From positions 1-64,000 of the forward strand of contig JAKSIF010000013.1 of assembly GCA_024398965.1 (NCBI GenBank): a stretch of 64,000 nt of DNA. Reading direction: 5' to 3'. This DNA comes from Fibrobacter sp. (lineage in GTDB: Bacteria > Fibrobacterota > Fibrobacteria > Fibrobacterales > Fibrobacteraceae). The position numbers and the translations under genes were made by a program. Below the pieces are notes generated by a model, which did no database searches, had not been told where the DNA came from, and worked only from the letters and a program-made list of their open reading frames with translations. Below, one piece after another: positions 1 through 64,000 of this stretch (positions are counted from its first letter, which is position 1; every line of letters starts with the position of its first letter).

Positions 1-440
1 GTAAAAGAGTCACCGCAGAGGTTGGGTACGTTAAATCGCGGATTGCGATACCAGTTGGCGTAAGGTGAATTCTGCCCCCTTTCACGCAGGTCCTTGTAAG
101 CGAAATGATGCCTGGAGGAATGATTCCAGACGGCGTCGAAAAACACGCTGAATCCGGCGTTGTGAAAGTCGCTAACCATGATTTTTAAATCATCGTCGTT
201 TCCTAGGCGCGAGTCCAAATGGTACATGTCAGTCACGTCGTAGCCGTGGGTCTCGCTTTTAAAAATAGGCCCCAGCAGAATGGAGTCCACCCGCAAACTT
301 TGCAAGTGAGGGATGAGGCTAGAGAGTTCGCGAATGTTTCGGTAGGGCGCGTGGTTTATGTTTGCTTTGGAATTGCCGCCGTCGGCGGTATTACGTAGTG
401 CACCCAGCGGGAAAATGTGGTAAATGTGATTCGGCCTCAT
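1..440 (-). CDS. GH13 alpha-amylase family glycosidase, partial (N-terminal part)
   Basis: The minus strand reads from an ATG at 440 without a stop to the window edge, giving about 146 residues; the C-terminal part lies outside. The start has a clear GGAGG about five bases upstream. The visible part is the first half of a GH13 TIM barrel: early strands with LGPIFKSETHGYDVTD, then FDAVWNHSS, which is conserved region I (DxxxNH) with the histidine that contacts substrate. No signal peptide is visible, so an intracellular alpha-glucan hydrolase acting on maltodextrin or glycogen is likely. Exact specificity (amylase, glucosidase, trehalose-type) cannot be read because the catalytic Asp and Glu are outside the window. 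Two palindromes just upstream suggest repressor control. Confidence 0.85.
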   Translation of the reverse strand, partial: MRPNHIYHIFPLGALRNTADGGNSKANINHAPYRNIRELSSLIPHLQSLRVDSILLGPIFKSETHGYDVTDMYHLDSRLGNDDDLKIMVSDFHNAGFSVFFDAVWNHSSRHHFAYKDLRERGQNSPYANWYRNPRFNVPNLCGDSF

Positions 441-461
441 ATAAACCTCCTTGAAAATTGT

Positions 462-506
462 ATATACCGTTCGGTATATTGCAAATATAGTATACCGATT
501 GGTATA
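462..506. promoter_or_regulatory. Tandem TetR-type palindromic operators
   Basis: Two inverted repeats lie 11-12 bases apart. The first is ATATACCG-TT-CGGTATAT at 462-479 (perfect 8-base arms). The second is TATACC-GATT-GGTATA at 491-506, nested in a wider CAAATATA (482-489) / TATATTTG (503-510) repeat. Such GGTAT half sites in short palindromes are typical of TetR-family dimers. They sit 22-66 bases upstream of the GH13 start. No TetR gene is inside the window, so the regulator is unknown. Confidence 0.6.
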
Positions 507-587
507 TTTGCAAGGGGGTGGAGAAAAATTAAAGATGAATTACATGGGGGGCTGGTTTTTCGATTTGTTTATTTGTATATTTATGGA

Positions 588-735
588 CGAAAGAGTAATC
601 CCCATGCGTGGGGCAAGTAAAACTCTCTGCTTGACGTCGTCGCCTTAGTTTATAACCTGGCGACAGGAACCCTATGGGGAGGCCGGCCCCTGATGATCAA
701 CGTAGGGCACCAAAGGCACAAAGTCAGGGAGAAAT
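588..735 (+). promoter_or_regulatory. Structured 5' leader of the GNAT/Pth cassette
   Basis: A TATATTTA box at 576-583 predicts transcription from about 588. The ~148-base leader then shows three hairpins: CCCCA-TGCG-TGGGG (600-613), GTCGCC...GGCGAC (639-664, 14-base loop), and a two-part hairpin with outer arms CCCTA/TAGGG (670-674, 703-707) and inner arms GGGG/CCCC (676-679, 687-690). AGGGAG just before 736 is the ribosome binding site. No T-run follows the hairpins, so they are not simple terminators. I recognise no known riboswitch or sRNA class; function is open. Confidence 0.35.
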
Positions 736-918
736 ATGGCAACCTCTAGCATTACGCACAATTTCGTGTTTGACGCCGAAAGCACTCAGCGGTTCGCTGA
801 CCAGCTCGAAGCCGCCGAACGCGACGCCCAGAAACCCATTCCCCAAATCGCAAGATTTGTGACGGACCCCAAGGAAATCCTTGAACTGACTGCCAAGTTA
901 TTGGCAGATGCAAAATAG
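736..918 (+). CDS. Small protein, candidate antitoxin of GNAT cassette
   Basis: This 60-residue protein begins MATSSITHNFVF and has no signal peptide, membrane segment or cysteine. Its C-terminal half is predicted amphipathic helix. Start is supported by AGGGAG seven bases upstream. Its stop overlaps the start of the GNAT gene by 11 bases, which is the usual translational coupling of antitoxin and toxin. Small proteins with a similar M-A-S/T-S-S-I/L-T-x-N-F-V start are, from memory, often encoded directly before GNAT acetyltransferases in gut Firmicutes and Bacteroidetes. It lacks the ribbon-helix-helix pattern of TacA-type DUF1778 antitoxins. Role as antitoxin or accessory subunit is inference from size and position. 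Confidence 0.6.
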   Translation: MATSSITHNFVFDAESTQRFADQLEAAERDAQKPIPQIARFVTDPKEILELTAKLLADAK

Positions 919-1504
919 TTATTCAGTTACAAGTCTAAATTCCTATTTCAACAATAAAAATGGTGTTGATGAAGATCAATTGAAGGAAATTCTAAATTCC
1001 TTCAGTTCTCCTGTCAATCCAGATGTTGAACACTTTCTACAAAAGAATTCGATTCTTTTTACGAAAAAGAAACAGTCTATCTCGTATATTGTGAGCACAG
1101 GCGGACATCTTGTCGGCTATTTCGCTCTTGCGGTAAAGCCTGTCACTTTCTGTAACGAAGTTCTTAGCAAAACCGCCCAAAAGGTAGTTGAGCGTATCAG
1201 CAAGTACGATGCAAATACAAAAGAGTATAGCGCCAGCGGGTATCTCATTGCTCAGCTGGGAAAGAACTTTCGCATTGCGAAGGAACTGCAGATTCCCGGT
1301 TCGCACTTGTTGAACATTGCCATAAGCACGATTCAGCAGGCCCAAAACCTTGTGGGCGGAACCATCGTATTTCTGGAATGTGAAAGTCATCCGAAATTAA
1401 TGAGCTTTTACGAGCAAAATTTATTTCGGCAATTTTCCTCAAGGATCACAGACAACTCAAACAACGAAGGTCTGGTACTAAACCAGATGTTCAGACTTAT
1501 TTAA
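908..1504 (+). CDS. GNAT-family acetyltransferase, candidate tRNA-acetylating toxin
   Basis: A 198-residue single-domain GNAT-like protein. Residues 111-175 carry the core: strand GYLIAQLGKN, an acetyl-CoA loop QIPGSH (128-133, a variant of Q/RxxGxG/A with His at the last position), a helix, strand TIVFLECES, and HPKLMSFYEQNLF (161-173) with Tyr168 where GNATs have a general-acid tyrosine. The N-terminal 55 residues look like an extra helical segment. Toxins such as TacT, AtaT and ItaT are similar small GNATs that acetylate the amino group of aminoacyl-tRNA. The overlapping small upstream gene and the Pth-like gene 13 bases downstream support a tRNA-linked role. Without these neighbours it would just be a generic GNAT. 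Confidence 0.65.
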   Translation: MQNSYSVTSLNSYFNNKNGVDEDQLKEILNSFSSPVNPDVEHFLQKNSILFTKKKQSISYIVSTGGHLVGYFALAVKPVTFCNEVLSKTAQKVVERISKYDANTKEYSASGYLIAQLGKNFRIAKELQIPGSHLLNIAISTIQQAQNLVGGTIVFLECESHPKLMSFYEQNLFRQFSSRITDNSNNEGLVLNQMFRLI

Positions 1505-1517
1505 AAAAAGAACGATT

Positions 1518-2156
1518 ATGAAAAATTCCAAGCTATTTTTTGGTCTCGGCAATCCCGAATTGAAATACAGAAATACAAGACATCAAATGGGCTGTAAAGT
1601 TCTTGATGCTTTCCGCATCAACTTTGAGACGCACCTCGTAGAACATGTAGAAGGACTGTACGATTTGTATGCATATGAACACTCTGTTGACGGAGAAAAG
1701 TGTGTTGACTATCTGTGCTATCCGTTAACAGGGATGAATTCTGCGGGCGATGTCTTGCCGGAACTTTCTAAGAAGTTGGGAATTGAAAATCCAGAACAGC
1801 TGATTGTCTTTTATGACGATATTCACTTGGAACCAGGATGCATTCGGGTCAAAAAAATGTCCGAGAATCATGGTGGACACAATGGTGTGAAATCGGTCCT
1901 GGAAAATTTTGGTCCCGGTTGGATTGCGTGTAAAATCGGTATAGGAAGCCCTGCCGATAAAAGCAAACTTTTGGAATGGGTCATTGGCCAAATGGACTTC
2001 AAGTGCTATGTAATATTAATTCACACATGCATCTTGTTTGTTCCTTTGATTGAGAACTTCAGAAGCTATGCTGATATGGCTGCAATCCAGTCTGCATTCA
2101 ATGGCATGAGAATCGTTTGCGAAGATGAATCTACTTGTCCGCAATCTCAGAGCTGA
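1518..2156 (+). CDS. Peptidyl-tRNA hydrolase-like protein, divergent paralogue
   Basis: A 212-residue homologue of bacterial Pth, which cleaves N-blocked aminoacyl-tRNA to recycle tRNA. Key positions are all present: Asn12 in FGLGNP, His22 in NTRH, Met73-Asn74 in TGMN, Asp100 in VFYDD, Asn122 in GGHNG (E. coli N10, H20, M67-N68, D93, N114). The tail after residue 160 is unusual, with a hydrophobic stretch CYVILIHTCILFVPL replacing the usual lysine-rich helix, but it still ends in an A...FNG block like Pth. It follows the GNAT gene by 13 bases and overlaps the convergent monooxygenase gene by 26 bases. A housekeeping pth is expected elsewhere in the genome. Pth is known to reverse TacT damage, so a dedicated detoxifying enzyme is a reasonable hypothesis. 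Confidence 0.75.
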   Translation: MKNSKLFFGLGNPELKYRNTRHQMGCKVLDAFRINFETHLVEHVEGLYDLYAYEHSVDGEKCVDYLCYPLTGMNSAGDVLPELSKKLGIENPEQLIVFYDDIHLEPGCIRVKKMSENHGGHNGVKSVLENFGPGWIACKIGIGSPADKSKLLEWVIGQMDFKCYVILIHTCILFVPLIENFRSYADMAAIQSAFNGMRIVCEDESTCPQSQS

Positions 2157-2550
2157 TGCTCATTATCGGGTTCAGCGGATCCGTGTCAATCAAGTCAAGG
2201 TGCTTCACCATGTGGAGGGTGCCTTGCTTGTACTTCTGGAAATGTTCCGAAGCGATGTGCTTTTTGTAGGCATCCTGGCTGGCGTAGATTTCAAGAATGT
2301 ATAGAGCATTCTTGTCACGCTTAAGGCCCATGGGATACATGCAGATAACGCCCGGTTCCGTACGCATGCTGGTGGCGCCGACTTCAAGAGCCATGGCCAT
2401 GTACTGGTCGTGATATTCCGGGTGAATCTCGATGTAGGACAGGCGAACGATGCGGTCGCTTTCAAAGGGCTGCTTTTTCACTTGACTAGTCTTTGCCATA
2501 GCCATTCCTGAAGCTAGAAGAAGCACGAAGAAAATTAGAAGTTTTTTCAT
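2131..2550 (-). CDS. Exported antibiotic biosynthesis monooxygenase (ABM) domain protein
   Basis: A 139-residue protein with an N-terminal signal peptide (MKKLLIFFVLLLASGMAMA, likely cut after AMA) and one dimeric alpha/beta-barrel ABM domain of the YgiN/quinol monooxygenase type. Typical signs are the strand YIEIHPEYHDQYMAMA, the helix with E-x-G-A, TEPGVICMYPM, and ILEIYASQDAYKKHIASEHFQKY. It is the last gene of a three-gene minus-strand operon, four bases after the flavodoxin lipoprotein. An exported ABM protein beside a flavodoxin and a CMD/cupin protein points to quinone or electrophile detoxification in the periplasm; the substrate is unknown. Its 3' end overlaps the convergent Pth-like gene. 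Confidence 0.8.
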   Translation of the reverse strand: MKKLLIFFVLLLASGMAMAKTSQVKKQPFESDRIVRLSYIEIHPEYHDQYMAMALEVGATSMRTEPGVICMYPMGLKRDKNALYILEIYASQDAYKKHIASEHFQKYKQGTLHMVKHLDLIDTDPLNPIMSISSEIADK

Positions 2551-2554
2551 ATTC

Positions 2555-3178
2555 TCAAAATTCCTTTTTCAACCAGTCGGCGATTTTTGTTTCGCGGCTA
2601 GAGAAATCAGCAGCCTTTATAGAAAGGCTTGCGGTGAAGTTATTGCCAGGAAGCAAACGTTTGGCGTCGGCTTCAACACCGCTGATTCCGCTGGAATGGC
2701 TGCTGACAATAAGGCCCACTTTTTTATTTGCGAGTTCCTTGCTGTTTTTGAAAAGATAGGTCTGCATGGGAGCGGCCATGTGGCTCCACCAGAGAGGCGC
2801 AACGACGATCACCTCGCTGTAATTTGCGAAGCTTACTTCGGTGCTGACGGTGATAGCGGGGTAGCTGCTTTCGTCATCGGGATTCTTGTTGATGGCGTCA
2901 ATAAGGGCGTCGCCGATGGCGTAATTGTTGGCGGCAAAATCTGCCTTTTCCACAGGAGAGATTTCCACCACATCGGCAGAAATCATTCCTGTCAAGGTTT
3001 CTACGATAGCCTTGCTGTTCCCGGTGAAGGAGTAGTAAGCGACTAGCATCTTTTCGGAAGCTACGATGCTCTCACTTGAACCTGCAACATCATTCTTTGC
3101 ATTAGAACTGGAGTCGTCGCCGCAGGCGTTCAGAAAGAACGCCGCCGTCGCACTCAACAAGAACAGCAATTTTTTCAT
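2555..3178 (-). CDS. Flavodoxin-domain lipoprotein
   Basis: A 207-residue lipoprotein: hydrophobic leader ending in a lipobox at FLNAC-GDDSSS, a short serine-rich linker, then a flavodoxin fold from about residue 45. The FMN phosphate loop is SFTGNSKAIV (T-G-N-S/T type), followed by PLWWSHMAAPMQTYL and SSHSSGISG, the usual flavin ring loops of the flavodoxin_4 group. It is placed at the cell envelope by its lipid anchor, which is uncommon for flavodoxins but common in FCB bacteria. Middle gene of the operon with the CMD/cupin gene 10 bases upstream and the ABM gene 4 bases downstream. Likely an electron carrier or quinone reductase partner; the partner is not known. Confidence 0.85.
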   Translation of the reverse strand: MKKLLFLLSATAAFFLNACGDDSSSNAKNDVAGSSESIVASEKMLVAYYSFTGNSKAIVETLTGMISADVVEISPVEKADFAANNYAIGDALIDAINKNPDDESSYPAITVSTEVSFANYSEVIVVAPLWWSHMAAPMQTYLFKNSKELANKKVGLIVSSHSSGISGVEADAKRLLPGNNFTASLSIKAADFSSRETKIADWLKKEF

Positions 3179-3188
3179 ACCGCCTCAA

Positions 3189-4241
3189 TTACGGAAGCTT
3201 GTTGTACACTTCGTCAACTACAGGTTCCAACCATTCGTTGCTGGCGTTTTCGCCAACGTGGGTGTGGTAAGTCAAGTGCTGGAACCAGGAATCCTTGGCG
3301 GCACCATGCCAGTGTTTCTTGCCTTCAGGAATGACCACGACAGAACCCGGTGTCAGTTCCTGAGGTTCCTTGCCTTCTTCCACATACCAGCCGCGGCCAG
3401 AAACGGCAATCAAGACCTGTACCTGATTGTGATGGATGTGCCAGTTGTTGCGGCAGCCCGGTTCAAACGTCACGTTGGTGGGGCCGCCATTTTCTGCGTC
3501 CATAGGGGCCAAGTAACTGTTGCCGATAAAGTACTTTGCGTAATTTACGTTAGGCATGCCGCGGGGCCACGGGGAATCTCCGCCGTACATGCCAGGAATT
3601 AACTTGGCATCCTGCAAAGTCATGGTAATGCTTTCCACCTGCTGATCCGTAAGGCCCGCCTTCTTTGCGCCCGCCTTGTGTGCAGCCAGCTGGGGGTGAA
3701 CGCCATCCATGCCGCTGAGGGCCGCAACAGTCACCAGTTCGCGTTCCGGCATAGTCAAGTTGTCGCGGGCGAAAATGTCGCCAAACAAATGTGCCTTCAG
3801 GTAGTAATCCGTTGCAGGAACGAAAGTGTTGTTCACCTTGCCGAACAACTTCGTCTGAACTTCGGTACCTGCCTTCAGGGAGTTGTAATTCTTGGGCAGG
3901 GGAGAAGCGTCCTTGCCTTCGGCGGTCTTCTTGCCGGCGGCCTTGCGTTCATCCAGAACTTTCTGCAAAGTTCCGAGGGCGTTCAGGGAGCGCGGGAAAC
4001 CGGTGTAGGCATAAAGCTGGGAAAGCGCTTCTTTCACCTGGCTTACGGTGAGTCCGTCATCCAGACCCTTGTCGATTGCCTTGCTAAGTTTTGCCAAGTC
4101 GCCCTTGGCTTCCAGGCAGGCGATAATGGCCATGTCCTGCTGCTGAACGGTAAGAACGTTTTTCATAATCTGTGCGTTTGTGGTGGTGGCCAGGGCGAGG
4201 GTGGCTACGGTTGTGATTATAGCATTTTTTAGTATATTCAT
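3189..4241 (-). CDS. Exported carboxymuconolactone decarboxylase-like/cupin protein
   Basis: About 350 residues: a signal peptide (ILKNAIITTVATLALATTTNA), two CMD-type helical units (residues ~30-95 and ~130-210) and a C-terminal cupin (~235-330) with the metal-binding pattern WHIHHNQVQVLI ... PGSVVVIPEGKKHWHGA. The CxxC of AhpD peroxidases is missing, so this is the CMD lineage rather than an alkylhydroperoxidase. A start at 4247 is also possible, but the promoter -10 box TATATT at 4248-4253 touches it, so transcription should begin near 4241, the second ATG; translation is probably leaderless. First gene of the operon with flavodoxin and ABM genes. The function is likely redox or electrophile stress; the reaction is unknown. 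Confidence 0.82.
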   Translation of the reverse strand: MNILKNAIITTVATLALATTTNAQIMKNVLTVQQQDMAIIACLEAKGDLAKLSKAIDKGLDDGLTVSQVKEALSQLYAYTGFPRSLNALGTLQKVLDERKAAGKKTAEGKDASPLPKNYNSLKAGTEVQTKLFGKVNNTFVPATDYYLKAHLFGDIFARDNLTMPERELVTVAALSGMDGVHPQLAAHKAGAKKAGLTDQQVESITMTLQDAKLIPGMYGGDSPWPRGMPNVNYAKYFIGNSYLAPMDAENGGPTNVTFEPGCRNNWHIHHNQVQVLIAVSGRGWYVEEGKEPQELTPGSVVVIPEGKKHWHGAAKDSWFQHLTYHTHVGENASNEWLEPVVDEVYNKLP

Positions 4242-4247
4242 GCCCAT

Positions 4248-4278
4248 AATATAAGACCTAGAGTTTGCTCTAGGTCAA
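4248..4278 (-). promoter_or_regulatory. MerR-type promoter with 19-base spacer
   Basis: Read on the minus strand, TTGACC (4273-4278) and TATATT (4248-4253) are separated by 19 bases. The spacer carries a near-perfect palindrome with 9-base arms GACCTAGAG (4255-4263) and CTCTAGGTC (4268-4276). An over-long spacer filled by a dyad is the hallmark of promoters activated by MerR-family regulators, which twist the DNA to realign the boxes. No MerR gene is within the window. It drives the CMD/cupin-flavodoxin-ABM operon. Confidence 0.75.
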
Positions 4279-4432
4279 GAGGTTTATCTAAAAAAAGTGA
4301 AAAAATCTCACTGCTGGGCGAACTTTCGTAGTTTCCTTATTTTCGGCAAATAAGCTCTGCCGAAATCTAGTGCTCGAAAAGAATGCTCAACATCAGGTTT
4401 TTGTACAATCTGGTTGGACCCATGGTAAACGA

Positions 4433-4648
4433 TCATATTGCCACCCCCTGCTTTTTCAAGAAGGTTTCGATGTCATTGACTACATATTCTGTGCTTTGGG
4501 TGTGCAAAACATCAAAGAACGGCACAATAAGATCCTTTATGCAGGAAGAATCATTCAACTTCCTGTACACATCTGACGGGAGCTTGTTCCACTTGTTGGC
4601 GCAAGCGTGAATCATGTAGATGGTAAATTCAAAGGATTCTTTATTCAT
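4433..4648 (-). CDS. DUF3791 protein, orphan
   Basis: A 71-residue protein matching the DUF3791 pattern: FEFTIYMIHACANKWNK, then P-S-x-V-Y-x-x-L, and FFDVLHTQSTEYVVNDIETFLKK. The family is usually encoded beside a DUF3990 protein and is suspected to be part of toxin-antitoxin-like or regulatory pairs. No DUF3990 gene is next to it here: the neighbours are an HxlR regulator and the redox operon. TAGG lies about nine bases before the ATG. An inverted repeat TTTCGGCA/TGCCGAAA (4341-4365) follows the gene. Function unknown; an orphan left from a lost pair is possible. Confidence 0.75.
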   Translation of the reverse strand: MNKESFEFTIYMIHACANKWNKLPSDVYRKLNDSSCIKDLIVPFFDVLHTQSTEYVVNDIETFLKKQGVAI

Positions 4649-4713
4649 TTTATGACCTATGGGATCGTGCTCTACTTAATATACATTTTTTCAAAGGGAA
4701 TATTTTTGTAATC

Positions 4714-5085
4714 TTATGGGGATATAGTTCTCTTTTCTCTGTCCTTCACAATCTTTTTCATGTTTAGTGCGGCCCAGTTGATTAAATCCTGGAGGATGGG
4801 CAGCAAGGTATCGCCGCGTTTGGAAATTGAGTATTCAACGCGGGGCGGAACTTCTGGGTAGACTTTTCGATCAATGATGCCGTCGGCTTCCAGGGTCTTG
4901 AGGGTTGAGGTTAGCATTTTTTGTGAAATGTCTGGAATGCTACGCTGTAATTGATTGAATCTGCAAACGGGCTGTTGAGATAATGTGTAAAGTACCAGCA
5001 TGGACCATTTATCCCCTATGCGGCTCAATATGTTCCGTATTGGGCAATTTGGAAAGTTGTCGTCTTTTAATATAATTTTAGACAT
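4714..5085 (-). CDS. HxlR-family winged-helix regulator
   Basis: A 123-residue HxlR/MarR-like DNA-binding protein. The typical start C-P-I-R-N-I-L-S-R-I-G-D-K-W (residues 14-27) includes the single cysteine used as a redox or electrophile sensor in YodB/HypR-type members. It continues with the recognition helix region RFNQLQRSIPDISQKMLTSTLKTLEADGII and the wing VYPEVPPRVEYSISKRGD. GAGAG precedes the ATG. It is divergent from the cupin gene at 5301, the classic layout for HxlR control of a stress gene. Repeated GTAAC half sites in the shared intergenic region are candidate operators. The inducer is unknown. Confidence 0.9.
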   Translation of the reverse strand: MSKIILKDDNFPNCPIRNILSRIGDKWSMLVLYTLSQQPVCRFNQLQRSIPDISQKMLTSTLKTLEADGIIDRKVYPEVPPRVEYSISKRGDTLLPILQDLINWAALNMKKIVKDREKRTISP

Positions 5086-5100
5086 AAATACTCTCTTTTT

Positions 5101-5298
5101 TATACTTACTCTATAAAAGTAATAAAATTTTTATTTGATAGCAATATCTTGAAAATTCTTGAATTTTGCAAAGGTTACTAAAAGGTAACTATGGCACTAT
5201 TTTGTGCCTTCTTGTTTTTAGGAATGTTTGTTTTTAACTTATGGTCGCTTAAAAAGAGGAAGTCTCTAAAAGTAACCAATAAAAAAAAAGAGGTAACA
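5101..5298. promoter_or_regulatory. Divergent control region with GTAAC/GTTAC repeats
   Basis: The 215-base space between the HxlR gene and the cupin gene contains ATACTTAC...AGTAAT near 5102-5123, an inverted pair GGTTAC (5173-5178) / GGTAAC (5184-5189), AAAGTAACC near 5270, and GAGGTAAC near 5291. HxlR dimers bind palindromes with TTAC/GTAA arms, so several of these may be operator sites. The last one overlaps the cupin ribosome binding site, which would allow tight repression. Assignment of individual sites is inference. Confidence 0.45.
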
Positions 5299-5300
5299 TC

Positions 5301-5666
5301 ATGAAGAATTACGCAGTAAAAAACTTTAATGGCTGGAAGAATGTGGAAGGTAAGGTTTTCCTTGGCCAGGAACTTGCTATGACTGGTGCCGAGGCGTCCC
5401 TTCAGCGTCTTGCCGCTGGTGAAGATGCTCCGTTTTTCCATTCCCACAAAACTCACGAAGAAATCTATGTGATTATTTCTGGTAAGGGTGAGTATGAAGT
5501 GGACGGCGAAAAGTTTGCCGTTGGCGAAGGTAGCGTTGTCCGCGTAGCTCCAGCGGGTGTCCGTGCCCTGCGCAACACCTCTGATGCAGAAATGGTCATG
5601 ATGTGCATTCAGTATGAAGCCATGCCGATTACCAGCTTTATGGATGACGCCAATATCATCAAATAG
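5301..5666 (+). CDS. Cupin domain protein
   Basis: A 121-residue single-domain cupin without signal peptide. Motif 1 is PFFHSHKTHEEIYVIISGKGEYEVDGE (metal ligands His, His, Glu) and motif 2 is VGEGSVVRVAPAGVRALRN, in which the usual histidine is replaced by Arg, so the metal site may be incomplete. GAGG lies eight bases before the ATG. The gene is divergent from the HxlR regulator and is followed by a terminator-like hairpin, so it is probably monocistronic and HxlR controlled. Small cupins of this type are often quinone- or aldehyde-responsive proteins of unknown activity. No substrate can be assigned. Confidence 0.85.
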   Translation: MKNYAVKNFNGWKNVEGKVFLGQELAMTGAEASLQRLAAGEDAPFFHSHKTHEEIYVIISGKGEYEVDGEKFAVGEGSVVRVAPAGVRALRNTSDAEMVMMCIQYEAMPITSFMDDANIIK

Positions 5667-5686
5667 GGCGTTTTCTATAAATTTTT

Positions 5687-5727
5687 AGGGCAGAATTGCA
5701 AAAAACTGTTCTGTCCCTTGCTTTTTT
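5687..5727 (+). terminator. Rho-independent terminator after cupin gene
   Basis: Arms AGGGCAGAA and TTCTGTCCCT (one bulged T) enclose a 12-13 base loop, followed by TTGCTTTTTT. It lies 21 bases after the cupin stop and just before the arsenic operon promoter. Confidence 0.6.
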
Positions 5728-5735
5728 GAGTCAAT

Positions 5736-5753
5736 GTTCGTATATTTACGAAC
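5736..5753. promoter_or_regulatory. ArsR-type operator 1
   Basis: Perfect palindrome GTTCGTA-TATT-TACGAAC, 10 bases upstream of the arsR start. It includes a TATATTTA promoter-like core, so bound repressor would cover the promoter. The same half site TTCGTA recurs at 6133-6148, which supports a shared ArsR regulator. Confidence 0.8.
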
Positions 5754-5763
5754 AGAGGCGAAT

Positions 5764-6090
5764 ATGGCTGAAAAAAAGTATTGTGAAGAAACCGAAAAGC
5801 TGGCAAGAATTGCCAAGGCTCTTGCTCACCCCGCAAGGATTGCCATTGTACAATTCCTGGCGAAGCAGGATACCTGCTACTTTGGGGACATTCACGAAGA
5901 GCTGCCTATTGCCAAGGCGACTGTCAGCCAGCATCTAAAGGAACTGAAAGATGCGGGCTTGATTCAGGGCGAGATTGAAGCGCCGAAGGTCAAGTACTGC
6001 ATCGATCGTGAAAACTGGAAACTGGCGAAGACGCTTTTCAAGGATTTCTTCAATATGGAACTTTGTAAAAAGAAATCCTGTTGCAAGTAG
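5764..6090 (+). CDS. arsR: ArsR-family arsenic-responsive repressor
   Basis: A 108-residue winged-helix repressor. The helix-turn-helix spans about residues 38-70, [30 protein letters not shown], with wing KVKYCID. Cysteines occur at 7, 38, 79, 101, 106 and 107; the C-terminal CKKKSCCK cluster resembles arsenite-sensing sites placed at the C terminus in some ArsR lineages, while C38 is near the E. coli-type metal helix. GAGGCG precedes the ATG; an earlier ATG at 5734 lies inside the operator and lacks a binding site. The gene leads an arsenic operon and has its own operator; a hairpin after it suggests partial termination before the downstream genes. Confidence 0.9.
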
Positions 6091-6095
6091 TCGAA

Positions 6096-6123
6096 ATCCC
6101 TGCAAAGCAGGGATAAATTTTTA
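6096..6123 (+). terminator. Hairpin terminator between arsR and the efflux genes
   Basis: ATCCCTGC (6096-6103), loop AAA, GCAGGGAT (6107-6114), then AAATTTTT. A short strong stem with a T-rich tail directly after the arsR stop. With the second operator just downstream it suggests two transcription units under one repressor. Confidence 0.5.
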
Positions 6124-6132
6124 ACCTTATTG

Positions 6133-6148
6133 TTCGTAGTTCTACGAA
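6133..6148. promoter_or_regulatory. ArsR-type operator 2
   Basis: Perfect palindrome TTCGTAG-TT-CTACGAA, followed by AACGAAC (6150-6155), 41 bases before the small thioredoxin gene. It shares the TTCGTA half site with operator 1 upstream of arsR. Confidence 0.75.
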
Positions 6149-6189
6149 TAACGAACATAAAAAGCGAAACAATCCGCAAAGGAAATAAA

Positions 6190-6453
6190 ATGAAAAACAT
6201 CAAGATTCTTGTCAGTGAATGTAAATGCAACCAGTCCTTCGCCGATTCCGTAGAGCGAATCGTCAAGGAAATGGGAATCGAGGCGACCGTTACTCGTATT
6301 GACGATATCGTTCAGATGATTCCCTACAATATAATGTCTCTCCCTGCCTTGGTGGTAGATGAAAAGGTGGTGGTCAAGGGCAAAATCAACGATGACGAAA
6401 TCCGCAAGGTGCTGGGTTTATTGAATTCTTGCAGCTGTGGAAATTGCGGGTAG
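6190..6453 (+). CDS. Small thioredoxin-fold protein of the ars operon
   Basis: An 87-residue cytoplasmic protein of the small thioredoxin/redox-active disulfide type. Strand KNIKILVSECKCN places Cys11 and Cys13 at the active site, a CxC instead of the common CxxC, and the cis-proline loop is SLPALVV (Pro52). A C-terminal tail SCSCGNCG adds three further cysteines, a likely thiol relay or metalloid-binding tag. AAAGGAAATAAA before the ATG decides this start over an in-frame ATG at 6130. It lies three bases before arsF. It may supply electrons to ArsF or ArsC, or occupy the place of arsE in arsEFG loci; that last point is a guess. Confidence 0.75.
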   Translation: MKNIKILVSECKCNQSFADSVERIVKEMGIEATVTRIDDIVQMIPYNIMSLPALVVDEKVVVKGKINDDEIRKVLGLLNSCSCGNCG

Positions 6454-6456
6454 TTT

Positions 6457-6846
6457 ATGAAGAAAGTTTTCTTGTTTTTGCTGGCTTGTGCCACAATGGT
6501 TATTGCCCAAGGGCCTGCCGTAGATGTGCTTTACTTTCACGGAGCGCAGCGTTGCATTACTTGTCGTAGCATTGAAAAGCTAACAAAGGAAGTATTGCAG
6601 GAGAGTTTTGCGAAAGAATTGAAGTCTGGCAAGGTTACGTTTACGGTTGTTGATATTTCTGAACCGACTAGTGAAAAGATTGCCAAGGAATATAAGGTGA
6701 CGTGGTCTTCTCTTTTCGTGAATAAGTGGGAGGGCGCTAACGAAAAACGCAATAACCTGACTCAGATGGGCTTTTCTTACGCAAAGAATCAGCCTGCCGA
6801 ATTCAAGAAGCGTTTTAAGCAGGTAATGGATGACCTTCTTAAATAA
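6457..6846 (+). CDS. arsF: ArsF-family nitroreductase subunit, exported
   Basis: A 129-residue protein with a signal peptide (MKKVFLFLLACATMVIAQ) and a thioredoxin-like domain: VLYFHGAQRCITCRSIEKLTKEVL carries Cys33-x-x-Cys36. The FHGxxRCxxC signature is typical of the ArsF family, linked in earlier work to reduction of nitroaromatic arsenicals together with ArsE and export by ArsG. It overlaps the arsG start by 17 bases, so the two are translationally coupled. Expected location is the periplasm or membrane surface. Whether it handles nitrophenyl arsenicals in this organism cannot be read from sequence. Confidence 0.8.
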   Translation: MKKVFLFLLACATMVIAQGPAVDVLYFHGAQRCITCRSIEKLTKEVLQESFAKELKSGKVTFTVVDISEPTSEKIAKEYKVTWSSLFVNKWEGANEKRNNLTQMGFSYAKNQPAEFKKRFKQVMDDLLK

Positions 6847-7543
6847 TCTTCTGGAAAGTAGCCAGCTGCCTTTTTTTACCGCAGTTATTTTAGGGTTGCT
6901 TACGGCGATTTCTCCTTGCCCGTTGCTAACCAATATTACGGCTGTAGGGTTCATTAGTAAAAAGGTGGATAAACCGCGCGCTGTATTTTTGCGAGGGCTT
7001 TTCTATGCGTTTGGTCGTGTTGTCAGCTACAGCGTTCTTGGGTTTATCCTAATTGCGGTTCTTCGTAAGGGCGGAGATGTTTTTGATATCCAAAATTTTG
7101 TAGGGCGGGCTGGCGAAACTGTACTTGGGCCGGTTCTTATTGTGATGGGCTTGTTCATGCTTTTGGGACATCTTTTGCCTTTGCCAAAATTTGGTTTCAA
7201 GGGTGTTGATGAATCAAAGTTCAATGGCCGATTGAACAGTGGGCTGGGCTCCTTTTTGCTGGGAATGCTTTTTGCGCTTGCCTTTTGCCCGACCAGTGGC
7301 ATGCTTTACTTTGGAATGCTGATTCCCATGTCGATGGGGGCAACCGGTGGTTATTTTTTGCCGATTGCTTTTGGACTAGCCTCTTCGCTACCCATTTTGA
7401 TCATCGCCTACATTTTGGCGTTTAGCATTAACCGGCTTGGTGTTGCTGTTGGAAAAATGAAACTTTTCCAAGTTTGGTTTAACCGAATCGTTGCGCTGCT
7501 TTTTATAGTGGCTGGAATCTTAAAAACTTTTATGGAGTTTTAA
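6830..7543 (+). CDS. arsG: ArsG-family permease (DsbD/CcdA-like)
   Basis: A 237-residue membrane protein with about six segments and the DsbD/CcdA-like hallmark motifs TAISPCPLLTN in the first segment and LAFCPTSGMLYFG in the fourth, each giving one conserved cysteine beside proline. This resembles ArsG, proposed to export aminobenzyl arsenicals, and also thiol-electron transporters of the CcdA family. Overlap with arsF and three bases to arsC place it firmly in the ars operon. A thiol-reductase role feeding electrons to exported ArsF is an alternative worth keeping, because ArsF has a CxxC. Confidence 0.8.
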   Translation: MTFLNNLLESSQLPFFTAVILGLLTAISPCPLLTNITAVGFISKKVDKPRAVFLRGLFYAFGRVVSYSVLGFILIAVLRKGGDVFDIQNFVGRAGETVLGPVLIVMGLFMLLGHLLPLPKFGFKGVDESKFNGRLNSGLGSFLLGMLFALAFCPTSGMLYFGMLIPMSMGATGGYFLPIAFGLASSLPILIIAYILAFSINRLGVAVGKMKLFQVWFNRIVALLFIVAGILKTFMEF

Positions 7544-7545
7544 CT

Positions 7546-7974
7546 ATGAAAATTCTCGTTTTGTGTACAGGAAATCGTTGCCGCAGCCAAATGGCTCATG
7601 GCATTTTGCAGAATCTGGATTCTTCGTTGGTGGTGTGTTCCGCTGGCGTAACGCCCGCGCAGGAAGTACATCCCTTGGGCGTCAAGGTGATGGCGGAAAT
7701 TGGCATTGATATTTCAAAGCATTTTCCGAAGCATGTGAATCAGTATTTGAATGAGCCTTGGGATTTTGTCATCACGGTTTGCGGTGGTGCGAAGGAATCT
7801 TGCCCGGTGTTCTTTGGGCAGGTTGGAGAGCGCTTGCACATTGGCTTTGACGATCCCGACGCCTTCAAGGGAACAGAAGAAGAAATCCTTCCCGAATTTC
7901 GTCGCGTTCGTGATGAAATCAAAATGAAGATGGAAGAATTTTACCTGACAAAAATCAAAAATTCCAAGGCGTAA
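7546..7974 (+). CDS. arsC: Thioredoxin-coupled arsenate reductase
   Basis: A 142-residue enzyme of the low-molecular-weight phosphatase fold that reduces arsenate to arsenite. The P-loop is CTGNRCRS (Cys7 to Arg13), and the flexible redox pair is VCGGAKESC (Cys79 and Cys86), matching C10/C82/C89 of the pI258-type ArsC. The presence of both later cysteines separates it from plain LMW tyrosine phosphatases such as the one at 15168. ATG follows the arsG stop by three bases; GTTTTAACT gives only a weak binding site, so coupling is likely. Arsenite formed here needs an efflux route: no ArsB or Acr3 is present in this window. Confidence 0.93.
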   Translation: MKILVLCTGNRCRSQMAHGILQNLDSSLVVCSAGVTPAQEVHPLGVKVMAEIGIDISKHFPKHVNQYLNEPWDFVITVCGGAKESCPVFFGQVGERLHIGFDDPDAFKGTEEEILPEFRRVRDEIKMKMEEFYLTKIKNSKA

Positions 7975-7989
7975 AATCGCGAGGTTAAA

Positions 7990-9045
7990 ATGATTCAGCA
8001 GTTTGCAGATTGGCTTATCTATGGCTTGTGTGGCCTGGATGCTGCGTCCCGTTTAGGGGCCGCGCTTAACTTCTTTGTTTACGATTCCATAAAGATTGTG
8101 CTATTGCTTTTTGCCATCAGTTTCTTGATGGGAATTGTGAACGCCTATTTTCCGGTGGAGCGACTTCGCAATTTCTTGACGACTCATAAGCTGTTTGGTT
8201 TGCAGTATTTGCTGGCGGCGCTTTTCGGGGCGATAACTCCTTTCTGTTCCTGCTCCAGCATTCCGCTGTTTATCGGCTTTGTGAAAGGCGGAATTCCTCT
8301 GGGAGTGACCTTTGCATTCTTGATTACTTCGCCCTTGGTCAATGAAGTTGCTGTGGCCATGCTTGCGGCGACATTTGGCTGGAAGGTGACGGTGATTTAT
8401 GTGGCCAGCGGGATTTTGCTGGGAACTGTTTTGGGCGCGATTCTTGGTAAATTTAAATTGGAGAGATTGTTGAGTCCATGGGTGCGGCAGATTCAGGAAA
8501 TGTCTATGCGAGCGGCTGCGAACTCTGATGTTACGCAAGCCGACTCCTTGCAAGCCAATGATGAAACTTCGCGATACTCCTTCTTCCAGCGCCTCCCAGG
8601 CATCGCACGTGGATCCTTGAACATTGTCCGCGGCGTAATCCTCTATGTAATTATCGGTATCGCCATTGGTGCGGCCATGCACGGCTATGTGCCTACAGGA
8701 TTCTTTGAAAATTATCTTTCTTCGGAGCACTGGTACGCCGTTCCCCTGGCTGTGATTTTGGCGGTGCCCATGTATTCCAATGCGGCTGGCGTTGTGCCCA
8801 TTATCGAAGTGCTGGTGGCAAAGGGCGTTGCCATTGGAACTGCGCTTTCCTTTATGATGGCGGTGGTGGGGCTTTCGCTCCCTGAGGCCATGATGCTAAA
8901 GAAAGTCATGTCCCTAAAGCTTCTGCTGATCTTCTTTGGAACAGTTGCCCTGAGCATCATTGTGCTTGGACTGTTGTTTAATGGGTTTGGGATATATGCA
9001 ACAGATTGTTGTATATGGAAGAATTTTCTGAAAAATTTTCTATAA
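7990..9045 (+). CDS. arsP: ArsP-type permease (DUF318)
   Basis: A 351-residue permease with about eight membrane segments and the signature TPFCSCSSIPLF (Cys86, Cys88), which in characterised ArsP proteins helps to bind trivalent organoarsenicals such as methylarsenite and reduced roxarsone. A hydrophilic loop (~residues 165-205) divides the two halves; the second half repeats the fold with VPMYSNAAGVVP. The C terminus (YATDCCIWKNF) has an extra cysteine pair. GAGGTTAAA precedes the ATG. It ends the ars operon. Some DUF318 permeases have other substrates, but the operon context favours arsenicals. Confidence 0.85.
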   Translation: MIQQFADWLIYGLCGLDAASRLGAALNFFVYDSIKIVLLLFAISFLMGIVNAYFPVERLRNFLTTHKLFGLQYLLAALFGAITPFCSCSSIPLFIGFVKGGIPLGVTFAFLITSPLVNEVAVAMLAATFGWKVTVIYVASGILLGTVLGAILGKFKLERLLSPWVRQIQEMSMRAAANSDVTQADSLQANDETSRYSFFQRLPGIARGSLNIVRGVILYVIIGIAIGAAMHGYVPTGFFENYLSSEHWYAVPLAVILAVPMYSNAAGVVPIIEVLVAKGVAIGTALSFMMAVVGLSLPEAMMLKKVMSLKLLLIFFGTVALSIIVLGLLFNGFGIYATDCCIWKNFLKNFL

Positions 9046-9076
9046 AAATTGCAATTTTAGTTCAAAAATCAAATTT

Positions 9077-9123
9077 TTGTTGCATAGAATTATTTGAAAA
9101 GTTGTTGCATAAGCCTATATTTT
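9077..9123 (+). promoter_or_regulatory. Promoter of TIGR02147 gene with direct repeats
   Basis: Two exact copies of TTGTTGCATA lie at 9077-9086 and 9102-9111, 25 bases apart. The second falls between a TTGAAA (9094-9099) and a TATATTTT box (9116-9123). A related inverted sequence, GCAACAGATTGTTG, is near 8999-9012 in the end of arsP. The spacing fits a regulator binding on one DNA face, perhaps the product of the gene itself. The TATATT box is 6 bases before the ATG, so the mRNA may be leaderless. Confidence 0.45.
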
Positions 9124-9129
9124 TAGGTG

Positions 9130-9963
9130 ATGAAACCTATCGTTGAATACACCGATTTTCGAAAGTTCATGCTGGACTTCTATGAAGAGCAGAAATTGCG
9201 CCATGGGTTTACTTGGCGTGAGTTCTCCAAGAAGGCTGGATTTTCGTCGTCGTCCTACATGAAGGTGGTGTGCGACGGAAAGAGCAAACTGAGTCGAATC
9301 GGTGTGGAGCGCGCAGGCGAGGCCATGGGGCTTGTGGGTTTCGAGATGGATTACTTTAGGGCCATGGTGAAGTTTGGCCAGGAAGAAGACCAAGCGAAGA
9401 AAAAGCTTGCCTACGAAGAAATGGTTTCCATTGCAAGGCTTCATAAGGTGCGAGTCATTGACAGCGAACTTTTCGACTTTTATGAAAGCTGGAAAAATCC
9501 GGTGCTTCGCGAACTTGCTCCCATGATGCCGGGGGCGACGCCTGGAGAAATGGCGAAGAAATGTCTGCCGAAAGTTTCTGCGGAAGAAGTGCGAGAAACT
9601 CTTGCGTTTCTCACGAAGAATGGTTTCCTAAAAAAGATGTCGGACGATACTTTTGAACAGGCGGAAAAATCCATTACGGGCTCGCCGGAAGCGACGCGCC
9701 TGGCCATTCGCGGAATGCATTACAAGATGGCCTGCCTTGCGGCAAACTCGCTGGACTTGCCGAAGGAAGAGCGAAACTTTACTGGCGTCACCATGGGCGT
9801 TTCTAAAAATTCTTACGAGCGGATCGTGAAGGAACTGGATGAATGCCGCCGCAAGATTATTGCCATCGCTGCAGAAGATGAAAATATCGATCAGGTTTAT
9901 CGCCTGAATCTGCAGTTGTTCCCGCTGACAAAGAACGCGAAGGAGAAGGATGATGAAAAATAA
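9130..9963 (+). CDS. TIGR02147 family regulator-like protein
   Basis: A 277-residue member of the paralogous family first defined in Fibrobacter succinogenes (TIGR02147, now also DUF4423). The N-terminal part YTDFRKFMLDFYEEQKLRHGFTWREFSKKAGFSSSSYMKVVCDGKSKLS looks like an HTH unit, and ELFDFYESWKNPVLRELAPM opens the middle domain. A GTG at 9127 could also start it; ATG at 9130 is preferred. The gene overlaps the next lipoprotein gene by 14 bases, the common pairing of these regulators with a secreted protein gene. It probably controls that gene and itself; target DNA and signal are unknown. Confidence 0.85.
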   Translation: MKPIVEYTDFRKFMLDFYEEQKLRHGFTWREFSKKAGFSSSSYMKVVCDGKSKLSRIGVERAGEAMGLVGFEMDYFRAMVKFGQEEDQAKKKLAYEEMVSIARLHKVRVIDSELFDFYESWKNPVLRELAPMMPGATPGEMAKKCLPKVSAEEVRETLAFLTKNGFLKKMSDDTFEQAEKSITGSPEATRLAIRGMHYKMACLAANSLDLPKEERNFTGVTMGVSKNSYERIVKELDECRRKIIAIAAEDENIDQVYRLNLQLFPLTKNAKEKDDEK

Positions 9964-10831
9964 ATTCATTTTGTCCGTGGCTAGTTTCATCGGATTGTCT
10001 GCGGGTCTGTTCTGCGCTTGTTCCGACAGCAGTTCTGTCGCAGGGACCGCAGAAGAACCGAACCAGATTGCCGTTGAAGATGTTTCTTCGTCTAGCATCC
10101 AGATTCCCGGTCAAGCCGGAGATGTCGTTGAGCCGCAATCATCTTCTTCTGTCATCCTGAGTTCTTCTTCCGTCATCCTCGACCCCGATCGAGGATCTAG
10201 CAGTTCCATTACACCTCCGAGCTCCGGAAGCGATGACGCTCCGGCAGTTGTTCCGCCAAGCAATGGCGTAGAGCCGAAGACTCTTGATAATTTCGTCAAG
10301 CAGTACGTCAACGATGTCAACACGAAGTTTGATGACAATGTTCTTGCTTATAACTTGGTATATGAAAAACAGTGTGGCGGAGCGTCGGATGATTGCGAAG
10401 ATGCTACTCCTGTCTATTACGAATTGACTACGCCAGGTTTACACAAAGATATGGACATGTCCCATGTTGAAATGTTGTTCCCGAAGACAATAGATTATCT
10501 CGCAAAGACACCAAGCGTTGATGAATATTGTCCGTTCTACTTGTTGAACATTTCTCCTATTGGTATGGATGGCGGCTACACTCCAGAAACGGGATTTGTG
10601 CTAGCGAATATTGAAGGCGGTAAGTTGACTGTAATTGCACTTCGTTCACACACCTGCGAAAATACTGATAAATACAGAGTATTTGGAATTCTATTCCGTT
10701 ACTGTGGGAATCTTTCGCTTGATTCTATAATTGAATTCATTGAACCCGATGGCAATTTTACGACGGAATGCAGGCCCGCAAATTCCATTGATGTTTCGTC
10801 GGAATGGGTGAACAAAAATTTATTGAGATAA
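9950..10831 (+). CDS. Lipoprotein with serine-rich linker derived from a repeat element
   Basis: A 293-residue lipoprotein of unknown function. Leader and lipobox end at LFCAC-SDSSS; residues ~40-90 are a Ser/Pro-rich linker with SSSSVIL repeats; the remaining ~190 residues form a globular domain with six or more cysteines (KQCGGASDDC, YCPFYL, SHTCEN, RYCGN, TECRP), likely disulfide bonded. ATGATG start overlaps the TIGR02147 gene. The linker DNA (10110-10200) contains pieces of a genome repeat also seen at 13460-13530, so part of the linker may have come from an inserted element. No known domain is recognised. Confidence 0.75.
   Translation: MMKNKFILSVASFIGLSAGLFCACSDSSSVAGTAEEPNQIAVEDVSSSSIQIPGQAGDVVEPQSSSSVILSSSSVILDPDRGSSSSITPPSSGSDDAPAVVPPSNGVEPKTLDNFVKQYVNDVNTKFDDNVLAYNLVYEKQCGGASDDCEDATPVYYELTTPGLHKDMDMSHVEMLFPKTIDYLAKTPSVDEYCPFYLLNISPIGMDGGYTPETGFVLANIEGGKLTVIALRSHTCENTDKYRVFGILFRYCGNLSLDSIIEFIEPDGNFTTECRPANSIDVSSEWVNKNLLR
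10110..10200. repeat. Repeat-element fragments inside a coding region
   Basis: Within the lipoprotein linker the DNA shows CAGATTCCCGGTCAAGCCGG (palindromic CCGGTCAAGCCGG), then GTCATCCTGAG, then GTCATCCTCGA-CCCCGATCGAGGATCTAG with arms ATCCTCGA/TCGAGGAT. The words GTCATCCTGAG, GGATCTAG and AGATTCC also make up the intergenic repeat at 13460-13530. The frame stays open through all of it and yields Ser-, Ile-, Pro-rich protein. Confidence 0.6.
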
Positions 10832-10836
10832 CACAT

Positions 10837-10869
10837 GTCATTGCGAGCCTCGTAGAGGCGTGGCAATCT
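10837..10869. repeat. REP-like palindromic element (CATTGCGAG family)
   Basis: Between the two lipoprotein genes lies a short element starting GTCATTGCGAG and ending GGCAATCT, with an inner hairpin GCCTC-GTA-GAGGC (10847-10859) and outer arms ATTGC/GCAAT. Elements of this word pattern are scattered through many bacterial genomes as REP-type sequences. It may act as a transcription or mRNA-stability signal between the two genes. Confidence 0.6.
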
Positions 10870-10885
10870 AAACAAAAAGGAAACT

Positions 10886-11860
10886 ATGAATATCAAAAAA
10901 TTTGTGCTAGGGCTTTCTACGACCCTGGCGGTTATAGGACTCGTTGCCTGCGGTGACGATAGTGCGAGTGCTTCAAATTCCGGCGAGGAATTGGAATCCT
11001 CCTCCAGTATCACGCAAAATGAGAATGATGTGTCCAGCAGCTCCATTGACGGAGCAAACTGCACTGACGAATTTTCAAATTGTGTGATGCCGGTTTCTTC
11101 TTCACTTGCAGAAGATGTAAGCTCCTCTAGCTCTGAACTGGATTGCATCGTGCTAGAACCAAACTCTTCCTCTAGCAGTTTTTTGATTCCCTCTTGCGGG
11201 CAAAACGTCACTTGGCAAGAAACATGCGTTGACACTGAATTTGAAGGAGAAGTATGCGACGCCATTGGCTGCGGGGCTCTGGATTGTTTTGAAAATCAAA
11301 AAGGATGGCATGCCTTAAGTTGTGATGGCGGCAGTGTCATGATTTGTGACGGAACTCGTTGGCAATATACCAATTGCGTTTTGCCGATAATCGGTTCGTC
11401 AAGTTCTTCTGTCGAAAATGCATCAAGTTCCTCTGCTTATGACCCTGCGGGAGCCAACGGCAAACCTTGCGAAATAGAAAGCGAAGAAAGATATGTGGGA
11501 CCTTATGCATATGTATGCAGGGATGGTCAACTGACTTTCTCGGAAGATCTTTCTGACCCCTGTGACGCTGATAATGATTGCGGCTCCAGCGAGTATCCAG
11601 AAGGCTGGCAGAATGAACCTTGCTCCACTGAAGATGAAGTAAGATTGGATGAAACTTTTGAATACCGCTGCGTTGGTGGAAAATGGTCTATCCAAGGATA
11701 CAATCCTAATCTTGTAGATCCTAATGCCGAACGTTGCAGAAGTAGCGAAATCGAAGGTTCTGCTTGCGATGTAAGTGGCGACCTTTCCCATATGTCAGTA
11801 AATGGTTGCGAGTTCTTCTGCTACGGCGGAAAGTGGGAATACACTCCGCCTCCAATGTAG
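10886..11860 (+). CDS. Cysteine-rich repeat lipoprotein
   Basis: A 324-residue lipoprotein: leader ending at GLVAC-GDDSAS, a Ser/Glu-rich linker (~25-100), then a disulfide-rich region. Three to four units of about 40 residues can be aligned by the ending C-x-x-G-x-W: SCDGGSVMICDGTRWQY, YVCRDGQLTFS, EYRCVGGKWSIQ and EFFCYGGKWEYT, each preceded by an N-terminal Cys (PCEIE, PCSTE, ACDVS). SSSS linkers separate the first unit from the others. AAGGA precedes the ATG. Such C-x-x-G-K-W repeats are common in Fibrobacter surface proteins and may bind polysaccharide, but no function is proven. It lies 54 bases after the preceding lipoprotein gene. Confidence 0.75.
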   Translation: MNIKKFVLGLSTTLAVIGLVACGDDSASASNSGEELESSSSITQNENDVSSSSIDGANCTDEFSNCVMPVSSSLAEDVSSSSSELDCIVLEPNSSSSSFLIPSCGQNVTWQETCVDTEFEGEVCDAIGCGALDCFENQKGWHALSCDGGSVMICDGTRWQYTNCVLPIIGSSSSSVENASSSSAYDPAGANGKPCEIESEERYVGPYAYVCRDGQLTFSEDLSDPCDADNDCGSSEYPEGWQNEPCSTEDEVRLDETFEYRCVGGKWSIQGYNPNLVDPNAERCRSSEIEGSACDVSGDLSHMSVNGCEFFCYGGKWEYTPPPM

Positions 11861-11865
11861 CAGAA

Positions 11866-13338
11866 TTAAGAAATCGCCACTTCGTACAATGCGTTCAATG
11901 CCTTTTCCAATTTCTTGGAAGACAAGGCGGAATAGTTGATGATGAATTGATGTTCGCTGGGGGTAGCCTCGGTGTAGTAATCCGAAAGGGCGCCGATGCG
12001 GACGCCCTTTTCTTCAGCCCGCTTGCAGAATTCTTCGTCGCTTAGGCGGGTCTGAATTCGCATAATGAAATGCAGGCCGGCGTTTTCTTCGGAGATTTCT
12101 ACAAGGTGAGCTAGCTTGCTTTTGCTGATGGCATGGAGTAATGTATCGCGGCGACCGCGGTACAGATTGCGCATGCGGTTGATGTGCTTTTCGAAGGAGC
12201 CGTCGTCGATGAACTTTGCGAGAGCCAACTGTTCCAGCGTGGAAATGGTGCAGGCGTAGAAGGAAAATTCCTCGTGGAATTTTTTGGCCAGAGGCTTGGG
12301 CAACACCATGTAGCTGAAGCGGGCTGATGACGTGAGAGTCTTGGAGAAGGTGTTGATGTAAATGACCTTATCCATGACGTCGATGTTTTTCATGGCGGGA
12401 ATGGGGGAACCCACCATACGAAATTCGCTGTCGTAGTCGTCTTCTACAATGTAGCGGTTGCTGGATTTTGCTGCCCAGCTCAATAGCTCGTATCGGCGGC
12501 TCACTGGCGTCACGATGCCTGAGGGAAAATGGTGGGATGGCGAAATGTGAATGACATCGGTGCAGGTTTCTTCCAGCTGGTCGATGATGACTCCGCTTGC
12601 ATCCATAGGAATGAAGTTGCAGACCACATTCATCTTGCGGTAGATTTTTGAAATCTTGCTGTAGCCTGGATCTTCTACGCCGTATTTCTTGTCGAAACCT
12701 AAAAGTTGTACCAGCAGGCCGTACAAGTAATCTGTGCCTGCGCCCATGATGATTTGGCTGGGGTCCACATCCATGTTGCGGAAGCCACGCAGAAATTTTG
12801 CGATGGACTTACGAAGAGCCATGAGGCCGCCATACGGCGAAGGCTCCAGAAGTTCCTTCTGGTTTTCACAGATGATTTTTCGCATGTTTTTTGCCCAAGT
12901 GGAAAAGGGGAAACTTTCTGGATCCACTTGGTTGTTGACGAAATCGGCCAGATATTTTTTTGGGGACGCTGGCTTTCCAATGCTGTTTTTATAAAAATTA
13001 CTGGACAGGTCCTCTGAAAAATTTTTTTGTGCTTCCCGGGACTGTTTTAGGTTGGCCTGAGTCGCGGATTGCAGGTGTCCAAAAGTTTTGCCGGTATCGA
13101 TGGCAGAAACGAAGAATCCCTTGCGAGGCTCCGTGTAGATAAATCCTTCAGCCAGAAGCTGGGCGTAGGCGTTTTCCACCGTAATGACGCTGACGCCAAG
13201 ATGTACCGCAAAAGGCCGCTTTGAAGGCAACTTTTCGTCGGCGGGGAGAACACCCGAAAGAATGTCCTTCTTGATACACTTATAGAGGTAGTGGTACAGG
13301 GAATCGGAATCCGTTTTCTTGATGTCGTAGCTGAGCAT
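11866..13338 (-). CDS. pdxR: PdxR-type MocR regulator (GntR HTH plus aminotransferase fold)
   Basis: A 490-residue MocR-family protein. Residues ~10-75 are a GntR winged helix (DILSGVLPADEKLPSKRPFAVHLGVSVITVENAYAQLLAEGFI), followed by a linker and a class I aminotransferase-like domain with the PLP lysine in NTFSKTLTSSARFS and substrate loop DDYDSEFR. It lies divergently from pdxS, the diagnostic place of PdxR, which senses pyridoxal phosphate and controls pdxST. Candidate PdxR half sites lie in the shared intergenic region. The gene ends five bases from the convergent lipoprotein gene. Identity as PdxR rests on context plus fold. Confidence 0.9.
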   Translation of the reverse strand: MLSYDIKKTDSDSLYHYLYKCIKKDILSGVLPADEKLPSKRPFAVHLGVSVITVENAYAQLLAEGFIYTEPRKGFFVSAIDTGKTFGHLQSATQANLKQSREAQKNFSEDLSSNFYKNSIGKPASPKKYLADFVNNQVDPESFPFSTWAKNMRKIICENQKELLEPSPYGGLMALRKSIAKFLRGFRNMDVDPSQIIMGAGTDYLYGLLVQLLGFDKKYGVEDPGYSKISKIYRKMNVVCNFIPMDASGVIIDQLEETCTDVIHISPSHHFPSGIVTPVSRRYELLSWAAKSSNRYIVEDDYDSEFRMVGSPIPAMKNIDVMDKVIYINTFSKTLTSSARFSYMVLPKPLAKKFHEEFSFYACTISTLEQLALAKFIDDGSFEKHINRMRNLYRGRRDTLLHAISKSKLAHLVEISEENAGLHFIMRIQTRLSDEEFCKRAEEKGVRIGALSDYYTEATPSEHQFIINYSALSSKKLEKALNALYEVAIS

Positions 13339-13344
13339 AATCTG

Positions 13345-13398
13345 ACCTTAATCTGGACTTGTTAAAATAATAGAAAATTGAATATTTAAAAAGGTCAG
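13345..13398. promoter_or_regulatory. PdxR box array: two direct and one inverted half site
   Basis: AATCTGACCTT and AATCTGGACTT are adjacent direct repeats (cores CTGACCTT 13345-13352 and CTGGACTT 13356-13363), and AAGGTCAG at 13391-13398 is the exact inverted copy of the first. Mixed direct and inverted half sites are typical for MocR/PdxR proteins. They begin seven bases from the pdxR start, so autoregulation together with control of pdxST is likely. Confidence 0.6.
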
Positions 13399-13457
13399 CT
13401 TAAAACCTAATTTACCTCCTGAAACGATAGGGAATATAACCTATGAAACAATTCAGT

Positions 13458-13530
13458 GTGTCATCCTGAGCGAAGCGTAGCGTAGTCGAAGGATCTAGAT
13501 TCCTCGACAAGCTCGGAATGACACTTGTGA
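13458..13530. repeat. Intergenic repeat element (GTCATCCTGAGCG family)
   Basis: A ~70-base element with ends GTGTCAT and ATGACAC, containing CCTGAGCGAAGCGTAGCGTAG, CGAAGGATCTAGATTCC and a small hairpin around CTCGACAAGCTCGG. This word set is a common dispersed repeat; parts recur inside the coding region at 10110-10200. It lies between the pdxR boxes and the pdxS gene, and so within or just before the pdxST leader. Confidence 0.65.
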
Positions 13531-13587
13531 CTTTGTAGAGAAGAATCCCATTCAGATTGATGTTACTAACAAAAAATGAGGTAAAAA

Positions 13588-14475
13588 ATGTCCGAGAACT
13601 ACATTGCAGAACGTTATGAATTGAACAAGAATCTGGCCCAGATGCTGAAGGGTGGCGTCATTATGGATGTGACCACTCCGGAACAGGCAAAGATTGCGGA
13701 AGCCGCAGGTGCTTGCGCCGTCATGGCTCTGGAACGCATCCCCGCAGACATTCGCGCTGCCGGTGGCGTAAGCCGCATGAGTGACCCCAAGATGATCAAG
13801 GGAATTCAGGATGCGGTTTCCATTCCTGTGATGGCAAAGTGTCGCATTGGTCATTTTGCAGAAGCCCAGATTCTTGAAGCTATTGAAATTGACTACATCG
13901 ACGAAAGCGAAGTCCTTTCTCCGGCGGATGACATTTTCCATATCAATAAGCGTGATTTCAAGGTGCCTTTTGTTTGCGGTGCCAAGGACTTAGGCGAAGC
14001 TCTCCGCCGCATTGAGGAAGGTGCTTCCATGATCCGTACCAAGGGCGAGCCGGGTACTGGCGACATTGTGCAGGCTGTGCGCCACATGCGCCTGATGCAG
14101 CAGGAAATTGCTCGCCTCACCTCCATGCGCGAAGATGAACTTTACAACCGCGCCAAGGAACTGCAGGTCTCCTACGCCCTGGTAAAGTATGTTCACGACA
14201 ATGGCAAACTTCCTGTGGTGAACTTTGCCGCCGGTGGCGTGGCCACTCCTGCTGACGCTGCTCTCATGATGCAGCTGGGCGCCGAAGGCGTGTTCGTTGG
14301 CTCTGGCATTTTTAAGTCCGGCAATCCGGTGAAGCGCGCCCAGGCCATCGTGAAGGCTGTCACCAACTACAAGGATGCAAAGCTCATCGCTGAACTTTCC
14401 GAAGACTTGGGCGAAGCCATGGTGGGCATCAACGAGCAGGAAATCGCATTGCTCATGGCCGAAAGAGGTAAGTAA
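13588..14475 (+). CDS. pdxS: Pyridoxal 5'-phosphate synthase subunit PdxS
   Basis: The 295-residue (beta/alpha)8 synthase that joins ribose 5-phosphate, glyceraldehyde 3-phosphate and ammonia to make PLP. Conserved blocks are [37 protein letters not shown] (first imine lysine), [11 protein letters not shown]-like [24 protein letters not shown] and [10 protein letters not shown] (second lysine). Start is supported by TGAGGTAAAAA before the ATG. It is followed by pdxT with a one-base stop/start overlap, giving an equal-stoichiometry complex of twelve PdxS and twelve PdxT. Control by the divergent PdxR is likely. Full length and highly conserved. Confidence 0.98.
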
Positions 14476-15071
14476 TGAAAATAGGCGTTCTCGCCGTTCA
14501 GGGCGCGTTCATTGAACATGAACAGATCCTTGCAAAGCTCGGTGTAGAAACTGTAGAAATCCGGCAAAAGTCGGATTTGACACACTGCGCTGAATCAGAC
14601 CGTCCCTTCGACGGCTTGATTCTCCCTGGTGGCGAAAGTACCGTCCAGGGTAAGCTATTGCGGGATTTGGGTTTGTTTGAACCGTTGCAAAAGATGATTC
14701 AAAACGGCCTTCCTGTTTTTGGAACCTGTGCCGGTCTCATTCTTTTGGCAGAACAACTTTCTAACGACAGCAATGTTTATTTCGGAACCTTGCCTGTTAC
14801 CGTTCAGCGAAACGCATACGGTCGCCAGCTGGGAAGTTTTTTCGCAGAACTGCCCTTCCGCGGCATCGCCGATTCAAATGTTGTCCCCATGACATTCATT
14901 CGCGCACCTCTCATCGAAAGTGTTCGTGACGGCGTGGAAATTCTTGCGGAAGCCAAGGGCGGAATCGTTGCGGTTCGTTACAAAAACCAGCTGGGCATTA
15001 CCTTCCATCCGGAACTGAACGAAGATACCCGCATTCATCAGTACTTTCTGAAAATGTGTCGCGGATTGTAG
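14475..15071 (+). CDS. pdxT: PLP synthase glutaminase subunit PdxT
   Basis: A 198-residue class I glutaminase that feeds ammonia to PdxS. Visible motifs are AVQGAFIEHE, LPGGESTVQGKLL (oxyanion region), FGTCAGLILLA with nucleophile Cys85, and FHPEL with the His/Glu of the triad. TAATG overlap with pdxS indicates translational coupling. A strong terminator follows. It acts in the cytoplasm, bound to the PdxS ring. Length matches the family. Confidence 0.97.
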   Translation: MKIGVLAVQGAFIEHEQILAKLGVETVEIRQKSDLTHCAESDRPFDGLILPGGESTVQGKLLRDLGLFEPLQKMIQNGLPVFGTCAGLILLAEQLSNDSNVYFGTLPVTVQRNAYGRQLGSFFAELPFRGIADSNVVPMTFIRAPLIESVRDGVEILAEAKGGIVAVRYKNQLGITFHPELNEDTRIHQYFLKMCRGL

Positions 15072-15096
15072 TGATAATTCATAAGTGAAAAAATGA

Positions 15097-15127
15097 AGCC
15101 TTTTTAAGCAATTAAAAGGGCTTTTTT
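15097..15127 (+). terminator. Terminator of pdxST
   Basis: AGCCTTTTTAA (15097-15107), a short loop GCAA, TTAAAAGGGCT, then TTTTTT. It starts 26 bases after the pdxT stop. Confidence 0.85.
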
Positions 15128-15167
15128 CATATATTTATTTGTCAGTAAATATAAACTTGATTTGTCT

Positions 15168-15668
15168 ATGCCAAAGATTCTTTTTGTATGTCACGGAAAC
15201 ATTTGCCGCAGTCCTATGGCGGAATATGTGATGAAGGATATGGTGCAGTCTCGTGAAGCGGACTTGAATCGCTGCGGCTTGACTCCTGCAGATTTTGAAA
15301 TTGCGTCGGCTGCAACCTCTACAGAGGAAATTGGTAATCCGGTATATCCGCCGGCACGCCGCATGTTGAATTCCCATGGCATAGACTGCAGCGGCCATGC
15401 TGCCCGCCAGATGAACCAGCGGGACTATGACTATTACGATTATATTGTGCTGATGGATCGAAACAACCTTCGCAACTTGCGCTGGAATATTTCGGCTGCG
15501 CAGTACAAGGATGAGGCAAAGAAGATTTCCATGATGATGGACTGGACTTGCCGTCCGGGCGATGTAGCGGATCCTTGGTATACCGGGAATTTTGATGCAA
15601 CCTGGCGTGATGTAAATGAAGGCTGCGAAGGCTTGCTTAACGAAATTATTGCGAAAGCCTTAGTTTGA
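15168..15668 (+). CDS. Low-molecular-weight protein tyrosine phosphatase
   Basis: About 166 residues with the P-loop FVCHGNICRSPMAEYVM (C-x5-R-S) at the N terminus and the general-acid loop DVADPWYTGNF near the C terminus. The later cysteine pair of ArsC is lacking, so it is a phosphatase. A TTG two codons earlier could also start it, but ATG at 15168 is usual for the family; no Shine-Dalgarno is visible. An insertion SREADLNRCGLTPADFEIASAATSTEEIGNPVYPPARR follows the fold. The gene is alone and its end overlaps the convergent antiporter gene by nine bases. Targets may include tyrosine kinases of polysaccharide export, which is speculation. Confidence 0.9.
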   Translation: MPKILFVCHGNICRSPMAEYVMKDMVQSREADLNRCGLTPADFEIASAATSTEEIGNPVYPPARRMLNSHGIDCSGHAARQMNQRDYDYYDYIVLMDRNNLRNLRWNISAAQYKDEAKKISMMMDWTCRPGDVADPWYTGNFDATWRDVNEGCEGLLNEIIAKALV

Positions 15669-16877
15669 TTTTTTGCTGAAAATCCATTGGGAAATGGGAA
15701 TCAAGTAAAGGTAGGCCGCAAAGACAATGCTTGCGGTGGGGGCACCCATGGCTCCAAGAGGAATGATGCTTGCCATGCTCCAGGGAACAAGCCCCGCAAT
15801 GACCACACTTGAATTTTCAATGTAGATGGCGCGCCTGTTCTTATCGCTCACAACGTTCTTGCAAAGTTCGTTGGTGAGGATGATGCACATACTTTGATTG
15901 CAGCTGATCATGCAGGTGGCGAATGCGGTAAGGATCATGCAGCCGAAGGATGATCGCTTTCCTAAGCGTTGGATGGGCCCGCGAATTTTATCCAGGATTC
16001 CCATGCCCTTGAATAGTCCAACGAAGGTCAGGGAAACTAGGATGATACCGCAAAGTTTAATCATGCCGAATACGCCTCCGCCAGACATCATGGCTGATAT
16101 TTCATTCGGCGCAGTGTAACCTATGAATGCAGTTTTTATAACATCGGCAATATCTACGTTTTGCATGGTAAAGGTGATGACAGCCGCAATTGTGATGCTT
16201 ACCAGCATGTTGATTTTTACATCGACACGGAAGAGGGCCAAGACGAGTATAGAAATTGCCGGCAGTACAAGAATCCAATGGAAGTGGTAGAACTTTTGGA
16301 ATATTTCGACGGAATCGTTTCTTGCCGGGTCCACGTCCAGACAAAGGCCTGCCGCGGCAAAGAGAACAAGCGCTACTGCAAAGGGGAAGACGCAGGTGCG
16401 AATCATCCCGCGAAGGTTGTCGTAAAGATTTGTCTCCGTCACCTCGGCCACCAGGAGTGCGCTGGTCGAAACGGGCGAACAACGGTCCCCGAAGAAAGCT
16501 CCCGACAGCACAACGCCCCCGCACACCGCAGGAGAAATTCCGAGGGCGTTTCCCACGCTCATGCAAATAGCACCGATGGATGCTGCAGTCCCAACGGATG
16601 TTCCCGTCAGGGCGGATACCGCAGAATTCAGCAGGAACGCCGCGGGCAGGAAAATGCTGGGCTCTAGCGCCGCCGACGTCAAGTTCACGATGTAGGGGAT
16701 GGTTCCGCCTGCCCGCCAGAGCGCCGTCATGGCGCCAATCATGAGCATGACGACAACGATGTTTCTTGCCGCCTTCAGGTTGGAGACGCTCATCTTCATT
16801 AGGGCGCCAAGTTTATATCCACGGACAAGACCGAAGATGATTAAGGCGAACAGTATGGCCAGCAGTGTGTACAACAT
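15660..16877 (-). CDS. NhaC-type Na+/H+ antiporter
   Basis: About 405 residues with ten or more hydrophobic segments and the NhaC-family blocks LTGTSVGTAASIGAICMSVG, SGAFFGDRCSPVSTSALLVAEVTETNLYDNLRGM and NQSMCIILTNELC. The GDRxSP motif with conserved Asp is typical of the ion pathway. It exchanges sodium for protons across the inner membrane, or possibly malate/lactate with sodium as in MleN relatives. Start is uncertain: ATG at 16877 gives a normal N terminus (MLYTLLAILFALI); an in-frame ATG at 16913 would add twelve residues and overlap the divergent gene start. No clear Shine-Dalgarno at either. Confidence 0.85.
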   Translation of the reverse strand: MLYTLLAILFALIIFGLVRGYKLGALMKMSVSNLKAARNIVVVMLMIGAMTALWRAGGTIPYIVNLTSAALEPSIFLPAAFLLNSAVSALTGTSVGTAASIGAICMSVGNALGISPAVCGGVVLSGAFFGDRCSPVSTSALLVAEVTETNLYDNLRGMIRTCVFPFAVALVLFAAAGLCLDVDPARNDSVEIFQKFYHFHWILVLPAISILVLALFRVDVKINMLVSITIAAVITFTMQNVDIADVIKTAFIGYTAPNEISAMMSGGGVFGMIKLCGIILVSLTFVGLFKGMGILDKIRGPIQRLGKRSSFGCMILTAFATCMISCNQSMCIILTNELCKNVVSDKNRRAIYIENSSVVIAGLVPWSMASIIPLGAMGAPTASIVFAAYLYLIPISQWIFSKKSN

Positions 16878-16911
16878 TTCTAACAAATAAAATTTTAGTA
16901 AATTGAGACTC

Positions 16912-18168
16912 ATGATGTTTTTTATGATTATTCCCTTTGTGGCTATTCTTGTTCTGTACCTGAATATTCGCAAGGTGGCCGAGGGCACCAAGGGCGTGCT
17001 GATTGCCGGTCTTCCCATCATCTTGACGTTTGGCAGTTTCTTCTTGGCAAGGCAAAATTCCGCCTTCTTTTCCTGGGTTCAGTGCTTCATGGTTATCTGG
17101 CTTTGTCAGGCCCTCTGGATGTATATCCTGTGGAGCCTTTTCCTGGGGCTGCGTGCTATTTACCGAAAGACGCTTGGGAAAAAGCCGGGACGTCTCCAGT
17201 ACAAGACCAACTTTGCCCGCAATGGCGCACGCATCATTCTTGCAGCAACAGTGCTGTTGACTGCAGGTCTTCTGGCCTATGGCATCCCAAATCATTACGA
17301 TTACAAGACCCGCACTCTGGATGTGGAATTCAAGATGGCGCCATATTCAGCACCTGCGGAAAATTCCTTTGTAGAAGATTCCACGGCGAAAGTCCCTGCT
17401 ACTGTAACCTGGACGGAATCCCATCGTGATTTCAAGGCGGTGTTCTTCAGCGATCTTCACATCGATCCGCTTTTCAAGCAAGAAAAGCTGGAACGTCTCA
17501 TTGCCCAGTGCGATTCCGTCAAGCCAGACTTTATCTTGTTTGGCGGTGACATGGCCGACGTCCATGATTCCGTCTTGACCGCTCAAGGATACGACAAGCT
17601 GATGCAGCGCTTAGCCGCCACCGCAAAGGTTGCCGCCGTCGGCATCAACGGAAATCACGAGGCCTATATGGAACGCTCCGGTTCCGATCCCGAGGGTTTC
17701 CTCCGTAGGGCCGGCTGGATTTTCCTGGATGATTCCACTGCCTGCATTCCGGCCGAGGCTCCCGTCGCGTGCTTCACCGGCCGTCGCGATTTCCAGAAGG
17801 CCCGCGTCTTTGAGGAAGATCGCAAGAGACTAAAGGAATTGACTGCTGAAAATCCCATGGCCGCCCACCTCACCACGAGCGCTCATTCTGTCCCCTGGAT
17901 TGTCCTGGACCATCAGCCCAAGGGTGTCGAAGAGGACTTTGGGGAATTCCGCCCCGACTTTGCCCTTTCCGGCCATACCCATGATGGGCAGTTCTTCCCG
18001 GGCAATATCCTTATCAACTGGATCTGGCCCCTGGCCTATGGAGAAGGTTTCCTAAATGACATTCACTGGCTAGTCAGTGCGGGTATTGATTCCTGGGGTC
18101 CGCCGGTCCGTGCCGGTTCCGACTCCGAAATCTGGGTTATCAATTTCAAGGTGAACCGCATCAAATAA
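16912..18168 (+). CDS. Membrane-anchored metallophosphoesterase
   Basis: About 418 residues. Four hydrophobic segments (~1-140) anchor an outward-facing calcineurin-type phosphoesterase: FFSDLHID (DxH), FGGDMAD (GD), GINGNHEAY (GNHE), LDHQP, and SGHTHDGQF (GHTH). This layout fits the YkuE/YaeI family, which acts on lipid-linked or cell-envelope phosphoesters. The start at ATG 16912 lies only 5 bases after a TAAATTGA promoter-like box, so it may be leaderless. Divergent from the antiporter with a 34-base gap. The physiological substrate is not known. Confidence 0.9.
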   Translation: MMFFMIIPFVAILVLYLNIRKVAEGTKGVLIAGLPIILTFGSFFLARQNSAFFSWVQCFMVIWLCQALWMYILWSLFLGLRAIYRKTLGKKPGRLQYKTNFARNGARIILAATVLLTAGLLAYGIPNHYDYKTRTLDVEFKMAPYSAPAENSFVEDSTAKVPATVTWTESHRDFKAVFFSDLHIDPLFKQEKLERLIAQCDSVKPDFILFGGDMADVHDSVLTAQGYDKLMQRLAATAKVAAVGINGNHEAYMERSGSDPEGFLRRAGWIFLDDSTACIPAEAPVACFTGRRDFQKARVFEEDRKRLKELTAENPMAAHLTTSAHSVPWIVLDHQPKGVEEDFGEFRPDFALSGHTHDGQFFPGNILINWIWPLAYGEGFLNDIHWLVSAGIDSWGPPVRAGSDSEIWVINFKVNRIK

Positions 18169-18268
18169 GTAAAATTTTGTACATTTGTGCAGTAAATTTC
18201 GCTTAAAAGAGTAGCTTGATGGCGCTGACGTCCCCTTTTGATAGGTAGGCGAGCCGGTGGCCATTAAC

Positions 18269-18276
18269 TATATTTG
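18269..18276 (+). promoter_or_regulatory. TAnnTTTG promoter box
   Basis: TATATTTG matches the -7 consensus TAnnTTTG of Bacteroidetes sigma factors and lies 8 bases before the ATG at 18285. A second copy, TACATTTG, is at 18180-18187. The gene has no Shine-Dalgarno sequence, so its mRNA probably has a leader of only a few bases. Confidence 0.45.
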
Positions 18277-18284
18277 GGTCACAT

Positions 18285-18599
18285 ATGGCATTATGCATTG
18301 AAACAGATCATTTGGAAACCGTCCAGCGAATCCTGGCCCTTCACTTTGAAGGTTTGGAAGTCTGGGCCCACGGCGCCCGTGTCACGGGTGTGGACCTGAC
18401 CCCCGAAACAGAGTTGGAACTGGTGGTGATTTCCGAAAAGCCCCTTTCCTTTGAAGTGATGACGGCTGTCGAAAAGGCCTTTGTGGATAGTGGATTGCCC
18501 TTCCGCGTAGACATTATTGACTGGGCTAAGCTGCCTGAATCCCTCCAAAAGCAAATCAAGAAAGAGCACGACGTGGTTCAATCCGTCGTAGAATCCTAG
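18285..18599 (+). CDS. MNT-type nucleotidyltransferase-fold protein with altered active site
   Basis: A 104-residue minimal nucleotidyltransferase domain. The helix VQRILALHFEGLEVWAHGAR matches the usual GSRAxG region, and PFRVDIIDWAKLPESLQKQI matches the third-carboxylate strand and conserved tail of MNT proteins. The central metal-binding D-x-D (normally SDLDL) is replaced by TELEL, so both aspartates are glutamates. Activity may be lost or changed. No HEPN partner gene is near, in contrast to HEPN/MNT toxin-antitoxin pairs. Its stop is one base before the next gene, which suggests co-transcription with the large periplasmic protein. Confidence 0.7.
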   Translation: MALCIETDHLETVQRILALHFEGLEVWAHGARVTGVDLTPETELELVVISEKPLSFEVMTAVEKAFVDSGLPFRVDIIDWAKLPESLQKQIKKEHDVVQSVVES

Positions 18600-18600
18600 T

Positions 18601-20394
18601 ATGAAACGTCTTCTTCCCCTAGTGTTAGTCGCTTCCCTTGCGACTTCCCTCTTTGCCCAAGACGAAATTGACCAGGCAAAGTCCCTTATTCAGAATGGCA
18701 AGTGCTCTGAGGCTATTGCTCCTCTCCAGAAGGCCTATAAGGCTAATTTCCGCAAGTCCTCTGGCGAAAAGGCCGCCGTTATGCTTACCGAGTGCTACCT
18801 CCGTGACCATAACCGCGACGAGGCCGAAAAGGTTTCCTCCCGTTTCCTTGAATACTACGTGTCCTCTGATTACCGTGAACGCGTAGAGCTGGCTCACGCC
18901 ATCATTTCCGTGGAAAAGGGTTCCGTCTACGAAGGTGTCGAGGCGATGCTTCGCATCTTGGCATACACCAAGAACTCTGCTGCCCGTAGCCGTACCAAGG
19001 ATGTGGTTGTTCAGACCTTGGCTGCCTCTCTCCTGAATGCCGACCAGCTCCAGGCCCTCTTGGAAAAGTATCCGGTAGATAAGGACGTGATTGGCTGGAT
19101 GCAGCTGCAGATTGGCCGTGAATGCCAGAATTCCAAGCGCTACCGCGCTGCTCGCTACTGGTACAAGAAGGTTCTTGCTTCTGAAGTTGCCGAGAACCTT
19201 TCCAATACCGCCCAGAAGGGTCTTGAATCCCTGGAAGGCCAGAATGCCGGTACCCCCACGGTGCTGGTTCTTGCCCCCTTGTCTGGCGACTTTGCTGAAT
19301 TTGGTGCCGCCGCTATCCAGGGTGTGATCCTGGCTCACGAACAGGCCGGTCTTGAAGGCAAGGTGAATATCCGTGTGGCCGACACTCGTGCGGATGCCTC
19401 CCAGGCTTTGCTCCGCACTCAGCAGGCTGTCAACCAGGATAGCGTCATTGCAGTGATCGGTCCTATCATGAGTGCTCCGGCTGCAACCGTCGGTGCATGG
19501 CTTGGCAGTAACTTCCAGCATATCCCTATGCTGACTCCTACCGCTACCGACGACGGCATTGCCAAGATGGGTCCGAATATTTTCCAGGTGAACATTACCA
19601 TGGACAACCTGGCCCAGAGCATTGCTGACTTTGCGGTCAAGTGCCTCAACATCAATGAATTTGCAATCCTCAGCCCTCTGGGTGACTACGGTGCTTCCAT
19701 GAGCCAGAGCTTCACCCGCGCGGTGGAACGTCGTGGCGGTAACGTTGTCGCCTTCCGTAACTACGAAGAAGGCCGTCCGGACTACAAGACCGAATTCGAC
19801 TTGCTTCGCGACGTGCGATACAAGCAGCTGAACCGCCGTAAGAATATTGCCCGCGGTGCTGCCGACCTTGATGCCGTGAATGCCAAGGAACGTATGCTTT
19901 CCATGCGCGACTCCACCTTCAACATTCCGGGTGTGTTCATTCCGGCAACCAACCCGACAGATGCAGGTTCCATGGTCAGCCAGGCAGCCTTCAACAAGAT
20001 TTCCGGCACCTTCCTGGGCGCATCCGGCTGGTATGGCCGCGACCTCTTTGTCCAGGGCAAGCGTCTGGTAGACAGCTCCTACTTCAGTGTTCCTGCTCTT
20101 GACATGGGGGGCGATAACGAAGCCCTCAAGAAGTTCTCCGACGCCTTCAAGGAACGTTGGGGAGATGAACCTGGCGAAGACAAGGTTAGCGGTCTCAGCT
20201 ACGATGCTGCAAATATCGTGTTTACCACCTTGGCAAAGAAGCCGAATTCCCTGACCAACGCCATTAACAACGCCGGGTCCTTCAAGGGCGTCTACGGCGA
20301 AATCAAGTTCAAGCGTGGCGCCAACACCAATACGAAGATCGTGACGGTCAACAAGGGCAAGTTCGAGACTCTCGACGGTTGCCCGGCCAAGTAA
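18601..20394 (+). CDS. TPR plus periplasmic-binding (LppC/LpoA-like) protein
   Basis: A 597-residue exported protein: signal peptide MKRLLPLVLVASLATSLFA, a helical tetratricopeptide-like part (~20-220, e.g. AKSLIQNGKCSEAIAPLQKAYK), and a type I periplasmic-binding fold (~220-595) beginning TVLVLAPLSGDFAEFGAAAIQGVILA and containing AVIGPIMSAPAATVGAWL and SGLSYDAANIVFTTL. This architecture matches penicillin-binding protein activators of the LpoA type and branched-chain amino acid-binding proteins with a TPR front. No lipobox is present, and no ABC permease genes are nearby, so a structural or regulatory envelope role is more likely than transport. It is followed by a strong terminator. Confidence 0.8.
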   Translation: MKRLLPLVLVASLATSLFAQDEIDQAKSLIQNGKCSEAIAPLQKAYKANFRKSSGEKAAVMLTECYLRDHNRDEAEKVSSRFLEYYVSSDYRERVELAHAIISVEKGSVYEGVEAMLRILAYTKNSAARSRTKDVVVQTLAASLLNADQLQALLEKYPVDKDVIGWMQLQIGRECQNSKRYRAARYWYKKVLASEVAENLSNTAQKGLESLEGQNAGTPTVLVLAPLSGDFAEFGAAAIQGVILAHEQAGLEGKVNIRVADTRADASQALLRTQQAVNQDSVIAVIGPIMSAPAATVGAWLGSNFQHIPMLTPTATDDGIAKMGPNIFQVNITMDNLAQSIADFAVKCLNINEFAILSPLGDYGASMSQSFTRAVERRGGNVVAFRNYEEGRPDYKTEFDLLRDVRYKQLNRRKNIARGAADLDAVNAKERMLSMRDSTFNIPGVFIPATNPTDAGSMVSQAAFNKISGTFLGASGWYGRDLFVQGKRLVDSSYFSVPALDMGGDNEALKKFSDAFKERWGDEPGEDKVSGLSYDAANIVFTTLAKKPNSLTNAINNAGSFKGVYGEIKFKRGANTNTKIVTVNKGKFETLDGCPAK

Positions 20395-20442
20395 TCCTGG
20401 TTGCGGTCCTGATTCAGATAAACTGGCAACGTAAAAAAGAAG

Positions 20443-20475
20443 CCCCGCGACTTACATCGCGGGGTTCTTTGTTTC
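20443..20475. terminator. Bidirectional-looking terminator
   Basis: CCCCGCGA (20443-20450) and TCGCGGGG (20457-20464) with a six-base loop, TTCTTTGTTT on the plus side and an A-rich run (GTAAAAAAGAAG) before it. It can end both the plus-strand gene at 20394 and the small minus-strand gene that stops at 20475. Confidence 0.85.
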
Positions 20476-20687
20476 TAGGAGGAGAGAAAGGCGTTTACCG
20501 TTGCGGCTACGAACTCGGGGGAATCGCCGTTGCGGTAGTAGATGTGCAGGTCCTCGTCATCGATGATGTCATCCAGGTTTGCGCCGCTGGTGGCACCAAG
20601 CTCCTCTTTCACCCTGCTCTTGAACAGCTGGAAACCGGAGCGGAGGAGATAGTATGACAGAACTGAAGTCTTGTGTAGCAGTTTCAT
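20475..20687 (-). CDS. Hypothetical small protein
   Basis: A 70-residue protein of no recognised family: MKLLHKTSVLSYYLLRSGFQ is a basic helix, then KSRVKEELGATSGANLDDIIDDEDLHIYYRNGD is acidic, and the end is hydrophobic (FVAATVNAFLSS). CCGGAGG six bases before the ATG gives a very good ribosome binding site and chooses this start over an ATG eight codons earlier. No signal peptide or cysteine. It is flanked by a terminator and a gene-poor region, so it is probably monocistronic. Real gene on the strength of the binding site and terminator; function unknown. Confidence 0.55.
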   Translation of the reverse strand: MKLLHKTSVLSYYLLRSGFQLFKSRVKEELGATSGANLDDIIDDEDLHIYYRNGDSPEFVAATVNAFLSS

Positions 20688-21162
20688 AGGTACCTCCGGA
20701 GGCCTGACCATTTCAACGAGACTTATCCACCACTATCTGTGAATGTGTATATGAATTGTTGAAATGTTGTTAAGTTCATACCAAATGAATAGATTATTTT
20801 GACCCCCGGGGCAACATTCAAAAAACTTACAAGAGTGGGGTTGTGATTCTAGGCACATCGCCTGCTTGAAACCCGAAAAAATTCGACCCGCTACGATGGA
20901 AGATAACTTGTTGTCTTTCAATAAGTTGGAAGTGTCTTTGCCCTATGCCGTATTACTCTTGGCCAGTTTTTTTCCTATTCCATTTTGGAATAGATTTGTT
21001 GCCTCGCAAACGTCAAAAACGGCTGCTTGTCTGGGGTTCTGCTACTGCATCGGACTGTTGACAAGTTGTTTATCCAGTAATTTTGAACACAATTTATCAA
21101 CAATGGAATGAAATTGTCGGAGTGGGTGTTTTGGATCGTTTCACTTTTCTAACTTTACACCA
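20688..21162. other. Gene-poor region without clear features
   Basis: About 475 bases with no convincing gene. Open frames here lack ribosome binding sites and ATG starts. A few TTATCC/TTATCAACA words (near 20723, 21068, 21092) resemble weak DnaA boxes but are neither clustered nor exact. CTCCACTATC-type repeats or hairpins of note are absent. It may hold the promoter of the TPR gene at 21163. Confidence 0.5.
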
Positions 21163-22164
21163 ATGATATTCTTTTCAAAAGAGTCTAGTGCTTGCTGTGC
21201 AATGCCGGGTCGCCTTTTGGCACTTGCCCGGTCTGTTTTTGCGCTTGCCCTTGTGATACTAGCATGTGGCGCCTACGCCGAAGATTCCTTGACACTTTCA
21301 CTTCCGGCAGAACAGATGACAATCTGGTCCAAGACTACGGAATTAACCATGTCCTTGCGTTACGGCGAGGCTATGGAGCAGGCTAAGAAGCTTCGGAGTG
21401 TCAATGAAGGTGCCGGCTGTGTTCTGGAGAATATTGTCCGTATCAGTCTTTACGATGATAAGGGCGATACCCTGGCGCTGGTAAAGGCTGGTGCGAATCT
21501 GGAAAAATGCAAGACTGCCGGCTTATGGGATGCACTCCGCAAGTTTGAGATGGGCTATGTCCAGGGCGAATCGGGCCATAGCGTCAAGGGTGCCATGACA
21601 ACCCGTTCCGCAGCCAAGATGTTCGAGGATTCCAAAGAACTGGAAGCCCGAGCCTTCTTTGCCATTTATGCCTACTATATCGACAAGAGTTTCAGCTGGG
21701 TTCCCTTCAAGTCCGATAATCGTGCCGAGTACCTGGCAGTTCTGGATAGTGCTTCAAAGTTGTCCGAACGTTTCTGGCCGCTGTTCTTAACGCCCCTTGT
21801 GTGGATGCACTACGATAAGGAAGACTTTGCCACGGGCTTGAAGCTGTCTGAACGTGGATTGTCCATGGCTCCAAGGCATCCGGTGATGCTTCAGATCAAG
21901 GCCGACATGCTGTACCGCTTGAATCGCTATGATGAGGCTGCTAAGATTTACGAAGCCAGTGCTGCGGATTACCTGAAGCGAACTGGCAAGTCCATCCGTT
22001 ACTGGTGCTCGGTATTGAACCTGATCCGTATCTACCATGATGCGGGAAAGGAGAACAGGGCCATGGAGTGGAAGAAAAAGCTGGACGATCCCGCGTATAA
22101 GGCGTTGGAAAAATGGATGCCCGGCTCTTTGATGGACGGCTTGAAAAAGAAGAAGCTGCTCTGA
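21163..22164 (+). CDS. Exported TPR-repeat protein
   Basis: A 333-residue protein with a signal sequence (hydrophobic LLALARSVFALALVILACGAYA, possibly cut at AYA; the Cys in LAC-G could alternatively be lipidated) and helical repeats. Two tetratricopeptide units are visible: FATGLKLSERGLSMAPRHPVMLQIKADMLYR and LNRYDEAAKIYEASAADYLKR. The rest is helical without known motifs. The start is uncertain: ATG at 21163 has no Shine-Dalgarno, and ATG at 21202 is also possible. The gene stands alone. Likely a periplasmic or outer-membrane scaffold; the partner is unknown. Confidence 0.7.
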   Translation: MIFFSKESSACCAMPGRLLALARSVFALALVILACGAYAEDSLTLSLPAEQMTIWSKTTELTMSLRYGEAMEQAKKLRSVNEGAGCVLENIVRISLYDDKGDTLALVKAGANLEKCKTAGLWDALRKFEMGYVQGESGHSVKGAMTTRSAAKMFEDSKELEARAFFAIYAYYIDKSFSWVPFKSDNRAEYLAVLDSASKLSERFWPLFLTPLVWMHYDKEDFATGLKLSERGLSMAPRHPVMLQIKADMLYRLNRYDEAAKIYEASAADYLKRTGKSIRYWCSVLNLIRIYHDAGKENRAMEWKKKLDDPAYKALEKWMPGSLMDGLKKKKLL

Positions 22165-22261
22165 TTTACGTTGTTAAGAATATTTAACTAAGAAATTCTG
22201 GACGTTATGACTTGTTCCTACGTGTTTATAAGTAGGAGCGTTCCCAAAAATAGGAGGAGTC

Positions 22262-22972
22262 ATGCCCCAGAATGTATTACGTATCGGTTTCTTCTTAGAT
22301 GGCTATACCCTTAAAAAAGTAAACGAGTATTACCGGCTACACCATCGATTTCATTCCAACATAGACTTCAGGGGCCTAAAGAACTGGGTCCGGACACAGG
22401 CCCTAGGTTACTTCGGAAATGAGTTTACGTCTGTAGTGATGGAATCCCACTACTATCATCCTTACCGTGAACCTGGCCTTTGTGCCAGGGATCCGGCTGG
22501 CGTGCTAAAGCTGGAGGCGCAGTTGAACAATGCCGGTTTCCAGGTCCACTATAACGACCGGATTGGAGATGACGGCGGTCTCGGGCCGAACCTCTGCCTG
22601 ATGGAGGATGCCCTGCTTTTCGCCTCCTACAGAAAAATGGATGCGGCGGTACTTTTGAGTACCCAGGGGCAGTTTGCCCCCTTGCCGGATCGTCTGCGAC
22701 TGATGGGAGTGCCTACGGTTCTGCTGGGATGGAATTTCTTCTACCCCAAGGCAAAGCACAGGGTTCACTGGAAGACCGATTCCTGCCTTAGGGATAAGTG
22801 TGCTCACTATGTCGCCATGGAGCGGGTTATGGACCGTAATCCTGAATCGTCGGAACCGCCACGGAATTTCTTTTTCCAGTGCGAGAGGCCCTTTGGCCAT
22901 TACGTTGCCGGATGGAACAAAAAAGGCGCCATTGAGGCGCCTAATGTAAATACTCCTAGACTCGCGGTTTAG
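22262..22972 (+). CDS. NYN/LabA-like domain protein with degenerate acidic site
   Basis: A 236-residue protein with a PIN-like NYN fold. The start RIGFFLDGYTLKKV keeps the first aspartate; LCLMEDALLFASYRKMDAAVLLS keeps one acidic residue in the middle; but the usual SGDxDFxPL loop is STQGQFAPL here, losing both aspartates. So RNase activity may be lost. A CxxC-like region near the end (SCLRDKCAHY) could bind metal. GGAGGAG before the ATG is a very strong binding site. A small hairpin TCCTAC/GTAGGA (22216-22237) lies just upstream. Its last bases overlap the convergent barrel gene and hold that gene's terminator. Confidence 0.7.
   Translation: MPQNVLRIGFFLDGYTLKKVNEYYRLHHRFHSNIDFRGLKNWVRTQALGYFGNEFTSVVMESHYYHPYREPGLCARDPAGVLKLEAQLNNAGFQVHYNDRIGDDGGLGPNLCLMEDALLFASYRKMDAAVLLSTQGQFAPLPDRLRLMGVPTVLLGWNFFYPKAKHRVHWKTDSCLRDKCAHYVAMERVMDRNPESSEPPRNFFFQCERPFGHYVAGWNKKGAIEAPNVNTPRLAV
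22919..22942 (-). terminator. Terminator of the barrel gene, inside the NYN gene
   Basis: On the minus strand AGGCGCC (from 22942), loop TCAAT, GGCGCCT and TTTTT form a strong terminator. It lies 27-50 bases after the stop of the barrel gene at 22969 and is fully inside the coding end of the opposite NYN gene. Confidence 0.75.
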
Positions 22973-23838
22973 AGCTTGTTTTCTTGCTTGCTCTGCCAGT
23001 CGCTCTTGAAGATCCAGGTGAGGCGAAGACCCAGGAAGTAGGTGTCGCCGGTATTGTCGGTGTTGTCTCCAGTGTACTTCAGGGACTGGAGGCTTACGCC
23101 TTCAACATCCAGTTCGTTGTAACGGACAAAGCGGTAGCCGCCATAGAGGCCGATTGCCAGCTGGCCCAGTTCTACGCGGAGTTCCAGTTCGGAGTTGACC
23201 GTGGTTGCCATGGTGCTGTAGAAACGGTTGCGCAATGTGACGTATTCGTCGGAACCATCTTCAGTTACGGAGAAGTTAGAGGCGAGATGGAAATTGATGA
23301 GGTTGAAGCCAAAGCCAACAGAGGGGATAAGATTGATGATGCAGTCTTCACCGAAGAGCTTCCAGCCGAACATCCAGTCAGCGCCGTAGGCGTACCACTT
23401 GACATCGTACAGGGGGAACTTGGCCTGGTCGCCACTTTCTGCGGTAGCTGTGTAGCTGTTGCTGGGGCGTTCGGAAACCTGGGACGGCATGAAGTTGAAG
23501 TCAAACCAGGTAAGGAACTGCTTATACTGGGCACCTACGTTTACGTGGAGACCCAGATAGTAGTCGTCAAAGGTGCTGTAACGGAGCTTGCCGGAGTAGT
23601 CCTGTGCAACGGAGTCGCCAGGTGCAACATAGTGGTGGGCGCCGTTAGCGAAGGCTACGGTATTAACGTAGTTCTGGAATTCTTCGCGCATGCCGCGGTA
23701 GTCACCACCGATGGAGATGAACCCACGGATGTGGTCCTTTTCGTAGAAACCATTGTCCTCCTCGGCGAGAGAAACGGTGGAAAGTGCCAGTACGCTAAGT
23801 ACTGCAGCCTTCAAAAAAGAGGTTATCTTTGTCTTCAT
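22969..23838 (-). CDS. Outer-membrane beta-barrel protein
   Basis: A 289-residue protein with a signal peptide (MKTKITSFLKAAVLSVLALSTVSLA) and alternating hydrophobic strands rich in Tyr, Phe and Gly, such as HIRGFISIGGDYRG, DDYYLGLHVNVGAQYKQFLTWFDFNFMP and AIGLYGGYRFVRYNEL, ending in YFLGLRLTWIF. That pattern indicates an 8-12 strand outer-membrane barrel. The last strand is followed by a short tail, unlike the classical terminal Phe. No Shine-Dalgarno is seen; a TATTTTTT box lies five bases before the ATG. Divergent from the binding-lipoprotein gene. Function not assigned. Confidence 0.75.
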   Translation of the reverse strand: MKTKITSFLKAAVLSVLALSTVSLAEEDNGFYEKDHIRGFISIGGDYRGMREEFQNYVNTVAFANGAHHYVAPGDSVAQDYSGKLRYSTFDDYYLGLHVNVGAQYKQFLTWFDFNFMPSQVSERPSNSYTATAESGDQAKFPLYDVKWYAYGADWMFGWKLFGEDCIINLIPSVGFGFNLINFHLASNFSVTEDGSDEYVTLRNRFYSTMATTVNSELELRVELGQLAIGLYGGYRFVRYNELDVEGVSLQSLKYTGDNTDNTGDTYFLGLRLTWIFKSDWQSKQENKL

Positions 23839-23887
23839 GGTGAAAAAAATACATTAAGTTTTGGACTTTTGCAGTGGAAAAATTCAT

Positions 23888-23910
23888 AAATCGTTAAAAA
23901 TCAACGATTT
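23888..23910. promoter_or_regulatory. Inverted repeat upstream of the binding lipoprotein gene
   Basis: AAATCGTT (23888-23895) and AACGATTT (23903-23910) are exact inverted copies 7 bases apart, followed by a further ACGATTG. It could be an operator for a metal- or nutrient-responsive repressor or a short leader hairpin. It sits between divergent genes. Confidence 0.4.
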
Positions 23911-23932
23911 ACGATTGTTTGGAGGCTCTCTG

Positions 23933-25225
23933 GTGTTGACTTTTTGTGGAAAGATTGGGACATTGGCATTGGCGGTCTCCTTTTTCCTAGTTGCCTGCGG
24001 CGAAAAAAATGGCGCTGAAGGTGCCGGTGCGGTTTCTGAAAAGTCCACCGCGGCGCAGAGATGGAATCTGCCTGGACAGTCGGGTAAGTGTCTTTTTGCG
24101 ACCTTGAAGCCAAGAAGATTCGCTCAGATGCTGCAGGCTGGAGATTTCTGTGGGCTTGACTTTGTGAAGATTCAGTCCATCGTGGGGCGGGACACCTTGA
24201 AAAAGACCTTCGTTCTTGTGGATTACAGCAAGGCGTCGGACTTGGAAACGTTAAGCAAGATGAGTTCTTCCGGAAAATGGGATGACGCTATCGTTCTTAA
24301 GGCGCCCTTGCGTCGTGTGGTTGTATTGTCCTCGGCGCAGATCGGGTACATGCTTCGTTTGGGCCTGCAGGACAGGATCGTTGGGGTGGGTGATGGCAAG
24401 TACATTGCGGATACCGCCTTATACGGCCGTGTGGAACGAACCCGCCAGGGAACTCTTGCTGATGGCGAGATTCCGGTTGTAGAAGTTGGCAATGGTACGG
24501 GTCTTGATCTAGAAAAGCTGATTGCCCTAAAGCCGGATTTGGTCATGACGTTTGCAACGGGCGGTTCCCAGGATGATTACGAACGTATGGAGAGGTTGGG
24601 AATTCCTGTGATGCTCACATCCGAATGGCAGGAAGACGGCCCCATGGCCAAGTTTGAATGGATTAATTTGTATGGAATCCTGTTTGGCAAGTCCGAGGAA
24701 TCTTACGCCATGTTCAAGGAAACCTTGCAGTCCTTTGCGAAGAATCAGAAGGCGGGAGCGGCCTCTGCCTCCCGGACGGTGGACTGCGAGGGCCCAAAGG
24801 TTCTTGCCGGCATGAGCTATGGTGGCGTGTGGTATGCGCCGGGTGGCAGGAGCTATACGGCGAGTCTCATCAAGTCTGCCGGCGGCTGTTACCTATGGGC
24901 GGCCGATACAACGCGGGAACTCCGGTTGACTCTCGAGGAAGTGATGTCTCTGGCGGACAGTGCCGACGTGTGGATTAACCCCGGGATGTTTGGATCTCCG
25001 GAAGAGGTTCTCGCTGCAGAACCAAGAGCCAAGTTCATTAGGGCTTTCAAGGAAAAGAAAGTCTATCAAAATGACGGCCGGAAGGGGCTTGGCGGTGGAA
25101 ATGATTTCTTCGAGGGGGCTGTGGCAAGGCCCTTGGAGCTCATCTGGAATCTGGGAACGCAAATAGGTGGTAAATTGCCCGATTCTACGGATACGTCATT
25201 CAATTGGTATCACAACATTTTCTAA
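23933..25225 (+). CDS. ABC transporter substrate-binding lipoprotein (BtuF/FepB-like)
   Basis: About 430 residues. GTG at 23933 is chosen because TTTGGAGG lies seven bases upstream; it yields a leader ending in LALAVSFFLVAC-GEK with a lipobox. The mature protein has the class III binding fold of cobalamin and ferric-siderophore binders: VVVLSSAQIGYMLRLGLQDRIVGVGD, VGNGTGLDLEKLIALKPDLVM, and IPVMLTSEWQEDGPMAKFEWINLYGILFGK, with the long backbone helix. No permease or ATPase genes follow, so partners must be elsewhere. Substrate (B12, haem, siderophore) cannot be decided. Confidence 0.85.
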   Translation: MLTFCGKIGTLALAVSFFLVACGEKNGAEGAGAVSEKSTAAQRWNLPGQSGKCLFATLKPRRFAQMLQAGDFCGLDFVKIQSIVGRDTLKKTFVLVDYSKASDLETLSKMSSSGKWDDAIVLKAPLRRVVVLSSAQIGYMLRLGLQDRIVGVGDGKYIADTALYGRVERTRQGTLADGEIPVVEVGNGTGLDLEKLIALKPDLVMTFATGGSQDDYERMERLGIPVMLTSEWQEDGPMAKFEWINLYGILFGKSEESYAMFKETLQSFAKNQKAGAASASRTVDCEGPKVLAGMSYGGVWYAPGGRSYTASLIKSAGGCYLWAADTTRELRLTLEEVMSLADSADVWINPGMFGSPEEVLAAEPRAKFIRAFKEKKVYQNDGRKGLGGGNDFFEGAVARPLELIWNLGTQIGGKLPDSTDTSFNWYHNIF

Positions 25226-25238
25226 TATTTAAGGTATG

Positions 25239-26036
25239 ATGAAACCTCATACAGGTATTGGTGACTGGATTGCAGCTAATTATGAGCTTGGCACCCCGTT
25301 CTTGCAACAGGTGCCCCGTGATTGTGCTGACTATTTGCTTTTGAACGCCCAGATTCGCGAGTACGAGCCGGGTGAGATTATTATTAACGGCGGTACTATT
25401 GGTGATTCGTTCTGCGTGTTGCAGAGTGGTGCCGCGGTAATTTGCGGTCAGATCCTGCCGGATGGTCATTACAATACCTTGGCAGCCGTCGAGGCCGGCA
25501 CCTGCTTTGGTGAAATGTCCATCATCTGTAACGAACCTACCAGCAATACGGTAATCGCTGCCGAGGACGGTTGCACTGTCCTTCATGTGCCGCGCGAAGA
25601 ATTCGTTAAGTTCCTGGACAAGAATCCCAATATCATGGTGTACCTGTACAAGGTGGTGGCAGATCGCCTTCGCGCCAAGAACCAGGCTTTCGATGAATTT
25701 GAACGTCTGTCCTTGCTGGCTTCTGGAAAGGTATTGCCCTTTATTGATTTCGCCCAGACCATGGAAAAGAGCCGTGTGACCGGTACCGTGATCTTTGAAT
25801 GCAATGGAGAAAAAGGTTTTATCGCCTTCCAGGATGGTCGAATCTGCTGTGCCAAGTGTGGCAAACTGGCTGGTCCGGACGCTTTCGAGAAGATGCTCTC
25901 CTGGGGTGACGAAACCCTTTACAAGTTGGACACCCACCTGATGCCTGGTATCGTGAACATCAACCAGATGACCGATACCACAAGCCTCATTCTGGATGCG
26001 CTTAGAAATATTGATGAAAAACAAGGTCAGCACTAA
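25239..26036 (+). CDS. Cyclic-nucleotide-binding/DUF4388 signalling protein
   Basis: About 266 residues. The first ~140 form a cNMP-binding beta-roll: GEIIINGGTIGDSFCVLQSGAAVIC, TCFGEMSIICNEPTSNTVIA (phosphate-binding cassette region) and the hinge helix. After that comes a DUF4388 (PATAN-like) domain, SGKVLPFIDFAQTMEKSRVTGTVIFECNGEKGFIAFQDGRICCAKCG, instead of the HTH of Crp. So this is not a classical DNA-binding regulator; it may transmit nucleotide or membrane signals, for instance to motility or envelope systems. TTTAAGGT precedes adjacent GTG/ATG starts at about 25236-25239; ATG is preferred. It is placed before purM, possibly co-transcribed. Confidence 0.85.
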   Translation: MKPHTGIGDWIAANYELGTPFLQQVPRDCADYLLLNAQIREYEPGEIIINGGTIGDSFCVLQSGAAVICGQILPDGHYNTLAAVEAGTCFGEMSIICNEPTSNTVIAAEDGCTVLHVPREEFVKFLDKNPNIMVYLYKVVADRLRAKNQAFDEFERLSLLASGKVLPFIDFAQTMEKSRVTGTVIFECNGEKGFIAFQDGRICCAKCGKLAGPDAFEKMLSWGDETLYKLDTHLMPGIVNINQMTDTTSLILDALRNIDEKQGQH

Positions 26037-26082
26037 TTTGCTGGCATAAACAAGTGCCCGGTATAGGGCAAAGGATAAAAAG

Positions 26083-27108
26083 ATGAACTACGCAGACGCT
26101 GGTGTATCTCTGGCCCGTGCAGACGAAGCTATGGTCGGAGTCAAGAAGTCCGTCCGTACCACCTTTAACGAAGGCGTTCTCGGTGACGTTGGCAACTTCG
26201 GTGGCCTTTTCACTCTGAACCACCTGGGCATGAAGGACCCCGTGCTGGTCAGCTCCGTCGATGGCGTTGGTACCAAGCTCAAGGTCGATATTGAAATGGG
26301 TACTCATACCCTGCCTGGCCAGGACATCGTGAACCACTGCTGCGACGATATTCTCGTGCAGGGCGCCCGTCCGCTGTTCTTCCTGGACTATGTGGCTACC
26401 GGCCGTCTGGAACCGGGTGTCATGGACCAGCTGGTTGCCGGTATGGCAAAGGCCTGCCGCGAAAACGGTCTCGTCCTCATTGGCGGTGAAACTGCTGAAA
26501 TGCCGGGCTTCTACGGTCCGGGTGACTACGATATCTCCGGTACCATCGTGGGTGTTGTAGAACGCGAAAACATCATCGACGGCAAGAAGATCAAGCCGGG
26601 TACCATCATCCTCGGTCTCCCGTCCACCGGTCTTCACACCAACGGCTACTCTCTCGCCCGTAAGGTTCTCTTCGACGTTGCCGGCTACAAGGTGGATACC
26701 CCGCTTGAAGGCACCGACATGACCATCGGCGAAGCTCTCACCATGCCGCACCGCAGCTACTACCCGAGCCTCATTGATCTTTGCAACAAGAAGATCATCC
26801 AGGGTCTCGCTCACATTACCGGCTCCGGCTACCAGGGCAACATTCCCCGTATCCTCCCGGACAACGTTGACGTTGTCATTGACCGTACTTCCTGGGATCC
26901 GTCTCCCATCTTCAAGCTCATCCAGAAGGAAGGCTCCGTGGAGAAGGACGAAATGTACTCTACCTTCAACATGGGCATGGGTATGTTGATCTTCATCGAC
27001 CCGGCTGACAAGGCTGAAGTCGTTGCACACCTCGAAGCCAAGGGCGAAAAGTGGGTGCAGGTCGGCGAAGTTGTTGCCGGTACCAAGCAGGTGAAGTTCA
27101 AGGACTAA
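26083..27108 (+). CDS. purM: Phosphoribosylformylglycinamidine cyclo-ligase (AIR synthetase)
   Basis: A 341-residue PurM, which closes the imidazole ring in purine synthesis with ATP. Conserved blocks are MNYADAGVSLARADEAM, FGGLF, VSSVDGVGTKLKVD, VNHCCDDILVQGARPLFFLDYVATG, GGETAEMPGFYGPGDYDISG and LPSTGLHTNGYSLARKV. AAAGGATAAAAAG precedes the ATG. It is not in a pur operon here; its neighbour is the cNMP/DUF4388 gene 46 bases upstream, and a terminator follows. Full length and typical. Confidence 0.98.
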   Translation: MNYADAGVSLARADEAMVGVKKSVRTTFNEGVLGDVGNFGGLFTLNHLGMKDPVLVSSVDGVGTKLKVDIEMGTHTLPGQDIVNHCCDDILVQGARPLFFLDYVATGRLEPGVMDQLVAGMAKACRENGLVLIGGETAEMPGFYGPGDYDISGTIVGVVERENIIDGKKIKPGTIILGLPSTGLHTNGYSLARKVLFDVAGYKVDTPLEGTDMTIGEALTMPHRSYYPSLIDLCNKKIIQGLAHITGSGYQGNIPRILPDNVDVVIDRTSWDPSPIFKLIQKEGSVEKDEMYSTFNMGMGMLIFIDPADKAEVVAHLEAKGEKWVQVGEVVAGTKQVKFKD

Positions 27109-27143
27109 TCTCCGCTCCCTTTATCAAACGGAAAAATTTGAAT

Positions 27144-27175
27144 AAGGACTGTCCTTCGGGGCGGTCCTTATTTTT
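27144..27175 (+). terminator. Terminator of purM
   Basis: AAGGAC (27144-27149) and GTCCTT (27164-27169), extended inward by further pairs around TTCG, followed by ATTTTT. Located 36 bases after the purM stop. Confidence 0.8.
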
Positions 27176-27389
27176 AAGTAGTTAAAGTTTGCTTTCAATT
27201 GGAACGAGAGGCTTACCTAAGTGCAAATTTTTGTGATCCTTCATAAGGCCTTTTCATTGCGGGTACGGAATGGGAACATTTTAAACCTCCAAAAGCATGC
27301 CGACTGTTTGAAAATGGGATGTTTGAATATATTTTTAACCCTAGTAAATCAAGCGCCGTGTTTGGTGTAGATGGCGCGAAAGAGGTATT

Positions 27390-28838
27390 ATGAAGCATCC
27401 TTTTACAAAAAGTTTTATTGCGATTAGTGCACTGACTGTAGCAGGTCTTGTTGCATGCGGCGACGACTCCTCTACTCCTTCTGTCCCGCAGATTCCGAAC
27501 GATCCTAATGGCGGAATTGAAAATACTTTGCCGAACGATCCGTCCAATCCTGTGGTTGATCCTTCCGATCCGGGGAATACAAATCCTGGCGTTGGCGACG
27601 TTACTACCGATCCCAGCAATCCTAACACAGATCCGACTAATCCCGGCGTTGTCGATCCGGGTACCGGCGAAGTGATTCCTGGTACAGACCCTGTTCCGGG
27701 TTCTAGCGCTTCCAATCCAGGAACCGACCCTGTGGTTCCCGGTACAGATCCTGGCGTTAGCTCTAGCAGCACAGAACCTGTAAAGACCACCGGCAATCCT
27801 GAAGAAGATATCAAGAAGTATCCGGTGCCTACGCTCAAGAACATTCTTGGTAACGGGACCTCTGGCTGGAACACTCGCTACTGGGATGCCTGCAAGGCTC
27901 ACTGCTCCCAGACCAGTCTCGACGGTGCCGAAGGCAAGCCCAAGATTAATACCCAGGAAGAATACGCTGCCAGTCATTATACTGCCCGCGTCTGCAACAT
28001 CAACGACATTGAAATTCCGACCTTTACCTACAGCAAGGGCCTGGAACGTTACTGGGTTGGTATCCAGAATACTCCTAACGCCTGTCAGGAAGCTGATCCT
28101 GCAAGCGGTGGCGGCTTCACCTGTACCGACATGGCTCCGGTGGCAGTAAACGATACCTTGGCATACGCCTTCGTTGCCGGTAGCGATGCAACCACTTCTT
28201 GCGGTAAGTGCTTCCACTTGCAGTACGATGGTAGCTTCAAGGATGCCGACGGCAATAACGCCCCCAAGGAAACTCACAAGGCTCTTAAGGGTAAGCACAT
28301 CATCGTTATGGCCTCCAACATTGGTCACGATGTGAAGCCTGGTCAGTTCGACCTGATGGTTCCTGGTGGTGGTCCCGGAATCTTCAATGCCCTGCAGCTC
28401 CAGATTACTAAGCCGGGTATTGAATGGGGTGCTACCTATGGTGGCTTCCTGACCTATTGCCAGAATGGCGAACAGGTTGGTTACGATGGTTCCCTGGCTG
28501 ATTACCAGAAGTGCGTAAAGAACTTGTGCGATGCAGCCTTTGGCGATTCCAAGTATCCGAACTTGCTCCGTGGTTGCCATTGGTTTGCCGACTGGTACAT
28601 GACTGCAGATAATCCCACCTACCAGTGGGAAGAAGTGGAATGCCCCCAGTACCTGATTGACAAGTACTCCACCACCATCAGTACTTCTATTGAAACTAAG
28701 ATTTTGTATCAGTCCGACTGGTCTAAGTACAGTGGTGGCGACTTTATCGAAACCGATGCCTGCAGCAAGACTCCCAATGCAACAGGCGAATACTGCGACC
28801 CCGATCAGTTAGCTGCAGACAAGGCTAAGACCTACTAG
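27390..28838 (+). CDS. GH45 endoglucanase lipoprotein 1
   Basis: A 482-residue lipoprotein cellulase. The leader MKHPFTKSFIAISALTVAGLVAC-GDDSS has a lipobox; residues ~28-140 are a Pro/Asn/Asp/Thr-rich linker (DPSNPNTDPTNPG, GTDPVVPGTDPG) ending in SSSS; the GH45 catalytic domain covers ~150-440. The base Asp is in TRYWDACK (residue 166), and the acid Asp in GQFDLMVPGGGPG. Many cysteines suit the disulfide-rich Barwin-like fold. It cleaves internal beta-1,4-glucosidic bonds by inversion. AGAGG precedes the ATG. It is followed by a tandem paralogue after one base. The second-codon Gly after Cys suggests outer-membrane sorting. Confidence 0.93.
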   Translation: MKHPFTKSFIAISALTVAGLVACGDDSSTPSVPQIPNDPNGGIENTLPNDPSNPVVDPSDPGNTNPGVGDVTTDPSNPNTDPTNPGVVDPGTGEVIPGTDPVPGSSASNPGTDPVVPGTDPGVSSSSTEPVKTTGNPEEDIKKYPVPTLKNILGNGTSGWNTRYWDACKAHCSQTSLDGAEGKPKINTQEEYAASHYTARVCNINDIEIPTFTYSKGLERYWVGIQNTPNACQEADPASGGGFTCTDMAPVAVNDTLAYAFVAGSDATTSCGKCFHLQYDGSFKDADGNNAPKETHKALKGKHIIVMASNIGHDVKPGQFDLMVPGGGPGIFNALQLQITKPGIEWGATYGGFLTYCQNGEQVGYDGSLADYQKCVKNLCDAAFGDSKYPNLLRGCHWFADWYMTADNPTYQWEEVECPQYLIDKYSTTISTSIETKILYQSDWSKYSGGDFIETDACSKTPNATGEYCDPDQLAADKAKTY

Positions 28839-28839
28839 T

Positions 28840-30231
28840 ATGAAACATCCGTTTAAGAAAGGCTTTATCGCGATTAGCTCGCTGGCTGTAGCTTGCTTCG
28901 TTGCCTGTGGTGACGATTCTTCCACCAGTTCTCCTCAGGTAATTCCTGATCCGATAAGTAGCGCAACCATTGCTCCTGGTGACAATCAGGTTCCCGCTTC
29001 GTCCGGTTCTATTCCTGATCAGGGGGTTCCTGGCCCGAATAGTTCTGCGGCTGCGGCCGACCCTGGCAGCGCCGGTACCGTTGTTCCGGGATCCAGCGCT
29101 GAGGTAACTCCGGATGATCCGGGAACCGATCCTATGGTTCCTGGTAGTTCCGAAAGCCAGCCCTCTACTCCCGAGCTTGACGCCAATGGCTTCCCGACTA
29201 TCGAATCCTATGGCGCTCCTTCTCCGGAGTATACCAAGGATATTTCCGCTACCGCAAAGCGTGGTTGGAATACCCGTTACTGGGACGCCTGCAAGCCTCA
29301 CTGCTCCTGGCTTAGGGAAAGCCCAAACGACATCACTCGTGCGGATACTTCCTCCAACGAGGCTTTTGTAGCAAACCATGGCATTGCCCGTAATTGCAAT
29401 ATCCACGATGTGGAAGTTCCTGCCTTTACGCTTGGCAATGTGAACCCTTATGCGTTCAACTACGTAGGTACCCGTAGCGCTTGCGGCGATGAAAAGTCTG
29501 CTGGCGTATTCACCTGTACCGACATGGCTCCTATCGCAGTGAACGACACTCTTTCTTACGCTTACGTTGCTGGCACTGCCGACAGTAAGTGCGGTAAGTG
29601 CTATCACCTGCAGTACGACGGCCATTTCAAGGATGAATTCGAAATGAATCCGCCCAGGGACACCCACAAGGCCCTTAAGGGTAAGCATCTGGTGGTGATG
29701 GCTTCTAACATCGGTATGGACGTGGCTGGCGGTAATCCTAACCTGCCTGCAGGCCAGTTCGACCTGATGGTGCCGGGTGGTGGCGTTGGCGCCTTTGACG
29801 CTCTTTCTACTCAGGTAAACGGTGCTGGCATCAATTGGGGCGCAGGCTTTGGCGGCTTCCTCACGGAATGCCAGAACCAGCTGGGCTACGACAGCACTCT
29901 TGAAGCCTACCAGACCTGTATCAGGGACATGTGTGACGCTGCCTTCGGTAACTCCGGCCTGCCTAACTTGCTGCGCGGCTGCCACTGGTTTGCCGACTGG
30001 TACATGGCAGCGGACAATCCCACCTACTACATCGAGGAAGTGGAATGCCCCCAGTACCTGGTGGATCACTACATGAGCCGCATCAACACCACCGTTGAAA
30101 CCAACATCAAGAAACACGATGACTGGTCCACCTATCAGGAAGGCGATGTGCTGGATACCTTGCACTGCTGGGGACCTGGCGAAGGCCCTGACCCTTACAA
30201 CCCTGGTCGTGGTTGCGAAGCTAGTGAGTAA
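28840..30231 (+). CDS. GH45 endoglucanase lipoprotein 2
   Basis: A 463-residue paralogue of the preceding gene: leader MKHPFKKGFIAISSLAVACFVAC-GDDSS, a linker rich in Ser/Pro/Gly (SSATIAPGDNQVPASSG), then GH45 from ~140. Catalytic motifs TRYWDACKPHC and GQFDLMVPGGGVG are intact; the conserved C-terminal GCHWFADWYMAADNPTYYIEEVECPQYL is shared with gene 1. A short insertion (GGNPNLP) sits before the acid Asp. Only one base separates it from the upstream stop, and no good Shine-Dalgarno is seen, so reinitiation is likely. A terminator follows. Tandem duplication with gene 1 is evident. Confidence 0.93.
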   Translation: MKHPFKKGFIAISSLAVACFVACGDDSSTSSPQVIPDPISSATIAPGDNQVPASSGSIPDQGVPGPNSSAAAADPGSAGTVVPGSSAEVTPDDPGTDPMVPGSSESQPSTPELDANGFPTIESYGAPSPEYTKDISATAKRGWNTRYWDACKPHCSWLRESPNDITRADTSSNEAFVANHGIARNCNIHDVEVPAFTLGNVNPYAFNYVGTRSACGDEKSAGVFTCTDMAPIAVNDTLSYAYVAGTADSKCGKCYHLQYDGHFKDEFEMNPPRDTHKALKGKHLVVMASNIGMDVAGGNPNLPAGQFDLMVPGGGVGAFDALSTQVNGAGINWGAGFGGFLTECQNQLGYDSTLEAYQTCIRDMCDAAFGNSGLPNLLRGCHWFADWYMAADNPTYYIEEVECPQYLVDHYMSRINTTVETNIKKHDDWSTYQEGDVLDTLHCWGPGEGPDPYNPGRGCEASE

Positions 30232-30263
30232 TTTCCAATAAGCGACTAAGATTCTAAAATTTT

Positions 30264-30296
30264 AAGGTTCCGTGGCATGGCTGCGGGGCCTTTTTT
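30264..30296 (+). terminator. Terminator of the GH45 pair
   Basis: AAGGTTCCG ... CGGGGCC with G-U pairs around TGGCATGGCTG, followed by TTTTTTATTT. About 33 bases after the stop of the second GH45 gene. Confidence 0.75.
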
Positions 30297-30430
30297 ATTT
30301 CATTGTGATGTGGTCAACGGAGTCTACAAATAATGTTTAAAAAGTTTGCCAGACGGGGAAGATGAAAATAATTTTAAGGGGCGATGCCGGAGAGTTTGGA
30401 TGTAGGCGTCGCTGTTTTGGAGATTGGTTT

Positions 30431-31861
30431 ATGAAAAAAATGATGTTTGGGCTGGCTGCCGCTGTTGCAGCATTTGCAATTACCCCTAATCCGAATTTGA
30501 GCATCGGCAAGAATCTTTATGTAGATGGTGCTGTCAATTCCAACTGGAAGCCGGAAGTGTTTACCGATGGCCATCTGGATTTTAACCAGGTGGCTTCTGC
30601 AAGCGACTTTGCGTTGAACGTAGGGGAAGGCCCGACCAAGCTTTTCATTACCTGGGAAACCCGCGGTGACGAGGCCTGGATAGGCGACCAGTACGTGCAT
30701 GCCGCATCCTGCCAGCACAATCCCAAGGCAGATGCAAGTCTCCAGAATTTCAAGGTCATGACTTCTGCAAATTCTACCAACGGTGCAGATGGCGACTGGG
30801 AGACGGTGGCCGAAGTGGGCGAGAGCGGTGCCATGAGCAGAGGTCTCGCTATTGATTTTGCGGGCAAGTCCTGGTTCCGCATTATGGCGGACAAGGCTGT
30901 AACCAACCTGGAAGAAGTGGGCGCCTACGACATGAGCAAGGGCGGTGACGATACCTGGTTCTTCATGGGTACAAGTATCAGCCAGATGGGTATCAAGTCC
31001 ATCGAGGTGGACTCCAACTTTGCCCAATTGATCCACGCCCGCTATCCGGATTACTACCCCGTGATGCTTCGTGGCGGTATCGGCTGTGTCAATACCGACG
31101 GTGTAATCGATGGCTTGCAGTTCTACAGCGAGTATGTAGGCAACGTAAAGTACTGGGCCATCGAAATGGGTACCAATGATGCCTGGGGTGATGAGACCGG
31201 CTGGAACGTGGAACATTTCAAGAGCAATATGCAAGACATTATTGACGTGGCAAAACGCAATGGCGTCACTCCCATTATTGCCCGAATGATCGCTACCAAT
31301 CCCGATGTGGCCAAGTGGCAGGTGCACCAGGGTTATCTTGATGCCATTGACGAACTGACCGAGAAGAACAAGTTGCCCAAGGGTCCTGACTTCTTCGGCT
31401 ACTTCTCCAAGCATCCCGAGGAACTTTCCGCACAGGATGGCGTCCACCCGGCGGAAAAGGGTGCTGCCAGCATGCACCGCCTGTGGGCTGAGGCTATGGC
31501 GCCTCTTTACGAAGTCGGCGATAAGGGCAATGACGATGGTTCTGTGGGAGAAGGATCCGGTTCTGGAAACGAGACCAATTGCGTCGGTGGCGAGATGACA
31601 AATTGCGTAGGAAATGCCCAGGCGATAGTTTCTCGTAATGTACGTTTTGCCGTGCCTCAGATTCGCGTCAGCGGAAAAACCATTCTTGTGTCCGGTGCAG
31701 AATCTGCGAAGGTAATGATTATGGATGCCATGGGGCATGTGGTAGGCCGTCAGCAGGTAAATGGAGATGCCTTGGTATCTGCGGAGCTTCCTGCCGGCAA
31801 CTATGTTGTCCTAGTCCGCGACAAGAACATTTCCTATAGCGGCAAGGTCATGGTCAAATAA
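30431..31861 (+). CDS. Exported SGNH/GDSL hydrolase with C-terminal sorting-like domain
   Basis: About 476 residues. Start ATG 30431 is chosen for TTGGAGATT upstream and the signal peptide MKKMMFGLAAAVAAFA. Residues ~20-170 form a beta-sandwich-like front domain (VDGAVNSNWKPEVFTDGHLDF...TWETRGDEAW). The SGNH esterase follows: block I FMGTSISQMG, block III IEMGTNDAWGD and block V DGVHPAEKG. After a Gly/Ser/Asn linker with NCVGG repeats, the last ~75 residues (IRVSGKTILVSGAESAKVMIMDAMGHVVGR...LPAGNYVVLVRD) resemble type IX secretion C-terminal domains. Probably a deacetylase acting on acetylated xylan or similar. Confidence 0.82.
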   Translation: MKKMMFGLAAAVAAFAITPNPNLSIGKNLYVDGAVNSNWKPEVFTDGHLDFNQVASASDFALNVGEGPTKLFITWETRGDEAWIGDQYVHAASCQHNPKADASLQNFKVMTSANSTNGADGDWETVAEVGESGAMSRGLAIDFAGKSWFRIMADKAVTNLEEVGAYDMSKGGDDTWFFMGTSISQMGIKSIEVDSNFAQLIHARYPDYYPVMLRGGIGCVNTDGVIDGLQFYSEYVGNVKYWAIEMGTNDAWGDETGWNVEHFKSNMQDIIDVAKRNGVTPIIARMIATNPDVAKWQVHQGYLDAIDELTEKNKLPKGPDFFGYFSKHPEELSAQDGVHPAEKGAASMHRLWAEAMAPLYEVGDKGNDDGSVGEGSGSGNETNCVGGEMTNCVGNAQAIVSRNVRFAVPQIRVSGKTILVSGAESAKVMIMDAMGHVVGRQQVNGDALVSAELPAGNYVVLVRDKNISYSGKVMVK

Positions 31862-31890
31862 AAAAGTGAATTTGATTCCGCGTTTTTTAT

Positions 31891-31930
31891 AAGTGAGGTC
31901 CTGCAGAATTGCGGGACTTTACTTATTTAG
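31891..31930 (+). terminator. Terminator of the SGNH hydrolase gene
   Basis: AAGTGAGGTCCTGCA and TGCGGGACTTTACTT pair with two mismatches around AGAAT, followed by ATTTAG. The T-run is short, but the stem is long. Confidence 0.6.
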
Positions 31931-32005
31931 CTTATTTCCTTCTGGTTTGACAGTACGTACAGATTGTGTTAAATTTTGTCCGGGTTATTAAGTTAGGAGA
32001 CCCCC

Positions 32006-33457
32006 ATGAACATCAATTTGAATAGTGTACGTGCAGCCGTAGTAGGTTGCGTTTTGGTTTTTGGACTTTCTGCATGTGGCGATAGCGACAGCGGTACAGA
32101 TTCTTCAAAGTATGACGATGAATCTATGTCCTCCATGAGTGCGGACGGAAATTCCGATTCTAATGTAGAGTCGTCTTCCTCTGTCGATATGGGTTCCAAT
32201 TCGGAAACGGCAGAGGAGTCCAGTTCCAGTTCAAAAATAGCAGAAGAAGCAGATTCCAGTTCTGATACCGTGGAAGAATCCAGTTCCAGCGAAGATGCCT
32301 GTAAGGTTTATGAACCTATTGCGGGAGAGCCTGTCTCCGATGAACCTGCTGCACCTGTGTACAAGATTGAAGAAACCTGCGAAGAGGTGGGTGCTTGTAA
32401 TGCCATGGATGTTGACGATGTCTCGACTTGGCATTTTGTCCGCGAAGACAACTTTGGTGACGATGCGGAATACACTTATTCCGTCAGCGGTTCCAAATTG
32501 ACTCTGACCATTGTCTATGCCGATGGAACCAAGGATGTCGATAGTGATTCCTACAGCTTCTACAATATGGACAAGGAATCCGGAAAAACTATGGCTTTCA
32601 GCGCAGTCAAGTCTACTTGCATTGACGGTAAAGGCAATATTCACAGGGTGAAGGTATGTACCAAGGACTCTGTATTGGTTGATAGGATAATGCTGTTGCC
32701 TGAGTGGCCCCTTGACGATGTTGAAGCCGGTAGCAAGTACGATGCCGATAAGAATACTCTCACGGATCTTCGCGACAATCAGGTCTACAAGACTACGAAA
32801 ATCGGGAAGCAGGTGTGGATGGCTGAGAACTTGAACTATGCATATTTGCAGAACTCAATCACTTATAACGCTTGGGGAGACATATCAGAATATTCGTATG
32901 ATTCCACCAGTTTTTGCCACAATAACGTAGTTGCGAATTGTAAGAAATTTGGACGATTCTATACTTGGAGTGCTGCCATGGATAGCGCAGAGGTCTTTGA
33001 AAAGAATAGCGCTGGCTGTGGAACGTACGAAACCGCGGGACCGGGGTCTAGTCGCCCGAACACTTGTAAGCCGCAAGGGAATGTTCGCGGTGTATGTCCC
33101 AAGGGGTGGCACTTGCCTAGCAAGGACGAGTATAAGGAATTGCTGGCTGAGGTGGATAGTATTGTTGATCCAGAATTTCTTAACCGCTCGTATGCGGGTT
33201 ACAGGCTGAAATCTGTATGTAGCTGGAGAGAAAAGAACGGCAATGATGCAGTTGGCTTTAACGCACTTCCTGCGTCTTCTGGAAAAATAGGTGATATTGC
33301 GTCGTTCTGGTCTTCTACTCAGTATGACGATAATAGCGGGGGGTTAAATCCTAGTAGTGCCGCCTATGCGTTGAGTATGCAGTACAACTATGACGATACT
33401 TGGATGCATGGATTATTCAAGTCCGGTAGTTCTAGTGTTCGCTGCGTAATGGATTAA
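32006..33457 (+). CDS. TIGR02145-type (Fibrobacter major paralogous domain) lipoprotein
   Basis: A 483-residue lipoprotein: leader ending VFGLSAC-GDSDS, a long Ser/Glu linker (SSSSKIAEEADSSSDTVEESSSSE), an unassigned middle part (~100-240), then the paralogous domain (~250-483). Its signature runs LTDLRDNQVYKTTKIGKQVWMAENLNY, GRFYTWSAAMD, CPKGWHLPSKDEYKELL and FWSSTQYD...RCVMD, a FGE-sulfatase/C-lectin-like fold of unknown role, very abundant in this phylum. TAGGAGA precedes the ATG. A strong terminator follows. Surface location is likely; binding of plant cell-wall material is only a guess. Confidence 0.88.
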   Translation: MNINLNSVRAAVVGCVLVFGLSACGDSDSGTDSSKYDDESMSSMSADGNSDSNVESSSSVDMGSNSETAEESSSSSKIAEEADSSSDTVEESSSSEDACKVYEPIAGEPVSDEPAAPVYKIEETCEEVGACNAMDVDDVSTWHFVREDNFGDDAEYTYSVSGSKLTLTIVYADGTKDVDSDSYSFYNMDKESGKTMAFSAVKSTCIDGKGNIHRVKVCTKDSVLVDRIMLLPEWPLDDVEAGSKYDADKNTLTDLRDNQVYKTTKIGKQVWMAENLNYAYLQNSITYNAWGDISEYSYDSTSFCHNNVVANCKKFGRFYTWSAAMDSAEVFEKNSAGCGTYETAGPGSSRPNTCKPQGNVRGVCPKGWHLPSKDEYKELLAEVDSIVDPEFLNRSYAGYRLKSVCSWREKNGNDAVGFNALPASSGKIGDIASFWSSTQYDDNSGGLNPSSAAYALSMQYNYDDTWMHGLFKSGSSSVRCVMD

Positions 33458-33477
33458 AAGAATAATGGATTAAAAGA

Positions 33478-33506
33478 ACGGTCCCCTAAAGGGACCGTTT
33501 TTTAGT
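33478..33506 (+). terminator. Terminator of the TIGR02145-type gene
   Basis: ACGGTCCC-CTAAA-GGGACCGT followed by TTTTT. Just before it a 16-base unit (GGATTAAAAGAATAAT) is repeated in part, so the last codons and stop region look locally duplicated. Confidence 0.9.
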
Positions 33507-33597
33507 GTTTTTTTGAACAGTTAGAAACTGTCTACTGGATAATGCTGTAGGTATAATAAGGATTGATTCTTGGCGAAATAGAATTCGTTGAAGTGAA

Positions 33598-35181
33598 TTA
33601 TTTCTTCAACTTCAGCTTTCTCAGTACTTTTCCAAGAAGTTCGTTGAGGATATCGCCGGCATCCTTGCTTCCCAGGAGTTTCTGGATGAACAGGGTGACG
33701 CAAAGCAATACGACGCCTGCTGCACAGCTGTAGATTACAAGTACCACAAGGCTTGTGCTGCGGACGAATTCGCCTGTGACGTGGTCAAGGCCAAGAGCTG
33801 CGCATATCATGATGCCGAAGGCTACCAGGGCGCGGAACATGTTCAAGAGTGCGTTCTTCATGCCGTCGGTGCCGTTCTTGCGAGCCCACATAAAGATCAT
33901 GGAAATCACCTGCAGAAGGGCTCCGGTGGCGCCTACGATAGGCACGCTCTTGATGCCCAGAGGTTCGGAGAGCAGAATGTAGGCGGGAATGGTTGCTGCA
34001 AAGATTCCGGTGTTCAGAAGCGTAGGCAGCCACATGCGTTCTGCGGCGTAGAAGCTTCGTACAAGGACTGCCTGGAGGCAGAGTCCCAAGCTTACGGGCA
34101 GGTACCAGCGCAAAATTTCGGTAATGGCTTCAGTGGTTTCGCGATGGAAGGCGCCGCGTTCAAAGAGGATTCGCACGGCAGGGAAGGAGAGTGCCCATAC
34201 GGCCACAACTGCGGGAATCAGGATGCAGAACATGCGAGAAAGGCTCTTCCAGATTTTTTCGTTCAGTTCCTTGATGTGGCCTTCCTTTACAAGGCGGGCC
34301 ATGTCGGGGTAACTGGTGACGGAAACAGAGAAACCGAAGACAGCCACCAGCGTGTACATCACGCGGTAGGCGTAATTCAGGCTAGAAATACCGCTGCCCC
34401 CAAAGCTACTTCCAAAACTACGGATGATGAATTCAAGACCGAACATGGAGCCAACGCCCAGGGACATGGGCAACATCATCTTGAAATAGCGTACAATGTC
34501 GGGATGGGTGGGCTGCATGATCAGTTCGTACTTGACTCCGCCACGCTTGGCGCCAAAAATCTGCAGGGCGAAGAATCCGATGAAGGCGCCAACGGGAACA
34601 CCCCAGGCGAAACCTTCCAGGCCGTAGTTCACGCCGCTGTACTTACCGAGAAGAATTCCAAGCAGGCCGCCGCCAACGATTGCCACGTTGTAAATCAAGC
34701 CGGTGAGGGAGGGTATCAGGAACTGCTTGCGTGTGTGTTGCACTGCAACGAGAATGCTTCCTACAAAGATGAAAATCTGGCCAGGCAGAATAATGCGGCC
34801 GTAGTAGGTGGCGCGTTCAAGAAGTTCCGCGCTTGCTCCGCTTGTAGTAAGGAGCGTCAATAGTTCCGGCATAAAGATGAATGCGGGCACCACAAGCACT
34901 AGCAAGATCATGCCGAAGGTGTTTAGCACATTGCTAAAGAACTTCCAGCTCTTCTCCTCGTCGCCGGCAACTTTATATCCGGTAAAGATCGGGATAAAGA
35001 TAATGCTCAAAAATCCGGTACTTACTACATGATTCAGAATGTCGGGAATCATGAAGGCCAGATCCAGGGCGTTCTTTTCCAGCGACACGCCGGCGGCATG
35101 GGCCAGGAGCATTTCACGGAAGATTCCCAGCACGCGGCTGAGCAACATACTGACAGCAACAATTATGGCAGCTTTATTCAT
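33598..35181 (-). CDS. murJ: Lipid II flippase MurJ
   Basis: A 527-residue membrane protein with about fourteen segments of the MVF/MOP superfamily. It starts MNKAAIIVAVSMLLSRVLGIFREMLLAHAAG, with the RxxGxxRE block of MurJ, and contains MLPMSLGVGSMFGLEFIIRSFGS and FYAAERMWLPTLLNTGIFA. It flips lipid II across the inner membrane for peptidoglycan synthesis. An in-frame extension upstream of 35181 runs into the divergent gene and is not expected to be translated. Divergent from the barrel gene at 35209 with a 27-base gap. Length matches the family. Confidence 0.93.
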   Translation of the reverse strand: MNKAAIIVAVSMLLSRVLGIFREMLLAHAAGVSLEKNALDLAFMIPDILNHVVSTGFLSIIFIPIFTGYKVAGDEEKSWKFFSNVLNTFGMILLVLVVPAFIFMPELLTLLTTSGASAELLERATYYGRIILPGQIFIFVGSILVAVQHTRKQFLIPSLTGLIYNVAIVGGGLLGILLGKYSGVNYGLEGFAWGVPVGAFIGFFALQIFGAKRGGVKYELIMQPTHPDIVRYFKMMLPMSLGVGSMFGLEFIIRSFGSSFGGSGISSLNYAYRVMYTLVAVFGFSVSVTSYPDMARLVKEGHIKELNEKIWKSLSRMFCILIPAVVAVWALSFPAVRILFERGAFHRETTEAITEILRWYLPVSLGLCLQAVLVRSFYAAERMWLPTLLNTGIFAATIPAYILLSEPLGIKSVPIVGATGALLQVISMIFMWARKNGTDGMKNALLNMFRALVAFGIMICAALGLDHVTGEFVRSTSLVVLVIYSCAAGVVLLCVTLFIQKLLGSKDAGDILNELLGKVLRKLKLKK

Positions 35182-35208
35182 GAAGTCAAAGTTAGTATAT
35201 TTAGGGAC

Positions 35209-35838
35209 ATGAAAAAGTTCCTTGCAATTCTCTTCCTTGCATTGGCAAGCATCGCCTTTGCTCAAGATGACGTAACTACTGGTCCCTACCAGCCTGTTGC
35301 TACAGAAGTGCGTCAGGCCCAAAATACGGATGATGATCCGATGATGGCTCCCAAGCGTCCTTCCTACAATTTCCGCAGTTGGGGTCTTGGCCTTGGCGTG
35401 TGGCACAACTGGAAAGATTCCGAGAAGAACCCCAAGCGTGACTGGGACCAGGCTGTTCTATTCCACCACGGCCGCATCTGGGAAATGACAACCCATGGCG
35501 CAATCACCTTCATGGACAATGCGAATATTTCCGTCGGTGATGAATTCGAACTTCACGAAACTGCCTTGATTGGTGGTCGATACTTCTTTGCCGACCAGGT
35601 TTTCTCTCCTTATGTTGGAGCTGGCTTTGGTGTGGGTATCCAGTATGACTCTCACTACGATGATTTCAGTGAGGCCTTCGCTCTTGGCTTTGCTGGCGGA
35701 TTGGAAGCCGGCTTGGTTATTTTCCGTACCTCTACAACCCAGCTTGAAATTGGTGCCGGTTACGACATCATGATGGATGGATTTGATACGGACCGTCTTT
35801 TCGGCTCCTTCAATTTCTACCTGGCAATCAACTACTAG
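35209..35838 (+). CDS. Outer-membrane beta-barrel protein
   Basis: A 209-residue exported protein. Signal peptide MKKFLAILFLALASIAFA, then a short spacer and about eight amphipathic strands (YNFRSWGLGLGVWHNW, ALIGGRYFFADQVFSPYVGAGFGVGIQYD, EAGLVIFRTSTTQLEIGAGYDIM), ending FNFYLAINY with aromatic last residue as in OmpA-like barrels. A TATATTTA box lies 5 bases before the ATG, so the mRNA may start at or near the start codon. The short space to murJ implies shared divergent control. Function not assigned; likely a small OmpW/OmpA-like barrel. Confidence 0.78.
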   Translation: MKKFLAILFLALASIAFAQDDVTTGPYQPVATEVRQAQNTDDDPMMAPKRPSYNFRSWGLGLGVWHNWKDSEKNPKRDWDQAVLFHHGRIWEMTTHGAITFMDNANISVGDEFELHETALIGGRYFFADQVFSPYVGAGFGVGIQYDSHYDDFSEAFALGFAGGLEAGLVIFRTSTTQLEIGAGYDIMMDGFDTDRLFGSFNFYLAINY

Positions 35839-35866
35839 TTTTGAAGCTAAAACAAGCTAAATGAAA

Positions 35867-35905
35867 AAGCCCCGACGCTAAGGCATCGGAGCTTAATTTT
35901 TTTGA
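35867..35905. terminator. Bidirectional terminator
   Basis: AAGCCCCGA...TCGGAGCTT, with ATTTTTTTG after it on the plus side and an AAAAAG run before it. It serves the barrel gene (plus) and perhaps ahcY (minus), which stops at 35951. Confidence 0.8.
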
Positions 35906-35950
35906 ATTCGACAGTTGTTGTCTTAGCGAAAGACTACGACCACCTAGTGC

Positions 35951-37204
35951 TTACACGTCCAGGTTGTAGGAGTGCAGGTACTTTTCCTGTTCGGCAGTCA
36001 AGACGTCGATTTCCTTGCCCAGGAACTTCAGCTTCTTGCGTGCCACTTCGTGGTCCACTTCGCGGGGTACGTCGATGATCTTTTCCTTCAGCTCGCCGGC
36101 GTGTTCCACCAGGTACTTTGCGGAAAGAGCCTGGATGGCAAAGCTCATGTCCATGATTTCTGCCGGATGGCCGTCGCCGCAGGCAAGGTTCACCAGGCGG
36201 CCTTCACCCAGCACGAATACCCACTGGCCGGTAGGCAGCTTGTAGCCCATGATGTTCTTGCGCTGTTCACGCATTTCCACGGCGTTCTTCTTCAGCCATG
36301 CCACATCAATTTCGCAGTCGAAGTGACCTGCGTTGGCGAGGATGGCACCGTCCTTCATTACGGAAAGGTCTTCGGCATCGATGACGCCGTCGCAACCGGT
36401 AACGGTCACGAAGAAGTCGCCGATCTTTGCAGCTTCGCGCATGGGCATTACGTCAAAGCCGTCCATCACGGCCTCGATAGCCTTCACCGGATCCACTTCG
36501 GTGACGATGACGCGGGCGCCGAGGCCCTTGGCGCGCATGGCGGTACCCTTACCGCACCAGCCGTAACCAGCCACAACAACCTGCTTGCCAGCCACGATCA
36601 GGTTGGTAGTACGGTTGATGCCGTCCCATACGGACTGACCGGTACCGTAGCGGTTGTCAAAGAGATGCTTACAGTCGGCATTGTTCACGCGGACCATGGG
36701 GAACATCAGCTTGCCGGCCTTGTTCATGGCTTCCAGGCGGATGATACCGGTGGTGGTTTCTTCGCAGCCGCCGATAATGTTGGGGATGAGTTCCGGCATT
36801 TCGTTGTGGACCATGTTCACCAGGTCGCCACCGTCATCGATAATGATGTTGGGGCCGCACTGCAGAGTGTGGCGGATATGGTCTTCGTATTCCTTGCCGG
36901 TAGCGTTGTACCAGGCGTGAACCTCCATGCCTTCCTTCACGAGGGCGGCAGCAACGTCATCCTGGGTAGAAAGCGGGTTGGAACCGGTCACGTACATTTC
37001 TGCACCGCCGGCCTTCAGCACCTGGCACAGGTAACCAGTCTTTGCTTCCAGATGGACGGAGAGTGCAATCTTCTTGCCGGCAAAGGGCTTGGTCTTTTCG
37101 AATTCTTCCTTCAGCATACCAAGAAGGCTGCAGTTACGGTGAACCCATTCCAGCTTGCGTTCGCCAGATTCGGCCAGGCTAATGTCTCTGATTTCACTTG
37201 CCAT
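35951..37204 (-). CDS. ahcY: Adenosylhomocysteinase
   Basis: A 417-residue NAD-dependent enzyme that splits S-adenosylhomocysteine to adenosine and homocysteine. Conserved parts: ALSVHLEAKTGYL, NPLSTQDDVAAAL, IDDGGDLVN, GGCEETTTGIIRL, NNADCKHLFDNRYGTGQS, the NAD site VVAGYGWCGKGTAMRAKGLGA, and the C-terminal LKFLGKEIDVLTAEQEKYL. The usual final lysine-tyrosine pair is replaced by a short SYNLDV end. AAAGGAAAATAAT precedes the ATG. A structured 136-base leader separates it from mtaD on the same strand, a nucleoside deaminase that uses the same substrate family. Confidence 0.97.
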   Translation of the reverse strand: MASEIRDISLAESGERKLEWVHRNCSLLGMLKEEFEKTKPFAGKKIALSVHLEAKTGYLCQVLKAGGAEMYVTGSNPLSTQDDVAAALVKEGMEVHAWYNATGKEYEDHIRHTLQCGPNIIIDDGGDLVNMVHNEMPELIPNIIGGCEETTTGIIRLEAMNKAGKLMFPMVRVNNADCKHLFDNRYGTGQSVWDGINRTTNLIVAGKQVVVAGYGWCGKGTAMRAKGLGARVIVTEVDPVKAIEAVMDGFDVMPMREAAKIGDFFVTVTGCDGVIDAEDLSVMKDGAILANAGHFDCEIDVAWLKKNAVEMREQRKNIMGYKLPTGQWVFVLGEGRLVNLACGDGHPAEIMDMSFAIQALSAKYLVEHAGELKEKIIDVPREVDHEVARKKLKFLGKEIDVLTAEQEKYLHSYNLDV

Positions 37205-37340
37205 ATTATTTTCCTTTAAGGTAGAGTTCCGTGCGGAACCCCTATTTGGTTTGTGTTATCACCGCGGCACTACGCCACGGGCCAGCCGAATTTTTAGGGA
37301 TGGTCGTCTGTCCTATCATCCGTTTTTCAAAAATAAAAAT
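37205..37340 (-). promoter_or_regulatory. Structured leader of ahcY, candidate riboswitch
   Basis: Between mtaD and ahcY the minus strand can fold into three hairpins: GGATG/CATCC around 37297-37320; CCGTGGC-GTAGT-GCCGCGG (37261-37279, one mismatch); and GGGGTTCC-GCAC-GGAACTCT (about 37223-37243) placed just before the AAAGGA binding site. The sequence GTGATAACACAAACC lies between the last two. ahcY genes are often preceded by SAH riboswitches, but this does not match the SAH, SAM-I, SAM-II or SAM-III patterns I know. Possible new class or simple attenuator. Confidence 0.4.
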
Positions 37341-38660
37341 TTAAACGTAATCCTTATTTTCCAGGCCCATGCGCTTGATGATTTCGTTTACCTTCTGGTA
37401 GATGAGCTTTTCATCGAGGGTCAGAACCTTGCGGCCTTCCATGGTCACCTTACCGTCGATAATCACGGTGTCCACTTCGGACCCGTTGGCGGAATAGGAA
37501 AGGCCTGCGATCAGGTTGTTCTTGGGCATCAGGGAAGGATTGTTCAAGTCAAGGATTGCGATGTCCGCCTTCTTGCCTACTTCCAGGGAACCGATCTTGT
37601 CTTCCAGGCAGAGGGCCTTGGCGCCATTGAGGGTGGCCATGCGGAATACGTCGCGGGCGCTTACGCACTGGGGGCTCTTGTGGGTGCCCTTGTGGATCAA
37701 GGCCATGAGGCTCATTTCGTGGAACATGTTCAGGGAGTTGTTGCTTGCGGCGCCGTCAGTACCCAGGCACACGTTGATGCCCTTGGCCATCATTTCGGGA
37801 ACAGGGGCGAAGCCGTTACCCAGCTTCATGTTGCTTGCCGGGTTAGAAACAACGGAAACGTTCTTCTTGGCCATGATTTCCATGTCGGCGTCGTCCACCT
37901 GGACGCAGTGGGCGGCAATGCAGGGAACATCAAAGAGGCCGTTCTTGTCGGCCATGACGATGGGGGAGTAGCCGTACTTTTCCTGGGTGCCCTGGATTTC
38001 GGCAACACTTTCGGAAAGATGCACATGAATGCCGATGCCCGCCTTCTTGGCTTCGTCGGAAACGCGACGGAAATAATCCTCGGTGCAGGTATAGGGAGCG
38101 TGGGGGCCGAACTTGAAGGTAATGCGGTCGCAGTCCTTGCAGAATTCCATTTCGTCGTAAGTCTGCTGGATACGTCCGCCGTCGTCTTCGGCGCTACCCA
38201 CGAGGCCGCGGCACATGACGGCACGCATGCCTGATTCCTTGATGGCCCTGGTAGTCTGCTTGATGTTCATCATCATGTCGTTAAAGCAGGTGGTGCCGCT
38301 CTTCATCATTTCGATGATGGCAAGGCAGGCGCCCCAGTAGGTGTCCTCGTCGGTCATCTTCTGCTCGATGGGATCGATGGTCCCGAACAGCCAATCCATA
38401 AAGGAAAGGTCGTCGGCCACGTTGCGCATGAAGCTCATGTAGGAATGAGTGTGGCAGTTTACCAAACCGGGAATGGCCAGCTTGTCGGTACCGTCGATGA
38501 CCTTGTCTGCCTTGAAGCCAGCGGGAGCTTCACCAATGGCAACGATCTTGTCGCCTTCGATGTAGATGGAGGTTTCCTTGACTTCGTCTTTGGCGCTGCC
38601 GTTTTCGCTAGCGTTCTTGACCGGCACGATGGCCAAAATATTTTTGAGTTCAATACCCAT
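37341..38660 (-). CDS. mtaD: 5-methylthioadenosine/S-adenosylhomocysteine deaminase
   Basis: About 439 residues of the amidohydrolase superfamily. Metal ligands are in LVNCHTHSYMSFMR (HxH), IHVHLSES, AAHCVQVDD and LGTDGAASNN (final Asp); GTTCFNDMM and HAPYTC are typical of MtaD. It deaminates SAH and methylthioadenosine to the inosine forms, joining it functionally with ahcY downstream. ATG 38660 is chosen over 38681 because AAGGAACTACC sits just before it. Other members act as guanine or chlorohydrolase-type deaminases, but context favours the SAH/MTA substrate. Confidence 0.88.
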   Translation of the reverse strand: MGIELKNILAIVPVKNASENGSAKDEVKETSIYIEGDKIVAIGEAPAGFKADKVIDGTDKLAIPGLVNCHTHSYMSFMRNVADDLSFMDWLFGTIDPIEQKMTDEDTYWGACLAIIEMMKSGTTCFNDMMMNIKQTTRAIKESGMRAVMCRGLVGSAEDDGGRIQQTYDEMEFCKDCDRITFKFGPHAPYTCTEDYFRRVSDEAKKAGIGIHVHLSESVAEIQGTQEKYGYSPIVMADKNGLFDVPCIAAHCVQVDDADMEIMAKKNVSVVSNPASNMKLGNGFAPVPEMMAKGINVCLGTDGAASNNSLNMFHEMSLMALIHKGTHKSPQCVSARDVFRMATLNGAKALCLEDKIGSLEVGKKADIAILDLNNPSLMPKNNLIAGLSYSANGSEVDTVIIDGKVTMEGRKVLTLDEKLIYQKVNEIIKRMGLENKDYV

Positions 38661-38729
38661 GGTAGTTCCTTGTTTTTTCAAAGTGAAAAATAGAAATTTA
38701 CAGTGGAAGTGTTATATTTAAGTCCGCTT

Positions 38730-39773
38730 ATGAAATTGAAGAATGTAATGGCATTTGGCTTGTCGCTGGTGGCGTTCGCCCCGGCTCAGGATTCCGTTTC
38801 TGTAGAAGCGGTTTCTCCAGTGCCAATGGTGGAAGATGCTCATCTAGGATCTCCCTTTGTAATGCAGTCATACACGGCTGGTGAAAAGGGGGAATTCCAG
38901 GCGACATTGATCCGTTATCCTTTCAGTGGATCTTCCCCAAAGGCAGCCATTCTTTACATTCATGGTTTCAACGACTATTTCTTCCAGAAGGAACTTGCCC
39001 AGAGATGTGATTCCGCAGGTTACGCCTTCTACGCCATCGACCTTCACAATTATGGTCGATCCCTTCGTAAGGGGGAACGCCTTGGCGAGCTGAGGGATAT
39101 TGCCAGTTACTATCCGGAACTGGATTCCGCCCTTGCGAAAATCCGCCAGATTGAAGGAGCTGTTCCCCAGGTTCTTATGGGCCACAGTACTGGTGGCCTT
39201 GTGGCTTCACTTTACGCCAAAGACCGCGATAACGGCAAGAACATAGCCGCCATTGTGCTGAACAGTCCCTTCCTCGAAATGAACATGGCCTGGCCTGTGC
39301 GCAAGCTGGGTGTTCCCTTGATTTCCCTTCTGGGAGGCTCTTTCCCCGACATTCCCGTTCCAAGAAGCGAGGATGACTTTTATTTCCGCAGTCTCCATGT
39401 GGATGGTGTAGGGGAGTGGCAGTTCAGTAAGGAATGGAAAGTTCCTGCCAGCATTCCTGTAGATTTCGGTTGGTGTCGAGCAATTCACCAGGGGCATGTC
39501 CAGGTTCAGGAGGGCATGGCTCTTGTATCGCCGATTCTTGTCATGTTTAGCAACTGCAGCGCAAAGGACGACGAATGGAGTGAGGAATACACCCGTTGCG
39601 ACGGCGTATTGGATGTGGAGCATATTCAGGAGTATGGAGCCCATCTCGGTCCGGATGTTCAGCTGCAGGAAATCCAGGATGGCCTCCACGATCTGTTCCT
39701 TTCTAAAAAGTCTGCCCGCGATCAGGCCTATCAATCTACGTTCAAGTTCCTGGACAGTCACTTCCAGAAGTAA
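38730..39773 (+). CDS. Exported alpha/beta hydrolase (serine lipase-like)
   Basis: About 347 residues. A signal peptide (MKLKNVMAFGLSLVAFAPAQ) is followed by an alpha/beta hydrolase: oxyanion strand AILYIHGFNDYFFQ, nucleophile elbow LMGHSTGG, Asp region (PILVMFSNCS...) and His in DGLHDLFLS. The family is hydrolase_4/monoacylglycerol lipase-like (serine aminopeptidase S33). A TATATTTA box is 9 bases before the ATG; no Shine-Dalgarno is seen. Substrate unknown; feruloyl or acyl ester cleavage outside the cell is possible in this lignocellulose context. It is convergent to the GH45 genes. Confidence 0.82.
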   Translation: MKLKNVMAFGLSLVAFAPAQDSVSVEAVSPVPMVEDAHLGSPFVMQSYTAGEKGEFQATLIRYPFSGSSPKAAILYIHGFNDYFFQKELAQRCDSAGYAFYAIDLHNYGRSLRKGERLGELRDIASYYPELDSALAKIRQIEGAVPQVLMGHSTGGLVASLYAKDRDNGKNIAAIVLNSPFLEMNMAWPVRKLGVPLISLLGGSFPDIPVPRSEDDFYFRSLHVDGVGEWQFSKEWKVPASIPVDFGWCRAIHQGHVQVQEGMALVSPILVMFSNCSAKDDEWSEEYTRCDGVLDVEHIQEYGAHLGPDVQLQEIQDGLHDLFLSKKSARDQAYQSTFKFLDSHFQK

Positions 39774-39837
39774 CCTCGAACTATTGCGGCGCGCATATTC
39801 GATTAACAATGCGCATTTTCAATTAATTAACAGCAAG

Positions 39838-39867
39838 AAAGGCCCCCGTTTCCGGGAGCCTTTTCTA
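39838..39867. terminator. Terminator shared by convergent genes
   Basis: AAAGGCCCCCG-TTT-CCGGGAGCCTTTT forms a strong hairpin with T-run on the plus strand and an A/C-rich equivalent (TTTCTTGC) on the minus strand. It lies between the alpha/beta hydrolase gene and the GH45 gene that stops at 39885. Confidence 0.8.
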
Positions 39868-39884
39868 ATGCTTTATTCTTTAGA

Positions 39885-41594
39885 TTAGAACTTGTTCTTG
39901 AGTGCGGCGGGGCATTCCACTTCCTGGTATTCGTGAGTGGGGTTTCCTGCTGCTTCGTACCAGGTAGCAAGGAACATGCAGCCTTCCTTAGCTACGGGGT
40001 CGTTGCTGAAGGTCTTGTTGCACTTGTTGGCGAGGCATTCCTTACGCTTGGTCAGAAGGTCACCGCTGTAACCAACTTCCTTTTCGCAATCGGTCAGGAG
40101 GCCGCCGTAGGTAGCGCCCATGTCGCCCCAACCCATATTGCGGCAGCCGTTGAACAAGCCGACGCCACCGCCCGGGATCATGATGTCGAACTGACCCTGG
40201 GACACGTCAGCACCAACGTTGGAGGTCATCACGATGAGGGTCTTGCCTGCCAGGGCCTTGTGGTTGGCCTTGGTTTCGTACTTGCCCTTGCCGGTAAACT
40301 TCAGGGCGTAGCACTTACCGCAGGATGCGCCGTCAGCTGCAGGAACAGCGGCGTAGGCGTAAGCCAGCTTGTCGTTTACGACCATAGGAATCTGGCTGGT
40401 GCAGGTACCGGAGTTACCGCCGTCGCACATGCTGGTTGCGCCGTCATCAGAAATCTTGTTGCCCTTGGCATCGCAGGCGGTTGCCTTGATGCCGCCCTTG
40501 CCGGGCCATGCGCAGTGGGGCTTACAGCAGTCCCAGTAACGGGTTGCCCAACCAGAACCGCTCTTGCCGCCAGCAACCGGCTTGATGTCGGTGCCTGCAG
40601 CGGTGTTGCCGTAGCTGTAGCTGCTCATGGGCTGGGCAGAGGAGCTGGAGGACTTGGGCTGCACAACCTGCTGGCTGCTAGAAGACTTTTGCTGCTGCTG
40701 GCTGCTGGAGGACTTGGCAACGGAGCTGGAGGACTTCTGCTGCTGTTGCTGACTGCTGGAGGACTGTTGCTGGTTGTTATTGTTGCTGCTGCCAGACTTT
40801 GCAGTAACGTTCAGTACAATTTCGTAGTCCTTGCCTTCGACCTTGAAGAATTCAGAGGTTTCGCCAGTCTGGAAGTATTCAGGAACGGTAATGGCCTTGA
40901 TGGTATAGGTGCCATTGCTATAGCTGGTTTCCAGGAAGTAGGCGTTCCAGGAAAGGCGGGAAGGTTCGTAGGAAAGACCGCTGAACTTGATTTCGCCGGT
41001 GGAGGCGTTCTGGGCTACGGTCTGCTTAAGGTTACCGGTAATGGTCACGTTGCCGTCTGTAGTTACTTCCTGCTTTACAGAGGAAGAGCTCTTGGGCTGT
41101 TCCACGGAGGAGCTAGACTTGGGGGTGTCTACGTTGGCGCTAGACTTCGGAGTCGTATCTACAGAGGAGGAAGATGCCGGAGTCTCGACTGTTGTGCTGC
41201 TGGCAGGAACTGCCGGAGCGACCATGGCTTCGACGGTAGCCTGGGTTGCAACGGGAAGTGCTTCCAGAGCTACGTTTTCCTGGAGAACGGTTGTGCCGTT
41301 TGCTGCCAGGATGGAACCCGTTGCTGCATCATAGGTGCCTACGGGGAATCCGTTTTCGTCATAGACGATCATGCTCTGGTTAATGATGAGATTCTTGTCG
41401 CCCTTCAGGACCCAGCATGCCTCGCCGCAGGCGTTTGCCACGGGAGATTCAGTGGTCTGGCCAGGATTGGTGTTATCACCGATCTGGGTGTCGTTTACGT
41501 TGGGGAGAGTGGTGGTCGTTGTGTCGTCGCCGCAGTTCAGCAAGGCAAGTGCGGAACTGAGAACAAGGACGGACTTCAAAAAAGGAGCTTTCAT
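39885..41594 (-). CDS. GH45 endoglucanase lipoprotein 3, multi-module
   Basis: About 569 residues. Start ATG 41594 has GAGGATAGTT upstream and a leader ending ALALLNC-GDD. Order of parts: a ~50-residue N-terminal module (ACWVLKGDKN...YDENGFPVGTYDAATGSI), a Ser/Thr/Pro linker, an all-beta domain (~190-270, GNVTITGNLKQTVAQ...YEIVLNVTAK), a Gln/Ser linker with QQQ and SSSS runs, and the GH45 domain (~365-565). Active-site motifs TRYWDCCKPHCAW and GQFDIMIPGGGVG are intact. The C-terminal pattern GCMFLATWYEAAGNP is shared with genes 4 and 5. Monocistronic between terminators. Confidence 0.92.
   Translation of the reverse strand: MKAPFLKSVLVLSSALALLNCGDDTTTTTLPNVNDTQIGDNTNPGQTTESPVANACGEACWVLKGDKNLIINQSMIVYDENGFPVGTYDAATGSILAANGTTVLQENVALEALPVATQATVEAMVAPAVPASSTTVETPASSSSVDTTPKSSANVDTPKSSSSVEQPKSSSSVKQEVTTDGNVTITGNLKQTVAQNASTGEIKFSGLSYEPSRLSWNAYFLETSYSNGTYTIKAITVPEYFQTGETSEFFKVEGKDYEIVLNVTAKSGSSNNNNQQQSSSSQQQQQKSSSSVAKSSSSQQQQKSSSSQQVVQPKSSSSSAQPMSSYSYGNTAAGTDIKPVAGGKSGSGWATRYWDCCKPHCAWPGKGGIKATACDAKGNKISDDGATSMCDGGNSGTCTSQIPMVVNDKLAYAYAAVPAADGASCGKCYALKFTGKGKYETKANHKALAGKTLIVMTSNVGADVSQGQFDIMIPGGGVGLFNGCRNMGWGDMGATYGGLLTDCEKEVGYSGDLLTKRKECLANKCNKTFSNDPVAKEGCMFLATWYEAAGNPTHEYQEVECPAALKNKF
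40620..40790. repeat. CTG/CAG-rich low-complexity coding repeat
   Basis: The Gln/Ser linker of GH45 gene 3 is encoded by many CTGCTG, TTGCTG and GGAGGA units with frequent near-identical 12-21 base blocks. Such tracts change length by slippage or recombination. Confidence 0.7.
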
Positions 41595-41729
41595 AACTAT
41601 CCTCAATAAAATACTAACGAGACTTCCCGAAGAAAGTCCTTCCAATTCCATCGACTAAAAGATAGTTTTTTTGAAAATTTCTTGTAGGTAAATTTTTGTT
41701 TGTCATAGAGTTATGAGACTTTTGTCACA

Positions 41730-41762
41730 AAAAAAGGCTCCAAGCCGAAGCTGGAGCCTTTA
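41730..41762 (-). terminator. Terminator of GH45 gene 4
   Basis: Minus strand: AAGGCTCCAG-CTTCGG-CTTGGAGCCTT, then TTTTTT. It lies about 20 bases after the stop at 41783. Confidence 0.9.
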
Positions 41763-41782
41763 AATTCGGAAACAATCCCTGA

Positions 41783-43432
41783 TTAGTACTTTGCTGCAAG
41801 TGCTGCGGGGCATTCCACTTGCACAAACTCAATTTCGGGGTTATTGGCTGCTTCCATCCAGTTTGCAAGGAACAGACAGCCGTTTCTCAGGCTTTCGTTA
41901 GAGTATTCGGAGTTGCACATCTTGATGAGGCAGCTCTTGTCGTAGTTACAGGTGGTGAGGAATCCGCCGTACTGTGCGCCTGCGCAGGAGATGCCCATCT
42001 TGCCGCAGCCATTGAATGCGCCGGGGCCGCCACCGGGGATCATCAGGTCAAACTGGTTGTGGCTTACGTCGTAACCGATGTTGCTGGACATGACAATCAG
42101 GTGCTTGCCCTTAATCTTTCTGTGGTGATCGTCGGTGGGTGTGTTTGTGGCAGAAGCGCCGGTGCCCTTGAAGGTCAGCATGTAGCACTTGCCACAGTCG
42201 TTGCCGCCACCGGGTGTGGCTGCGAATGCGTAGGCGATTGTGTCGTTCACGATTTGCGGGGTCTGGTCAAAGCAGGTACCTGCGTTACCGCCGTCACAAA
42301 CGGAGGATGCTCCGGAACTAGCCTTGCTCATACCATCTGCGTTACAAGTTCTTGCCACAGGTCCGCCCTTGCCTTCCCATGCGCAATGAGGCTTGCAGCT
42401 GTCCCAGTAACGGGTTGCGTAGCCGGTCTTCTTGTTGTTGTCAATGATCTTGGGCAACAGGGAGGCTCCGCCTTGCTGCTGGTTATTCTGCTGCTGGCTG
42501 GAGGAAGACGGCTGCCACTGCTGCTGAGAGCTGGAAGACTTCGGCTGCTGCTGGCTGCTGGAGGATTTCTGTTGTTGCTGTTGCTGACTGCTGGAGGACT
42601 GCTGTTGCTGCTGGTTGTTGCCAGTGCTTGTTCCGATGGAGGCGCAGTTCTTGCCTGCCGGGTCATAATAGCAGTTGATGGAGCAGTCTTCCTTGTATGC
42701 GTAAGATTCGCCGTTCTTGCCAGTGAGGTTATCGTAGGGCTTTACATTCTTATTGGAAACCTTGTCGAGGCAGGTTCCCTGTCCGCCCTGCTGTTGGTTA
42801 TTCTGCTGGCTGCTGGAGGATTGCTGTTGCTGCTGGTTGTTATCCTGCTGCTTGCTGGAAGAGCTTGCCTGCTGGTTCTGGTTGTTGACAGAAGAAGAGG
42901 AAGCAATCGGCTGCGTCTGCTGGTTGTTTCCGTTGCCAATGCTGGAGGAGCTGACCGGAGGGGTGACAATTGCAGAGGATGCAGGAGTTGTCGGGACAAT
43001 AGAAGCGGAGGAGTTTGCGGGTACGTCCGGTGTCGTGGGGACGTTGGGGTTGTTAGGTGTAGTCGACGGTGTCAAGACAGGAAGAACCGATACGTCTACG
43101 CCCATGGCTGTAGTGTTGCCGCTCGCATCGGTGATGGCCTGGGTTGTGGGATCGTAGGAGCCTATCGGGTTGCCGTTGGCGTCGCTTACGACATTGTCGG
43201 TACCGATCAGCAGGTAGCCCTGTTCTGTCTGGATAACCCAGCACGGTGCGCTGACGTCAATAGTGGTTGTGGAACCATCGGGATTGATGATTGTGTTGTT
43301 GCCCTGGATCACCACCTGACCGGATTGGTTGGGGATGTTCGGCAAGGAAGTTGCGATGTCTTCATCTCCGCAGTTCATCAGAGCCAATGCTGCGCTGATA
43401 ACCAAGGCTGATTTCAAAAACGGGTGCTTCAT
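41783..43432 (-). CDS. GH45 endoglucanase lipoprotein 4, multi-module
   Basis: A 549-residue paralogue. Leader MKHPFLKSALVISAALALMNC-GDED, the same N-terminal module as gene 3 (PCWVIQTEQG...VVSDANGNPIGSYDPTTQAI), a Thr/Pro/Ser linker, Gln/Ser runs, a small cysteine segment (TCLDKVSNKNVKPYDN...CSINCYYDPAGKNC, ~215-265), more Gln/Ser runs, and the GH45 domain (~345-545). Active-site motifs are TRYWDSCKPHCAW and NQFDLMIPGGGPG. AAAGGATTCGT precedes the ATG. The small Cys segment is unique to this paralogue; it could be a minimal binding module. Confidence 0.92.
   Translation of the reverse strand: MKHPFLKSALVISAALALMNCGDEDIATSLPNIPNQSGQVVIQGNNTIINPDGSTTTIDVSAPCWVIQTEQGYLLIGTDNVVSDANGNPIGSYDPTTQAITDASGNTTAMGVDVSVLPVLTPSTTPNNPNVPTTPDVPANSSASIVPTTPASSAIVTPPVSSSSIGNGNNQQTQPIASSSSVNNQNQQASSSSKQQDNNQQQQQSSSSQQNNQQQGGQGTCLDKVSNKNVKPYDNLTGKNGESYAYKEDCSINCYYDPAGKNCASIGTSTGNNQQQQQSSSSQQQQQQKSSSSQQQPKSSSSQQQWQPSSSSQQQNNQQQGGASLLPKIIDNNKKTGYATRYWDSCKPHCAWEGKGGPVARTCNADGMSKASSGASSVCDGGNAGTCFDQTPQIVNDTIAYAFAATPGGGNDCGKCYMLTFKGTGASATNTPTDDHHRKIKGKHLIVMSSNIGYDVSHNQFDLMIPGGGPGAFNGCGKMGISCAGAQYGGFLTTCNYDKSCLIKMCNSEYSNESLRNGCLFLANWMEAANNPEIEFVQVECPAALAAKY
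42440..42960. repeat. CTG/CAG-rich low-complexity coding repeats
   Basis: Two Gln/Ser linkers of GH45 gene 4 (about 42440-42625 and 42770-42960), made of CTGCTGTTG and GGAGGA units with blocks such as CTGCTGGAGGATTTCTGTTG repeated with small changes. The cysteine segment lies between them. Confidence 0.7.
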
Positions 43433-43570
43433 ACGAATCCTTTATGTATATCCAAAAAATCGGTTTTCCGTGAAAACCTACCCAATCATTCCGCTCCTAA
43501 AATATTCTCTTGCTTGAAAAATTGCACGTAAAATTTTGTAACCTAACGAGATACGAGAGTTTCATCACAC

Positions 43571-43602
43571 AAAAAAAGCCCCGCAATGACTTGCGGGACT
43601 TA
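43571..43602 (-). terminator. Terminator of GH45 gene 5
   Basis: Minus strand: AAGTCCCGCAAGTCATTGCGGGGCTT followed by TTTTT. A second dyad, CCAGGGGGCGGAGCCTCCTGG-like, and CTCTCGGAGAGAG lie between it and the stop at 43663. Confidence 0.85.
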
Positions 43603-43662
43603 AATGCAGACGCTCTCGGAGAGAGCTTAGGAGTCCAGGGGGCGGAGCCTCCTGGGGCGTTA

Positions 43663-45081
43663 TTAGAACTTGTCGAGCAGTTCCTTGGGGCATTCCACTT
43701 CCTTGTAGTTGTGAAGCGGGTTGCCTGCTGCGTTCATCCAGTTGGCGAGGAAGAGGCAGCCTTCCTTGGCGACCGGGTCGCTGGAGAAGGAAGAGTTGCA
43801 CTTGTTTGTGAGGCAGCTCTTGTAGGTGCTTGCCTTGTAGCCGGAGGATTCTTCGCATTCAGTCAGGAGTCCGCCGTAGCGTGCGCCCTGGGAGCCCCAG
43901 CCCATCTTGGCGGAGCAACCGTCGAAGATGCCGAAACCACCACCCGGGATCATCACGTCGAACTGACCTGCTTCCACGTCGTAGCCGATGTTGGAGGCGA
44001 TCACGATCAGGTGCTTGCCTTTAAGCTTTGCGTGGTTGTCGGTTGCGTACTTACCCTTGCCGGTAAAGGCGAGGTCGAAGCACTTGCCGCACTGGCCGCC
44101 AGCGCTGCCGGGAACAGCTGCAAAAGCAAATGCGATGGTGTCGTTGTATACGATAGGAATCTGGCTCTTGCAGGTGCCGGCATTACCGCCGTCGCACATG
44201 GAAGTTGCGCCGTCATCGTTAATCTTGTTTCCGCTTGCGTCGCAGGCGTGGGCCTTCAGGCCGCCCTTGTCGGGCCATGCGCAGTGAGGCTTGCAGCAGT
44301 CCCAGTAACGGGTTGCCCAACCGGAACCGCTTGCACCGCCGTTTACGTACTTGATGGTGTAGCTTCCGCCGTTGCTTCCGCCCTGGCTGCTAGAAGACTT
44401 TGCAACAGAACTGGAGGACTTTGCGACAGAGCTAGAAGACATTGTCACGGAGCTGGAGGAACGTGTCTGGCTGCTGGAGCTTACCGGGGTAAATTCGCCA
44501 GGTACGTAGGGCTCGTTGGGGGTGGGGTCTGCGACGGAGCTGCTGGAGGGTTCCGGAGCCTTCACGTTGGATTCGTAAACCTTGAGGGTCATCACGTCGA
44601 TCTTATCGACAGCGACGCTTCCGTCCAGCAGAGTGATTGTTCCGATGGTGGTCTCGGGCTGGAAGGTGATGATGCCGACGGGGGTGCCACTTGCATCGGT
44701 TACGGAGCCGTCGGTATAAATGACATAGTTGGTGCTGTCAGACTTCATAACCCAGGCGGTGGAAGTGATGACCGTGGGCTGGATAACCTGAAGCTGGGTG
44801 AAGTCGACGCCAGTAGCGATTTCAGTCATGTCCATTGCGAGAATGCGTCCGCCGGCGATATCGGCTGCGCCGATGGTATCGCCCTTAGCGTTGGTGACGA
44901 GACCGTTCTGGGCGACGATGTACTGTTCACCACCCTTTTCAAAAAGGAAGGAGGCTTCGTCTACGACGATAGCTTCGTTGGAGGGGGTACTACTGCTACC
45001 TGTGGGATTTTCGTCGCCACAGCTGCAAACCATCAATAGGGCGCCTGCTGCGAGCAAGCTCTTTAAAAATGGAGATTTCAT
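43663..45081 (-). CDS. GH45 endoglucanase lipoprotein 5 with duplicated N-terminal module
   Basis: A 472-residue paralogue: leader MKSPFLKSLLAAGALLMVCSC-GDEN; two copies of the N-terminal module (~35-85, FLFEKGGEQYIVAQNGLVTNAKGDTIGAADIAGGRI; and ~90-150, AWVMKSDSTNYVIYTDGSVTDASGTPVGIITF); a SSSSV linker; GH45 domain (~255-470). Active-site motifs TRYWDCCKPHCAW and GQFDVMIPGGGFG are intact. AAGGACGCAT precedes the ATG. Closest in sequence to gene 3 by the WATRYWDCCKPHCAWP block. Monocistronic. Confidence 0.92.
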   Translation of the reverse strand: MKSPFLKSLLAAGALLMVCSCGDENPTGSSSTPSNEAIVVDEASFLFEKGGEQYIVAQNGLVTNAKGDTIGAADIAGGRILAMDMTEIATGVDFTQLQVIQPTVITSTAWVMKSDSTNYVIYTDGSVTDASGTPVGIITFQPETTIGTITLLDGSVAVDKIDVMTLKVYESNVKAPEPSSSSVADPTPNEPYVPGEFTPVSSSSQTRSSSSVTMSSSSVAKSSSSVAKSSSSQGGSNGGSYTIKYVNGGASGSGWATRYWDCCKPHCAWPDKGGLKAHACDASGNKINDDGATSMCDGGNAGTCKSQIPIVYNDTIAFAFAAVPGSAGGQCGKCFDLAFTGKGKYATDNHAKLKGKHLIVIASNIGYDVEAGQFDVMIPGGGFGIFDGCSAKMGWGSQGARYGGLLTECEESSGYKASTYKSCLTNKCNSSFSSDPVAKEGCLFLANWMNAAGNPLHNYKEVECPKELLDKF

Positions 45082-45642
45082 ATGCGTCCTTGTTGTTCCC
45101 TAAAACACCTTGTAACCAAAAATAATTTAAGAACCATGCAAAAGTTTCACGGGAATGGCTTGAGGGGTGTTTTTTTGTTCCATAAGTGTTCACCGAACGG
45201 AAAAGGTGATTTTGCGCACATTACGATTGTAAACAAATGTAAATTCCGTTTATGTAAAAATCTTTTTACTTAAGAAATCGAAGGCTTTGTCGGCGTAACT
45301 CGTTGAATGTTAATGGATTGTTGATAAGTTGACGTTTACTGAACTATAAAAATGCTTTATCGTTGAAATTTTGTAAAAAAAGCCATTTGAAGACCGCGAT
45401 AGACGGATCCCTGGATGGGGGAGAATCAATGACCGTAGAACAAGGTTTTTTACCCAAAATCCCCTTTTTTCGCAAAAAAACAAAGAAAAATCCTTGAAAT
45501 ATTTCTTGAATTTGCTAAATTTGTGCAGCAAAATTCGCAGAGTACCGCTTCCTATGCTTTGCGAAATCACAGGAATCGCGTTCAAACCCGCGCCATTCCT
45601 ATAACTCGAAGCGATAAACCTTCTGCTGAAGAAGAGGAAAAA
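45082..45642 (+). promoter_or_regulatory. Intergenic control region with tuf operon promoter and leader
   Basis: This 561-base gap holds the promoter of GH45 gene 5 on one side and that of the ribosomal supercluster on the other. For the latter, TTGAAA (45494-45499) and TAAATT within TAAATTTG (45516-45523) are 16 bases apart, predicting a start near 45529. The ~110-base leader has a hairpin with arms AGGAAT-CGCG and CGCG-CC-ATTCCT (about 45571-45600). GAAGAGGAAAAA is the binding site of tuf. No gene is seen in 45100-45480. Confidence 0.6.
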
Positions 45643-46827
45643 ATGGCAAAAGAACATTTTGACAGAAGTAAGCCGCACTGCAATATCGGCACCATCGGTC
45701 ACGTTGACCACGGTAAGACCACTCTGACCGCTGCAATCTGCACCACCCTCGCCGCTAAGGGCCTGGCTGCTGCAAAGCGTTTCGACGAAATCGACAACGC
45801 TCCCGAAGAAAAGGCACGTGGTATCACGATTAACACCTCTCACGTGGAATACACTTCTGCAAACCGTCACTACGCACACGTTGACTGCCCGGGCCATGCT
45901 GACTACGTCAAGAACATGGTTACTGGTGCTGCCCAGATGGACGGCGCAATCCTCGTTGTTGCTGCTACCGACGGTCCCATGCCCCAGACCCGTGAACACA
46001 TCCTTCTTGCACACCAGGTTGGCGTGCCCAAGATCGTTGTCTTCATGAACAAGGTTGACATGGTTGATGACGTTGAACTTCTCGACCTCGTCGAAATGGA
46101 AGTTCGCGATCTTCTCTCCAAGTACGAATTTGACGGCGACGACGCTCCGATCATCCGCGGTTCTGCACTCAAGGCTCTCGAAGGCGACGCAGAATACCAG
46201 GACAAGATCATGGAACTCATGGAAGCATGCGACACCTACATTCCGCTGCCTGCCCGTGAAACCGAAAAGCCGTTCCTCATGCCGATCGAAGACGTGTTCA
46301 CCATCACCGGTCGTGGCACCGTTGCTACCGGCCGTATCGAACGCGGTGTTGTTCACCTGAACGACAAGGTCGAACGCATCGGTCTCGGTGAAACCGTTGA
46401 ATACGTTATCACCGGTGTTGAAATGTTCCGCAAGCTCCTCGACGACGCTCAGGCAGGTGACAACGTTGGTCTCCTCCTCCGTGGCGCAGAAAAGAAGGAC
46501 ATCTCCCGCGGCATGGTTCTCGCAGCTCCGAAGTCTGTGACCCCGCACACCGAATTCAAGGCTGAAATCTACGTTCTGACCAAGGACGAAGGTGGCCGCC
46601 ACACTCCGTTCATGAACGGCTATCGTCCCCAGTTCTACTTCCGCACCACCGACGTTACTGGTACCATCCAGCTGCCGGAAGGTGTCGAAATGGTGACCCC
46701 GGGTGACACCGTGACCATCCACACCACTCTCATTGCCCCCGTTGCAATGGAAAAGCAGCTCCGCTTCGCAATCCGCGAAGGTGGCCGTACCGTTGGTGCT
46801 GGTTCTGTAACCGAAATCATCAAGTAA
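45643..46827 (+). CDS. tuf: Elongation factor Tu
   Basis: A 394-residue EF-Tu, the GTPase that delivers aminoacyl-tRNA to the ribosome. P-loop GHVDHGKT, switch region [17 protein letters not shown] and NKVD are all present, followed by the two beta-barrel domains ([20 protein letters not shown] and [12 protein letters not shown]). It starts the ribosomal supercluster, 10 bases before rpsJ. rpsL, rpsG and fusA do not precede it; a GH45 cellulase gene does, so the str operon is split here. Strong AGAGGAAAAA binding site. Confidence 0.99.
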
Positions 46828-46837
46828 GGAATTTACA

Positions 46838-47146
46838 ATGGCTGGTGAACGCATTCGTATTCGCTTGAAGAGCTTCGATCATCGCATGATCGACCGCTCT
46901 GCTCAAGACATCGTGAATACAGCTAAGAACACTGGTGCCCGCATTGCAGGCCCCATCCCTCTGCCGACGAAGATCCAGAAGTATACGGTGCTCCGCTCTC
47001 CGCATATTGACAAGACTTCTCGTGAACAGTTCGAATCCCGTACGCACAAGCGTCTTATCGACATCCTTGATGCTACTCCGCAGACTGTAGATTCCCTCAT
47101 GAAACTTGACTTGCCCGCAGGCGTTGAAGTCGAAATTAAGGTTTAA
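46838..47146 (+). CDS. rpsJ: 30S ribosomal protein S10
   Basis: A 102-residue S10: [40 protein letters not shown] is the family core, and [21 protein letters not shown] follows. It binds the 30S head and, with NusB, takes part in antitermination. TAAGGAATTTAC lies before the ATG. Second gene of the supercluster, 10 bases after tuf and 5 bases before rplC. Standard length. Confidence 0.99.
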
Positions 47147-47151
47147 TAACA

Positions 47152-47769
47152 ATGAACGGTATTCTCGCAAAGAAATTGGGAATGACCCAAGTGTTCACGG
47201 AACAGGGCGAATGCGTCCCTGTCACGGTTCTCGAAGCCGGTCCGTGCGTGGTTGTTTCCCACAAGACAGAAGAGAAGGACGGCTACACTGCTGTCCAGAT
47301 CGGCTTTGGTCTCAAGAAGGAACAGCGTGCCAACAAGGCTGAAATCGGCCACTTCAAGAAGGCTGACGTTGCTGTTCGTGAACACCTCGCTGAATTTGAT
47401 GTCGCTGATCTCGAATCCTGGCCGGTAGGCAAGGAATTCGGTGCTGCCGATTTCGCTGACGCTAAGGTCGTCAACGTTTCCGGTATCTCCAAGGGTCACG
47501 GCTTCTCTGGTACCATCAAGCGCCACAACTTCCACAGCGGTCCTCGTTCCCACGGTACTCACAATATGCGTGAACCGGGTGGTACTTCCGCTCACTCCTA
47601 TCCGGGTCGTGTTTTCCCGGGTAAGCGCATGGCTGGCCAGTTCGGTAACAAGAAGGTTACCGTTAAGCACCTCCAGGTCGTTAAGGTTGATGGCGACCGC
47701 AACCTGATCTTCGTCCGTGGCGCAGTCCCCGGTGCTAAGAACAGCATTATCGTGGTGAGGAAAGACTAA
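47152..47769 (+). CDS. rplC: 50S ribosomal protein L3
   Basis: A 205-residue L3 starting MNGILAKKLGMTQVFTEQGECVPVTVLEAGPC, with the central KGHGFSGTIKRHNFHSGPRSHGTHN loop that reaches the peptidyl transferase centre and FPGKRMAGQFGNKKVTVKHLQVV near the end. An assembly-initiating protein of the 50S subunit. Its stop overlaps the rplD start by one base (TAATG). Typical length for a bacterial L3. Confidence 0.99.
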   Translation: MNGILAKKLGMTQVFTEQGECVPVTVLEAGPCVVVSHKTEEKDGYTAVQIGFGLKKEQRANKAEIGHFKKADVAVREHLAEFDVADLESWPVGKEFGAADFADAKVVNVSGISKGHGFSGTIKRHNFHSGPRSHGTHNMREPGGTSAHSYPGRVFPGKRMAGQFGNKKVTVKHLQVVKVDGDRNLIFVRGAVPGAKNSIIVVRKD

Positions 47770-48389
47770 TGGCTACTGCAAAGCTTTTCGCCGCTACTGG
47801 CGATTTTAAGAATGATATTCAGCTTCCGGCTCTCTTTGACGCCGAAGTCAACAAGGTCTGCATGTACCTCCACATTAAGGCTATCCTGAACAACAATCGT
47901 CAGGGTACCGCCAAGACCAAGACCAAGTCCGAAGTTTCCGGCGGTGGTCAGAAGCCTTGGAAGCAGAAGGGTACCGGTCGTGCTCGTTCCGGTCAGAACA
48001 CCTCTGCTGTTTGGGTTCGTGGTGCTAAGGCTCATGGTCCCAAGGTTCATGACTACTTTGAAAAGGTGAACAAGAAGGTCAAGAAGATCGCTTTCCACTC
48101 TGCTCTCGCTGCTAAGGCTGCTGAAGGCAAGGTGCAGGTGTTCGAAGCTCTCAGCTTCGCAGCTCCGAAGACTAAGGATCTCCTCTCCGTATTCGCAAAG
48201 TCCGGTCTGGAACAGCGTAACGCTCTCCTCATCGTTAGCGATAAGGATCAGAACCTCTACCTGTCCTCCAACAACATTCCTTGGTGCCGTTGCGCACGCG
48301 TTGCCGATGTCAACACTTACGACATCGTCCGTGCTAACAACGTCGTCATCTCTCAGGCTGCTCTTGCAGAACTTGAAGGAGGCCGCTAA
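47769..48389 (+). CDS. rplD: 50S ribosomal protein L4
   Basis: A 206-residue L4. The globular part includes QGTAKTKTKSEVSGGGQKPWKQKGTGRARSGQ, the loop that lines the peptide exit tunnel, and the C-terminal part ends NVVISQAALAELEGGR. In some bacteria L4 also represses its own S10 operon. One-base overlaps with rplC and rplW suggest tight coupling. Confidence 0.99.
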   Translation: MATAKLFAATGDFKNDIQLPALFDAEVNKVCMYLHIKAILNNNRQGTAKTKTKSEVSGGGQKPWKQKGTGRARSGQNTSAVWVRGAKAHGPKVHDYFEKVNKKVKKIAFHSALAAKAAEGKVQVFEALSFAAPKTKDLLSVFAKSGLEQRNALLIVSDKDQNLYLSSNNIPWCRCARVADVNTYDIVRANNVVISQAALAELEGGR

Positions 48390-48694
48390 TGGCTGAAATT
48401 CACGAAATTCTGGTTGCTCCGCACATCACCGAAGAAACTGCCAAGATCATGGTTGCTTCTAAGGATGTGAAGAAGTACGTTTTCAAGGTTGCCAAGTCTG
48501 CCACCAAGACCGAAATCAAGGATGCTATTGAAAAGCGTTTCAACGTTAAGGTTGATTCCGTCAATACCCTGATCAACCGTGGCAAGATCAAGCGCGTGCG
48601 TATGGGCATGGCTGCTGGCAAGAAGTCCAACTGGAAGAAGGCCTACATCACTTTGAAGGCCGGTCAGTCCATCGCTGAGTTCGAAGGAGTATAA
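48389..48694 (+). CDS. rplW: 50S ribosomal protein L23
   Basis: A 101-residue L23: [50 protein letters not shown] and [22 protein letters not shown]. Sits at the tunnel exit and is the docking point of trigger factor and SRP. GAAGGAGG before the ATG is in the end of rplD. Two bases separate it from rplB. Confidence 0.99.
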
Positions 48695-48696
48695 TC

Positions 48697-49527
48697 ATGG
48701 GTCTGAAGTCTTATCGCCCGCTTACCCCGACGCTTCGTTATAAGCAGATTGGTGACCGTAAGGAAATCACTGCTGAAAAGCCGTACAAGCCGCTTACCGA
48801 AGGTATCAAGCGCAGCTCTGGCCGTAACAACGTCGGTGAAATCACCTCCCGCCGTCGCGGTGGTGGTCACAAGAAGTTGTATCGTCTCATTGATTTCAAG
48901 CGCAAGGACGCAGGCGTTTCTTGCACTATCGAAACCATCGAATACGATCCGAATCGTACCGCACGTATCGCTCTCGTTAAGTTCGAAAACGGTAAGCGTG
49001 CATACATCATCGCTCCGGCAGACGTTAAGGTCGGTGATGTACTGAACTCTGGTGAAGGTGCAGAATTCCGCGTCGGTAACGCATTGCCGCTTCGCGAAAT
49101 CCCGCTGAACACCATTATCCACAACATCGAAATGAAGCCGGGCAAGGGTGCTCAGATTGCTCGTTCCGCTGGTGCCGGTGCAGAACTGGTTGCTAAGGAC
49201 GGCAAGCTCTGCCAGGTTCGTCTCCCGAGTGGCGAAGTTCGCTACATTCCGGAAGACTGCCTCGCTACCGTTGGTCAGGTTTCCAATATCGATCACATGA
49301 ATGAATCCTCTGGTTCCGCTGGCCGTTCTCGTTGGCTCGGTAAGCGTCCGGCCGTCCGTGGTGTCGTTATGAACCCGGTCGATCACCCCCTTGGTGGTGG
49401 TGAAGGTCGTACCTCTGGTGGTCGTCATCCCTGCTCTCCTTGGGGTAAGAACTCTAAGGGTGCAAAAACTCGTAACAATAAGCGTACCGATCGTTTCATC
49501 GTACGTCGTCGTCAGAAGAGGGCCTAA
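48697..49527 (+). CDS. rplB: 50S ribosomal protein L2
   Basis: A 276-residue L2, essential for peptidyl transferase centre architecture and subunit joining. Conserved parts: [70 protein letters not shown] with the key histidine region. Begins [29 protein letters not shown] precedes the ATG. Three bases separate it from rpsS. Confidence 0.99.
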
Positions 49528-49530
49528 TTC

Positions 49531-49812
49531 ATGTCCAGATCCCTTAAGAAAGGTGCGTTCGTGGATTCCCACGTTCTCGTCAAAGCTCAGGCAATGGCTG
49601 GTTCCGACAAGAAGCAGGCCATCAAGACCTGGTCCCGCCGTTCCACTATCATTCCCGATATGGTCGGTCTCACTTTCTCCGTGTATAACGGTAAGCAGTT
49701 CATCCCGGTTTATGTAACCGAAAACATGGTTGGCCATAAGCTCGGTGAATTCTCCCTGACCCGTACTTTCAAGGGTCACCGTAAGACTGAAGCTGCTGGA
49801 GGCAAGAAATAA
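49531..49812 (+). CDS. rpsS: 30S ribosomal protein S19
   Basis: A 93-residue S19: [74 protein letters not shown]. It forms a complex with S13 in the 30S head and contacts the A-site finger. Its stop overlaps the rplV start by one base. Standard length. Confidence 0.99.
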
Positions 49813-50159
49813 TGCAAGCTGTCGCTAAAGTGAAAAACGTACGCTACGGTGTTCGCAAGCTGCGTCGCGTTGTCGACCTGGTTCGTGGCAAGTCCGTTGC
49901 AGAAGCATTCGCAATGCTTTCCATCCTCCACACGCAGACCAAGGGCGCTCCCCTGGTAGAAAATGCTTTGAAGTCCGCTGTTGCTAACTTCAAGCAGAAG
50001 TCTGCCGCTCCGGTTGCCGCAGAAGAACTGGTCGTTAAGACCATTACCGCTGACGGTGCAACCATCATGAAGCGCATCCATCCGCGTTCTCAGGGCCGTG
50101 CTTTCCGTATCGAAAAGCCGCTCTCCCACCTCACAGTCGTTGTGGCCAACAAGGAGTAA
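49812..50159 (+). CDS. rplV: 50S ribosomal protein L22
   Basis: A 115-residue L22: [32 protein letters not shown] and the long beta hairpin [33 protein letters not shown] that lines the exit tunnel and is a site of macrolide resistance changes. One-base overlap with rpsS and a five-base gap to rpsC. Confidence 0.98.
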
Positions 50160-50164
50160 TTACA

Positions 50165-50824
50165 ATGGGTCAGAAAACTCATCCGAATGGTCTTCGTCTT
50201 GGCGTTATCCGCGGCTGGGAATCCAAGTGGTATGCCGAAGACAAGTTTGCCGATCTTCTCTATGAAGACATCGTGCTCCGTCGCTACTTGATGAAGCGCT
50301 TCGAACATGCTTCCCTGTCCAAGGTTGGCATCGAACGTACCGTCAAGAAGGTTAACGTGAACCTCTTTACCGCTCGCCCGGGTATCGTTATCGGTCGTAA
50401 GGGCGAAGAATTGGAGAAGCTGAAGGGCGAACTCCAGTTCCTCACCGGAAAAGAAATCTATATTAACGTCCAGGAAATCAAGCGTCCCGACTCCGACGCC
50501 AAGTTGGTTGCCGAAAACATTGCTCGCCAGCTCGAAAAGCGTATTTCCTTCCGTCGCGCTATGAAGCGCGCCATCCAGAACGCAATGCGCGCTGGTGTGG
50601 AAGGTATCAAGGTGCAGTGCGGTGGCCGCCTCGGTGGTGCCGAAATTGCCCGCGTTGAAAAGTATGCTGAAGGTCGCGTACCTCTGCACACTCTTCGTGC
50701 TGACATTGATTACGCAACTGCTATCGCTAAGACCGTTTACGGTGCTATCGGTATCAAGGTGTGGATCATGCACGGTGAAAAGATTGGTAAGGACGTCATG
50801 TCCGATAACAAGAGAGAGAAGTAA
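50165..50824 (+). CDS. rpsC: 30S ribosomal protein S3
   Basis: A 219-residue S3: [24 protein letters not shown], a KH domain with [12 protein letters not shown], and [38 protein letters not shown]. Part of the mRNA entry helicase with S4 and S5. AAGGAGTAATTACA precedes the ATG. Shorter C-terminal tail than E. coli. Confidence 0.99.
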
Positions 50825-50827
50825 TAT

Positions 50828-51241
50828 ATGCTGAGTCCTAAAAGAACATTACATCGTAAGCAGATGAAAGGCCGCATGAAGGGCGTCGCCTCTCGCGGCA
50901 ACTCCATCGCCTTTGGCGAATTCGGCATTCAGGCTCTTGAAAAGTGCTGGCTCACTGCTCGTCAGATTGAAGCCGCTCGTATCGCCATGACTCGTAAGAT
51001 CAAGCGCGGTGGCCGCGTTTGGATCCGCGTCTTCCCCGACAAGCCGATTACCCGCCATCCTGCAGAAGCTCGTATGGGTAAGGGTAAGGGTGCTGTTGAA
51101 TTCTGGGCAGCCGTAATCCTCCCGGGTCGCATCATTTTCGAAATGGGTGGTGTAGAACGCGAACTGGCACTGGAAGCTCTCCATGTGGCAGCTCAGAAGC
51201 TCCCCCTCAAGTGCAAAATCATCGAAGAATCGGAGATCTAA
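50828..51241 (+). CDS. rplP: 50S ribosomal protein L16
   Basis: A 137-residue L16: [56 protein letters not shown], then [35 protein letters not shown]. Positions tRNA in the A site. Start is three bases after rpsC. Stop overlaps the rpmC start by one base. Confidence 0.99.
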
Positions 51242-51432
51242 TGAAGGCACGTGAATTAAAGGAACTGGGCGTTGACCAGCTCAAGGAAAAGCTGGCCCAG
51301 TTGAATCTCGATCTGTTCAATTACCGCATGGCTGCTAAGCTCGGTAACTTGGAAAAACCCTCTTTGATCGCAACGACCCGTAAGGACATCGCTCGCGTCA
51401 AGACCATCCTCACCGAAAAGGCCAAGGCATAA
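51241..51432 (+). CDS. rpmC: 50S ribosomal protein L29
   Basis: A 63-residue L29: [60 protein letters not shown], a two-helix protein at the tunnel exit close to L23. The start is fixed by the TAATG overlap with rplP; an in-frame ATG 30 bases earlier is inside rplP. 18 bases separate it from rpsQ. Confidence 0.98.
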   Translation: MKARELKELGVDQLKEKLAQLNLDLFNYRMAAKLGNLEKPSLIATTRKDIARVKTILTEKAKA

Positions 51433-51450
51433 GCCGGGCAGGAGCAGGAA

Positions 51451-51705
51451 ATGGATAGAAACCTTCGTAAGGTTAAGCAGGGTGTAGTCAGCTCTGACAA
51501 GATGGACAAGACCATCACGGTTGTGGTTGAAAACCGCAAGCGTCACCCGATGTACAACAAGATCATGACTACTACTAAGAAGCTCAAGGCTCATGATGAA
51601 AAGAATGAAGCCCAGGAAGGCGACTTGGTAGAAATCATGGAAACTCGTCCCCTCTCTGCAACTAAGCGCTGGCGCTTGGTTCGCATTGTGGAAAAGAAGA
51701 AATAA
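51451..51705 (+). CDS. rpsQ: 30S ribosomal protein S17
   Basis: An 84-residue S17 with the OB fold: [34 protein letters not shown], and [32 protein letters not shown]. Primary 16S binder in the body of the 30S subunit. AGGAGCAGGAA lies before the ATG. A 21-base gap leads to rplN. Confidence 0.99.
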
Positions 51706-51726
51706 TCTTTTTGGAGTAAGGCGAAT

Positions 51727-52095
51727 ATGATTCAAGAAGAAACCAGACTCGTCGTGGCCGATAACAGTGGTGCCAAGGAAGTCGCCTGCATCCGCGTTTT
51801 GGGTGGCACAAACCGTCGCTATGCTAGCATCGGTGATGTCATCAAGGTAGCCGTTAAAGACGCTATCCCCCAGAGCAAGGTGAAGAAGGGTTCCGTGGCC
51901 GACGCCGTCGTCGTCCGCACTCGTAAGGAAATCGCACGTCCGGATGGAACTTTGATCCGTTTCTCCGACAATGCAGTGGTTCTCATCAACAAGGAAGGTG
52001 AACCGCGTGGAACCCGTATTTTTGGACCGGTGGCTCGTGAGCTCCGCGACAAGAAGTACATGAAGATCATCTCCCTCGCACCTGAGGTTCTCTAA
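51727..52095 (+). CDS. rplN: 50S ribosomal protein L14
   Basis: A 122-residue L14: [59 protein letters not shown], and [28 protein letters not shown]. Binds 23S and is the target of the silencing factor RsfS. GGAGTAAGGCGAAT precedes the ATG. Stop overlaps the rplX start by one base. Confidence 0.99.
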
Positions 52096-52394
52096 TGGCA
52101 AACATCAAGAAGAATGATAACGTCAAGGTGATTTCCGGTGCCAACAAGGGCAAGACCGGCACCGTGATCAGTGTCAAGGACGGCAAGGTGACCGTTAGCG
52201 GCGTTAACGTCTGCAAGCGTCATGAAAAGCCGAGCCAGACCAACCAGGCTGGTGGCATCATCGAAAAGGAACTGCCCATCGACATTTCCAACGTGATGCT
52301 CCTCGAAGGCAATACTCCTGTTCGCACTCGTATCGTTCGTGAAGCCGGCAAGAAGGCTGTCCGCGTGAGTGTCAAGACCGGAAAGGCGGTATAA
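52095..52394 (+). CDS. rplX: 50S ribosomal protein L24
   Basis: A 99-residue L24 with the KOW motif: [64 protein letters not shown]. One of two assembly initiators of the 50S subunit. One-base overlap with rplN; two bases to rplE. Confidence 0.98.
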
Positions 52395-52396
52395 CT

Positions 52397-52936
52397 ATGA
52401 ACCAGATGAAGCAATTTTATCTCGAAAAAGTCGTCCCGGCCTTGCAGCAGAAGTTTGCTTACAAGAACGTGATGATGATTCCGCGCCTCGAAAAGATCGT
52501 GATCAACATGGGTGTTGGCGCTGCTTCCCAGAACCGTAAGATTCTCGATGAAGCCGTTGATACTCTGACTGCTATCACTGGTCAGAAGGCAATCGTCACC
52601 AACGCCAAGAAGGCTGTTGCTCAGTTCCACCTCCGCGAAGGTATCGGTATCGGCGCTAAGGTAACTCTCCATGGTGATAACATGTGGGACTTCCTCTATC
52701 GCTTTATCAACATCGACCTTCCTCGTGTTCGTGACTTCCGTGGTCTCGCACGTCGTGGCTTCGATGGCATGGGTAACTTTACCCTGGGCATCAAGGAACA
52801 GACCATCTTCGTTGAAATCGACATCGATAAGATTTCTCGTACCTTCGGTATGGACATTTCTTTCGTTACCTCTGCAAAGACCGATGACGAAGGCCGTGCT
52901 CTCCTCGAAGAACTTGGACTCCCCTTCCGCAAGTAA
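52397..52936 (+). CDS. rplE: 50S ribosomal protein L5
   Basis: A 179-residue L5: [65 protein letters not shown] and [32 protein letters not shown]. Binds 5S rRNA with L18 and L25 and contacts P-site tRNA. Starts two bases after rplX. Standard length. Confidence 0.99.
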
Positions 52937-52945
52937 GGTAATACC

Positions 52946-53131
52946 ATGGCAAGCACAAGAATGATTGAAAAATGCAAGCGTACTCCGAAGTATACCGTTC
53001 GTGGGTACAACCGTTGCAAGCGTTGCGGTAGGCCGCACGCCTTTATGCGCCGCTTTGGCCTTTGCCGTATTTGCTTCCGCGAAATGGCACTCGCCGGCGA
53101 AATCCCCGGTATCACTAAGTCGTCTTGGTAA
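52946..53131 (+). CDS. rpsN: 30S ribosomal protein S14, zinc type
   Basis: A 61-residue type Z S14: [54 protein letters not shown]. Four cysteines in two CxxC pairs (CKRC, CRIC) hold zinc, unlike the ~100-residue zinc-free form that many bacteria keep for zinc starvation. TAAGGTAATACC precedes the ATG. Thirteen bases lie before rpsH. Confidence 0.99.
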
Positions 53132-53144
53132 GGAGAGTATACTC

Positions 53145-53540
53145 ATGGCAATGACAGATCCTATCGCCGATATGCTCACCCGTATCCGCAATGCCTCTAC
53201 GGCAAAGCTCCCCGTGGTGGACATTCCCGCCAGCAACCTGAAGCGTGAAATCGCTCGCGTTCTGCAGGAAAAAGGTTTCATTAAGAAGTTCGTCGTAGTT
53301 GAAGACGGCAAGCAGGGCATGCTCAAGGTCCTTCTCCGCTACACCAACGGCGAAGCCGCTATCCAGGGCCTTCAGCGCGTTTCTACGCCGGGTCTTCGTC
53401 ACTACGTTGACGCAGCCAAGCTCCCGCGCGTTCGCAATGGCCTCGGCTATGCAATCATCTCCACCTCTAAAGGCGTCATGACTGACCACGAAGCTCGCAA
53501 GGAAAATGTGGGCGGCGAAGTCATCGCAAAGGTTTGGTAA
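53145..53540 (+). CDS. rpsH: 30S ribosomal protein S8
   Basis: A 131-residue S8: [49 protein letters not shown], and the C-terminal [28 protein letters not shown] primary 16S binder and, in E. coli, repressor of the spc operon. GGAGAGTATACTC gives the binding site at ATG 53145. Two bases to rplF. Confidence 0.99.
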
Positions 53541-53542
53541 AG

Positions 53543-54082
53543 ATGTCCCGTATCGGTAAAGCTATTATCAACATCCCGGCCGACGTTAAAGTCGCCATCA
53601 ATGGTCAGAACATTAAGGTTGAAGGCCCCAAGGGCAAGCTCGAAGCTGACGTTCACGAACTGATCGCTATCAAGTTCGAAAACAACCAGCTTTCCTTCAC
53701 CCGTCCTGACGATCAGAAGTTCACTCGTGCAATTCATGGCACTACCCGTGCTCTCGTTGCAAACATGGTCGAAGGCGTTACCAAGGGTTTCCAGAAGACT
53801 CTCGAAATCGTTGGCGTTGGCTACCGTGTAGAACAGAAGGGCAAGGACCTCAACCTCGTTCTCGGTTTCTCTCATCCGGTTATCTACAAGGCACCGGAAG
53901 GCGTTGAACTGAAGGCTGTTGATCCGCTGAAGATCACTATCTCCGGCATCGACAAGCAGAAGGTTGGCCAGGCTGCTGCTGAAATTCGCAAGTACCGCCG
54001 TCCTGAACCGTATAAGGGCAAGGGCATTAAGTACGAAGGCGAAATTGTCCGTCGTAAGCAGGGTAAGAAGACAGGTAAATAA
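53543..54082 (+). CDS. rplF: 50S ribosomal protein L6
   Basis: A 179-residue L6: MSRIGKAIINIPADVKVAINGQNIKVEGPKGKLEADVHE, GTTRALVANMVEGVTKGFQKTLEIVGVGYRVEQKGKDLNLVLGFSHPV, and KVGQAAAEIRKYRRPEPYKGKGIKYEGE. Two similar domains near the sarcin-ricin loop. ATG at 53543 follows the rpsH stop by two bases. Confidence 0.99.
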   Translation: MSRIGKAIINIPADVKVAINGQNIKVEGPKGKLEADVHELIAIKFENNQLSFTRPDDQKFTRAIHGTTRALVANMVEGVTKGFQKTLEIVGVGYRVEQKGKDLNLVLGFSHPVIYKAPEGVELKAVDPLKITISGIDKQKVGQAAAEIRKYRRPEPYKGKGIKYEGEIVRRKQGKKTGK

Positions 54083-54091
54083 GGGTAAACT

Positions 54092-54463
54092 ATGACTGCA
54101 ATTGCTAAGAAAAGAATCCAGTCCAGAATCGCACGCCACGCACGCGTACGTAAGTCTGTTGTCGGAACTGCAGAAAGCCCTCGTTTGGCTGTTCGCCGTT
54201 CTCTGTCTCACATGACTGCCCAGATCATCGACGACGTCAACAACAAGTCTCTTGTTCAGCTCACCACTACTTCCAAGGAATTCCAGGGCAAGTATGGCGA
54301 AATGACCAAGTCCGAACAGAGCAAGCAGCTCGGTCTCTTGATTGCTGAAGTCGCAAAGTCCAAGGGCATTGAATCCGTGGTCTTCGACCGCGGCGGTTAC
54401 ATCTATCATGGTCGCGTTCAGGCCCTTGCAGAAGGTGCTCGTGAAGGCGGCTTGAAATTCTAA
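54092..54463 (+). CDS. rplR: 50S ribosomal protein L18
   Basis: A 123-residue L18: [45 protein letters not shown], and [32 protein letters not shown]. Binds 5S rRNA together with L5. AAGGGTAAACT precedes the ATG. Stop overlaps the rpsE start by one base. Confidence 0.99.
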
Positions 54464-54957
54464 TGAGGTACACTTTGGAACGCGAAGCTCAAGTTTCTGA
54501 ATTTGAAGACAAGGTTGTACACATCAACCGTTGCGCTAAGACCGTTAAGGGCGGTCGTCGTATGTCCTTCTCCGCTCTCGTTGTCGTTGGCAACAAGAAC
54601 GGCAAGATCGGCGTAGGCCTCGGCAAGGCTAAGGAAGTTTCCGAAGCTATCCGTAAGGGTACCGAAGCTGCTCACCGCAACATCGTCGAAGTCCAGCTCC
54701 TGGACGGCACCATCCCTCATGACATCGAAGTCAAGAGCGGCGCTACCCGCATCCTCCTGATGCCGGCTGCTCCGGGTACTGGTGTTATCGCCGGTGCTGC
54801 TGCCCGTGCAGTTCTCGAACTCGCCGGTGTGCGCAACATCCTCACTAAGATTCACGGTTCCTCTAATCCGAGCACTGTCGTTCGCGCTTGCGTCGATGGC
54901 CTCGTTTCCCAGAAGAACAAACAGGACTGCGCAGCTCTGCGCGGTGCTAACGCCTAA
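54463..54957 (+). CDS. rpsE: 30S ribosomal protein S5
   Basis: A 164-residue S5: [53 protein letters not shown], then [49 protein letters not shown]. Accuracy and mRNA entry protein; the region around the first loop is where spectinomycin resistance arises. One-base overlap with rplR and 11 bases before rpmD. Confidence 0.99.
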
Positions 54958-54968
54958 GGGGTAATACA

Positions 54969-55148
54969 ATGAAGAAAGTTCGTATTACTTTGATCAAGGG
55001 TACCGTCCGTCGCCTCCCGATGCATCGTGCAAACGTTGCAGCTCTGGGCCTCCGCAAGATCGGACAGACTGTTGAACACAATTTGACCCCGTCCATTCAG
55101 GGCATGATCAATGCCGTGGCTGACATGGTAAAGGTCGAGGAGATCTAA
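54969..55148 (+). CDS. rpmD: 50S ribosomal protein L30
   Basis: A 59-residue L30, translated by eye: MKKVRITLIKGTVRRLP, HRANVAALGLRKIGQTVEHNLTP, SIQGMINAVADMVKVEEI. The ferredoxin-like fold and the GLRKIGQTV block are typical. GGGGTAATACA precedes the ATG. It lies in its standard slot between rpsE and rplO and is absent in some bacterial groups. One base separates its stop from the rplO start. Confidence 0.97.
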   Translation: MKKVRITLIKGTVRRLPMHRANVAALGLRKIGQTVEHNLTPSIQGMINAVADMVKVEEI

Positions 55149-55149
55149 G

Positions 55150-55587
55150 ATGGAACTCAATACTCTCAATCCTGGCAAGGCCAAGGTCGTTAAGCGCAAG
55201 CGTATCGGTCGTGGTCCGGGTTCCGGTTGGGGCACCACCGCTGGCCGTGGTCAGAAGGGTGCCGGTGCTCGTAAGAGTGCTAAGGCCGGTCGTGTCGCTT
55301 TCGAAGGCGGCCAGATGCCTATCCACCGTCGTATCCCGAAGCGTGGCTTCAAGCACGCTGGTGTTGAATACCAGATCGTGAACCTGAAGAAGCTCGCCTC
55401 CTGCAGCGTTGTTGACTTTGATGCTCAGGTCCTGTTCGATCAGGGCTTCATCAAGGACACCGACAAGCTGGTTAAGGTCCTCGCTTTTGGTGCCATCGAT
55501 AAGGCTATCAACGTAAAGGTTAACGCTATCAGCGAAAAGGCTAAGAGCCTCATTGAAGCTGCTGGCGGCAAAGTCGAGATCATCTAA
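55150..55587 (+). CDS. rplO: 50S ribosomal protein L15
   Basis: A 145-residue L15: MELNTLNPGKAKVVKRKRIGRGPGSGWGTTAGRGQKGAGARKSAKAGRVAFEGGQMPIHRRIPKRGF, the glycine/arginine-rich N-terminal tail, and a globular C-terminal domain. GAGGAGATCTAAG lies before the ATG. Stop overlaps the secY start by one base. Confidence 0.99.
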   Translation: MELNTLNPGKAKVVKRKRIGRGPGSGWGTTAGRGQKGAGARKSAKAGRVAFEGGQMPIHRRIPKRGFKHAGVEYQIVNLKKLASCSVVDFDAQVLFDQGFIKDTDKLVKVLAFGAIDKAINVKVNAISEKAKSLIEAAGGKVEII

Positions 55588-56945
55588 TGGAAGCTCTCAA
55601 GAAAGCTATTGATGCGTTTGTCAATGCCTTCAAGATTGAAGACCTGCGTAAGAAGTTGCTTTTTACGCTTGGTCTTTTGATCGTTTATCGTATTGGCGCT
55701 CACATCACCATCCCCGGTGTGAATTCCGCAGTTCTTGCTGAATTCTTCCGTAACTCTAATAATTTGTTTGGCTTGTATGACTCCTTTACCGGTGGTGCAT
55801 TTGCTAAGGCAACTGTATTCGCCCTGGGCATCATGCCTTACATTAGTGCGAGCATTATCATTCAGTTGATGGGCTCTGTTATTCCTGCGATCCAGACCCT
55901 GCAGAAGGAAGGACAGGAAGGACGTGCCAAGCTGAATCAGTATACTCGCTACTTCACGGTGGCCCTGGCTGCCTTGCAGGGATGGGGCATTTCTGTATGG
56001 CTTTCCTCCCTTAAGGTAACTACTGCTACTGGTGCTGTGTCTGTCCTCGCTGAGGACTTCTCCTCCGGCATCGGTAACATTGGTTTCCGTCTTTTAGCTA
56101 CCCTGACCTTCACCGCTGGTACGATCTTCGTGATGTACCTGGGCGAACAGATTACGTCCCATGGTGTAGGTAATGGTATCTCTCTTATCATCTTCGCCGG
56201 TATCGTCGGCGGCCTCCCGAGGGCCGTTCTTGCCGAAACTGAAATGTTTAAGGAAGGCATTCAGCCTCTTGCCATTGAAATCTTCATTCTGGCAGTGGTG
56301 GTTGCAATTGTCGGCTTTATCGTTTTTGTTGAGCAGGCGAACCGTCGCATTCCGCTCCAAAGTCCTCGTAGGACCGTCGGAAGTAAGGTTGTGGGTGGTC
56401 AGTCCAGCTATTTGCCTTTCAAGGTTAATACTGCGAACGTGATCCCTGTGATCTTCGCTAGCTGCATCATGTTCATTCCGGCCATGGTTGCATCTTGGTT
56501 CCCGAACGTGTCTGTTATGCAGGCTTTTGCCACTGCATTTATCCCTGGTCACCTGACATACAGTGTGGTAGATGCTCTCCTGATTATTTTCTTCACCTTC
56601 TTCTACACAGCAATCCAGTACAACCCGAACGATATTGCTGAAAATCTGAAGAGGTCTGGAGCATTTATTCCGGGAGTTCGTCCGGGTAAGCAGACGGCAG
56701 AATACATTGACCATGTTTTGACCAGAATTTCTTTGCCTGGGTCCCTTTATCTCGCTTTAATTAGCGTTGGACCTTGGTATTTGAAAGACGCACTCAATAT
56801 GAGTTTCTATATTGGGGGCACCTCGGTCTTGATCGTGGTTGGTGTGGCACTGGATACTCTTCGTCAACTCGAAGCCCAGTTGCATACCAAGAATTATGAA
56901 GGTTTCTTGAAACATGGCCGCATTCGCGGCAGGATGGCAAGCTAG
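55587..56945 (+). CDS. secY: Protein translocase subunit SecY
   Basis: A 452-residue membrane channel with ten segments: [35 protein letters not shown], the plug/second segment region, [46 protein letters not shown], and the C-terminal [33 protein letters not shown]. Core of the Sec pore for secretion of the many lipoproteins seen here. Overlaps infA (GTG start) by one base. adk and map, common followers of secY, are absent. Confidence 0.99.
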
Positions 56946-57163
56946 TGGCTAAAGAAGAAGGCATTCAAGTAGAAGGCGTTGTGTTGGAAGCACTCCCCAA
57001 CGCATTCTTCCGTGTCCAGCTCGGAAATGGTCATGAGATTCTTGCTCATGTGTCAGGAAAGATGCGTCGGCATTTCATTAGAATTTTGCCCGACGATAAA
57101 GTGTTGGTAGAGATTTCGCCTTACGATCTCAATCGTGGTCGAATCACATACCGTTACAAGTAA
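56945..57163 (+). CDS. infA: Translation initiation factor IF-1
   Basis: A 72-residue OB-fold protein: [69 protein letters not shown]. Binds the 30S A site. The start is GTG at 56945, sharing the last base of the secY stop (TAGTG). A rare start codon for a highly expressed factor, but the length and M-A-K-E N terminus fit the family exactly. Confidence 0.98.
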
Positions 57164-57190
57164 TAGGTATTTTCAAAGAAGGTCAAACCT

Positions 57191-57307
57191 ATGAAAATCA
57201 AAGCCTCCATCAAACCCAGATGTGAAAACTGCAAGATCATCCGTCGTAAGGGTGTATTGCGCATCATCTGTTCGAAGAACCCCCGTCACAAGCAGAAGCA
57301 GGGATAA
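57191..57307 (+). CDS. rpmJ: 50S ribosomal protein L36
   Basis: A 38-residue L36, found by reading the gap between infA and rps[39 protein letters not shown]. Cys11, Cys14, Cys27 and His33 form the zinc site, so this is the zinc form. GAAGGTCAAACCT precedes the ATG. Nine bases to rpsM. Confidence 0.98.
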
Positions 57308-57316
57308 GGAGATCGT

Positions 57317-57685
57317 ATGGCACGTATCGCTGGTGTCGATTTACCGAGAAACAAGACTGTTGAATACGGTCTGACGGCAATCTATGGTGTCGGTCTGTTC
57401 ACCGCTAATAAGGTCTGTGCTCAGCTGGGCATTGACAAGACCAAGAAGTGTGACGACCTGACTGAAGAAGAACAAGGTAAGATTCGTCATCTCTTGGAAG
57501 ACGAATACTCTGTGGAAGGTCAGCTCCGCGCAGAAATCACCTTGAACATTAAGCGTCTGCAGGATATTGGCTGCTATCGTGGTATCCGCCACCGCAAGGG
57601 CCTCCCGGTCCGCGGTCAGCGTTCCCGCACCAATGCTCGTACTCGTAAGGGTCCGAAGAAGACTGTGGCTAACAAGAAGAAGTAA
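57317..57685 (+). CDS. rpsM: 30S ribosomal protein S13
   Basis: A 122-residue S13: [40 protein letters not shown] and the basic tail [34 protein letters not shown] that contacts P-site tRNA. AAGGAGATCGT precedes the ATG. Eleven bases to rpsK. Confidence 0.99.
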
Positions 57686-57696
57686 GGAGTTTTATC

Positions 57697-58131
57697 GTGG
57701 CTGAAGAAGTAATTAATGAAACTGCTGCCGCTGTTGAAGCTCCGGCTGCTGAAGAAGTTAAGGTTAAGAAGGGCAAGAAGCGTATTGACGTTCAGGGCAT
57801 TGCTTGCGTGTTCGCTTCCTTCAATAACACAATCGTTTCTATTACCGATGCTCGCGGTAACGTTGTAGCTTGGGGCTCTCCCGGTAACTCCGGTTTCAAG
57901 GGCTCTCGTAAGAGCACTCCGTTTGCTGCACAGCTCGCTGCTGAAGTCGCTGCTCGCAAGGCTTTCGACCTCGGTATGCGCAAGGTTGATGTCCGCGTCA
58001 AGGGCGCAGGTGGTGGTCGTGAATCCGCTGTCCGTGCTATCAAGAATGCGGGCCTCGAAGTTCTCTCTATTCGAGACGTGACGGGCGTTCCGCACAATGG
58101 TTGCCGTCCTAAAAAGAAGAGAAGAGTCTAA
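57697..58131 (+). CDS. rpsK: 30S ribosomal protein S11
   Basis: A 144-residue S11 starting with GTG at 57697 (AAGGAGTTTTATC upstream). The family core begins at about residue 28: [55 protein letters not shown], ending [15 protein letters not shown]. An acidic/Ala-rich N-terminal extension ([21 protein letters not shown]) of ~20 residues is unusual. The next gene should be rpsD but is rpoA, so S4 is encoded elsewhere. Confidence 0.99.
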
Positions 58132-58149
58132 TTAAAAGAGGTATCGCCA

Positions 58150-59124
58150 ATGATGTGGAAATCACTTCAGATGCCGCGCAGCTTCCAGAAAGTTGAGACC
58201 GGCGAAGATGGCCGCTACGCCAAGTTTGTCGTAGAAGCCTTGGAACGTGGCTGGGGTATCACCCTGGGTAACGCCCTTCGTCGTACGCTTCTCTCTTCTC
58301 TGCAGGGTGCGGCAATTGTCTCCGTCAAGATTGAAGGCGTGGACAAGGAATTTTCTACTGTTCCCGGTGTTAAGGAAGATGTCACTGACATTATCCTCAA
58401 CTTGAAGAGCCTGCGCGTCAAGCTCCTGTCCGACCATGACGAAACCCTTCGCCTGGATATGTCCGGCGACGGTGAAGTTACTGCTAAGGACTTCATGGAT
58501 AATCCGAATGTCGCTATCCTGACTCCGGATGTTCATATCGCAACGCTGAACGGTAATGCATCCCTGTCTCTGGAAGTGAAGATTTCCAGCGGCCGTGGCT
58601 ACGTTACTGCCGACGAATTGAAGGACAAGGACGCTCCCATCGGTGTTATCGCCATGGACGCCAACTTCAATCCGGTGCAGAAAGTCGCAATGCACATCAG
58701 CGATACCCGCGTTGGCCAGAAGACGGACTACAACCGTCTGGAACTTGAGATTACTACTGACGGCTCCATCGATCCCGAAGACGCTCTTGCCTATGCTGCA
58801 AAGCTCCTCGTTGATCACCTGGAAATCTTCATCAACTTCGAAGGCGATCTCGAATCTCCTGAAGAACTCGAACTTGACGAAGAACGTCAGCGTATCGCAA
58901 CGCTCCTGCGCACCCGCGTGGACGATCTGGAACTTTCCGTTCGCTCCAGCAACTGCCTCCGTATGGCAAACATCCATACCGTTGGCGAACTTGTGCGCAA
59001 CAAGGAAAACGATATGCTCAAATACAAGAACTTCGGTCGTAAGTCCTTGGTTGAACTTAACGAAGTATTGACCTCCATGGGCCTCAGCTTTGGTATGGAC
59101 GTCGATGACTACTTGAAGGATTAA
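58150..59124 (+). CDS. rpoA: DNA-directed RNA polymerase subunit alpha
   Basis: A 324-residue alpha subunit: N-terminal assembly domain (VEALERGWGITLGNALRRTLLSSLQGAAIVSVKIEGVDKEFSTVPGVKEDVTDIILNLK) and C-terminal domain (LRTRVDDLELSVRSSNCLRMANIHTVGELVRNKENDMLKYKNFGRKSLVELNEVLTSMGLSFGMDV) that binds UP elements and activators. The hinge is acidic (ESPEELELDEERQR). The start at 58150 has two adjacent ATGs; AAAGAGGTATCGCCA lies upstream. Two bases before rplQ. Confidence 0.99.
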   Translation: MMWKSLQMPRSFQKVETGEDGRYAKFVVEALERGWGITLGNALRRTLLSSLQGAAIVSVKIEGVDKEFSTVPGVKEDVTDIILNLKSLRVKLLSDHDETLRLDMSGDGEVTAKDFMDNPNVAILTPDVHIATLNGNASLSLEVKISSGRGYVTADELKDKDAPIGVIAMDANFNPVQKVAMHISDTRVGQKTDYNRLELEITTDGSIDPEDALAYAAKLLVDHLEIFINFEGDLESPEELELDEERQRIATLLRTRVDDLELSVRSSNCLRMANIHTVGELVRNKENDMLKYKNFGRKSLVELNEVLTSMGLSFGMDVDDYLKD

Positions 59125-59126
59125 AA

Positions 59127-59591
59127 ATGAGACACGGTGTAAAAAACAAGAAACTCGGCGTTAACGCCCAGCACAAGCGTGCCATCCTCCGCGCCCTCAC
59201 TACCTCTATTCTTGGTAAGGGCATGGAAGCCGAACAGGGCAACCGCTATGTGCGCACCACTCTCCACAAGGCTAAGCTCGTTCGTAGCTATGTGGAACGC
59301 ATGATTACCTACGCAAAGAAGGGTGACCTTTCTGCACGTCGTGAAGCTGCTCGCTTCGTGATGGACCCGAAGGTTCTCCAGGATTTGTTCAACACTATCG
59401 GCCCGCGCTATGCTTCCCGTAACGGTGGTTATACCCGTATCCTGAAGCTCGGCCCGAACCGCGCTGGTGACGCTGCCGAAATGGCTCTCATCGGTCTCGT
59501 CGAAGACGAAATCGTTGTGAAGACCAAGAAGACCGCTGACGCTGCAAAGCCCGAAGCTGTCGACATGGTTGAAGGCGAAAGCAAGAACTAA
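59127..59591 (+). CDS. rplQ: 50S ribosomal protein L17
   Basis: A 154-residue L17: MRHGVKNKKLGVNAQHKRAILRALTTSILGKGMEAEQGNRYVRTTLHKAKLVRSYVERMITYAKKGD, DLFNTIGPRYASRNGGYTRILKLGPNRAGDAAEMALIGLV. It has a C-terminal extension (KTKKTADAAKPEAVDMVEGESKN), about 25 residues beyond the short form. Last gene of the supercluster, followed by a strong terminator. Confidence 0.99.
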   Translation: MRHGVKNKKLGVNAQHKRAILRALTTSILGKGMEAEQGNRYVRTTLHKAKLVRSYVERMITYAKKGDLSARREAARFVMDPKVLQDLFNTIGPRYASRNGGYTRILKLGPNRAGDAAEMALIGLVEDEIVVKTKKTADAAKPEAVDMVEGESKN

Positions 59592-59609
59592 TCTTTGCTG
59601 GTTGGCTTT

Positions 59610-59643
59610 AAAAGGCTCAGTCTTATGACTGGGCCTTTTTTTT
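59610..59643 (+). terminator. Terminator of the ribosomal supercluster
   Basis: AAAGGCTCAGTC-TTAT-GACTGGGCCTTT, then TTTTT. About 20 bases after the rplQ stop. Confidence 0.92.
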
Positions 59644-59673
59644 GTGGGATTTAATTTTGTATTTTTTTTAGAC

Positions 59674-60843
59674 ATGTCTCGTATAGTCGCAATCATTTGT
59701 TTTTTATCTGCGCTGGTCTTAGCCGACGACGCTCTGTTTTCTAGCGGAGTCACGGCCAAGAGATCCAGCGGTCCTTCTGTCCGCAGCTCTGTTGCTTTGA
59801 CTCCCACCTATGCCGAAGTTGCTGTAGACTCCGCATACGTCCTTGGTCCTGGAGATTTCCTGGACATTATGCTGGAAGAAAACTACATGTCTGTCCAGGT
59901 GTATCCTGATGGCTCTGTAGCTATTGAAGAATGTGGTGTTGTTAACGTTGGCGGAAAGACCTTCGCTGAAGCCAGAGAAATGATTCTTGACCTTGCTGCC
60001 AAGCGTTACAAGCGTGAGTTCTGTTTTGTCCAGCTGGCTGCTCTCAAGAAGTTCAGAGTGAATGCCATGGGCGCAGTGAACATGGTGGGCCAGCATCTTG
60101 TGGATGCCCAGACCCGTCTGAGTTTCTTTATTCGTCAGGCTGGTGGTTTTGTGGCCAACGCAGATGCGGATAGTATCTTGATCTTTAGAGGCAAGGATAC
60201 TCTGCGTGTCAATTACCGCAAGATGTCGTCTGAAGGTATTTTCGAGAATGATATCATGCTGGAACAGGGAGATAACGTGTACGTTCCCTATGTTTCCATG
60301 GGCGAGAACATCGCCTTGATTTTCCCTGGGGTGAGAACCAGCGTCAAGTACAGTCCCGATCGTACTGTACAGGACTACTTTGATATCGCGGAAGGTGGAC
60401 GTCTTCACAATTTTGGTTACAAGTCCGTTTGCATACGTGAACCGGGCAAGCCCCCTAGCTGGATCTCTCTCGGCGAGATGAAGACTACCAAGGTACCTCC
60501 CAATACGGAAATAGAATTTTCCGTACAGGAAATGCTGGTGTATGTGGGCGGAGCCGTGAACTTCCTCGGTCGTTACCCTTATGATCCCAATTGGCATGCC
60601 ATTGACTACGCTGCTGCTGCTGGAATCAATACGATTACCGGCACCTGGAGGCAGATCAAGGTGTGGCGCGGCACGGAACCTGAGGCTTTGACTTTGAGTG
60701 TTACCGAGGATCCGATCCTGCCTGGCGATTACATTGAAGTTCCCAAGAGCCATTATGAATCCTTCAAGGATTTTACCTTGTTCTTGGCATCTCTCCTGAC
60801 GGTGATTTCCTCCGCCTTCATCATTTACGTGAACTATAAGTAG
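59674..60843 (+). CDS. Polysaccharide export protein (Wza-like, SLBB domains)
   Basis: About 389 residues. Signal peptide MSRIVAIICFLSALVLA without lipobox, a poly-export domain (YVLGPGDFLDIMLEENYMSVQVYPDGSVAIEECGVVNVGGKTFAEAREMI), SLBB-type repeats (FRVNAMGAVNMVGQHLVDAQTRLSFFIRQAGGF; EMLVYVGGAVNFLGRYPYDPNWHAIDYAAAAG), and a C-terminal membrane segment (LFLASLLTVISSAFIIYV). Forms the export channel for surface polysaccharide in the periplasm and outer membrane. A TATTTTTT box lies 6 bases before the ATG. First gene of the locus, three bases before the chain-length gene. Confidence 0.9.
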   Translation: MSRIVAIICFLSALVLADDALFSSGVTAKRSSGPSVRSSVALTPTYAEVAVDSAYVLGPGDFLDIMLEENYMSVQVYPDGSVAIEECGVVNVGGKTFAEAREMILDLAAKRYKREFCFVQLAALKKFRVNAMGAVNMVGQHLVDAQTRLSFFIRQAGGFVANADADSILIFRGKDTLRVNYRKMSSEGIFENDIMLEQGDNVYVPYVSMGENIALIFPGVRTSVKYSPDRTVQDYFDIAEGGRLHNFGYKSVCIREPGKPPSWISLGEMKTTKVPPNTEIEFSVQEMLVYVGGAVNFLGRYPYDPNWHAIDYAAAAGINTITGTWRQIKVWRGTEPEALTLSVTEDPILPGDYIEVPKSHYESFKDFTLFLASLLTVISSAFIIYVNYK

Positions 60844-60846
60844 CTT

Positions 60847-62052
60847 ATGGAAAAGCAGCCCTCCATTGGTTTGATTGAAATTTTATTGAAGGCAATCAAT
60901 AGCGATTTGAAGCATTTTAAGCTTTTCTCGTTTATTGTTCTTTTGCCGACCATTATTGTCTTTGTTTGCGTTATGTGGGTCATTAAGCCCATGTATGCGG
61001 CTACGGCGGTCGTGACGCCTCCTGCGTCTTCAAGTCCATCATTGAATGGTCTTAGCTCCATGTTGGGCGGTGCAGCTGGCATGAGTTCCCTTCTTGGTCT
61101 TTCCACAAGCGATGATGATGCAAATGCGGTTTGGACCATCTTCAATTCATGGGAACTGCATAACCAGGTCATCGAAGAATTCAACCTGGCGGAACACTAC
61201 GAATTCGACGGGAACTTCCATGCGGATCTTCTAAAGATGTTCCGCAAGAAGTTTGGCGTGGAAATGAACAAGGAGGATATGTTTGCGGTCTCCATGGAAG
61301 ATGAGGACTACAAGCTTGCCGCCAAGATGGTTCGCTTCATGCTTGAAAAAGCGGATTCTGCTTTCAATGCTTTTAAGACGGCCCAGGCCAAGCAGTCCAG
61401 GGAATATTTCCAAAGCAGGCTTGATTCCTGCGAGCATGTGCTTGATTCCCTATTGGAAAACTTTGTGAAGTTCCAGAAGGAAAATAATTTCTACGATCCC
61501 GAAATCCAGCTAGAGTCTACCCTCAAGTACATGAGTTCCTTGCAGGCAAAGCGTGAGGAAGTTGCCATGGAGATGGCCTTCGAAAAGGCCGACCGTGGTA
61601 CAGACAGCAGGCGTTACGACGAATTGAGCAAGCGCTATGATGGCGTGAATGCGGCCTTGAATGGAGCTTTGAACGGCAAGAACAGCAATGTGGGTATGGT
61701 CGCCTTGAAGAAGTCTCCGCAGCTTGGCTTGGAATACATGCGTCGTGAAAATGAAATCCGGGTTCAGGAAGCCATGTACAAGCTGCTCCGTCAACAGAGT
61801 GAACAATTGAAGCTGGAAGAAGCAAAGATGCTTACCAATCTTCACATTCTGGAACCGCCTTGGGAGAATGACAAGAAGATTTATCCTCTCCGTGGCGTGA
61901 CCCTGGTGTTCACGTTTGCTGTAGCGGTCTTGATCGGATCGATTCTCTGCAGTCTTCTCACCTACTTTGAGGAAGAAGAGAAAAAGGGGTCCGACGTAGC
62001 TAGGGAATGGATCGCCTTCAAGGGATTCTTCTCTAGAAAGTCCAAGGGATAG
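60847..62052 (+). CDS. Wzz-like chain length determinant
   Basis: A 401-residue inner-membrane protein: N-terminal segment (LFSFIVLLPTIIVFVCVMWVI) followed by the Wzz box KPMYAATAVVTPP, a long coiled-coil periplasmic part (~120-350, YFQSRLDSCEHVLDSLLENFVKFQKEN...), the Pro-rich LHILEPPWENDKKIYPLRG, and a second segment (VTLVFTFAVAVLIGSILCSLL). It sets polymer length in the Wzy pathway. No tyrosine kinase domain is fused, in contrast to Wzc. Four bases separate its stop region from the polymerase gene. Confidence 0.87.
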   Translation: MEKQPSIGLIEILLKAINSDLKHFKLFSFIVLLPTIIVFVCVMWVIKPMYAATAVVTPPASSSPSLNGLSSMLGGAAGMSSLLGLSTSDDDANAVWTIFNSWELHNQVIEEFNLAEHYEFDGNFHADLLKMFRKKFGVEMNKEDMFAVSMEDEDYKLAAKMVRFMLEKADSAFNAFKTAQAKQSREYFQSRLDSCEHVLDSLLENFVKFQKENNFYDPEIQLESTLKYMSSLQAKREEVAMEMAFEKADRGTDSRRYDELSKRYDGVNAALNGALNGKNSNVGMVALKKSPQLGLEYMRRENEIRVQEAMYKLLRQQSEQLKLEEAKMLTNLHILEPPWENDKKIYPLRGVTLVFTFAVAVLIGSILCSLLTYFEEEEKKGSDVAREWIAFKGFFSRKSKG

Positions 62053-62055
62053 CAA

Positions 62056-63423
62056 ATGTTCTCCTGGGTAATGGAATATCCAGAGTCGACCTTCGCTTTC
62101 CTGCTGTCGCTCTTTTGCCTTGTGCAGGCTATCTGGCTTAAGCGCGATTTTTTTAGCCCTATTACCGTCTATTGTTTCTCCCAGAGCATTACCCTTGGAA
62201 TCGCATTCTTGCGTCTTGATCCGGCCATGACGGATTTCAAGCCCAAGACATGGATGATATGGATTCTTGGGATGGTTGCCTTTTGTACAGGAAGTTTTCT
62301 GGTAAAGCTCTACGCGAAGTCCAAGCGAATTCCGTGTGAGGTTGTTGCTTCGACTCCTGCCAAAAATTACAACTGGCATCTGCACTTGTTCTTTTCCTTT
62401 GCTGCGTTCCTCCTTTTTCTTGTGGGAGTGTACGGAGTTGTTCAGACGGCTGGCAACCTGTTGATTTTTACCGGCGACCCTGCGAAGTGGATGTCCAAGG
62501 ATGTGAATTATGGTTACTACGCCTTGTTGATTAGCAGCGGGCCGTTGCCTGTTCTTCTCTTTGGTGTAGCTTCCTTCAAGAAGTTCAATAGTGATAATTT
62601 TGTCCGACTGGTATCCAAGTTCATGGTGATCTTTACCATTGTCTTGAACTTATGTGCCTATCCCAATAGAACGGCTTTGTTCTTTAACGTTGGATTTTTG
62701 ATTATCCTGGTGAATTTCCTTTACAAGAGGATTTCTCCCATTGTCATCAGTTTTGTATTGGTTCTTGCTGTTGGCGCCTTCGTTGGTATCAGTAGCGTTC
62801 GTTCCCAGTACGGTGGAAGCGATGCGGAGGGCAAGGCCATGGATGTGGTGATGAAACTTCCCTACATGTATGTGGCCAACAACTACTGGAACTTGGATTA
62901 TGCTGTCAACTCTCCGCCGGATAGGGAGATTCACCCCCACACTTACGGCGTTGATTTCTTTCATGGGATATTTGAATATGCCCGAGTTAGCGGTAGTTTT
63001 AGAACCAGTTTCCGCTGGGATGATGCCTTTAACGAAAGAATCCAAAAGGTATATGGCTTCAATACGGTGAACTACCTGTGGGATGTGTACAAGGACTTCT
63101 TTATCTTTGGCGTATTCTTCTTCCCGTTGCTGTGCGGTATGGGACTGACCCTTCTGTACCTTAAGCTGTGTAGACCGTTTACGCCGCGGCAGGTGGCGCT
63201 GTACACCTTCTTCATCTACTTCGTTGGATGGTGGTTCTTTACGTCGGGCTACAAGCAGGGCATTTACTGTATCTGGGGTGCGCTTGTATTTGTTGTGACC
63301 ACCATATGTTCCTTCCGGCCGAGAAACGAGATTGCTAAGGACGGTTCTCCAGAGAAAGCCGGCGAGTTACCAGCGGATGCGCTTGTTGCGAATGAAGTAG
63401 ACCAGAAGCTGGAAGCTAAGTAG
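62056..63423 (+). CDS. Oligosaccharide repeat-unit polymerase (Wzy/EpsG-like)
   Basis: A 455-residue membrane protein with about eleven segments. A large outside loop (~270-340, VVMKLPYMYVANNYWNLDYAVNSPPDREIHPHTYGVDFFHGIFEYARVSG) near the C terminus is typical for O-antigen polymerases. PNRTALFFNVGFLIILVNFLYKRISP is a conserved-type stretch. Ends with a hydrophilic tail SPEKAGELPADALVANEVDQKLEAK that runs 57 bases into the convergent flippase gene. Acts at the inner membrane, outer face. Assigned on topology and neighbours, because Wzy sequences are very variable. Confidence 0.8.
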   Translation: MFSWVMEYPESTFAFLLSLFCLVQAIWLKRDFFSPITVYCFSQSITLGIAFLRLDPAMTDFKPKTWMIWILGMVAFCTGSFLVKLYAKSKRIPCEVVASTPAKNYNWHLHLFFSFAAFLLFLVGVYGVVQTAGNLLIFTGDPAKWMSKDVNYGYYALLISSGPLPVLLFGVASFKKFNSDNFVRLVSKFMVIFTIVLNLCAYPNRTALFFNVGFLIILVNFLYKRISPIVISFVLVLAVGAFVGISSVRSQYGGSDAEGKAMDVVMKLPYMYVANNYWNLDYAVNSPPDREIHPHTYGVDFFHGIFEYARVSGSFRTSFRWDDAFNERIQKVYGFNTVNYLWDVYKDFFIFGVFFFPLLCGMGLTLLYLKLCRPFTPRQVALYTFFIYFVGWWFFTSGYKQGIYCIWGALVFVVTTICSFRPRNEIAKDGSPEKAGELPADALVANEVDQKLEAK

Positions 63424-64000
63424 CAGATCGCCTGTGAGGGTCAGTGCCGGAATGTAGTATCCGGCGGAATTTCCGTTAGACAATAGCTTTGCGCCGCCGA
63501 TGCAGGCTGCGATGTTCAGGACGCCGCCGGCGGTAATCATGGCGCCGTAGGTCCAGGTACGTTTTTCCTTGAGCATGGTGGAGATCATTCCCATGCGGGT
63601 TGCCTGAAGGATGAGCGACATGGAAAGGATTCTCAGGCAGAAACTGCTGGTTGCAAGGACGTCGTCTGTCCAGGGGGCGGCAAAGAAGATTAGCTTGAGT
63701 GTGAATTCTGGAAACAGCCAGAAGGGGGAGGATACGGCCGCGATGAACAGGGTGAAGACTGCCTGGTCCCTGAGATGTAGCACGCGGCTGTCTGTCTGGT
63801 GAAGCGTTATCAGGCTGCTGGAGATGAAGTGTACCATGAGACCTGACGCCAGGACTATTAGTTTGTTAGCAAAATTGTAGGAGCCGAGGAAGGAGTCGCT
63901 GGTGAAGGCTGCCACCGTGTAGAGGCCCACGGGAAGGTAGGCGAAGCTGGTGATACTTGCCAGGGCGTAGGGGAGGGCGGATTTCAGCATCAGCCCGAAG
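63367..64000 (-). CDS. Polysaccharide flippase (Wzx/MATE-like), partial
   Basis: The C-terminal ~211 residues of a membrane protein that continues past the window edge (frame stays open to 64000, reading FGLMLKSALPYAL). Six hydrophobic segments are visible: SYNFANKLIVLASGLMVHFISSSLI, LFIAAVSSPFWLF, ASSFCLRILSMSLILQATRMGMISTML, GGVLNIAACIGGA and others. The pattern is that of the Wzx/oligosaccharide flippase group of the MOP superfamily, which moves lipid-linked repeat units across the inner membrane. Ends YFIRNKRIRW. It is convergent to and overlaps the polymerase gene by 57 bases. Confidence 0.82.
   Translation of the reverse strand, partial: FGLMLKSALPYALASITSFAYLPVGLYTVAAFTSDSFLGSYNFANKLIVLASGLMVHFISSSLITLHQTDSRVLHLRDQAVFTLFIAAVSSPFWLFPEFTLKLIFFAAPWTDDVLATSSFCLRILSMSLILQATRMGMISTMLKEKRTWTYGAMITAGGVLNIAACIGGAKLLSNGNSAGYYIPALTLTGDLLLSFQLLVYFIRNKRIRW

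Follow-up and report, generated by a model that had tools for sequence, protein, structure and literature searches.

Fibrobacter has no cellulosomes, and most of its cellulases carry no recognisable carbohydrate-binding modules (CBMs); the protein module described here bears on how it nevertheless degrades crystalline cellulose. In F. succinogenes S85, two GH45 proteins, FSU_1893 and FSU_1947, were reported in the cell-envelope proteome (PMC6851124). Among the closest described systems are the beta-flowers, which have [DNEQ]xxG motifs at their hairpin tips, include half-flowers, and in some members carry lipoprotein motifs (PMC10584680). A second hairpin-repeat family is DUF3659, for which a literature search gave no paper and which is itself without known function. 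We found no paper that describes the present module, and the papers on Fibrobacter GH45 that we found, in their available parts, are silent on it.

The stretch of DNA analysed (the window) comprises 64,000 nucleotides of contig 13 from a Fibrobacter sp. genome of 3.59 Mb. It contains all five GH45 genes of this genome, each of which is headed by a lipoprotein signal. Genes 3, 4 and 5 have in common a module of ~65 residues, with the lipobox on its N-terminal side and a Ser/Gln-rich linker on its C-terminal side. Alignment of the N-termini reveals four copies, including a tandem pair in gene 5. The features are as follows.

27390..28838, forward strand: gene 1, GH45 lipoprotein that lacks the module and has a Pro/Asp-rich linker in its place
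28840..30231, forward strand: gene 2, GH45 lipoprotein, likewise lacking the module, with a Pro/Asp-rich stretch instead
39885..41651, reverse strand: gene 3, GH45 lipoprotein, lipobox ...LLNC-GDD (PF02015, E 1.7e-33)
41241..41438, reverse strand: module copy of gene 3, at residues 72-137 in the ORF as called, which has 588 aa (profile E 2.9e-31 including itself, 6e-20 without the window rows)
41783..43432, reverse strand: gene 4, GH45 lipoprotein, lipobox ...LMNC-GDE (PF02015, E 2.4e-33)
43064..43267, reverse strand: module copy of gene 4, residues 56-123 (profile matches; AF2 model of this copy)
43663..45081, reverse strand: gene 5, GH45 lipoprotein, lipobox ...VCSC-GDE (PF02015, E 9.9e-33)
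44773..44976, reverse strand: module copy 5a of gene 5, residues 36-103 (profile matches; within the AF2 tandem model)
44569..44775, reverse strand: module copy 5b of gene 5, at residues 103-171 and forming a tandem with 5a (profile matches; AF2 tandem model)

The listed ORF of gene 3 likely starts 19 codons too early, with Met20 (about 41594) opening an MKAPFLKS signal peptide of a type that is common to genes 4 and 5. Many mature N-termini among the GH45 lipoproteins of the window and of L120-L195 begin with C-[GST]-[DE]-[DE], a start reminiscent of the acidic signal for lipoprotein export in Bacteroidetes.

Each unit proceeds from a W/F-hydrophobic strand through a Y-x-I strand, a V-x-D-x-x-G-x-x-I/V-G hairpin and a G-x-I...D-G-x-x-I hairpin to a closing V-D-x-x-x-L-P. 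Across 54 modules, conservation is seen at hydrophobic residues of the strands and at Gly and Asp residues of the turns, with an aromatic residue at position 16 (W/Y/F/H16) in every copy and at Y24 in most. The module is acidic, with a median pI of about 4, and almost devoid of Lys and Arg. In the whole genome, a profile built from the window copies matches these four and no others. Models derived solely from the modules of other genomes detect gene 3 at E 6e-20, gene 4 at 3e-19 and gene 5 at 4e-37, and those derived solely from stand-alone relatives reach 3.5e-5, 1.8e-8 and 2.5e-8, respectively. Leave-one-out models recover gene 3 at 2e-10 and gene 4 at 5e-11, and give only 20-25 bits for each gene 5 copy. 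The best of 900 shuffled N-termini came to an E-value of about 0.2 when searched with the outside models, and to 0.03 in one of the leave-one-out searches. Given their low bit scores and this last decoy, the gene 5 copies have the least support among the four when judged by the window alone.

A first-pass annotation of this DNA had proposed a module of ~50 residues at about residues 40-110 of genes 3, 4 and 5, just past the membrane anchor, and none in genes 1 and 2. Its three carriers and its placement after the anchor are borne out (outside-genome models at E 1e-19 to 1e-37 compared with about 0.2 for the best decoy), as is the absence from genes 1 and 2, in which a Pro/Asp-rich stretch is found instead. 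The unit proved longer than proposed, the three carriers hold four copies because of the tandem in gene 5, and the location is corrected to residues 72-137 (gene 3 as called), 56-123 (gene 4) and 36-171 (gene 5).

Other unnamed segments are present in the same proteins. In gene 3, residues 200-289 (40785-41054, reverse strand; GNVTITGNLKQTVAQNAS...EFFKVEGKDYEIVLNV) form a second unnamed module with the linker on one side and GH45 on the other. This segment is found in 15 of 74 GH45 proteins that were chosen by catalytic domain, a set introduced below, and was seen by eye twice in an 847-aa GH45 protein of L055. In gene 4, a Cys-containing module of ~50 residues (residues 219-270; 42623-42778, reverse strand; CLDKVSNKNVKPYDNLTGKNGESYAYKEDCSINCYYDPAGKNC) lies within the Ser/Gln linker. 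It occurs in 23 of the 74 proteins and has no Pfam match.

In a search of 168 Fibrobacterota genomes with an alignment of 54 module rows (A3), 90 give a match at E <= 0.001. Every one of these belongs to the family of the window, and together they represent genus g1 (nearly all of the genus) along with g2, g3, g4 and g10, and the same search gave no match in Fibrobacterota outside this family. The profile search that had been proposed as a check thus returns a real family that is genus-wide in Fibrobacter. For GH45 proteins specifically, we assembled 74 sequences with intact starts, chosen by catalytic domain and not by module from the best 80 matches to the window GH45 proteins, and therefore biased to close relatives. 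Named relatives in this search include Fibrobacter sp. from horse faeces, UBA1765, F. intestinalis and F. succinogenes MAGs. At least one module copy is present in 66 of the 74 and two or more in 34, the number on GH45 proteins ranging from one to three, and the median distance from the lipobox Cys to the first module residue is 25 residues. The remaining eight were counted as lacking the module, among them L191, which by eye has similar hairpin repeats, and the distant L194 and L195. Some proteins of the set have the linker and no module. In sister genera, GH45 proteins of the gene 1/2 type (L090, L091, L098, L118) bear either the module or hairpin repeats, so genes 1 and 2 may have lost it.

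The module is also present on proteins other than GH45. Many Fibrobacter genomes carry a stand-alone lipoprotein of ~120 aa, in which a short spacer joins the signal peptide to a single module. Its gene is syntenic, with a divergent ~403-aa gene on one side and, from sequence inspection, an RNA methyltransferase-like gene on the other. A dN/dS of 0.09 over 78 pairs shows strong purifying selection on this lipoprotein; the module copies of the gene 5 type yield values of 0.35 and 0.32 from few pairs. The stand-alone genes L041-L054 have no counterpart in the window's own genome. In addition, the module is found on Fib_succ_major lipoproteins, of which L096 and L110 are confirmed by Pfam and L031 was judged by eye. 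Its presence on both of these other carriers indicates a transferable unit that is independent of GH45 catalysis.

The module is predicted to be a compact all-beta domain in which three beta-hairpins, each with a short tip of the [DNEQ]xxG type, are followed by a V-D-x-x-x-L-P closing turn. The AF2 model of the single gene 4 module has six strands (pLDDT 74.5, pTM 0.57), with residue blocks 11-70 at pLDDT 74-90. The model of the gene 5 tandem is all-beta with high confidence (pLDDT 95.7, pTM 0.81) and comprises about 12-13 strands; both halves show the same strand order, and V-D-x-x-x-L forms a short helix. This outcome answers the earlier suggestion of a structure prediction with a confident fold that has no significant PDB match. 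Foldseek (PDB/BFVD) and VIA-align, run with the single and tandem models, returned no significant PDB or viral structure match, and the Foldseek match to the Tubby-like protein 1zxu (E 0.53) is below significance. Two candidates were rejected. Sialidases gave the best VIA-align Z of 4.6 over one module, which is within the range of common arrangements, and ComZ (6qvi), the best PDB sequence-profile match (E 0.013 over 25 residues), was read as a hairpin resemblance.

Searches with Pfam and NCBIfam gave no consistent match to the 54 module copies, and the window copies reach no curated cut-off in either collection. A connection emerges through intermediate sequences. Four Fibrobacter GH45 proteins (L228, L230, L231, L233) have N-terminal repeats at the place of the module that match A3 at 5e-11 to 7e-10 and Bflower_2 at E 1.4e-4 to 7e-3 over 43-77 residues. 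In hhalign comparisons, A3 aligns with these repeats at 96% (E 2.6e-9) and the repeats align with Fibrobacterota Bflower_2 proteins at 95.8% (E 7e-9), although the intermediate alignment in this chain consists of four close sequences only. A3 compared directly with the Bflower_2 proteins gives only 18%, and unrelated controls give <1%. Against Bflower_2 itself (PF21785, gathering score 38 bits), the window tandem is unmatched at E<=1 and the best GH45 N-terminus scores 22.1 bits. For DUF3659 (PF12396, cut-off 24.8 bits), the genus g3 GH45 protein L098 is the sole one to reach the cut-off, at exactly 24.8 bits, and the window tandem stays below it with 15.4 bits at most over 19 residues. A canonical beta-flower protein also matches DUF3659, at 2.8e-4. 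Moreover, the 54 modules contain 103 [DNEQ]xxG motifs versus 61.9 +/- 6.9 in shuffles (maximum 80), and these motifs coincide with the hairpin tips predicted in the AF2 models.

On the strength of the intermediate-sequence alignments, L098 at the DUF3659 cut-off and the [DNEQ]xxG excess, we interpret the module as distantly related to the beta-flower and DUF3659 hairpin repeats, without assigning it to either family. The sequence comparisons support a distant, three-hairpin variant of these hairpin repeats that forms a Fibrobacteraceae-specific offshoot, with the counterpoint that short D-x-x-G hairpins may look alike through convergence. The first-pass annotation had called the module unrecognised, a view that its placement in a known domain family by a profile search would have refuted. 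The label holds for the window copies, which are under every Pfam cut-off and belong to no Pfam or NCBIfam family, but needs to be qualified in view of GH45 N-termini of related species that match DUF3659 at the cut-off or Bflower_2 below it and are linked to the module by profile comparison.

A separate observation is a near-identical, cytoplasm-like 114-aa protein of several Fibrobacter species (L223-L227), which has six 'KEYYGKTLYEIDGDK' repeats and a hydrophobic helix at its end. It scores 30-33 bits with Bflower_2, below the cut-off.

Our preferred explanation, to which we assign a probability of about 0.5, is that this beta-flower/DUF3659-type offshoot acts as a membrane-proximal docking and spacer domain of GH45 cellulases. 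Placed once or twice (six hairpins when twice) straight after the lipid anchor, the module would fold beside the outer membrane and pack against a second copy. In gene 5 the partner would lie in the same chain, and elsewhere it could possibly be provided by a second enzyme or by the stand-alone lipoprotein. The catalytic domain would then be presented at the tip of the flexible Ser/Gln linker. The surface location of these proteins, the docking and spacer function and the pairing are all inferred. In a more specific form, which we consider quite doubtful, the three-hairpin module would be one half of a six-hairpin flower. Gene 5 would hold both halves, and single-module enzymes and the stand-alone lipoprotein would pair to build GH45 surface clusters without cohesin and dockerin. 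Two arguments for pairing were discarded. An even number of modules per genome is not a useful requirement because homodimers fit any count, and the rise in AF2 scores from the single module (74.5/0.57) to the tandem (95.7/0.81) involves models that differ in their alignments and disordered tails.

Docking and spacing are favoured over substrate binding because the position next to the membrane is fixed, the module occurs with different cargo and in a stand-alone form, and the conserved residues are structural rather than charged or catalytic-looking. Nevertheless, a cellulose-related role also fits, since in this genome the module is confined to GH45 proteins. A new CBM that binds cellulose or hemicellulose chains, offsetting the missing recognisable CBMs on Fibrobacter cellulases, might also account for the aromatic residues at position 16 and, mostly, at Y24. 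S85 cellulases are described as lacking recognisable crystalline-cellulose CBMs and mostly lacking any CBM, and CBM-only proteins exist (PMC3079729). We regard this explanation as possible but unlikely, given that the module adjoins the membrane anchor and is separated from the catalytic domain by a long linker, that Fib_succ_major and stand-alone lipoproteins carry it too, and that no CBM family is among the Pfam matches of the 54 copies. The first-pass annotation had offered a stalk, surface docking or substrate binding, and position, other carriers and structural conservation favour the first two, as far as sequence alone can decide.

A passive stalk, whose repeats would extend the reach from membrane to enzyme with no binding partner, is unlikely. 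Variation in copy number from one to three, fast divergence of the GH45-linked copies (dN/dS 0.32-0.35) and the low-complexity linker that follows are consistent with it, but the one-copy stand-alone lipoprotein is strongly constrained without having any cargo to hold off the membrane, and the linker also occurs in some GH45 proteins that have no module. It is very improbable that the module is a sorting or export determinant recognised by the lipoprotein transport machinery. Its position straight after the lipobox and the C-[GST]-[DE]-[DE] start of many mature proteins would suit such a role, yet three carriers in this genome are too few for a general sorting signal, and the module-free GH45 lipoproteins of genes 1 and 2 do not differ from the carriers in lipobox or acidic start. 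Scarcely credible is the view that there is no true domain but a compositional resemblance of linker-like sequence, as might be suspected for an acidic, Lys/Arg-poor and Thr/Asp/Gly-rich segment. This view, and the low-complexity noise that the first-pass annotation had named as a refutation, are contradicted by the independent models, the shuffled decoys, the low dN/dS and the predicted fold (pLDDT 96).

The module probably contributes to keeping the GH45 enzymes at the cell surface. Being conserved, unnamed, membrane-proximal and present on most GH45 cellulases as well as alone, it offers a small and concrete target of 65-140 residues, and it connects the beta-flower/DUF3659 repeats, which are poorly understood, with a family of enzymes. 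Among known domains, the PRC-barrel (PF05239) has weak local profile similarity to the module through two PDB entries (E 0.6-0.9), and was rejected as a relative with only 0.45% in hhalign against Fibrobacterota PRC domains. The basic terminal domain (BTD) is likewise a Fibrobacter domain attached to carbohydrate-active enzymes (PMC3079729, PMC6851124). However, the two BTDs with stated positions are on the C-terminal side (PMC6851124), whereas our module is N-terminal and acidic with a median pI of 4. The beta-flower family PF21785 (Bflower_2, clan CL0395) shares with the module short antiparallel hairpins and [DNEQ]xxG tips, and some of its members are lipoproteins or half-flower-like (PMC10584680). 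Unlike these, the module unit consists of three hairpins and a V-D-x-x-x-L-P turn and is acidic with almost no Lys or Arg. The defining architecture of a beta-flower is a closed, shallow barrel in which 8, 10 or 12 short strands are arranged in four-, five- or sixfold symmetry, and the comparison with the module covers the number of strands, about 12-13 in the tandem model. With DUF3659 (PF12396) it shares the hairpin repeat G-x-V-x-D-x-x-G-x-x-I-G. The window copies are best read as an unnamed, distant variant of an already known kind of hairpin repeat.
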